Below, in pieces: positions 1 through 30,180 of a DNA stretch of 30,180 nucleotides. A program made the position numbers and the translations under genes. Within the stretch, counting starts at the first letter, position 1, and each line of letters starts with the position of its first letter. The notes beneath the pieces are model-generated. The model was not told the DNA's origin, searched no databases, and was given only the letters and a program-made list of their open reading frames with translations. Location: the NCBI GenBank assembly GCA_022712835.1, contig JAFLJU010000306.1, positions 1-30,180 of the forward strand, given 5' to 3'. Origin of the DNA: Desulfobacteraceae bacterium (GTDB taxonomy: Bacteria; Desulfobacterota; Desulfobacteria; Desulfobacterales; Desulfobacteraceae).

Positions 1-113
1 TTGAAAACTTGAACCTGAAAGGATTTGGCTCCCAGAAGACAAATACATCCCACCATCAGGATCTGGACCACAAGAATCCGTCGGGTGAGTCGTTTTTTTT
101 GATTTTTCTCCAT
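1..113 (-). CDS. ftsI: Penicillin-binding protein FtsI (PBP3), N-terminal fragment
   Basis: Partial gene that leaves the window at the left edge; only the first 37 codons are present. The peptide starts MEKNQKKRLTRR and continues into one hydrophobic segment (about residues 13-29), which fits the short basic cytoplasmic tail and single membrane anchor of a class B penicillin-binding protein. FtsI is the septal peptidoglycan transpeptidase; its catalytic domain lies outside the window. The start codon overlaps the ftsL stop by one base (TAATG), which indicates translational coupling. The call rests mainly on gene order mraZ-rsmH-ftsL-ftsI. A Spo-type or other class B paralogue cannot be excluded from this fragment. 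Confidence 0.75.
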   Translation of the reverse strand, partial: MEKNQKKRLTRRILVVQILMVGCICLLGAKSFQVQVF

Positions 114-418
114 TATCGATCCTCTCCAGAAAGATAAATGGTCTTGTTGAATGTATCGGTTGAAAGCCCCAGGCGGGTTCTGGCAATCCGGGTGATCCTT
201 TCATCTGATTTGAGTCGGTTGCGTTCAACGGACAAGGCATCACCGTAGGACCTGGCTTTTGCGATGCCGGCCTGGGCATTGGAGATTCTCAGGATGGTCT
301 GGGTGGACTCTGTCCTGACCCATGCATGGGTTAAAAGCTCGCAAAACAGAACGGCTATCAGTACCAGCCATTTGAATCCTGGAGATTGTTTCTTGTGTGA
401 TTTGTTTTTTATCGTCAT
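113..418 (-). CDS. ftsL: Cell division protein FtsL
   Basis: A 101-residue bitopic protein: a basic cytoplasmic tail, one membrane segment at about residues 16-33, then a periplasmic helical stretch with heptad-like spacing. This is the size and topology of FtsL, which forms a complex with FtsB and FtsQ and activates FtsW/FtsI at the septum. FtsL sequences diverge strongly, so position is the main support: it sits 16 bp after rsmH and overlaps the downstream ftsI start by one base. A GAAGG ribosome-binding site lies just before its ATG. Part of the dcw operon. Confidence 0.8.
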   Translation of the reverse strand: MTIKNKSHKKQSPGFKWLVLIAVLFCELLTHAWVRTESTQTILRISNAQAGIAKARSYGDALSVERNRLKSDERITRIARTRLGLSTDTFNKTIYLSGEDR

Positions 419-434
419 GGGCCCTTCTTCGCTT

Positions 435-1373
435 TTATATTCTCTCTGCTACCCGAAGCTTAGAACTTCGGGCCATGGGATTAGACTCTATTTCTGCCTG
501 TGTCGGTAGCAATGGCTTTTTGGAAATAGATCTTAGCTGGGGCACAAATCCGCACATGCACACGGGGAATTCCCTGGGGCAGGTACATCCGTTTTCAAAT
601 TTTCTTAAGGCGTGCTTGACAATGCGGTCTTCAAGGGAGTGAAATGAAATAATGCAGACCCGACCGCCTTTTAACAGTAGGGAGGGCAGGGTTTGCATAA
701 AGGTTTCAAGTTGAGCAAGTTCCTGGTTCACCTCTATTCGCAGTGCCTGAAATACCCGTGTGGCCGGATGGATTTTCTGTTTATAGATAAATTTTGCGGG
801 TGTGGCGTCCACAATTATCTCGGCCAGTTCACGGCTGGTTTCAATGGGGGCTTGTGTTCTTTTTTTCAGGATGGCCCGGGTGAGTTTTCTGGAGAGTTTT
901 TCTTCTCCAAAGGTAAAAAAAATGTGGACCAGTTGTTTTTCCGTGTATGTGTTTATAATCTGTGCGGCTGTCAGGGATGTCCGGATATCCATTCGCATAT
1001 CCAGGGGCTCGTCTTTATTAAAACTGAACCCACGGTTGCCGTTCACCAACTGGTTAAAGGAAAATCCCAGATCAAGGAGGATGGAATTCACGCCGCTTAT
1101 TCCATTGGATTTCAAAATTTCAGAGAGGCTTGCAAAATTATTATGGAACAATTGGGTGTTTTCTTCAAAGGGGGCCAATACCTTTTTTGCATTGACAATG
1201 GCATCCATGTCCTGGTCAATGCCCAGAAGCATGCCATTTGGAAGGATCGCCTTGATCGTTGAAAGCGCATGGCCAGAACCGCCCAGGGTACAATCCACGC
1301 AGATGTCCCCGGGTTTCAGATTTTGATACGCATGCACTTCATTCGGCATGACAGAGGTATGCTCAAATCCCAT
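435..1373 (-). CDS. rsmH: 16S rRNA (cytosine-1402-N4)-methyltransferase RsmH (MraW)
   Basis: A 312-residue SAM-dependent methyltransferase that modifies N4 of C1402 in the decoding centre of 16S rRNA. Visible family motifs are DCTLGGSGHA (27-36, SAM loop), LLDLG (99-103), HPATRVFQALRIEVN (202-216) and ISFHSLEDR (242-250), followed by the Cys-rich stretch at 263-275 typical of RsmH. The length matches the family. The ATG is two bases after the mraZ stop and no strong ribosome-binding site is seen, so translation is probably coupled to mraZ. Second gene of the dcw cluster. Confidence 0.97.
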   Translation of the reverse strand: MGFEHTSVMPNEVHAYQNLKPGDICVDCTLGGSGHALSTIKAILPNGMLLGIDQDMDAIVNAKKVLAPFEENTQLFHNNFASLSEILKSNGISGVNSILLDLGFSFNQLVNGNRGFSFNKDEPLDMRMDIRTSLTAAQIINTYTEKQLVHIFFTFGEEKLSRKLTRAILKKRTQAPIETSRELAEIIVDATPAKFIYKQKIHPATRVFQALRIEVNQELAQLETFMQTLPSLLLKGGRVCIISFHSLEDRIVKHALRKFENGCTCPREFPVCMCGFVPQLRSISKKPLLPTQAEIESNPMARSSKLRVAERI

Positions 1374-1375
1374 TT

Positions 1376-1816
1376 TTATAACCCTAGGGAAGCAATTTCT
1401 TCTCTTACTTCCTCTTTTTCAAGTTCCTGCTCCATTTTCAGGTTTTCGTGATTCCATTTTTCCCTGGACCAGATTTCAAATCGGTCCAGGACACCCACAA
1501 GGACAATGTCCTTTTCAATATCCGCATAGGTTCTCAAGCTCTGGGGAATGAGAATCCGATCCTGATTGTCACATTTCAACGGGCATGCATTGCCAAGGAA
1601 AAAGCGTTTGAACTTTTCCATGCTGGCACTTTTTGTCGCAAGGATTTTTTGTTCAAGGTTTTTCCATTCGCTGAAGGCGTACGCATAGATACAGCCGTCC
1701 TTGTTTGAAATCACAACCCCATATTCATCTTCCGACTTCAAGACCTTTCGGAACCTTGCCGGAATGATAACCCGTCCCTTTGGGTCAATTGTATGAAAGG
1801 AGCTTGATCGAAACAC
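1376..1816 (-). CDS. mraZ: Transcriptional regulator MraZ
   Basis: A 146-residue protein with two AbrB-like (SpoVT-type) half domains. The first has DPKGRVIIPARFR near residues 11-23; the second has DNQDRILIPQSLR near residues 84-96. MraZ forms ring-shaped oligomers and binds repeated boxes upstream of its own operon to control dcw transcription. It starts with GTG; GAGG lies ten bases upstream. It is the first gene of the mraZ-rsmH-ftsL-ftsI order. The highly charged C-terminal tail (ELEKEEVREE) is a small extension after the second domain. Confidence 0.96.
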   Translation of the reverse strand: MFRSSSFHTIDPKGRVIIPARFRKVLKSEDEYGVVISNKDGCIYAYAFSEWKNLEQKILATKSASMEKFKRFFLGNACPLKCDNQDRILIPQSLRTYADIEKDIVLVGVLDRFEIWSREKWNHENLKMEQELEKEEVREEIASLGL

Positions 1817-1837
1817 TTGTTTTAAGCCTCAAAAAAA

Positions 1838-1897
1838 ATTATATCCACTTTCCACCACTATACGACACACTTTTACGAAAAACCCGTATTAAGTCAA
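1838..1897 (-). promoter_or_regulatory. mraZ promoter and MraZ-box-like repeats
   Basis: Read on the minus strand, three AGTG-containing boxes lie before mraZ: AAAGTG (1868-1873), AGTGG (1855-1859) and AAAGTGG (1845-1851). They are spaced about one helical turn (12 and 10 bp). MraZ is known to bind such GTG-type direct repeats in its own promoter. A TTGACT -35-like hexamer lies at 1892-1897 and a perfect TATAAT at 1838-1843, but these two are too far apart to form one promoter. If TATAAT is the -10, the leader is only about 15-20 nt. Which promoter is used cannot be decided from sequence. Confidence 0.6.
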
Positions 1898-2247
1898 GGT
1901 AAAAATTCAAATTTATTATAATTATTTTATTGAAAGCACCTATTAATAGGCTTAAGGCTTTTGGTGTATCAATGGGGAGTAAAGTGGTTGTATATATTTT
2001 TTTGCTTAAAGCAAAGGAGTCGATACGATTAAATATCCATTTAAATCAATTGGTTAACGGTTTTGAAATTTTGAAATGGTTCGACGAAATGATGGCAAAG
2101 GGGTAGGGAAGTGGAGTGAAAGTGGAGGAGGCTGGACCTCTCTACTTTTTATATTTTATGGGTGGTGGTGGGGGAGGTCATATATTACAAAATATTTTTG
2201 GGAAATCCGGTGACAGAAGTGAAAAATGTTGACCCGTTATTGGCTGG
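1898..2247. other. Intergenic region without a convincing gene
   Basis: About 350 bp, AT-rich, upstream of mraZ and downstream of the receiver gene. A 44-codon open frame at 1972-2106 (plus) starts with ATG but has no ribosome-binding site, so it is not called. On the plus strand AAAGTGG occurs at 1981-1987 and AAGTGG/AAAGTGG at 2109-2125; these resemble MraZ boxes in the opposite orientation. A G-rich run at 2160-2177 (GGGTGGTGGTGGGGGAGG) could form a two-tetrad quadruplex. No terminator with a clear T-run is seen. Confidence 0.4.
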
Positions 2248-2676
2248 TTATTTGCCAGACAATATATTTTCAACGGTTGTTTTCAATTCTGCAATCCGAT
2301 AGGGTTTGGGAATAATCCCCCGTAGCCCGTATGCCGCATAATCCGACATGACCGGATCATTTGAATCGCCTGATGAAATAATGATGCATGCAGCAGGATC
2401 CATCTTGAGGATTGCTTGGGAGGCATCTTTCCCCCCCATACCGCCGGGGATGGTCAGGTCCATGATCACCAGATCAAAGGGAGAATTCTTTTCAAGGGCC
2501 TTGCAATACATTTCAATGGCCTTTTCTCCGTTTTCCGTCAGAGAGACGGAATAACCGAATTTTTCAAGCATTTTCTGGGTAATACTACGGATATGTTCTT
2601 CATCGTCCATGACCAGAATGCTGGCCTGGATATTTGAATCGCCTGATGTGGGGCCGGATATGGAGTCTGTTACCAT
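2248..2676 (-). CDS. Stand-alone response-regulator receiver protein
   Basis: A 142-residue single-domain receiver of the CheY fold. The acidic pair is D24/D25 (VMDDEE), the phospho-acceptor is D73 in IMDLTIPGGMGG, and the conserved lysine is K124 in PKPY, so the phosphorylation site looks intact. There is an 18-residue linker before the domain and no output domain. The MDLTIPGGMGGKD motif is the type often found at the C-terminus of hybrid histidine kinases, so it probably acts as a phosphorelay intermediate or dissociated partner of such a kinase. The ATG is preceded by AGAAGGA. No kinase is adjacent, so the partner is unknown. Confidence 0.9.
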   Translation of the reverse strand: MVTDSISGPTSGDSNIQASILVMDDEEHIRSITQKMLEKFGYSVSLTENGEKAIEMYCKALEKNSPFDLVIMDLTIPGGMGGKDASQAILKMDPAACIIISSGDSNDPVMSDYAAYGLRGIIPKPYRIAELKTTVENILSGK

Positions 2677-2760
2677 GGTTTTTTCCTTCTGAATTGTGGG
2701 CAGATATTGTTTATTCCGATTACCATATCAACGGTTTATCATGCCTGCCCTGAAGACAAA

Positions 2761-2788
2761 ATTATATTGGAATTTTTATATGATCCAA
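2761..2788 (-). promoter_or_regulatory. Sigma-70-type promoter of the receiver gene
   Basis: On the minus strand TTGGAT (2783-2788) is followed after 16 bp by a perfect TATAAT (2761-2766). Transcription would start near 2754, giving a leader of about 77 nt before the receiver ATG at 2676. Based on consensus match only. Confidence 0.5.
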
Positions 2789-2890
2789 TCCTATCAGAAA
2801 CAAAGAATAAAAAAAACTAGAATATGCGGGTGTACATTGAAAAATAATGCATTAAAAATTGTTTGGTGGGTTCTTCTATTATTTCAAGGC

Positions 2891-2907
2891 ATTCACATCA
2901 TGTGAAT
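2891..2907. repeat. 17-bp palindrome
   Basis: ATTCACAT-C-ATGTGAAT is a perfect inverted repeat with a one-base centre. It lies between the end of the DUF4340 gene and the promoter of the receiver gene, about 103 bp upstream of that -35 element. It looks like a dimer-binding operator, but no protein can be assigned. Confidence 0.4.
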
Positions 2908-2924
2908 ATCTGGCTCTTGCTTTG

Positions 2925-2964
2925 AGGGTCACCACCACCACCACCACATGGTGGTGGTGACCCT
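2925..2964. repeat. Long perfect hairpin made of CCA/TGG triplets
   Basis: AGGGTCACCACCACCA (2925-2940) pairs perfectly with TGGTGGTGGTGACCCT (2949-2964) across an 8-nt loop. Because the arms are triplet repeats the pairing can slip and give shorter loops. It lies 46 bp after the DUF4340 stop codon, so it could end or stabilise the ABC-operon transcript. Neither strand carries a T-run after it, so it is not a standard intrinsic terminator. Confidence 0.6.
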
Positions 2965-3010
2965 AATTGTTGTCCCGGCCAATAACCCAGAACCATTTTA
3001 AGGACCGCAT

Positions 3011-3964
3011 TTATTCTTTGTTAATTTTTTTCTCCTCTTTTACAAGCCCTGCAAGTTGGTCCACATAGGAAAGGATGTCCTTTCCCTTATAAGATTCCAG
3101 AACAAATGGATAGGGGTTCATGGAAGAGGTTGCGACCATAGAGTCTCCGTCTTTTTTTTCAAAAATCTTTAAAACAATCGGGGTTGTGTCTTTGATTGTT
3201 ATTTTACACAAGGGCGATAGTTTTTCCAGCTCTTCCATGGACAGGTCAGAAAACCGTTCACATTTGAGAAATGATAAGGAGGATAGAAGATTGGTCAGGG
3301 CCTCTTTGGCAGGAGTTGTCCCATCTTCAAATTTCCATGAAACGTTGGTTTCTTTGTCATCCTTTGCCGGTGCTGGTGCCGGAGCCCTTGTTAAGTTTTT
3401 GGTGACCCCGTCTTTTACCAGAGTGATCTGTTCAATGGCCGATTGCTTAAAGGTCAGAACCTGTTTGTCCCGGATCGTGTCAACCGAGGTGTTAAATTCG
3501 TTTTGAAAGTTTTTGTCCGCCTGGTAAATTTTTGTACCCCCTGCCAGCATGATGAACGTGTGATTTCCACTGGGGGCTGTTTTTCCGATTTTAAACGAGA
3601 GAAGGGGCTCCTGGTCCTTGAAAACTTTTACATCAATGGCTTGGGGTTCATCCAGTTCATACCGGATGGTATCAGAACTTTCGGAAATAAGACCCGATAC
3701 CTTCAGGTTTCGGATCACATCTAACAGTTTGTTGACCTTGTTCGTGTCTGCCGTAAATTTTTTATCCGACACCACCCAGATTTCATTTTCCCGGACAAGT
3801 TCCACAGGGATATTTTTCCGGGTAATCAAAATTTTATTAATTTCCCCTTGTTCAATCTTCATGGGTTCTGGCAGCGTGTAGTTTTGAAGGTTATCCTTTT
3901 TTAGGACAAGATAAACGCTTAATGCCAGGATAACCACCGCCAGTATTAAATATTCTTTTTTCAT
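3011..3964 (-). CDS. DUF4340 domain protein, membrane-anchored
   Basis: A 317-residue protein with an N-terminal membrane segment (residues 5-20, signal-anchor type) and an extracytoplasmic remainder. Features typical of DUF4340 are ITRKNIPVELVRENEIWVVSD (45-65), the repeated Lxx-KLLDVIRNLKV helix and the FKIGKTAPSGNHTFIM strand. DUF4340 proteins commonly accompany a GldG-like protein and an ABC-2 transporter; their biochemical role is not established. It is 15 bp downstream of the GldG-like gene with its own AGGA site and is the last gene of the operon. An Ala/Pro-rich linker (APAPAPAKDD, near 195-204) separates two lobes. Confidence 0.85.
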   Translation of the reverse strand: MKKEYLILAVVILALSVYLVLKKDNLQNYTLPEPMKIEQGEINKILITRKNIPVELVRENEIWVVSDKKFTADTNKVNKLLDVIRNLKVSGLISESSDTIRYELDEPQAIDVKVFKDQEPLLSFKIGKTAPSGNHTFIMLAGGTKIYQADKNFQNEFNTSVDTIRDKQVLTFKQSAIEQITLVKDGVTKNLTRAPAPAPAKDDKETNVSWKFEDGTTPAKEALTNLLSSLSFLKCERFSDLSMEELEKLSPLCKITIKDTTPIVLKIFEKKDGDSMVATSSMNPYPFVLESYKGKDILSYVDQLAGLVKEEKKINKE

Positions 3965-3979
3965 ATGGTATATTCCTTT

Positions 3980-6157
3980 TTAAACCTGAAACATCTTTGA
4001 GATTTTTTTCTTTTTTGCGTTCCGCCGAACAAGGACTCCAAAGCCGAACAGGACAACCAGAATTGGCAGGATCACTATATTAAAGGTTTTGATTATGTTT
4101 TTGGAGAATGGGTCGATGGTTGCAATGGGATTTAAGGTTTGCTGTTTACTTCTCATGAGTGCAATATTATCCTCTCCATTGAGATGGTCAATAACATTCA
4201 AAATAAACGTGGCATTGGTGGAGCGTCCCTGGGGATCCAGCATATTGTCCTGGAGCACCTGGGAACAACCCAGGATAAAAATTTTGGCCGGTTTTGATGA
4301 GGCGATTATTTGGTTTTCTGTTACAAGTCCCTCAACTCCCTTGGCTTCAGCCAGGGGTGTTTTTGTTTCCGGGGGGAGATCTTGTTCTCCGACTTGTTTT
4401 TCCCTTACTGGAATCTTTTTCCCTGCAAAATAGCTTGTAAACTGGCCTTCCAATATATAGGCCAGGTCATGGGTGGCAAATTCTTCCGGAATGGCTGGCG
4501 GGGTGATGAACATGGGGTTCAGGTTGATTGTGCCTTCCATGAGCCAGGCTTGGTCCGAGGATGTCAAAAGTCTTGTGGCCGTTACCTGGTCTGTTTTTAT
4601 GTTTTCCTTTTCAAGGGTTAACGGGGAAATCTGCATGGCAATCAGCCCCTTGATGTTGTTCATAAATTTGGGGGTGTTGTTGATGGAATTTTCCTTTAAC
4701 ATGGGCGCAAAATAGATGGTTTGTTCGCCTCCTCCTTGGTTTGGGGGGAGCTGATGTTTATAGGCTTGCTTGTCCAGAACATAGGCGGGCTTCATGCTTA
4801 TCCCGTAATGGGTGAGCAGTTTTTCCAAACCCGTATCCATGGGCAGATACTGGGGCATTCCCCTGCCGCCCGGGGGCATGATTTCGTTGAAGGCATCGCC
4901 AAAAAAGGCAAGGTTGGTCCCCTTCATCAGCGCCTGGTCTATCTGGAACAACTCATAATCTGAAAATTTTTCAGTGGGCTTTGCAATGATCAGGCAGTTT
5001 AAACCGTCGGGAATGGCCGCTTCCTTTAAGGGGATGGATTTGATGTCGTATCGGGAGGACAACAGCTGGTTAAACACCTGCAATCCATTGCCAACTCGTC
5101 CCTGCATCATGGCCATCCGGTCCTGGCCAAGCATCTGTGTGCCGTGGTCGGAAAGATATCCGATGTTCTTATTGATGCCGATCATCTTTTCCATGATGCG
5201 GGTCAGTTCTTCTTCCAGGGCGTTTGGGTCTGCCATCTGATAGGTGGTGCCGATGATGGGAAGTTCCATGGAGGAGATAAGCGGAAGTGTTGAGACCTGC
5301 CCTTTGTACTCTACAACAAGGCCAGCGGCTCCCTGGCCTGATGCAATGTTTTTATCGGAAATCTGAGGCCAGCTCATGGCCATAAGATCATATTTTTTGG
5401 CCATGGTTTCCAAATCTTCTTTGGTTTTGAGGTCCACCTGTTTAAACTCAAAGAGATTAAGGTTTTTGGCGTTAAGGGCCTTAACGGTATTTTCAATTCC
5501 CGTGGCAAGCATTGGCAACTGGTCAAGGCCGATGAGGGGGGCAATGGTGTTCAGGGAGGAGGATAAATACAGGGTGAGCTTTATTTTGTCCGTCTGGCGC
5601 AAAAGCGCACTGACCTTGTTGTTTAACTTTTGAATGGCGGTGGTTAACTGGTATTCAAGTCCGTCGGTTGAGGTGATGGCAGGGATCTTTTCGATGAGGT
5701 CTCCATGGACAATGACAAGGCCCATGTAAGCATTTTTGAATTTGATCTCATCATTTTCCATGACCCGGATCTGGACGGGCTGGATGCCAAAATTCTTTGC
5801 AATTTCCCGGTTATCGCCGGCTTGTTTTGTTAGATCTCCCTGTTCGGAAGACACATTGTAAAAGGTATAGTTAAACAGTCTGCCGGCGTTTGCGGCATAC
5901 TCCACCATCAGATCCCGAAGATACCGCTCGGTATTATTGTGGGGGGCCGGAAGGTTATTGGAAAAAAAAACGTTGATGCTCAAGGGTTCGGACAGGGTTG
6001 CCACGGCCTCTATGCTGGCATCGGACAGGGAGTAGATCCCGTTTTTGGTAAGGTCTGCCCTGAAAAACAGGGTCAGTCCCACAATATTAACCAATACAAT
6101 CACGGCGATATATAGGATAAATTTTAAATAATGTTCTTTTATGAATGGATTACCCAT
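3980..6157 (-). CDS. GldG-like ABC transporter auxiliary protein
   Basis: A 725-residue protein with one membrane helix near the N-terminus (about 12-33) and one near the C-terminus (about 690-710), enclosing a large extracytoplasmic domain of the ABC_transp_aux/GldG type. The early motif SLSDASIEAVATLSEPLSINVFFSNNLP is characteristic of this family. In Bacteroidetes GldG works with GldA and GldF; in Desulfobacterota the same trio occurs without gliding, and its substrate is unknown. AAGGAG lies 5 bases before the ATG, and the gene begins 9 bp after the permease stop. It probably forms one complex with the permease and ATPase. No enzymatic motif is seen. Confidence 0.88.
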   Translation of the reverse strand: MGNPFIKEHYLKFILYIAVIVLVNIVGLTLFFRADLTKNGIYSLSDASIEAVATLSEPLSINVFFSNNLPAPHNNTERYLRDLMVEYAANAGRLFNYTFYNVSSEQGDLTKQAGDNREIAKNFGIQPVQIRVMENDEIKFKNAYMGLVIVHGDLIEKIPAITSTDGLEYQLTTAIQKLNNKVSALLRQTDKIKLTLYLSSSLNTIAPLIGLDQLPMLATGIENTVKALNAKNLNLFEFKQVDLKTKEDLETMAKKYDLMAMSWPQISDKNIASGQGAAGLVVEYKGQVSTLPLISSMELPIIGTTYQMADPNALEEELTRIMEKMIGINKNIGYLSDHGTQMLGQDRMAMMQGRVGNGLQVFNQLLSSRYDIKSIPLKEAAIPDGLNCLIIAKPTEKFSDYELFQIDQALMKGTNLAFFGDAFNEIMPPGGRGMPQYLPMDTGLEKLLTHYGISMKPAYVLDKQAYKHQLPPNQGGGEQTIYFAPMLKENSINNTPKFMNNIKGLIAMQISPLTLEKENIKTDQVTATRLLTSSDQAWLMEGTINLNPMFITPPAIPEEFATHDLAYILEGQFTSYFAGKKIPVREKQVGEQDLPPETKTPLAEAKGVEGLVTENQIIASSKPAKIFILGCSQVLQDNMLDPQGRSTNATFILNVIDHLNGEDNIALMRSKQQTLNPIATIDPFSKNIIKTFNIVILPILVVLFGFGVLVRRNAKKKKISKMFQV

Positions 6158-6166
6158 TGTGTCTCC

Positions 6167-6874
6167 TTAGTTTTTTTCTTGCATAACAATATAGGTTGAA
6201 AAAATAAAAACAAAGACCAGGCTGATAAAATAAAGGATATCCCGGGAGTCGATAATGCCTTTGGAAATATTTGTGAAATGAGAATTGGCGCCAATAAATT
6301 CGATAAAGGCGACTAACTTTGCAGGCACGAAAAAAAGCATCCGGTCAAGGATGGTTAGGGTAAAACACAGGGCGCACCCAATGATAAAAGCGATGATCTG
6401 GTTTCGGGTCAGGGCCGAGGCAAAAATTCCGATGCTGCAATAAGCCGCTGCCAGCAAAATAGCCCCCAGGTACCCCCCAATGACGGGACCGGGGTCCACT
6501 TGTCCGATAAAAGAAATGAAAATGGGATAGGCTAGGGTGGGGAGCAGCATGGCTACCGTAAAAAGGGTGGCAGCTAAAAACTTACCAATGGCAATGTCTG
6601 TAAAAGAGACGGGCATGGTGAGAAGGGTTTCATAGGAACCGACATTTTTTTCTTCGGAAAAAAGGCGCATGGTAATGGCCGGGATAAAAAAGGAAAAGGT
6701 GATGGGTAGAAATGAGAAAAAATCCCTTAAATCGGCTCTGCCGAAAATAAAAAAGGTGGAAAAGAAAAACCACCCGCTCACAATCAAAAACAGGGCGATT
6801 ACAATATAGGCGATGGGTGATATGAAATAATCTTTAAATTCTTTGACGGCAATGGTTTTTATTTGTGTCATCAT
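6167..6874 (-). CDS. ABC-2 type permease (GldF-like)
   Basis: A 235-residue integral membrane protein with about six hydrophobic segments, including AYIVIALFLIVSGWFFFSTF and ILYFISLVFVFIFSTYIVMQ. The stretch FSEEKNVGSYETLLTMPVS after the second helix is typical of ABC-2 permeases of the GldF/NosY type. The start ATG follows the ATPase stop directly (TAAATG), and GGAGGAG lies just upstream, so the two genes are translated together. It forms the membrane channel for the ATPase encoded upstream. Confidence 0.9.
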   Translation of the reverse strand: MMTQIKTIAVKEFKDYFISPIAYIVIALFLIVSGWFFFSTFFIFGRADLRDFFSFLPITFSFFIPAITMRLFSEEKNVGSYETLLTMPVSFTDIAIGKFLAATLFTVAMLLPTLAYPIFISFIGQVDPGPVIGGYLGAILLAAAYCSIGIFASALTRNQIIAFIIGCALCFTLTILDRMLFFVPAKLVAFIEFIGANSHFTNISKGIIDSRDILYFISLVFVFIFSTYIVMQEKN

Positions 6875-7828
6875 TTAAATCTCCTCCCTTGTCAGTTCCT
6901 GGAATATTTTTTCAAGGGCCTGGGACTCTTTGGCAAGTTCCATCATGATCCAGTCTGTTTCTTTGATTTTAAGGTAGATTCTGGATCTTATATCTGAATC
7001 CGATGACGTATGGGACCCTCTGATTTCAAAGGAAACCATGTCTTGTTCCGTGGTGGCCAGCGGTTTGATTTCCAGGGTGTCATCAATGGTTTTGAGCAGT
7101 TCTGTGGCCTGGGCCTCTGAGGGGCCTGAAAGGGAGAGGCGGATGAAGGATGCCTGGGTTGCACTTTGTTTCAGGCGGGCAGTGGTATCGTTGGCCACCA
7201 CCTGGCCTTTGTTGATAATGGCAATCCTGTCACAGGTCGCTTCTGCCTCGCTTAAAATATGGGTGGAAAAAATAATGGTTTTTTCTTTTCCAATGGATCG
7301 GATGATGTCCCGGATTTCTGCAATCTGATTGGGATCCAGGCCCGAGGTGGGTTCATCCAGGATCAAAATCTGCGGGTCCGTCATCATGGCATGGGCAATT
7401 CCCACCCGTTGTTTCAATCCCTTGGAAAGATTGGCAATGGGTTTTCCCATGATGCCGGCGAGTCCACACAGTTTAACCAACTCCCTGAGCCGTCTCTCTC
7501 TTTTTTCAGATGCATGGATTCCTTTGATTTTGGCCACATAGCTAAGGTAATCATATACCAGCATATTATGATAAAGGGGGGCTGATTCCGGGAGGTAGCC
7601 GATCAGGGACTTTATCTTGAGGGTGTCCTTGCCCATTTGCAGATTGTTGACCGTAATGCTGCCGGAACTGGGTTTGAAAAAGCCTGTAAGCATTCGCAGG
7701 GTGGTTGTTTTTCCGGCACCGTTTGGACCAAGAAGCCCGAGGATTTCTCCGGGCTGGATTGTCAGGTTGATATGATCAACCGCGCAAAAGTCGTCGTAAT
7801 ACTTGGTCAGATTTTGAACATCAATCAA
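6875..7828 (-). CDS. ABC transporter ATP-binding protein (GldA-like)
   Basis: A 317-residue ATPase with Walker A GPNGAGKTT (34-42), signature LSKGLKQR (134-141) and Walker B ILILDEP (154-160), followed by the roughly 90-residue C-terminal extension usual in ABC-2 export ATPases. The start is TTG: GGAGGAGG lies directly upstream with good spacing, and the nearby ATG is out of frame and closes at once. First gene of the four-gene cassette ATPase-permease-GldG-DUF4340. Annotated elsewhere as multidrug or gliding-motility ATPase; the exported or remodelled substrate is unknown. Confidence 0.93.
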   Translation of the reverse strand: MIDVQNLTKYYDDFCAVDHINLTIQPGEILGLLGPNGAGKTTTLRMLTGFFKPSSGSITVNNLQMGKDTLKIKSLIGYLPESAPLYHNMLVYDYLSYVAKIKGIHASEKRERRLRELVKLCGLAGIMGKPIANLSKGLKQRVGIAHAMMTDPQILILDEPTSGLDPNQIAEIRDIIRSIGKEKTIIFSTHILSEAEATCDRIAIINKGQVVANDTTARLKQSATQASFIRLSLSGPSEAQATELLKTIDDTLEIKPLATTEQDMVSFEIRGSHTSSDSDIRSRIYLKIKETDWIMMELAKESQALEKIFQELTREEI

Positions 7829-7887
7829 TGCGTCCTCCTCCTTAATTATTTATATAAACGTATAAAAAAATAAAATGAAAAATTTAT

Positions 7888-8463
7888 TTAAAAGTCTTCT
7901 AAAATTTTGCTTTTCTCTAGGAATTCATTTACCTCCTGGGTGGTTTTCCTCGACGTGACCACGGCCTTTTCAAAGCGGCGGCAAAAAGGATCATCCTCTC
8001 CTAATATCTTTGTTGCGTTCTTGTACAATGCTTCGCCAGCCAGAAAATAGGCGGTCATTTGTTTGTTGAGTTTTTTACGTTCAACATGGCGCAGTTTTTC
8101 CGCCAGTATCACCGATTCCAATTTTTGAACCGAATACTCAACCAGGGCATCCCGGGGCATGCCATAGGTTTCGGATATAGCGCTCAGGGCATCAATGGTT
8201 TTTCGGCTTAGTACAAAGGTTTTTTGTTTTCTGGGAAGTTTTTTAAATTGCCGGATCTGGATGGTTTTAGCCAGATCGGAAAGGGCTGCCATATCCTCAA
8301 TGATATGATCAAACAAGGATTTTTGTTTGATGCCCATGTGGATGGCCACAAGCCCGATGGAATCAATGGCTTTCTGGGATAGCTTAAAAGTTGCCCTTAC
8401 CGATTGTTTTCCCCTCAGGTCGAACATGGCAGGTCCTAGAAACGGGTCATCTATTTTGGGCAT
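7888..8463 (-). CDS. Tandem ribbon-helix-helix-like protein, function unknown
   Basis: A 191-residue soluble protein without a known name. Residues 22-58 and 81-116 look like two copies of one unit: FKLSQKAIDSIGLVAIHMG aligns with FVLSRKTIDALSAISETYG, each followed by a second helix (KQKSLFDHIIEDM and PRDALVEYSVQKL). A short strand after basic residues and two helices is the pattern of the ribbon-helix-helix fold, so it could be a DNA-binding protein with two fused half-dimers. The C-terminal third is helical and charged. ATG is preceded by AAGGAG. It lies 59 bp upstream of the ABC cassette on the same strand and may be cotranscribed or regulate it. Confidence 0.75.
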   Translation of the reverse strand: MPKIDDPFLGPAMFDLRGKQSVRATFKLSQKAIDSIGLVAIHMGIKQKSLFDHIIEDMAALSDLAKTIQIRQFKKLPRKQKTFVLSRKTIDALSAISETYGMPRDALVEYSVQKLESVILAEKLRHVERKKLNKQMTAYFLAGEALYKNATKILGEDDPFCRRFEKAVVTSRKTTQEVNEFLEKSKILEDF

Positions 8464-8572
8464 GGCATCTCCTTTTGGGAGTATAATTATTAAATCTACT
8501 AAAAGATAAAAAGTAATGCAGATTTATTATGATCGAATTTTACTTCAAAACAGAAGTCGGATCAATACAAAA

Positions 8573-8590
8573 ATTTTGGATGACCAAAAT
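8573..8590. repeat. 18-bp dyad upstream of the RHH-like gene
   Basis: ATTTTGG-ATGA-CCAAAAT is a perfect 7-bp inverted repeat about 110 bp upstream of the RHH-like start. On the minus strand it is followed by a short T-run, so it could be either an operator or a weak terminator of the diguanylate cyclase transcript. The stem has only two G-C pairs. The rest of 8464-8701 holds no supported gene. Confidence 0.35.
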
Positions 8591-8701
8591 ATAATTTTAC
8601 AAAATTTAAGGGGTGTGATGACAGGAAACTGTTGGGATTTCAAAATTGGGCGGTTTTTAGGGGAAAATTATCCGGATGCTTTTTTAAAAATATGCAGAAG
8701 A

Positions 8702-9844
8702 TCACTCTTCCGGCAGAGGTAAAACTTTGTTTCGTCCTTGTCTTTTCGCCTTAAAAAGCTGGCGGTCGGCCATGGTGATTCCCTCTTCATAGGGGCGATC
8801 ATGGGCCATCTCTGCCACCCCGAAACTCATGGTGAATTTCACCTGTTTTTGGGAATATTCAACGGTTAGGTTTTCGATGGCCCGTCTGATTTTTTCGCCA
8901 AGGGTATAGGCCCCTTTGATATTTGTGTCAGGGAGTAATATGAGGAACTCTTCGCCTCCCCATCGGGCCACAAGATCCTGGGATCGTGTTTGCTCTTCGA
9001 ACAACCTGGCAAGGCGCTTGAGTGCGTGATCTCCTGTGGCGTGACCGTATTGATCGTTAATCGTTTTAAAAAAATCGATATCACCGAGAAGAATGGAAAA
9101 AGAATTTTTATTTCGCGTCATTCGGGTATGTTCATATTCCAGTCTGTCATAGATCCCCCTTCTGTTTAATAATCCGGTGAGCGCATCATGTTTGGCCATA
9201 ATGTCAAGCTGCCGGCTCAACTCTTTCATCCTGAGAAAGGTTTCTTGCCTGGAGTATTCGTAAACAGCGGTAATGATGACAATCGTCATATAGGAGACGA
9301 ATATGCGAATTTTAAATTCCATGGGATAAACAGTTGCATTAAAACTGTGATCGGGAAGGGAAAAAATAACCAGAACCAGGCCGGTGAACACAAGGGTGTA
9401 GTTAAGGCCACGCTTTAAATCATAGAGGAAAATGGCGGTAACCGGAAAAATAAATATCCAGACAGGGCCGGTATTTTCCACGCCACCCGAGTATACTAAG
9501 TATAGCATTAACACAAAAAGAGAGTGGATAAAAATATGTGAGGCGGTGTCAAACCTGGATGTTTTTCGTAAATAAAAAAAACTGGAGACAAAGAATGCCA
9601 TTACCAACAGATCCAGGGTGAAAAGCAGATAGTTTTGAAGGCGGAAGGTCAGGATCGATATGGGGAAGATGAAGATGACCCCGATTAAGCAAAACATATT
9701 TAATAAGTGGATTTTTCGTGAAGATTCAAGATCCGTCTTATCTAAAATGCCGTTATTTAATATGAATACAATGAACTGCCTGATTTTGATCATCCTTAAT
9801 CTATACACCAGGTTCGATTTGTTTTTCAACTTGAATCTGGCCAT
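8702..9844 (-). CDS. Membrane diguanylate cyclase (GGDEF)
   Basis: A 380-residue protein. About six membrane helices (residues 48-196) precede a linker and a GGDEF domain. Active-site motif GGEEF at 296-300, metal-binding GDID at 252-256, and the inhibitory I-site RSQD at 287-290, exactly five residues before GGEEF. It should therefore convert two GTP into cyclic di-GMP with product inhibition, under control of an unrecognised membrane sensor. No EAL domain. The ATG at 9844 has no good ribosome-binding site and a stop lies just upstream in frame; a start at Met18 is possible. It is the second gene after the CHASE4 sensor on the same strand, 137 bp apart. Confidence 0.93.
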   Translation of the reverse strand: MARFKLKNKSNLVYRLRMIKIRQFIVFILNNGILDKTDLESSRKIHLLNMFCLIGVIFIFPISILTFRLQNYLLFTLDLLVMAFFVSSFFYLRKTSRFDTASHIFIHSLFVLMLYLVYSGGVENTGPVWIFIFPVTAIFLYDLKRGLNYTLVFTGLVLVIFSLPDHSFNATVYPMEFKIRIFVSYMTIVIITAVYEYSRQETFLRMKELSRQLDIMAKHDALTGLLNRRGIYDRLEYEHTRMTRNKNSFSILLGDIDFFKTINDQYGHATGDHALKRLARLFEEQTRSQDLVARWGGEEFLILLPDTNIKGAYTLGEKIRRAIENLTVEYSQKQVKFTMSFGVAEMAHDRPYEEGITMADRQLFKAKRQGRNKVLPLPEE

Positions 9845-9981
9845 TGGGCCAGTTATTAATTATGAGCTGTGCGATACCCGTTATAGTGCTCACTAACGAT
9901 CAGTTTCAGACCCCTGAGGATTTCTTTCGGAAGCCATTGCCCAATCTTAATTATTCCTCGTTACATAAATACCCAAAATGC

Positions 9982-11307
9982 TCACTCGGTTTTTTTCTTT
10001 TTCATCTTGATATACCAATCTTTATCACCATATAATTTGTCAGAGCATTCCGGACACATACCATGGCTAAATTCTGCTTCTGAATGGCTCCGTATATAGG
10101 ATTCGATCTGATTCCAATACCCTTTATCATCCCTGATTTTTTTACATGAAGCGCAAATTGGTATTATGCCTTTTAGGGTTTTAATTTCATCAAGTGATTC
10201 TTGAAGTTCCAAATTTGTTTTTGTTAACCGTGAGGTCTGGTTAGCGATGGTACTCACCATCTTGTTCATTTCATCTGCCAGGGTGCCGATTTCATCCAGG
10301 CGCTCAATGGAGACCTGTTGATAATAATCTTTGTTCAATTTAACAGAGCATGTGAAATCTGTAAGCTGGACAATTGGTTTTATGATCGATCTGCGGAGAA
10401 AGATATGTAAAATCACTAAAATAATTAGGGTGGTGATCATCATTACCGTCGAACTGAAACGCAGAGTTGAGACGCCGTTTTTTGAGATTTCCCGTGGGAA
10501 TGGAGCTTCTATTATAAACGCAGTTTTTGTACCGATATCTGGGTAAGCACTATATACGAATAGTTCATTTTCTTTTTTTTTGAGATAGAATCCCCCATTA
10601 TCATTGATTTCGTCCTCAATGGAATGGAATTTGCCCGATTCATCGGGGTCGTCAGGCAACAGTATTTTAAATCCAACCTGTACCTGTGATTTGAGTTTCT
10701 CCACAACGGCCTTTGAAAGAAACTTGCCCATTATGAAGGTTCCAATGACAGGGCCTTCAGTATTGCTTTTCAATATTGGATTTGAGACGATGAACAATGG
10801 GCCTTTTTCAGAAACCCAGATTCCTGTTTTGGACATTTTTTTAAAATCGTCCATGTGATCAAATTGGAGGAGGGGATGATTCTCCGGAAAACTATTTTTA
10901 TTAAACCCTTTGAAGTCTATTTCATTTTCAATGCCATGATCAAAAATTTTTCCCCAAACCACTTTATTTTTTTTGTTGAGTATGAATATCAACTGAAGTT
11001 CATAGGATGTAAAGGTTTCGTCAATCAGATTGCTGTCTTCAAATGTTTTATCTGGATGCTGAACATAGGCATAGGTATCTGACCACGAAGACCAATCTCC
11101 AGTCAATAATTTAAGGTTTGATAATTCTTGGTCAATGGCGTTTTTACATCTGGTCAGATTGTTTATTGCTCCCTGCTGTTCCAATCGTACGAATTTGGGG
11201 TATAGGATGAACTTATTTACCAAAAAATAAATGACACCCATTGCGATAAAAATACCAATAATGATAGAAAGAATTCTGGCATGTAAGGATGTTCTAAACA
11301 TCTGCAT
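9982..11307 (-). CDS. CHASE4-HAMP membrane sensor with C-terminal Cys4 tail
   Basis: A 441-residue protein: a membrane helix near 11-33, a periplasmic CHASE4-type domain with the WSSWSDTYAYV motif (about 73-83), a second helix near 285-305, a HAMP domain, a short coiled coil, and a tail with CASC (385-388) and CPEC (418-421) around KKIRDDKGYWNQIESYI. This Cys tail is common at the end of PAS/receiver proteins in Desulfobacterota and looks like a zinc ribbon. No kinase, GGDEF, EAL or methyl-accepting domain follows. The ATG at 11307 is chosen because AAGGAG lies nine bases before it; a TTG nine bases further upstream is open. It may signal to the adjacent diguanylate cyclase. Confidence 0.82.
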   Translation of the reverse strand: MQMFRTSLHARILSIIIGIFIAMGVIYFLVNKFILYPKFVRLEQQGAINNLTRCKNAIDQELSNLKLLTGDWSSWSDTYAYVQHPDKTFEDSNLIDETFTSYELQLIFILNKKNKVVWGKIFDHGIENEIDFKGFNKNSFPENHPLLQFDHMDDFKKMSKTGIWVSEKGPLFIVSNPILKSNTEGPVIGTFIMGKFLSKAVVEKLKSQVQVGFKILLPDDPDESGKFHSIEDEINDNGGFYLKKKENELFVYSAYPDIGTKTAFIIEAPFPREISKNGVSTLRFSSTVMMITTLIILVILHIFLRRSIIKPIVQLTDFTCSVKLNKDYYQQVSIERLDEIGTLADEMNKMVSTIANQTSRLTKTNLELQESLDEIKTLKGIIPICASCKKIRDDKGYWNQIESYIRSHSEAEFSHGMCPECSDKLYGDKDWYIKMKKKKTE

Positions 11308-11686
11308 GGATCCCAACTCCTTAAATCTCTATAGGCTGAGCAAAATCACACTAACTGTCAGAGGATGTAGGCCGAATAGGAACATAAATGAAACGATAAA
11401 TCAATAGAAAAACCATCCCGAAAAAGTAGCCCTGCTCTGGTAAATTGAAAATTTAAAACCGTTTGAAGGAAAAGGCGTTTGCATGAGTTGAAGGGCACTA
11501 TCTTGAATAAATGGGGAAAATTCTATCTTTGATATCCAATATTTTCTGTTATTTCAATCGGTTCTGTTTTATGGTAATAGGAAGAATCCACTCCGAAAAA
11601 GTTGAGTTATAAAGAGAAAAGCCATAAATATTACCTGCAATGATGGCCCCATGATTATCTCTTGAAAATGTTCAGGGAGATCAGGG
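11308..11686. other. Intergenic region without a gene
   Basis: About 380 bp between the start of the CHASE4 sensor and the end of bioN. No frame with a ribosome-binding site was found. A possible sensor promoter on the minus strand is TTGATT followed after 17 bp by a weak TCCTAT (near 11366-11404). No hairpin with a T-run was seen after bioN. Confidence 0.3.
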
Positions 11687-12439
11687 TTAGGCCAAGAGAA
11701 GGCAGAACCAAAAGGTAAGGCTTATAACGATGAAAATGCTCTCTTTGCCGCTGGGTTTAAATTCAGGATCGGTGCGGTCTTCGCAATAACACCTGGCTTC
11801 CATGGCCAAAATCAGGTGGTCCGCAGATAAAAAGGTTTTTTTTAACAAAGGAAGTGTCAGGCGGACAAACCGCTTTACTGGATTTTTTTCCAGGTTTCCA
11901 CATCGTGCACAAATAGCATTTGAGGTCTCCTGGGCTTGTTGTATGAGAAGGGGTAAAAAGCGCAGGGCAAGGCTGATCATAATGGCCACCCGTTTTTCCG
12001 GGACAAAGGGGATGGGTTTTAGATACCATTGGGCAGCACTTTTCAAGCTGGAAGGCCGGGTGGTGGCCGAAAAGACAAGGCCTGTGACCATGATTAGAAA
12101 AAACCGAAGGGCCACAAGAGATCCCTGATATAGACCCTGGGTGCTGATGGTCATTCCATGGAGGGAAACAAGGGGGTCTCCGGAAATGGTTAGGGCCCTT
12201 GAAAGAAGGATAAAAACCAGAAACAGGATAAAATATCTCAGGTGCTTTAAGGTTTGTCCGATCCGAAGTCCGCTATTTTTGGTGAAAAAAGCAAGCACCC
12301 CAAAAAGAATGCCACAGGCCGGAAAATTTGCATTAACCAGGGAAAGGCTCACCATACAGACCAGGAAAACTTTGCACCGGGTATCCAGACCGTGCAGGAG
12401 GGAGTTGCCGGGTTTGAACATGAAGGGGTTCATTGACAT
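11687..12439 (-). CDS. bioN: Energy-coupling factor transmembrane protein, biotin ECF transporter (EcfT/BioN)
   Basis: A 250-residue membrane protein of the EcfT family with about five hydrophobic segments. It couples the ATPase to the substrate-binding BioY. The two cytoplasmic coupling motifs, usually Ala-Arg-Gly, appear here as ICARCGN (178-180) and MEARCYC (215-217), i.e. Cys replaces Gly in both. Helix context, including the LAMEAR segment, otherwise fits EcfT. Its start lies within a 17-bp tandem repeat and overlaps the end of bioM by ten bases; no separate ribosome-binding site is visible, so translation is coupled. Assigned to biotin uptake because bioY and birA are in the same operon. 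Confidence 0.9.
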   Translation of the reverse strand: MSMNPFMFKPGNSLLHGLDTRCKVFLVCMVSLSLVNANFPACGILFGVLAFFTKNSGLRIGQTLKHLRYFILFLVFILLSRALTISGDPLVSLHGMTISTQGLYQGSLVALRFFLIMVTGLVFSATTRPSSLKSAAQWYLKPIPFVPEKRVAIMISLALRFLPLLIQQAQETSNAICARCGNLEKNPVKRFVRLTLPLLKKTFLSADHLILAMEARCYCEDRTDPEFKPSGKESIFIVISLTFWFCLLLA

Positions 12440-12462
12440 GGGGGGGTCATTGACATGGGGGG
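12430..12462. repeat. 17-bp tandem duplication at the bioM/bioN junction
   Basis: TCATTGACATGGGGGGG occurs at 12430-12446 and again at 12447-12462 (last G missing). On the coding strand each copy supplies CCCCCCATGTCAATGA. The copies lie in different frames because 17 is not a multiple of three: the first is read as the last residues of bioM (PPMSMTPPCQ), the second provides the bioN start ATG and the bioM stop TGA. Confidence 0.85.
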
Positions 12463-13200
12463 AAAGGACGGCTCCATCGTACAGGTACAGGGCGGTTTGA
12501 TGCCATTTGATTCAAGATGGCGAATCATCTGTGTCACCTTCCCATCTGCTACAAGCCTTCCCCGGGAGATGATGAGCAGGCGGGAGGCCGATCGCATAAC
12601 GGTTTCCACATCATGGGTGGCCATGATGATGGTCTGACCGTTCTTGTTCAACTCTGAAATGAGTGCTAAAAGGGATTGGGTGCCGGGGTGGTCCAGATTG
12701 GCAAAGGGCTCATCAAATACGATGACTTCGGGATCCATGGCAAGGATCCCGGCAATGGTCAGTTTCCTTTTTTCTCCCCCGGAAAGGGTGGCCGGATTTC
12801 GGCTGCTTAGTTCCGTCAGGTTCAGCTGATCCAGGGCGGTATTGACCTTTGTATTAACAAGGGTTCGGTCAAGATTTAAATTTTCAGGGCCAAAGGCGAC
12901 CTCATCAAATACGGTGTCGCAGACAATCTGGGTATCGGCATCTTGGAACACCATGCCCACGGTTTTCCGGGTATGGGTCAAATCCTTGAAAATGTCTTGT
13001 CCATGGAGTCGGATGGTTCCGGCAGCAGGTTTAAACAACCCGTTTAAATGCCGGATCAGGGTGGTCTTGCCCGAACCGTTCTGGCCGGCCAGGATGATAA
13101 ATTCTCCCTTGTTGACAGAAAAACTGATATCGAAAATACCGCCGTCTCCGTCCGGGTATCGGTGGGTAAGATCGTTTATCTCAAGAATTTTAGTTGCCAT
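12430..13200 (-). CDS. bioM: ECF transporter ATPase for biotin uptake (BioM)
   Basis: An ECF-type ABC ATPase. From the ATG at 13200 (256 residues): Walker A GQNGSGKTT (39-47), Q-loop VFQDADTQ (84-91), signature LSGGEKRK (139-146), Walker B VIVFDEP (159-165) and switch His in ATHD (194-197). It powers BioY/BioN. The ATG is ten bases after the bioY stop; an in-frame TTG at 13221 overlapping bioY is the alternative start, and neither has a good ribosome-binding site. The last ten residues come from a tandem duplication, so the C-terminus is probably longer than in relatives. Confidence 0.94.
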   Translation of the reverse strand: MATKILEINDLTHRYPDGDGGIFDISFSVNKGEFIILAGQNGSGKTTLIRHLNGLFKPAAGTIRLHGQDIFKDLTHTRKTVGMVFQDADTQIVCDTVFDEVAFGPENLNLDRTLVNTKVNTALDQLNLTELSSRNPATLSGGEKRKLTIAGILAMDPEVIVFDEPFANLDHPGTQSLLALISELNKNGQTIIMATHDVETVMRSASRLLIISRGRLVADGKVTQMIRHLESNGIKPPCTCTMEPSFPPMSMTPPCQ

Positions 13201-13210
13201 TATTTGACTA

Positions 13211-13738
13211 TTATTTGACAAGGGGTCTTATCTTTTTTGCCAGAAAAGCCGCCGCCGCAATTTTTAAACCATCTCCGATTAAAAACGGTAACATGCCACC
13301 GGCAATGGCTTTTTGCCAGGACAGGGAAAAGGCAATTTTTAACCAGGGAACGCCGATGGCATAGACAATTAGGGATCCTACCACCATGGCAATCACATCT
13401 GCGGTCACACTTTTTTTCAATCCCTTTGAAATGGCTGCGGTCACAAAAACTGCTGGCAGATAGGCCACAAGATATCCGCCGGTGGGACCGAATAATTTCC
13501 CGATACCTGCAGTGCCGCCGGCAAAAACAGGCAACCCGGCAAGGCCGATCAAAAGATAGATTCCTACACAGGCAAGTCCCCAGACAGGTCCCAGGATGAG
13601 GCCTGCCAGCAGGACAAACATGTTCTGTAATACGATGGGAACCGGGCCCACAGGGATGGCGATAAATGCGCCCATGGCGATCAGGGCAACAAACAAAGCG
13701 GTATATACGGTCATTCTAAGTTGGTTGGAAGGGGTCAT
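13211..13738 (-). CDS. bioY: Biotin-binding S-component BioY
   Basis: A 175-residue membrane protein of the BioY family with six hydrophobic segments. Family motifs are visible: PVGPVPIVLQNMFVLLAGL in the first half, then GLPVFAGGTAGIGKLFGPTGGYL. It binds biotin and docks on BioN/BioM. The ATG at 13738 is preferred because AAGGA lies six bases before it and it is ten bases after the birA stop; an in-frame upstream start at 13771 would overlap birA. Confidence 0.96.
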   Translation of the reverse strand: MTPSNQLRMTVYTALFVALIAMGAFIAIPVGPVPIVLQNMFVLLAGLILGPVWGLACVGIYLLIGLAGLPVFAGGTAGIGKLFGPTGGYLVAYLPAVFVTAAISKGLKKSVTADVIAMVVGSLIVYAIGVPWLKIAFSLSWQKAIAGGMLPFLIGDGLKIAAAAFLAKKIRPLVK

Positions 13739-13748
13739 TTTGTTCCTT

Positions 13749-14696
13749 TCAGGCGTGAAAACAATCGCCATAAATTATTTTTTTGAGGGTTTGCTGGTCA
13801 TCTTCAATGATCAGTGCGCCGGTTTCATCCACGTCAATGGCCGTTCCTTCATGAATGTTATCAAAGGTCTCAACCCGGACTCGCTGGCCGATGGTGCTGG
13901 TTTGCTTTTTCCAAAGATCCATGATATCCGGGCAATTAATGTTTTGAATTTGCTCTTCAAATTCAATTAAAAATGCTGTCAGAATCTCTTTGCGGGAAAG
14001 ATTCTTTTTCAGGATATTCTTAAGGGAAACTGCTTTAAATTCTTTGTTTACGGGATCATTGTTTACATTGATGCCAATGCCGATCACCAGAAACTGGACC
14101 ATATCCCCCCGGGTTTCCATTTCGGACAACATGCCTGCCAGTTTTTCTTTTCCAAGCAAAAGGTCATTGGGCCACTTTACACTGACATCCAGCGCAAATA
14201 ATCGATTTAAAACCCGGGACAGGCTCAGGGATGCTGCAAAATTATAAATATATATCAGGTGGGGGGGTAAAAGGGGCCTTAGGATGAGGGTAAACCACAA
14301 TCCCCCCCTGGAAGAGATCCATTCCCGGTTGAGGCGGCCTCTTCCCTTTGTCTGGTGTTCGGTAACCACGCAGCTTAAATGGGGAGTCCCCTTTCTGGCA
14401 AGCTCTTTGGCCGTATCCATGGTGGTTTCAACTTCCTGGAAATGAAGGATTTTATCCCTGACTTTCGGGTTAAAGCAAAAGGGAAGCAGCAGATCATCGG
14501 GGTTGGAAAGCAGATAACCATTGGGTGTGGAATCAATCGGCAATCCGTTTTGTTTCATGGCTTTGATATGCTTCCATACCGCCACCCTGGATATCCCTGT
14601 GGTTTCACTGATCCTGACGCCTGACAGGGTGCCTCCCCCTGCCTGGTACAGGAGTTTAAGGATTGATTCTTTTATATTTTTAATCTTGTTAACCAT
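13749..14696 (-). CDS. birA: Bifunctional biotin-protein ligase / biotin operon repressor BirA
   Basis: A 315-residue protein with an N-terminal winged helix (about 1-62, ISETTGISRVAVWKHIK as the recognition region), a central ligase domain with GRGRLNREW (118-126) and KWPNDLLL (174-181), and a C-terminal BPL_C domain (about 270-315). It makes biotinyl-AMP, attaches biotin to carboxylase subunits, and as holo-dimer represses biotin genes. A perfect operator overlaps its own start codon, so it is autoregulated together with bioY-bioM-bioN downstream. The ATG has no ribosome-binding site; no other nearby in-frame start is better, which suggests an almost leaderless mRNA. Confidence 0.97.
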   Translation of the reverse strand: MVNKIKNIKESILKLLYQAGGGTLSGVRISETTGISRVAVWKHIKAMKQNGLPIDSTPNGYLLSNPDDLLLPFCFNPKVRDKILHFQEVETTMDTAKELARKGTPHLSCVVTEHQTKGRGRLNREWISSRGGLWFTLILRPLLPPHLIYIYNFAASLSLSRVLNRLFALDVSVKWPNDLLLGKEKLAGMLSEMETRGDMVQFLVIGIGINVNNDPVNKEFKAVSLKNILKKNLSRKEILTAFLIEFEEQIQNINCPDIMDLWKKQTSTIGQRVRVETFDNIHEGTAIDVDETGALIIEDDQQTLKKIIYGDCFHA

Positions 14697-14727
14697 AATA
14701 AGGATGTTTAGTTAACAAGATTAAAAA
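14677..14727. promoter_or_regulatory. BirA operator, perfect 17-bp inverted repeat
   Basis: TTTTTAATCTTGTTAAC (14677-14693) and its exact reverse complement (14711-14727) are separated by 17 bp. The core TTGTTAAC...GTTAACAA matches the known bacterial BirA box. The half-site nearer birA lies inside the gene and encodes V-N-K-I-K-N directly after the start Met; the spacer contains the ATG (14694-14696). Confidence 0.92.
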
Positions 14728-14737
14728 AGAAGGTCAA
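14709..14737 (-). promoter_or_regulatory. Putative birA-bioYMN promoter
   Basis: On the minus strand TTGACC (14732-14737) is followed after 17 bp by TAACTA (14709-14714). Transcription would start near 14702, about six bases before the ATG. The -10 element lies within the outer operator half-site, so BirA binding would block it directly. Confidence 0.5.
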
Positions 14738-14895
14738 GAACAATTTTATTTTTGGAAGGATCCGGGTGCAAAACAAGAAAACAATGGGAAACCATGGTAA
14801 AAAATTTTAATCTGTAGTATTTGCCATTGTATGGACGACTCCCCATGGAGTGGATGGACAAACAAAACATATATCATCGGTTGGGTTGGAAAAAA

Positions 14896-16281
14896 ATGGC
14901 GTCAACAAATGCATGGATTTTAGTGGTAGATGATGATGAAGCCATACGAGATGCCTTGATGGAAATCCTGGAAGATGAATATGGTGTTGTCTGTGTCGAC
15001 AGCGGTTTTAAAGCCCTTGATCAGATTCAAAAACAGATGTTTGATCTTATCTTTTTGGACATTGTCATGCCGGAAATGGATGGAATCCAAACCTTGAAAA
15101 AGATCAAACTCTATGACAAACATTTAGATGTTATTATGATTTCTGCTGTGGATCGTGCCCAGGAAGCCACGGATTCCATTCGGCTTGGTGCCTATGATTA
15201 TATTACAAAACCATTTGACCATGAGATCATATTGAACCGGGTGGAAAAGGTTTTGCTGCAGCGAAACCTCTCAAAAGAAGTTTGTTTCCACCGATCCGAA
15301 GCCGGATCGGGAAAGCCTCAAATAATCAGTAAATCAAAAAATATGGGTATTGTCTTTAATTTGGTTGAAAAAGTGGCCAAAACAGCAAGCAATGTATTGA
15401 TCACCGGCGAAAGTGGCACGGGGAAAGAATTGATTGCAAGGGCGGTTCACGATGTCAGCGATCGGCGGGAAAAGCCATTTGTTGCCATTAATTGTGCGGC
15501 CATACCTACAGAACTTATGGAAGCTGAGTTGTTCGGACATGAAAAAGGTGCCTTTACTGGTGCCCATAAACAGAGCACAGGCAAATTTGAATTTGCCCAC
15601 CAGGGGAGTATCTTTCTGGACGAAATTTCTTGCCTGAAGTCTGAATTTCAGGCGAAACTATTACGATTTATCCAGGAACGGGAATTTACGCGGGTGGGTA
15701 GTCACCTCACCGTTAAGGTGGATGTGCGGATTATCGCCGCCACCAACACCAGTCTCGCCGAGATGGTCAAGGAAGGCAGTTTCAGGGAAGACCTTTTTTT
15801 TAGGCTCAATGTAGTTCCCATATTGCTGCCACCCCTTCGGAGTCGTAATGGGGATATTCCGATTTTGGCAGATTTTTTTCTGGATCGCTTCAACCACCAG
15901 ATGAATAAAAAAATGAAAGGCTTTACCCCGAATGCCATTGCCGTTCTGGAGGACTATCCCTGGCCCGGGAATATTCGTGAACTGGAAAATCTTATTGAAC
16001 GGATGGTGGTTCTGGGGGATGATAATCAGTTCATAGGGGAAAAGGATTTGCCCTATGATCTTTTATTCCATGGGGAACATAGAGGGATGCAAGACGGGGA
16101 AAGAGAAAACAAAGGGTTGATCCAGGCACGCCATTCCTTTGAACGGCTCTACATCCTGCGGGCTCTGCAAAATTGCAGGTGGAACCAGACCTTGGCCGCA
16201 AGTCGTCTGGGTATTCATAGAAATACCCTTATACAGAAAATGAAATCCCTGGATTTGACCCGGAATGATGCGACGGACTAA
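14896..16281 (+). CDS. Sigma-54-dependent response regulator (NtrC family)
   Basis: Receiver, AAA+ and Fis-type helix-turn-helix. Numbered from the ATG at 14896 (461 residues): acidic VDDDE (11-15), phospho-acceptor D55, Lys K105; Walker A GESGTGKE (171-178), sigma-54 contact loop GAFTGA (218-223), Walker B FLDE (240-243), arginine segment FREDLFFRL; C-terminal HTH about 427-450 (NQTLAASRLGIHRNTL). It should activate sigma-54 promoters when phosphorylated. The frame is open back to TTG 14821, but those 25 residues do not look like a receiver N-terminus. No strong ribosome-binding site marks either start. It converges with, and overlaps by 4 bp, the histidine kinase gene, its likely partner. 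Confidence 0.94.
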   Translation: MASTNAWILVVDDDEAIRDALMEILEDEYGVVCVDSGFKALDQIQKQMFDLIFLDIVMPEMDGIQTLKKIKLYDKHLDVIMISAVDRAQEATDSIRLGAYDYITKPFDHEIILNRVEKVLLQRNLSKEVCFHRSEAGSGKPQIISKSKNMGIVFNLVEKVAKTASNVLITGESGTGKELIARAVHDVSDRREKPFVAINCAAIPTELMEAELFGHEKGAFTGAHKQSTGKFEFAHQGSIFLDEISCLKSEFQAKLLRFIQEREFTRVGSHLTVKVDVRIIAATNTSLAEMVKEGSFREDLFFRLNVVPILLPPLRSRNGDIPILADFFLDRFNHQMNKKMKGFTPNAIAVLEDYPWPGNIRELENLIERMVVLGDDNQFIGEKDLPYDLLFHGEHRGMQDGERENKGLIQARHSFERLYILRALQNCRWNQTLAASRLGIHRNTLIQKMKSLDLTRNDATD

Positions 16282-18149
16282 TGTTGTCCATGGGGGAGGC
16301 GAATTGAAAAACAGCTGCCCTTACCCTTCTGACTCGTGGCTTCTATCTGCCCCCCGTGTTCCGAGATCACTTTGTGGGTGATGGCAAGCCCCAATCCAGT
16401 CCCCTTGGCCTTGGTGGTGAAAAAAGGAGTAAAAATATTTTGGGCCAACTCGGGCAAAAACCCATGACCGGTATCCCAAAAATCTAAAACTATCCATTTT
16501 TCTTTGTGCAGGACATTGATGGTGATGGTTCCGCCATCTGGCATTGCCTGGGCGCTATTTTGCATTAGATTTATAAATGCTTTTTCAAGTTGATCCGAAT
16601 CGATCATGATCCCGGGCAGATCATCGGGGATCTCCCTTTGGCAGTCAATGTTTCTGTCTTTAAAATTTGCTTCCAGCAATTCAATGCTTTGTTGAATCAA
16701 CCTCTTTATATCTGTCCGCTGAAAATTGTATTTTGGCGGTCTTGATAGCTCCAGCATCTCTTCAATGAGGGTGTTGAGCCGGTTGATTTCTCTTGGGACA
16801 GTTCGTTGGAACTTTTCCAGAAAACCGGGTTTGTCAATTTTTTTGGGTAGGAGTGCCACATAGGTTTTGATGGCAGAAAGGGGATTTCGAATTTCATGGG
16901 CCATGCCGGCAGCCAGGGTACCCAAATCTGCAAGGCGTTGGGTTTGGCGGACCTGGGCACCCATCTTTTTAAGGAGGGTAATGTCGTTGAGGTTAAAGAT
17001 GATCTGATTGGGCTCCCCTTGATCCGATTCGAGAATCCTCGCACCCGTTATAAGAACCTGGGTCTCTTTTTCTTTTGGGAGATGGATTTCGCGTTGGTGC
17101 TCGCCGGACGTATTTTCAAGGGATTTTTGTATGTAGTCTGCCAGGGGGCGCAGGTGGCTGAAAAGATCTAAAACATGGCAGCCGGTTACGATTATTCCGG
17201 GGGATAACCCTAAAATGGCTTGAGCAGCCGGGTTTATGGCTGTAACCACTCCTTCCATATCAACGGCTAGGAGACCGTCGCTCATCGTGGCGACGATCTT
17301 TTCTGCATATTGCTGCAATTGTTTGATCTCTTTGAGCTGGTTTTCCAACTGCTGTTTCTGGGCAAGGATCTCCTGGACCATCAGAGAAAAATTATAAGCA
17401 AGAATCTCCACTTCATCCCGTGTATGAATGGATATGGTTTGTTGGAAATTGCCTTGACCCGCTTCAATGGTAGCTTTTACCAATACTTCCAGGGGCCTTG
17501 TGACCCGTTGGGCAGCCCAGTTGGATATCAAAATACCAATGGCAAGGGCAAAGAACCCCAGAATCAGAATGATCCAACGTGTCTGGTATATTTGCTGGTA
17601 CATCAGTTCAAGGGATAAGCAGACCCGGATGGTTCCCCATCGATCCCGGGAACCCGGGAGGTAAACCGGCACCGCCACATCCATCACTGGCGTTAGGCCG
17701 GATGGTGGCGCATGGATGGTGACAAAAGGGTCCCTAGCTTCAATCGCATTCAGGCTGATGGCATCTGTGAGCGCTTTGTTCTGGAGATCGGGTCTCCTGC
17801 TGTAACCGGCAACCCGGCCTTCTTTATCATGGATAATGACATAAATGATTTCTGGATTGTTGACCGCCTGGTTCACCAGTTTTTCCAGGGCAATATAGTT
17901 GTAGGTGATCAGATGATCAACCGATACCGCAGCCAGGTTTTTTGCAATGGCCATTCCCTGTTTTTCAATGCGGCTTCGGATGGTCCGGGTTTGAAGAAAA
18001 CCCAGGACCAGGGCAAGGGTGGTCAGCAAAACCAGCAGCATCAGTGAGGTGATAAGGATGAACCGGTAACGCAGGGAAACAAATCCGGATTTTTTTAAAT
18101 TCCTTTTCAGGTCCCGGGATGGGGCCCTCTTTTTTGTTTTTGGGTTCAA
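16278..18149 (-). CDS. Membrane sensor histidine kinase (extracytoplasmic sensor-HAMP-PAS)
   Basis: A 623-residue kinase: membrane helices at 29-51 and 192-211 around a periplasmic sensor of about 140 residues, HAMP (212-264), PAS (about 280-392), HisKA with H418 in MAHEIRNPL, and HATPase with N531, DTGHGF (559-564), FTPFFTTK and GTGLGL (583-588). This is the NtrB/AtoS/ZraS type that phosphorylates NtrC-family regulators. The start is TTG with GGAGAGG just upstream; a stop in frame excludes an earlier start. It follows the solute-binding lipoprotein by 20 bp, so that protein may present the ligand. Confidence 0.94.
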   Translation of the reverse strand: MNPKTKKRAPSRDLKRNLKKSGFVSLRYRFILITSLMLLVLLTTLALVLGFLQTRTIRSRIEKQGMAIAKNLAAVSVDHLITYNYIALEKLVNQAVNNPEIIYVIIHDKEGRVAGYSRRPDLQNKALTDAISLNAIEARDPFVTIHAPPSGLTPVMDVAVPVYLPGSRDRWGTIRVCLSLELMYQQIYQTRWIILILGFFALAIGILISNWAAQRVTRPLEVLVKATIEAGQGNFQQTISIHTRDEVEILAYNFSLMVQEILAQKQQLENQLKEIKQLQQYAEKIVATMSDGLLAVDMEGVVTAINPAAQAILGLSPGIIVTGCHVLDLFSHLRPLADYIQKSLENTSGEHQREIHLPKEKETQVLITGARILESDQGEPNQIIFNLNDITLLKKMGAQVRQTQRLADLGTLAAGMAHEIRNPLSAIKTYVALLPKKIDKPGFLEKFQRTVPREINRLNTLIEEMLELSRPPKYNFQRTDIKRLIQQSIELLEANFKDRNIDCQREIPDDLPGIMIDSDQLEKAFINLMQNSAQAMPDGGTITINVLHKEKWIVLDFWDTGHGFLPELAQNIFTPFFTTKAKGTGLGLAITHKVISEHGGQIEATSQKGKGSCFSIRLPHGQH

Positions 18150-18169
18150 GCCTCTCCTCGTTTATGTCT

Positions 18170-19813
18170 TCAGTTGTTCGGGGCGGTGTTGTCCAGCCAT
18201 ATTCGGTTAAGTGGCATGGCATGGGCTCCAAGGGCGCTTACGGTAACAGATTTCACATAGGGTTGATACACCCGGTCCACACTCATGTAAAAAAGCGGTA
18301 TCAGAGGAGCTGATGCCATAATCCTGGCTTCGACTTTCTGGTAAACTGTTGCCCGTTCAACGGGATCAACTACCCTCCTTGCGGCCAACAGCATTTGATC
18401 CACATTCTTATCTTTAAACTTCATGAAATTGGTAGGCGATTCAGAGGCAAAGAGTGAATAGAGGAAACTATCCGGATCTGGCATGTCTGCAGACCAGGCA
18501 TAACGGTAAAGCTGAACCGCATCCGATCGTAAATAGGTTTCAAATTTATCCCAGTCCGTAATATATTTTACCCTGACTTTTATGCCAAGAGCGGACCAGA
18601 ATTCTTTGATCATGGCCATTTCCTGTTCCACCCTGGGTGTATTAAAGGCAGATACAATTTCCAGTTCCGGTAGATCTTTGATCTTTTTGGCAGTGGGCTT
18701 TTCCAAATACTGCCGGGCAAGTTCTATGTTGTTGTCCTCCATCCGGTTCAAGGGCGTGTAACCCGGCATGCCAGGTGGTAAAATGGTCCTGGCAATTTCA
18801 AATTGTCCTTTATAAACCTGGTTGACAAATCGATGTCGGTCAATTGCAATGGAAAGGGCAGCTCGAAGGTTTGGATCTGCAAGATTTGGATGGGTGAGGT
18901 TCATGCCGTAAAAAAAAAGGCTCAAGGAGGGCCTGTGAAACCATTGAATCCCTTTGATCCCTGAAAGTTTCTCTTTGATATCCCCGTAGACAGCCATTTC
19001 TTCAATATTCCCCTGTTGGAAATCGCTTAGTTCTTTTAAGGCCTGACCTTTTGGATAAATTTTATAGTGAACCTCATCCAGGTATGCGGGTCCGGCAAAA
19101 TAGTCAGTAAATTTTTTAAGACGAATGGATTGATCCCAATCCCATGAAACAAACTTGAAGGGGCCTGTTCCCACTGGATTTTTTGCAAAATCATTTCCCA
19201 GCCTATTTACCTCTTTTTGAGGAACAATCGCCGCCTGATACATGCCCAGGGCCGTTAGAAAGGGAACATGGGGTTCCTTAAGATGGACTGTAAAAATCTT
19301 ATCGGTTTCAATTGTAAGTCCTGGAACCGTTTCCAGAATATTTTCCCTGTATTTCTTTGCCCCTATAATTTTAAGCAGATGGGGCAGAACGGCAGGTGCA
19401 GGCGTTGCCTGCAAAAGCCTTTTGATGGAGAAAACAACATCTGCGGAGGTGACTGACTCAAGGTTGTGAAACCGGGCATTTTCTCTTAAAACAAATCGAT
19501 ATTCCCTTCCCCCCTGTTTTACCTGCCAGGTTTCTGCCAGGGCAGGTAATACTGAAAGATATGGGTCAAACCGAACCAGTCCGTCAAAAACCTGATGAAT
19601 GATTGCCTCTCCATAGTTATCTTGAACATAGGCAGGATCGAGAGTGGCGGGGTTATTTGGTAACGGCATCCGGTAAATACCTCCCTGGATGGGTACCGGT
19701 TCAGTTACAATTGCTTTTGTTTCTTCCTCCTGGTTTGTACAGCCTGGCAGGAGAATTAAACTCAAAGAAAAAAGAATTGAAATAAATAGATATGGCAGGC
19801 CTGATAGATTCAC
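18170..19813 (-). CDS. Oligopeptide/dipeptide-type solute-binding lipoprotein (SBP_bac_5)
   Basis: A 547-residue periplasmic lipoprotein. The signal peptide ends in lipobox LPGC with Cys25, the lipid anchor. The mature part has the family-5 binding-protein pattern: NNPATLDPAYVQDNYGE near the start, VFDGLVRFDPYLSVLPALAE, NPVGTGPFKFVSWDW in the middle and LSIAIDRHRFV later. Such proteins bind peptides, nickel chelates or other ligands. No oligopeptide permease or ATPase is nearby; instead a histidine kinase follows in the same operon, which suggests a sensing role. The start is GTG with AGGAGG five bases before it. Confidence 0.93.
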   Translation of the reverse strand: MNLSGLPYLFISILFSLSLILLPGCTNQEEETKAIVTEPVPIQGGIYRMPLPNNPATLDPAYVQDNYGEAIIHQVFDGLVRFDPYLSVLPALAETWQVKQGGREYRFVLRENARFHNLESVTSADVVFSIKRLLQATPAPAVLPHLLKIIGAKKYRENILETVPGLTIETDKIFTVHLKEPHVPFLTALGMYQAAIVPQKEVNRLGNDFAKNPVGTGPFKFVSWDWDQSIRLKKFTDYFAGPAYLDEVHYKIYPKGQALKELSDFQQGNIEEMAVYGDIKEKLSGIKGIQWFHRPSLSLFFYGMNLTHPNLADPNLRAALSIAIDRHRFVNQVYKGQFEIARTILPPGMPGYTPLNRMEDNNIELARQYLEKPTAKKIKDLPELEIVSAFNTPRVEQEMAMIKEFWSALGIKVRVKYITDWDKFETYLRSDAVQLYRYAWSADMPDPDSFLYSLFASESPTNFMKFKDKNVDQMLLAARRVVDPVERATVYQKVEARIMASAPLIPLFYMSVDRVYQPYVKSVTVSALGAHAMPLNRIWLDNTAPNN

Positions 19814-19849
19814 TTTTCCTCCTTAGGCGAAATGTATTAAAGAGGAAAA

Positions 19850-19878
19850 AAGTTACCATATGAATGCTATATAAGCAA
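19850..19878 (-). promoter_or_regulatory. Putative promoter of the binding-protein/kinase operon
   Basis: On the minus strand TTGCTT (19873-19878) is followed after 17 bp by TAACTT (19850-19855). Transcription would start near 19843, leaving about 30 nt before the GTG start. Consensus match only. Confidence 0.4.
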
Positions 19879-19960
19879 GGAAGCAAATGTTTGAAAAAAG
19901 TAAACCCACGACCCCATAGGGAAAAAATGAAGCAGGGGGAAAATGAAAAGGAGAATTAAG

Positions 19961-19992
19961 AAGGCACAGAAAAGAGTGATATCCTGTGCCTT
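19961..19992 (-). terminator. Hairpin downstream of the small peptide gene
   Basis: AAGGCACAG (19961-19969) and CTGTGCCTT (19984-19992) form a perfect 9-bp stem with a 14-nt loop. It lies 30 bp after the stop of the 31-codon gene. The downstream sequence on the minus strand is only moderately T-rich (TCTTAATTC), so termination may be partial. Confidence 0.55.
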
Positions 19993-20021
19993 TATTTATA
20001 ATCAGATGCGATTAACTGGTT

Positions 20022-20117
20022 CTAATAAGGACCGCCACCGCCTGAGGCCAATACGGGCATTGCATATCCGGCAACCAAAACGCCTATTACAAATACTGAT
20101 ACCAATAATTTTTTCAT
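20022..20117 (-). CDS. Small secreted Gly-rich peptide (31 aa), function unknown
   Basis: A 31-codon gene. It starts MKKLLVSVFVIGVLVAGYA, a short basic end followed by a hydrophobic core as in a Sec signal peptide, then MPVLA, a good signal-peptidase I site, and ends SGGGGPY. After cleavage only about seven residues would remain; uncleaved it would be a one-helix membrane peptide. AAGGAG lies nine bases before the ATG. A sigma-54 promoter match lies upstream and a hairpin follows the stop, so it looks like a complete transcription unit. No family is recognised. Divergent from the hybrid kinase gene. Confidence 0.7.
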   Translation of the reverse strand: MKKLLVSVFVIGVLVAGYAMPVLASGGGGPY

Positions 20118-20188
20118 GGTTCTTCTCCTTAATCTTACTGATTTATGAAACTTACGATACACCCATACACGTTATGAATCATTGATAT

Positions 20189-20204
20189 AGCAAGGCTAAG
20201 ACCA
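20189..20204 (-). promoter_or_regulatory. Sigma-54 promoter of the small peptide gene
   Basis: On the minus strand TGGTCTTAGCCTTGCT has GG and GC separated by exactly ten bases and matches TGG-N8-TTGC(A/T) of the -24/-12 consensus. Transcription would start near 20178, about 60 nt before the ATG. Confidence 0.6.
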
Positions 20205-20285
20205 AGATGTATTTTATGGGAAATTATTTTTATAAGCACTTGAAATAAAAAAAGATTTTGATTCTATTTGAAATAGGGAGTGTGA

Positions 20286-20523
20286 CGAAACATACTCCGG
20301 ACTGCACATTCCCGTGTGCAGCCAAAATCGCAAAAAGTGAACGAAGTATTTTCCTTTGTCATTTAAAAAAAAATTAATAGTGTCGGAGCCTGTTTCGCAT
20401 ACATTGCACATAAAAATATGCAATTTGTCTCTAAATGTGGGCACATGGTAATTTTATTAAAATATCAGATGGTTAGTGAATATGATTTCATTGAGTCGAC
20501 AATAATGCCCATGAATCTGTGCA
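20286..20523. promoter_or_regulatory. Putative enhancer region between divergent sigma-54 promoters
   Basis: The perfect dyad CTGCACA-N6-TGTGCAG lies at 20302-20321. Further TGTGCA half-sites lie at 20405-20410 (TGCACA) and 20518-20523. A longer imperfect inverted repeat, CGAAACATACTCCG (20286-20299) against CGGAGCCTGTTTCG (20384-20397, two mismatches), frames the first dyad; ATTGCA...TGCAAT lies at 20403-20424. Distances of about 100-330 bp from both promoters suit an NtrC-family activator. No convincing gene occurs in 20205-20618. Confidence 0.45.
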
Positions 20524-20618
20524 TTCGTTTGAATTAAAGTTGTTTTTGAAGAAAAAACTTACGAGGGTATCTTTTATAAATTCAAGTTGTTATATGATTT
20601 GGGAATGTTGTTTTTGCC

Positions 20619-20634
20619 TGGCACACTCATTGCT
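20619..20634 (+). promoter_or_regulatory. Sigma-54 promoter of the hybrid kinase gene
   Basis: TGGCACACTCATTGCT matches the -24/-12 consensus TGGCAC-N5-TTGC(A/T) at every conserved position, with GG and GC ten bases apart. Transcription would start near 20645, giving a leader of about 138 nt. The leader contains GGAGG followed by an 8-residue open frame (20702-20728) of doubtful meaning. Confidence 0.8.
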
Positions 20635-20782
20635 GTTGCATTCCATTATGAGGATTTTTTTGAATTCTCAAAATTATTAAACATTTGGAGGAAAAGCCCC
20701 AATGGATTATGAACCTGATATGTTTTAATTCGACGGGTTGTTTTCTCCTTAAAAATACCGGAAGGGGTATGGAGAATTTCTC

Positions 20783-22462
20783 ATGAATATTTTAGCAGGC
20801 ACCCATTCATCGGCAAATGTCACCGTAAAACAAATGCGTGATAATAAATTTTTAAAAACCCCGGAAAGCATAAACTATTGGGAGCCGATTCAGAATCCCC
20901 TATCTTTTGAAACCATTCCCATCTTTCCTGACTATTTTGATTTCCTTCGTAAACACCAACCCGGGTGTTATGACTTTTTGCCCGTGGGATATGTGACAAT
21001 TGATGAAGAAGGGATTGTTAAAACTGCCAATTGGGCATTTAGTGAAATGCTGGGTGTTAAAAAAAGTCAGTTGCTTGATAAACCGTTTTTTGACCATATT
21101 CACAAAGAAGATCAACACAAATTGAGTCTGGATGCCAACAATCTTCCTGATATTTTGAATCAAACACTTGATATCCGGTTAAAAAAAAAAGACAAACTGT
21201 TATGGGGCCGTTTAACCCTCATCGTTGATGATGATTTTTTTTGCAGCAGGGGGCAGGTTGGGTTTTTTATCTTTAATATTGATGATTTAAAACAGGTTGA
21301 ACAGGAAAATGAAGAACTGAAACATAAGCTTCAACAGACACAGAAAATGGAAGCCATTGGTGAACTTTCAAGTGGTATTGTTCATGATTTTAACAATATT
21401 CTTCATCCTATCATCGGCAACCTTGAACGATTGATAGCAGATACCGCCCATGACAATAAGATTCAAACCCCTCTTGAAAATATTCTTAACGGGGCAAACA
21501 GAGCCAGTACACTCGTAAAACAGATTCTAAGTTTCAGTCACCGGGAAGAACTTGATATTCATCCGGTTAAAATTCAACCCATCATCTCAGAGGTCATAAA
21601 ACTGAGCCGGTCAAGCCTGCCTGCCACCATTAAAATAATCCAAACCATTGATGATGGGTGCGGGGAAGTTTTGGTAGACCCCACCCATATTTATCAGATC
21701 GCTATGAATCTGATTACCAATGCGGCCCATGCAATGGGGCAAAATGAGGGGATACTGGATGTGACTCTAAAGGAAATTTCAATCATTGGAACTCCCTCGG
21801 AATGCTTGTCTCTGAAGCCCGGAACCTATGTCTGCTTGTGCATCGCTGATACCGGAGAAGGAATAGATGCTGCGATCGTCAATCGCGTGTTTGAACCCTA
21901 TTTCACAACTAAAAAAACGGGTAGCGGACTTGGATTATCCGTTATCTCCCGGATTATAAACCAATATGGTGGAGATATCTGCTTTTCCAGTGAACCGGGT
22001 CATGGAAGTCTTTTTCAGGTCTACCTTCCCAGGAGTCTTCGTTCTGGCAGTGACATCCTGCCCACGGGTGATTTGCAAAAAAAATATTTTGGGTGCGACT
22101 CAATCCTTTTGGTCGATGATGACCCTGATATTGTGGAGTTCCAAAAAGAGAGTTTTGAAGGGTACGGATACAGGGTAACCCCCTTTGTGAGCAGCTTATC
22201 GGCGTATGCCGCATTTAAGGCCGGGCCGGAGGCGTTTGACATTGTTATCTGTGATATGACAATGCCGGACATGACAGGGTTGGCACTGGCAATTGAAGTT
22301 AAACAGATCAAACCGGATATCCCGGTTATTCTCTGTACTGGTTTTAGCAAAAAGATTAATATGAAAAATTATCAAAAAATGGGTGTTGATGGGTATTTAA
22401 TGAAACCCTTTAACGAGGATGCATCCCTGAAATTGATCCGTTACCTTTTGGATAAATTATAG
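20783..22462 (+). CDS. Soluble PAS hybrid histidine kinase with C-terminal receiver
   Basis: A 559-residue cytoplasmic protein without membrane helices. PAS domain about 62-170, coiled coil 170-188, HisKA with H201 in GIVHDFNNIL, HATPase with N310/N313 region (MNLITNAAHAM), DTGEGI (356-361) and GSGLGLS (380-386), then a receiver with DDD (445-447), D491 and K541 (LMKPF). The HDFNN-type H-box is that of the large PAS-kinase class of Desulfobacterota. No output domain, so the phosphate must pass to a separate protein. GGAG lies about 8 bases before the ATG; a strong sigma-54 promoter lies upstream. Confidence 0.95.
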   Translation: MNILAGTHSSANVTVKQMRDNKFLKTPESINYWEPIQNPLSFETIPIFPDYFDFLRKHQPGCYDFLPVGYVTIDEEGIVKTANWAFSEMLGVKKSQLLDKPFFDHIHKEDQHKLSLDANNLPDILNQTLDIRLKKKDKLLWGRLTLIVDDDFFCSRGQVGFFIFNIDDLKQVEQENEELKHKLQQTQKMEAIGELSSGIVHDFNNILHPIIGNLERLIADTAHDNKIQTPLENILNGANRASTLVKQILSFSHREELDIHPVKIQPIISEVIKLSRSSLPATIKIIQTIDDGCGEVLVDPTHIYQIAMNLITNAAHAMGQNEGILDVTLKEISIIGTPSECLSLKPGTYVCLCIADTGEGIDAAIVNRVFEPYFTTKKTGSGLGLSVISRIINQYGGDICFSSEPGHGSLFQVYLPRSLRSGSDILPTGDLQKKYFGCDSILLVDDDPDIVEFQKESFEGYGYRVTPFVSSLSAYAAFKAGPEAFDIVICDMTMPDMTGLALAIEVKQIKPDIPVILCTGFSKKINMKNYQKMGVDGYLMKPFNEDASLKLIRYLLDKL

Positions 22463-22684
22463 AATATTTTTAAAAATCAATTTCTCCCAGGATTCCATTT
22501 TGTTTTTTAAAGCAGTAACTTATGGTTGGTAACTGCCGTGATTCCTTAATATCCGTCAGGTCCCCCCTTATTTAAAATTTATCCTCACATCTATCCCGTA
22601 ACCAAGGTTATTGGCCTAGGCGACAAGATCGGTTTATCCAGGATTTTAGAATATCCTTATGAATTGGCTAAATATCTTTTTGAT
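22463..22684. other. Intergenic region without a gene
   Basis: Together with 22714-22845 this is about 380 bp between the hybrid kinase and the coiled-coil gene. GCAGT...ACTGC (near 22511-22535) is a weak inverted repeat after the kinase stop without a T-run. No small gene with a ribosome-binding site was found. Confidence 0.3.
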
Positions 22685-22713
22685 TTGATTTTGTTGATGG
22701 GGCAGGGTAGTAT
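22685..22713 (+). promoter_or_regulatory. Putative promoter of the OmpA/GTPase/kinase operon
   Basis: TTGATT (22685-22690), a 17-bp spacer and TAGTAT (22708-22713). Transcription would start near 22720, about 126 nt before the ATG of the coiled-coil gene. Consensus match only. Confidence 0.45.
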
Positions 22714-22845
22714 TTATTTCACTAAAAAAACGTTGGATTGTCCCTTTGGTGATACCCAATGATATCGTATATGGAAGGATACTTCTGTTTATTGTCTTTG
22801 GATTATTTGAATCTTGTTTTCCCAAAAAATGAAAGGAGTTTGACA

Positions 22846-23436
22846 ATGGATAAACCTCTCAAAACGAATCCCCCGGAACCCTCTGTAAGCAAAGAAGTGA
22901 AATCGGGTATGGGGAACGAGTTCGGCGAAGTCGGTAATATGGATAAAATTCGTGATATCCTTTTTGGTAATCAGGCAAAGGATTATGAAAAACGGTTTGC
23001 TGCAATGGAAACTCGCCTTGCCCAGGAGGCGGGTGATCTTAAAACGGAATTGTTAAAGCGGATTGATGATTTGGAAACCTATACCAAGCAGGAGATAAAA
23101 GATTTAAATACACGGATTAGAAATGAATCAAACGATCGGATTGACTCCCATAAAACTATTCAAAATGAATTGAAACAGGGGGTTGAATCCCTGAATAAAA
23201 AATTGGCTCAGGGGGAGGCAAATCTGTCAACAAAATCCACCGAGCTGAGAGATCAGATTTTAAACCAGTCAAAACAATTATCCCAAGAGATACTTACCAA
23301 GTCAGATCATGTCTCAAAAAATTTGAAACATACTGCCCAGGAGCTTGACGATGCCAAGGTGAATCGTTCGGATCTGTCCGGTTTCTTTCTTGAGCTGGCC
23401 ATGCGGCTTTCCAATGATGAAAATGCCGGTTTGTAG
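22846..23436 (+). CDS. Coiled-coil protein of unknown function
   Basis: A 196-residue charged protein without signal peptide or membrane segment. After a disordered N-terminus (about 1-35) comes DKIRDILFGNQAKDYEKRF and then a long coiled coil to about residue 170, with short repeats of the type KTELLKRIDDLETYTKQEI. The end, NRSDLSGFFLELAMRLS, looks like a separate conserved helix. The ATG at 22846 is chosen because AAAGGAG lies just before it; the frame is open 87 bases further upstream without a ribosome-binding site. It is 54 bp upstream of the OmpA-type gene and probably acts as a cytoplasmic partner of that protein or the GTPase. Confidence 0.82.
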   Translation: MDKPLKTNPPEPSVSKEVKSGMGNEFGEVGNMDKIRDILFGNQAKDYEKRFAAMETRLAQEAGDLKTELLKRIDDLETYTKQEIKDLNTRIRNESNDRIDSHKTIQNELKQGVESLNKKLAQGEANLSTKSTELRDQILNQSKQLSQEILTKSDHVSKNLKHTAQELDDAKVNRSDLSGFFLELAMRLSNDENAGL

Positions 23437-23490
23437 GGTATGAAAGAATAATTTAAAAAAATCGACAACAGCGGAAAAAAGGCATCTGAC

Positions 23491-25224
23491 ATGGGTTCAA
23501 AAGCGGATGAAAGCAACGCGCTTGATACGTTAAGACTATTGCTGCTCAATCCTGAAAAAGAGCAGCTCCAGAAGATAGAAAATCGTCTGGATGATCCAAT
23601 TACGAGGGCAAAAGAACTGAGTCAGTCGTTGCCAGATGCCATCTCGTTATCTGTATTAGAGGGGAATAAATTATCCCGGGTTCTCCAACCTGTGATCGAC
23701 GCCTCACTAAAAGTGTCTGTCCAAAATAATCCCAGGGCATTTGCAGACGCTATCTCTCCTGCGCTGGGTCCGGGAATTCGGAAGGCCATCTCATCGACCA
23801 TCATGGGAATGATCCAATCCCTTAACCAGATGTTAAATCACAGCGTTTCCATCCAGGGCATGAAATGGCGATTTGAGGCCTTTCGAACCCGAAAACAATT
23901 TGCTGAAATTGTTTTGCTCCATACCCTTGTTTACCAGGTGGAGCAGATCTTTTTAATCCATGGGGAATCCGGTATTGTTCTGGACCATGTGGTTGCAAAA
24001 GATATCATTATACAGGACCCGGACTTGGTATCTGGGATGTTGACAGCAATCCAGGATTTTGTCAAAGATTCCTTTAACACACAAGATGATCTTGAAACCC
24101 TGCGCATGGGATCGGACAGAAGTGTCTGGATTGAAAAAGGAGAGCACGCCCTTATCGCCGCGGTAATAAGAGGAAACCCTCCCCTTGATATGCGTACGTA
24201 TTACCGGAGGCTGCTTGAAAAAATTCATATCAAGTCCGGCAGGGCTTTGGAAGAATTTGATGGAGATCCATTGCCTTTTTCAATCTTCCGGGAAGAATTA
24301 AAGGATGGGTTGCAATCCCAGGAAAAGAAAGAGAAAAAACGAACCTCGCCTTTTCTTTGGTGTATTCTTCTGGTGATTATCGCGGGGATTGGGTTTTGGG
24401 GAGTTTCGGCGTTTAAAAAAAATCAAACATGGCATCGCTATTTAGGTCGGCTTGAGGCCCAAAAAGGTCTGATTATACTCTCGGCACAAAAAACCGGGGG
24501 GCGATATCAAGTTTTTGGCCTTCGGGATCCCCTGGCAATAGATCCTGCAAGTTTGCTTCCCCAGAGCGACGAAAATCCTATTCCAATTGTAAGCCGGTGG
24601 AAGAAATTTTACAGCCTTGATCCGCAATTTGTTTTTCAACGGGTAGAAAAAATCTTGGCCCCCCCGGAAACCATAAAATTGGAACTATCTGGAAATTTAA
24701 TAATTGCAAAGGGCCAAGCCGGGCAGGATTGGATCACCCGGTTTCAAAACCTGTCCCCCACCATTCCGGGGATCAATGCCTACAATGATGAAATGATCCA
24801 AAACATGGATATCAAATCTCTGGATATTGCCTTAAAAGAGCTTGTGGGCATACGGATTTATTTTGAGAACAATAGTATAGAGTTCTTCGAGGGCCAGGAA
24901 TCCGTATTGGAGCAAACCATAAACCTGATTCATAATATCGGCAAATTGCAGTCCAAAGCCTTACGGCCGGTCCAGATTATTATTCTGGGGCACACCGATT
25001 CTTCGGGTAATGAGAAACAGAACCAGAAACTTAGCAGGGATAGGGCTGAAAAAATTTTTAGTCACCTGATCTTACAGGGAATAAGTCCAGCGTTTCTTTC
25101 CGTTTTAGGTGTCGGGACAAAAATCCCCATCGCTAAAGAAAGCCGTACTGAAGGCAAACAACTGAACAGAGCCGTAACATTTAAACCATTTTTTTTAGAC
25201 TTAGCAAAGGGCCGTTCTCAATGA
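23491..25224 (+). CDS. OmpA/MotB-type inner-membrane protein with large cytoplasmic domain
   Basis: A 577-residue protein. The N-terminal part (1-285) is soluble and conserved-looking, with LRLLLLNPEKEQL (14-26), MIQSLNQMLNHSVSIQGMKWRFEA (107-130) and SGMLTAIQDFVKDSF (181-195); I recall such domains in cyanobacterial OmpA-family proteins, but they have no standard name. One membrane helix lies at 288-307. The periplasmic part ends in an OmpA-like peptidoglycan-binding domain (about 450-560) with GHTDSSG and LSRDRAEKI. The protein thus links the cell wall with the cytoplasm. Its stop overlaps the GTPase start by four bases (ATGA), a sign of tight coupling. Confidence 0.9.
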   Translation: MGSKADESNALDTLRLLLLNPEKEQLQKIENRLDDPITRAKELSQSLPDAISLSVLEGNKLSRVLQPVIDASLKVSVQNNPRAFADAISPALGPGIRKAISSTIMGMIQSLNQMLNHSVSIQGMKWRFEAFRTRKQFAEIVLLHTLVYQVEQIFLIHGESGIVLDHVVAKDIIIQDPDLVSGMLTAIQDFVKDSFNTQDDLETLRMGSDRSVWIEKGEHALIAAVIRGNPPLDMRTYYRRLLEKIHIKSGRALEEFDGDPLPFSIFREELKDGLQSQEKKEKKRTSPFLWCILLVIIAGIGFWGVSAFKKNQTWHRYLGRLEAQKGLIILSAQKTGGRYQVFGLRDPLAIDPASLLPQSDENPIPIVSRWKKFYSLDPQFVFQRVEKILAPPETIKLELSGNLIIAKGQAGQDWITRFQNLSPTIPGINAYNDEMIQNMDIKSLDIALKELVGIRIYFENNSIEFFEGQESVLEQTINLIHNIGKLQSKALRPVQIIILGHTDSSGNEKQNQKLSRDRAEKIFSHLILQGISPAFLSVLGVGTKIPIAKESRTEGKQLNRAVTFKPFFLDLAKGRSQ

Positions 25225-25718
25225 TCAAGAAAAAAGTCTGCATGCTCGGGGCATTTGCCGTGGGCAAAACCAGCCTTGTCCAAAGGTATGTCCACAGCAT
25301 TTTTTCCGATAAATACCACACAACCGTTGGCGTGAAAATAGAGAAAGCACAGGTGAATATCGACAATACCCATGTGGATCTTATTATTTGGGATCTCCAT
25401 GGAGAGGATGACTTCCAACATGTCCGGCTTTCCTATTTGAAGGGATCGGCAGGCTTCATTTATGTTGTGGATGGAACCCGGGAGGCAACCTTGATAACCG
25501 CGATGAATTTAAAAGAAATCGTGGAAAGAACAATTGGAAAACTTCCCTTTGTTCTTGTTATTAATAAATTGGATTTAGAAGACCAATGGGAACTTGCTCC
25601 CTCGATCATGGAGGAACTTTCCGATCAGGGCATAACGGTGATGAAAGCCAGCGCAAAAACTGGGACACAGGTTGAGCAGATATTTCAATTCCTGACTAAA
25701 AAAATGATGGAAGCATAA
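25221..25718 (+). CDS. Ras/Rab-like small GTPase
   Basis: A 165-residue GTPase of the Ras superfamily. G1 GAFAVGKT (10-17), G2 threonine T34/T35 before VGVKI, G3 WDLHGED (57-63), G4 NKLD (115-118), G5 ASAKTG (143-148). The usual catalytic Gln after the G3 glycine is Glu62, so intrinsic hydrolysis may be low or depend on a partner. There is no C-terminal lipidation motif. It overlaps the OmpA-type gene and directly abuts the kinase gene (TAAATG), so all three are made together. It probably switches signal flow between the membrane protein and the kinase; no MglB/Roadblock protein is nearby. Confidence 0.93.
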   Translation: MIKKKVCMLGAFAVGKTSLVQRYVHSIFSDKYHTTVGVKIEKAQVNIDNTHVDLIIWDLHGEDDFQHVRLSYLKGSAGFIYVVDGTREATLITAMNLKEIVERTIGKLPFVLVINKLDLEDQWELAPSIMEELSDQGITVMKASAKTGTQVEQIFQFLTKKMMEA

Positions 25719-27482
25719 ATGTCGGATTCCACAGCCCATATATTGGAAAAAATATGTTTTCAGGTATTCAAGGATTGCAGCCTTGCCTATTTCATTACCG
25801 ATAAGCTTGGTAAAATATTTCAATGGGGGGGGGATCTTGCCGCCCTGAATATGTCATCCCCCGGGGAAGACTATTACCTTTCTGATGTGGTTCTTTTCAT
25901 GGAAGGTGTTTTGCCCTTAGAAGAAGAATCCATGGAGTTCTCCTGTATCAAAATGCCTTTTGATGTCTGCGTGGATGCGCTCCTTTTTGAAATTGACAAT
26001 GGTTATGGGCTGATTGTGTGGGATGCAACAAAAAAGGAAGCCTATTTGACACAGACACAACAAAGATGCAATGAGCTCAGTCTTTTGATAGAGCAACAGA
26101 AAAATCGCATGATTCATCCCCCGGGTAAATATATTGGGGGGAAAAAAGATCCGTTTATGGAAGATCTTTTCCAGGCACTTAATTTTGTTGTTCTGGAAAT
26201 GAACCCCCAGGGCTATTTTGTTCTCATCGGTATCCCTCCCCCATGGATTCGACAAATTCCCCAATCAAGTCAGATTCTGTCCGGAAAGCCCTATGAAGAA
26301 GATGTCTTTAGTTTCCTCGGAAATTTTATTCAGGATTCAAAAGCACAATGGTCAAAAAATCAAACCAAAACCTTGAAATCAGGAATTTGGCTTGAAAAGG
26401 ATGAGAGAGACCAGGAGCTTTTACTCGAAGCAACCGCCATTGATATTCAGGGAAGAAAACTAATCATCATCGCCCAGGATGTCTGTGATCCCAATGAAAA
26501 GCAATCCATTATCCAAAAAGGAAGAAACCTTGCCCTGCATTATCATGATCTGAAACGGTCCGGGCAAAAGCTACGGGGTCAGCATGATGAATTGGAATTG
26601 CGTGTGAAAGAAAGAACCCGGGACTTGGAAGAGGCCAATCGACAATTGGCAAGAGAGCTGAAAGAACGGAAAAAAGTTGAACAAGAGCGCGAGGAAGTCT
26701 CCCGTCAATTGCGTCAGTCCCAAAAAATGGAGGCTATTGGAACACTGGCAGGTGGTATCGCCCATGATTTCAATAATATCTTGTCTGCCATCATGGGGTT
26801 TACGGAATTATCCCTTTTTGAAACCCAGGAGGGGTCAACGTTAAGGTCAATGCTGGAAAAGATTCTTCGGTCATCCAATCGTGCAAAGGAATTGGTCCAG
26901 CAGATTCTTACCTTTAGTCATCAAAGTGAATATGAAAAAAAGCCCTTGAAGTTACGATCGATCATCATCGAAGTGCTTGATCTTATCCGGGTGTCTATTC
27001 CCCCATCCATTGATATCAAAAAAGATCTGCAAAGCCATTCCCATGTTCTTGCAGATCAAACCCAAATGCATCAGGTTATTATGAATTTATGTACCAATGC
27101 CTGGTATGCCATGAAGGAAAATGGGGGTACCCTTGGGATAACGCTTGCGGATGTTGATATTTTCCCGGAGGACCAAGGGGCATCTGGTGAATTATCCCCC
27201 GGCCGCTATGTGATGCTGACGATTCAGGATACGGGGTGTGGTATTCGGCCGGAGTTAATTGAAAAAATTTTTGACCCCTATTTTACAACAAAGGAGAAGG
27301 ACAAAGGGACAGGACTCGGGCTATCGGTTGTCCACGGCATTGTGGCTAAATCCAAGGGGCATATTGCCATCAACAGCCAATTGGGAAAGGGGAGTGAATT
27401 TTCCGTATATCTGCCCTTGTTTGGTGTGCCCGGTAAACCTATGGTGGAAAAAGAATACTTGAGGGTTGGTAATAATGAGTGA
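25719..27482 (+). CDS. PAS histidine kinase, receiver domain lost
   Basis: A 587-residue cytoplasmic kinase. Two PAS-like regions (about 15-105 and 150-255), a coiled coil (268-335), HisKA with H349 in GIAHDFNNIL, HATPase with N460, DTGCGI (504-509), YFTTKEKDKGTGLGLS (521-536). The protein ends LRVGNNE, just where a hybrid kinase would run into its receiver, and after the stop TGA the same frame continues as the last part of a receiver. So it was probably a hybrid kinase before a deletion. Kinase motifs look intact. Last intact gene of the coiled-coil/OmpA/GTPase operon; it starts directly after the GTPase stop. Confidence 0.92.
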   Translation: MSDSTAHILEKICFQVFKDCSLAYFITDKLGKIFQWGGDLAALNMSSPGEDYYLSDVVLFMEGVLPLEEESMEFSCIKMPFDVCVDALLFEIDNGYGLIVWDATKKEAYLTQTQQRCNELSLLIEQQKNRMIHPPGKYIGGKKDPFMEDLFQALNFVVLEMNPQGYFVLIGIPPPWIRQIPQSSQILSGKPYEEDVFSFLGNFIQDSKAQWSKNQTKTLKSGIWLEKDERDQELLLEATAIDIQGRKLIIIAQDVCDPNEKQSIIQKGRNLALHYHDLKRSGQKLRGQHDELELRVKERTRDLEEANRQLARELKERKKVEQEREEVSRQLRQSQKMEAIGTLAGGIAHDFNNILSAIMGFTELSLFETQEGSTLRSMLEKILRSSNRAKELVQQILTFSHQSEYEKKPLKLRSIIIEVLDLIRVSIPPSIDIKKDLQSHSHVLADQTQMHQVIMNLCTNAWYAMKENGGTLGITLADVDIFPEDQGASGELSPGRYVMLTIQDTGCGIRPELIEKIFDPYFTTKEKDKGTGLGLSVVHGIVAKSKGHIAINSQLGKGSEFSVYLPLFGVPGKPMVEKEYLRVGNNE

Positions 27483-27665
27483 ATCCTGTGTTCAGGGTAT
27501 AGCGATGATATTGATGTGGCCCAATTAAAAAAGATGGGGATTACCCAATATCTGATGAAACCCATCGGAATAAAGGATCTGGCCAGGGAGATTAAATGGG
27601 CATTGTCGAAATCAGCCCCTGGGAAAATAGTCCCTGGAGAATCAGATGGGAAACGCTTTATTTAA
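27483..27665 (+). pseudogene. Remnant of the receiver domain of the upstream kinase
   Basis: Sixty codons in the same frame as the kinase, directly after its TGA stop. The translation begins ILCSGYSDDIDVAQLKKMG and contains LMKPI with the conserved receiver lysine; it aligns with PVILCTGFSKKINMKNYQKMG...YLMKPF of the hybrid kinase encoded at 20783-22462. The acidic pocket and the phospho-acceptor Asp are absent, so about 80 residues at the front of the domain are missing. There is no start codon with a ribosome-binding site. Confidence 0.85.
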
Positions 27666-27742
27666 TCCTTGATGGGGGGAGTGCTTTTGGTTTATAAGAA
27701 GGGGCTCAGGCGTTTGATAATAACCCTAGGAACCCCAAGAAT

Positions 27743-28339
27743 ATGCCGGAATTGATTGAACGACAGATACTGCTCAATGCAAAAGATTTTAAACGTTTCT
27801 GGAAAGAGAGGGGGCCCTTTAAATATGCCCTGTCCAGCAATGAATTTCCCTCCATATTGCTGGAACCGGAAGAATGGATTTTTGGCAATGACATCCATTT
27901 ATTGTTAAAAGAATTGATGCAGTTTGATCAGAAGAAAATGGCCTTTGTCCAGGCGCCTTTTAATCCGAAGAATAAGGGCATTTTAAGGCCCGAGGGCTTA
28001 AGCCCCTGGAAGATTAATCATTTTCCTGAACAATGGAACCGGGTTGTTTGCGATCTTTTTGTTCCCGAAGGGCATTTAACCTGTTTGGTCATGGACAGGG
28101 CAAGAAACTCGGAAAATATAGACCAGTCCACCCAGTGTTTGGACGGTGCTTCTGAAAAACAAACAATAGAAAAACAAGCGGTGGAAAAGGCATTTTTTCA
28201 ATTGCTTGAACAAGAGCTTGAAACCATGGGATATCTTTTGCTTAAACCCCATGGAAAGTCAAGTGATGCTTCCCATGCAGCAATAGACACTTATCTTTCA
28301 GAGTGGGAGGAAGATGACCGAGAGGCCGGACTGTTCTGA
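27743..28339 (+). CDS. Hypothetical acidic protein
   Basis: A 198-residue soluble protein that I do not recognise. It has no signal peptide or membrane segment. It begins ELIERQILLNAKDFKRFWKERG, has a Trp/Pro-containing centre (EPEEWIFGNDIHLLL, SPWKINHFPEQW, residues 41-97) and an acidic C-terminus (SEWEEDDREAGLF). No catalytic motif is apparent. The ribosome-binding site is weak (AGGA about 12 bases before the ATG). It lies 77 bp after the receiver remnant on the same strand and may be the last gene of the GTPase/kinase operon. It converges with the ATP-grasp gene, 10 bp apart. Confidence 0.72.
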   Translation: MPELIERQILLNAKDFKRFWKERGPFKYALSSNEFPSILLEPEEWIFGNDIHLLLKELMQFDQKKMAFVQAPFNPKNKGILRPEGLSPWKINHFPEQWNRVVCDLFVPEGHLTCLVMDRARNSENIDQSTQCLDGASEKQTIEKQAVEKAFFQLLEQELETMGYLLLKPHGKSSDASHAAIDTYLSEWEEDDREAGLF

Positions 28340-28349
28340 GATACAATGA

Positions 28350-29138
28350 TTATATCTGGTTTTCGTCAATCAGGTGAATAAGCAGATTCCTATAGTCAAT
28401 CCCTGCCTTTTGAAATCCTTTTGTTCCATATTTCATATTGCCTTCCAGCACATAGAAATCGTTGTTTGACTGTACAATGTCAATCCCCACATCATTCCAT
28501 CCACATTTTTTTGCCGTTAAAAGTGCCAGGTCCAGGGCTTTTTGGGGCAGGGGATCAAAACTGATTTCACCCCCCTGGGACAGGTTGGTTTTAAATGCAT
28601 CTGGCTTTGCAATCCGCCAATATCCCAATGCGACCCGGTTGCCGATCACAATGATTCTCATGTCCCGGTCAATGGGCAGATATTCCTGAATATAGGCCGG
28701 TCCTTTTTCGTTTAAATATTGTTGCAGATCCTCCGGGGTTTGGATGAGATAAACCCCGAGCCCCTTTGCAGATCCCCTGGGGATTTTTGCAATAAAGGGG
28801 AATCTGAACTTTCTTAATATCTGTTTTTTTTGTCGGGGCCCATAAAAAATTTTGGTCCGGGGATGGGGAAGGTCCAGCATTTGAAATATGGCAGTTTGCT
28901 TGATTTTATCCATGGCAAATTTATAGGTGTGGTAGCTGGGAAAGGTTTCTTTTCCCATGGCATTAAACAGGTCTGCATAAAAGGCTGTGGGGTAATAAAC
29001 TTTGGGTGCCAAAACAAGCTGTTCTTGTTCGTCGGGGGTGTAATCTGAAAAATTGGGTTTAAATCCGAGGGTATGGATTTGGGAACATCTTTTTAATCGG
29101 GCACCAATGGCTATGGGTCTGTGTCCCTGCTCTTTCAT
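28350..29138 (-). CDS. RimK-like ATP-grasp family protein
   Basis: A 262-residue protein with the ATP-grasp pattern: AKIPRGSAKGLGVYLI (the Gly-rich nucleotide loop, near 137-152), YIQEYLPIDRDMRIIVIG (near 169-186), VGIDIV and YVLEGNMKYG near the end. Family members join a carboxylate to an amine or thiol with ATP; RimK itself adds glutamate to ribosomal protein S6. The usual N-terminal domain is short here. The substrate cannot be told. The start overlaps the stop of the HEAT/receiver gene by four bases (ATGA), so it may modify or work with that protein. Confidence 0.85.
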   Translation of the reverse strand: MKEQGHRPIAIGARLKRCSQIHTLGFKPNFSDYTPDEQEQLVLAPKVYYPTAFYADLFNAMGKETFPSYHTYKFAMDKIKQTAIFQMLDLPHPRTKIFYGPRQKKQILRKFRFPFIAKIPRGSAKGLGVYLIQTPEDLQQYLNEKGPAYIQEYLPIDRDMRIIVIGNRVALGYWRIAKPDAFKTNLSQGGEISFDPLPQKALDLALLTAKKCGWNDVGIDIVQSNNDFYVLEGNMKYGTKGFQKAGIDYRNLLIHLIDENQI

Positions 29139-30180
29139 GGCACCTTAATCCAGGATTTGATTTGGCTGATGGTCGCTGGGAAATTACAATACAGATTTAC
29201 CGTTGCTCTTTTTAATTCGGCCGCTAACTTTGTTTCGGAAAGATCTTGCTGAAGGGAGGATATGATAATGGGCAATTCCTTTGGGGAATAAATCTCCCTG
29301 ATTTCCCGGGCAAATTCAAGTCCCGTCATGTCATTGAGAAAAAGGTCACAGACAATGGCAACGGGTTTTTCAGACAAAATGGTTTCAAAGGCTTCCTGGG
29401 TGACGGTAAAATTTTGGGTCCCATGGCCGCAGGTATGGATCAGTTTGGTGTAGACATCCAGATAGGCTTGTGATGAACTGACGAGGATGAAATCCCCTTG
29501 TTTAAGGGCGCGTTGATCCTTGATACGGGTATATTTTTGTACGGTTGATTTTAGGTTTCGTTTCTCAAGCACTTCTATAAATGATTCGATAACGGGTAAG
29601 GAAGCGTTTTTGTCAATATAATTTGAGCAAATATAGCAAAAGGTGTCCGAGATCATCAATGCGTCCATGAGATTTGTGGCCCGGGCATCCATAATGGTTT
29701 GAACTATAACCTCACCGGCTTTGGTGCCGGACTCAATTGCGCTTTTTATTTGGGCCACAATATCCTTTGAACAATGCCGTTCCAAAACATTTATTGCGGC
29801 TATTCGGACATACATGGACGAGTGGGATATCCCTCGGATAATTCCGGCGGCAGATTCCAATGCGGGAAATGCCGCCAGGGCATTATAAACGGCAAATTGG
29901 ATTTTCGGATCAATTTTTTTTGATGAGAGAATCGCAAAAAGGCTTTTGATGGATTGTTTGGGAATGGTTTTTGTCGTTAGTTCCAGCAGGTTGACAACCA
30001 GGTCATGGTTTAGATCCTCCAACTTGGTGATGCTTGTCGCCAGTGCCTTTGCCACCCGAGGGCCACGGGTGGCAAAATAGTTTGCGGCCTGATATCTGTT
30101 CTCTATCGTATCCGAGGCCAGAAGACTTAAGTTTTGGGTAAAGGCGTTTATATTGTTTTGGGATTCAATTTCGTCGGGTG
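29135..30180 (-). CDS. HEAT-repeat protein with degenerate C-terminal receiver, partial
   Basis: The frame is open to the right edge, so the N-terminus lies outside. The GTG at 30055 is unlikely to be the start, because coding sequence continues upstream with NRYQAANYFATRGPRVAKAL. The visible N-terminal part (about 200 residues) consists of helical HEAT-like repeats, e.g. PKIQFAVYNALAAFPALESA and MYVRIAAINVLERH. The C-terminal 120 residues have the receiver fold: FILVSSSQ where the acidic pair should be, IVCDLFLNDMTGLEFAREI with the phospho-acceptor Asp, and LYCNFPATISQ where Lys-Pro should be. Loss of acidic pair and lysine suggests a pseudo-receiver. Coupled to the ATP-grasp gene downstream. 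Confidence 0.82.
   Translation of the reverse strand, partial: PDEIESQNNINAFTQNLSLLASDTIENRYQAANYFATRGPRVAKALATSITKLEDLNHDLVVNLLELTTKTIPKQSIKSLFAILSSKKIDPKIQFAVYNALAAFPALESAAGIIRGISHSSMYVRIAAINVLERHCSKDIVAQIKSAIESGTKAGEVIVQTIMDARATNLMDALMISDTFCYICSNYIDKNASLPVIESFIEVLEKRNLKSTVQKYTRIKDQRALKQGDFILVSSSQAYLDVYTKLIHTCGHGTQNFTVTQEAFETILSEKPVAIVCDLFLNDMTGLEFAREIREIYSPKELPIIISSLQQDLSETKLAAELKRATVNLYCNFPATISQIKSWIKVP

Follow-up and report, generated by a model that had tools for sequence, protein, structure and literature searches.

Four tightly packed genes, as described in the initial annotation, lie on the forward strand of the window, the whole stretch of 30,180 nucleotides that was analysed, and all four reading frames were confirmed to be open. 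The features of the module described below are all on this strand. The first gene encodes a coiled-coil protein of 196 aa (22846..23436), its ATG at 22846 being preceded by AAAGGAG and its stop codon ending at 23436. It is followed by genes for an OmpA-type membrane protein of 577 aa (23491..25224), recognised from its ORF, Pfam, an AF2 model and hydropathy, for a Ras-like GTPase of 165 aa (25221..25718) and for a histidine kinase of 587 aa (25719..27482; PF00512 and PF02518). The OmpA-type and GTPase genes overlap in the sequence ATGA, and the kinase ATG at 25719 abuts the GTPase stop codon. Scans for promoter-like sites (13 versus 12.7 expected) and terminator-like sites (11 versus 8.3 expected) were uninformative.

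The kinase had been proposed to reach position 27665, but its ORF ends at 27482 with a TGA (27480-27482) after residue 587, leaving RVGNNE as C-terminus. The segment behind the stop (27483..27665) stays in frame and is what remains of a receiver domain, namely its C-terminal end; two relatives, L005 and L068, carry the receiver in full. The receiver part with the phospho-acceptor Asp is missing, so that the protein is not a hybrid kinase. An assembly error in the contig is a less likely cause: a 587-aa protein with the same residues 1-280 (P0121, from a cluster of 4 sequences) is also encoded on a second contig, 15,931 bases long, and a relative of 596 aa with 90% identity (P0122), as recorded, likewise ends just inside the receiver. 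Since the receiver was lost, phosphotransfer, if there is any here, must use another one; one candidate is the intact receiver of a PAS hybrid histidine kinase at 20783-22462 (Pfam), whose gene also precedes the module in L005 and L069. There is no clear support for the phosphorelay output envisaged in the initial annotation: the window copy lacks its receiver, and a kinase is just one of several outputs in the family. Downstream of the module, positions 27743-28339 encode a 198-aa protein with no Pfam match at E ≤ 1, which is conserved, with homologues close to the module in L005, L068 and L069. In these three close relatives, the hybrid kinase and the counterpart of the 198-aa gene are separated by a MotB-like (MotB_plug and OmpA) and MotA-like pair (L005:14527-16172); the window has no such pair between these two genes.

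With 165 aa and a PF00071 match at E 8e-32, the GTPase fits the Group 1 Rup type, single-domain Ras-like GTPases of 150-240 aa that have eukaryote-like G motifs and an Asp in G3. Motifs G1-G5 are present, and WD..G, containing the Asp of G3, occurs in all 58 homologues of the motif table. The G3 motif reads WDLHGE, in which Glu62 replaces the catalytic Gln; among the homologues this position is Glu in 42/58 and Gln in 3/58. In the description by Wuichet and Sogaard-Andersen (2014; PMC4316618), the GTPases of Rup Group 1 closely resemble eukaryotic Rab/Ran/Ras/Rho and adjoin a coiled-coil gene, a gene for an unknown domain followed by a transmembrane segment and an OmpA domain, and an output gene, typically of the GGDEF/EAL or histidine kinase type with an invariant N-terminal Gln. 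Size and G motifs, the lack of the G3 Gln, the neighbourhood and the N-terminal Gln of the output all agree with this description, and the four genes belong to the Group 1 Rup kind already described there. By the same account, none of the Rup proteins had been characterised at that time, transcription being known for one; cooperation with MglB is not expected for them, and the regulators of the Group 1 GTPases were unknown. Compared with that description, the output here starts with two PAS-like domains in tandem (domains A and B) and has lost its receiver, a longin-like fold is proposed for the unknown domain, and relatives add cyclase, HD-GYP and one sigma-54 type output. Additional Rup-like GTPases for which no longin/OmpA gene was called directly upstream (L078:2460-3026, L079:8830-9435 and L080:1320-1886) were observed in two genomes (G319 and G321) that also contain a full module. 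In another genome, a GTPase copy with four internal stop codons (G531:C20:15695-16171) adjoins matches to the longin segment and domain A that are free of interruptions; it represents a decayed GTPase in a second module.

Gene order was compared in 63 neighbourhoods, comprising 60 of the 76 distinct GTPase places (E ≤ 1e-15), chiefly places whose flanks were longer, together with two loci on plasmids and the window itself. In five of the 63 (L083, L095, L116, L117 and L126) the simple gene caller missed the GTPase ORF, and it mis-called some neighbours. In the 58 neighbourhoods with a called GTPase gene, a longin/OmpA gene was located directly upstream in 46, a coiled-coil homologue was the second gene upstream in 44 and an A/B-type output followed downstream in 52, with the full four-gene order in 41. 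The coiled-coil family has a conserved N-terminal motif around IRDILFG, and a four-base overlap is the most common spacing between the OmpA-type and GTPase genes. Some of the 17 neighbourhoods without the full order are at contig ends (e.g. L073 and L103), others are second GTPase copies in a genome (e.g. L078-L080 and L100), and the remaining misses reflect gene calling or divergence.

GTPase homologues (E ≤ 1e-15) were detected in 11/297 genomes from the phylum of genome G005 and in 12/86 from its family, G005 being counted in both sets, as well as in 46/398 genomes from the phylum of G006. In the last set, the longin segment (E ≤ 1e-5; for some genomes only the best candidates were scored) matched in 49 genomes, 44 of which were shared with the GTPase and five of which had no GTPase match (Fisher p = 2e-50, kinship ignored). 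Within 3 kb of the GTPase lay 45 of the 52 longin-segment matches, and 44 of the 49 GTPase places had a longin segment within the same distance. Conserved co-occurrence, on which the initial annotation had staked its reading, was therefore observed. As the gene order is also kept in most neighbourhoods, the arrangement is not due to chance; the four genes are a conserved module and a true operon of the published kind. Of the relatives with named records, those nearest to the OmpA-type protein come from Desulfobacteraceae MAGs, with names such as Desulfobacula sp. and up to 74% identity, and the window is probably from this group as well.

The designation of the fourth protein as a PAS kinase is borne out by PAS folds in a predicted structure model, although no Pfam PAS model matched at E ≤ 1. 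Profiles, alignment and the structure model delimit domain A (residues 1-135, 25719..26123, with Gln115) and domain B (residues 144-285, 26148..26573, with Gln266). Both Gln residues are invariant in 54 aligned sequences, namely the window and the 53 of 59 kinase matches used for the model alignment, and the predicted model places the conserved Gln in the helix after the PAS fold. Counted by domain, the Gln is kept in 39/40 A domains and in 20/26 B domains, with Arg (4) or Gly (2) in the others; an Arg three residues further on is kept in 26/26 B domains. The assignment of both domains to the output of L121 relates to a weak match inside B.

Domain A matched at 39 places in 38/398 genomes (E ≤ 1e-5), all of them 5-35 bases from a GTPase match. 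Domain B matched at 10 places in 9/297 genomes of the phylum of G005, all genomes with the GTPase; by coordinates, eight of the 10 are in an output gene adjoining the GTPase, and the other two, both in G108, lie about 4.3 kb away and on another contig. In both searches only the best candidates were scored for some genomes. The sequences behind the A, B and longin profiles, moreover, were taken from the surroundings of GTPase genes, in part in the very genomes searched, and remote copies could therefore be missed. Given that these PAS-like domains occur almost only beside one GTPase, they are best read as its putative effector domains. PMC4316618 offers the speculation that the conserved Gln of the output is supplied in trans, which would make domains A and B the GAP of the GTPase and would leave the longin-like domain as only a membrane platform. 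The prevalence of Glu at the G3 position of the GTPase and the near-invariance of the Gln in A domains and kinases fit this idea. It loses ground in the B domains, where the Gln is replaced more often than the nearby Arg. Moreover, the helix after a PAS fold is a usual place for signal-coupling residues. On balance, we consider a GAP function unlikely, though likelier than the other alternatives to the switch model set out below.

In relatives, the same N-terminal domains are found on cyclase, GGDEF, GGDEF-EAL and HD-GYP proteins, as seen in Pfam analyses of 32 of 53 outputs that were chosen for diversity. Two outputs deviate from this pattern: L090:1036-2397 encodes a sigma-54 activator with a Fis-type HTH after a Rup-like GTPase and matches neither the A nor the B profile, and L081:9402-9857, in a locus whose longin/OmpA gene runs on the opposite strand, encodes a free-standing A domain (151 aa) after the GTPase. 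The occurrence of the same domains on so many output enzymes argues against a reversed direction of signaling, in which the kinase would sense and the longin protein would relay the GTPase state to the wall, making the GTPase the output as PMC4316618 posits for actinobacterial conservons. Such a direction would suit a kinase without receiver, and according to PMC4316618 a kinase and a Ras-like GTPase also go together in conservons, but we regard it as clearly unlikely.

The OmpA-type protein has a single clear transmembrane segment at residues about 288-306 (24352..24408; hydropathy 2.31 over 19 residues), which leaves about 287 residues inside the cell, and an OmpA peptidoglycan-binding domain at residues 465-560 (24883..25170; PF00691, 52.1 bits). 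The originally suggested layout, with peptidoglycan binding outside and an inner part of 285 residues, is hereby corroborated. Within the inner part, a helical region of residues 1-134 in a low-confidence model precedes a predicted longin-like domain at residues 148-279 (23932..24327), which was delimited from the AF2 model, PDB comparison and conservation by element. DSSP analysis of the model yielded a b-b-a-b-b-b-a-a topology for residues 148-272, which is how PMC6864590 defines a longin. The central helix of the domain is conserved, and the model matches solved longins in structural comparisons with the PDB (Foldseek/VIA); Foldseek returned just two matches at E ≤ 0.001, and MglB was not among the 50 matches listed by VIA. 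The mean pLDDT of the model, for which 73 of at least 120 OmpA-type relatives were used, is 62, with values of 50-63 for residues 171-210 including the central helix. Chains of Fuzzy-Inturned and Mon1-Ccz1 were also matched by the PAS-like kinase model (Foldseek E 2.7e-4 to 4.6e-4), so that the longin and PAS superfolds blur into each other.

Sequence comparisons did not confirm the longin assignment. A PDB profile search with the longin segment returned six chains at E ≤ 10, none of them a longin and most of them designed helical bundles, and in a search with the whole family, the 60 listed of 83 matches were all on the OmpA-domain part. The Pfam model Fuz_longin_1 matched 6/50 family members (best E 0.0036). 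Across 30 genomes it matched in 11 at E ≤ 10 and did not single out the locus, as the OmpA-type gene of G001, G002 and G287 had E values of 0.45-1.0 and chance matches scored better. A homologue search with the longin segment retrieved 34 matches of 83-270 aa, none with a Pfam domain, and provided no bridge to named longins. The longin-segment profile was weakly similar to that of Roadblock (p 0.0012 over 102 columns), a likeness that is not specific because domain A reached p 0.0024 against Roadblock, while the other seven profile pairs ranged from 0.054 to 0.47. Alternatively, the similarity to longins could be spurious, with another PAS/profilin-like alpha-beta fold that is unrelated to the GTPase and co-occurs with it merely through co-transcription. 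This would agree with these negative or weak sequence tests, the middling model confidence and the match of the kinase model to some longin proteins, but we consider it quite improbable.

Longin-type domains control Rab GTPases in eukaryotic cells, and the longin fold can also serve adaptors and SNAREs. Since its membrane-proximal part is predicted to be longin-like, the N-terminal domain of the OmpA-type protein, one of the two partners suggested in the initial annotation, is a good candidate for the GTPase partner. The module resembles MglA-MglB in combining a small GTPase with a predicted partner of the Roadblock/longin superfold. It differs in that PF03259 was not listed for the neighbours or any other of the eight window proteins (Pfam, E ≤ 1), in line with the MglB/Roadblock partner having been reported as lacking, and in that the GTPase has WDLHGE where MglA has TVPGQ or GTPGQ in G3, as given in PMC4316618. 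With the longin Rab exchange factors Mon1-Ccz1, Fuzzy-Inturned and TRAPP it would share the predicted fold with a conserved central helix and a partner GTPase from a group described there as very similar to Rab/Ran/Ras/Rho. In contrast to these factors, the candidate is a single-pass, wall-anchored bacterial protein with no sequence-level match, and its likeness to longins is a predicted one. Actinobacterial conservons (CvnA-D) also have a kinase and a Ras-like GTPase in one operon, whereas a Roadblock gene and an LPxR at the kinase C-terminus are absent here and an OmpA-type anchor is present instead. Among the papers listed for searches of the open-licence PMC literature, we did not find work on a bacterial operon of the Rup type with a longin domain; the Rup terms occurred in PMC4316618 and in one unrelated paper.

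The best explanation, to which we assign slightly less than an even chance, is that the four genes encode a single envelope-linked GTPase switch of the Group 1 Rup type. We hypothesize that the OmpA domain ties the OmpA-type protein to peptidoglycan and that a single passage through the inner membrane places the longin-like domain at the cytoplasmic membrane face. There this domain, probably as a dimer, would use its conserved central helix to bind the Rab-like GTPase and would control which nucleotide the GTPase carries, most likely by promoting exchange, with the state of the wall as the presumed input. The loaded GTPase would then bind domain A, domain B or both at the start of the kinase and alter kinase activity via the helices after each PAS fold, and the coiled-coil protein may act as scaffold or further effector.

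The longin-like domain in the wall-anchored partner and the dedicated PAS-like effector domains are, as hypotheses, the new leads from this analysis. The predicted domain in the operon partner is a concrete candidate regulator of Group 1 Rup GTPases, which offers a testable route leading from the cell wall to phosphorylation or second messengers, as well as an approach to the origin of the Rab-longin pairing, and the PAS-like domains may serve as a marker for finding GTPase effectors in genomes. In its broadest form, this would mean that bacteria hold a true longin-type Rab regulator, a single-pass protein anchored to peptidoglycan, whose cytoplasmic longin domain loads or unloads a Rab-like GTPase according to the state of the envelope, and that the GTPase switches PAS-type effectors on interchangeable kinase, cyclase, GGDEF or HD-GYP outputs. 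We consider this broad version possible but somewhat unlikely; if it is true, the longin-Rab pairing would predate eukaryotes and Asgard archaea or extend beyond them.
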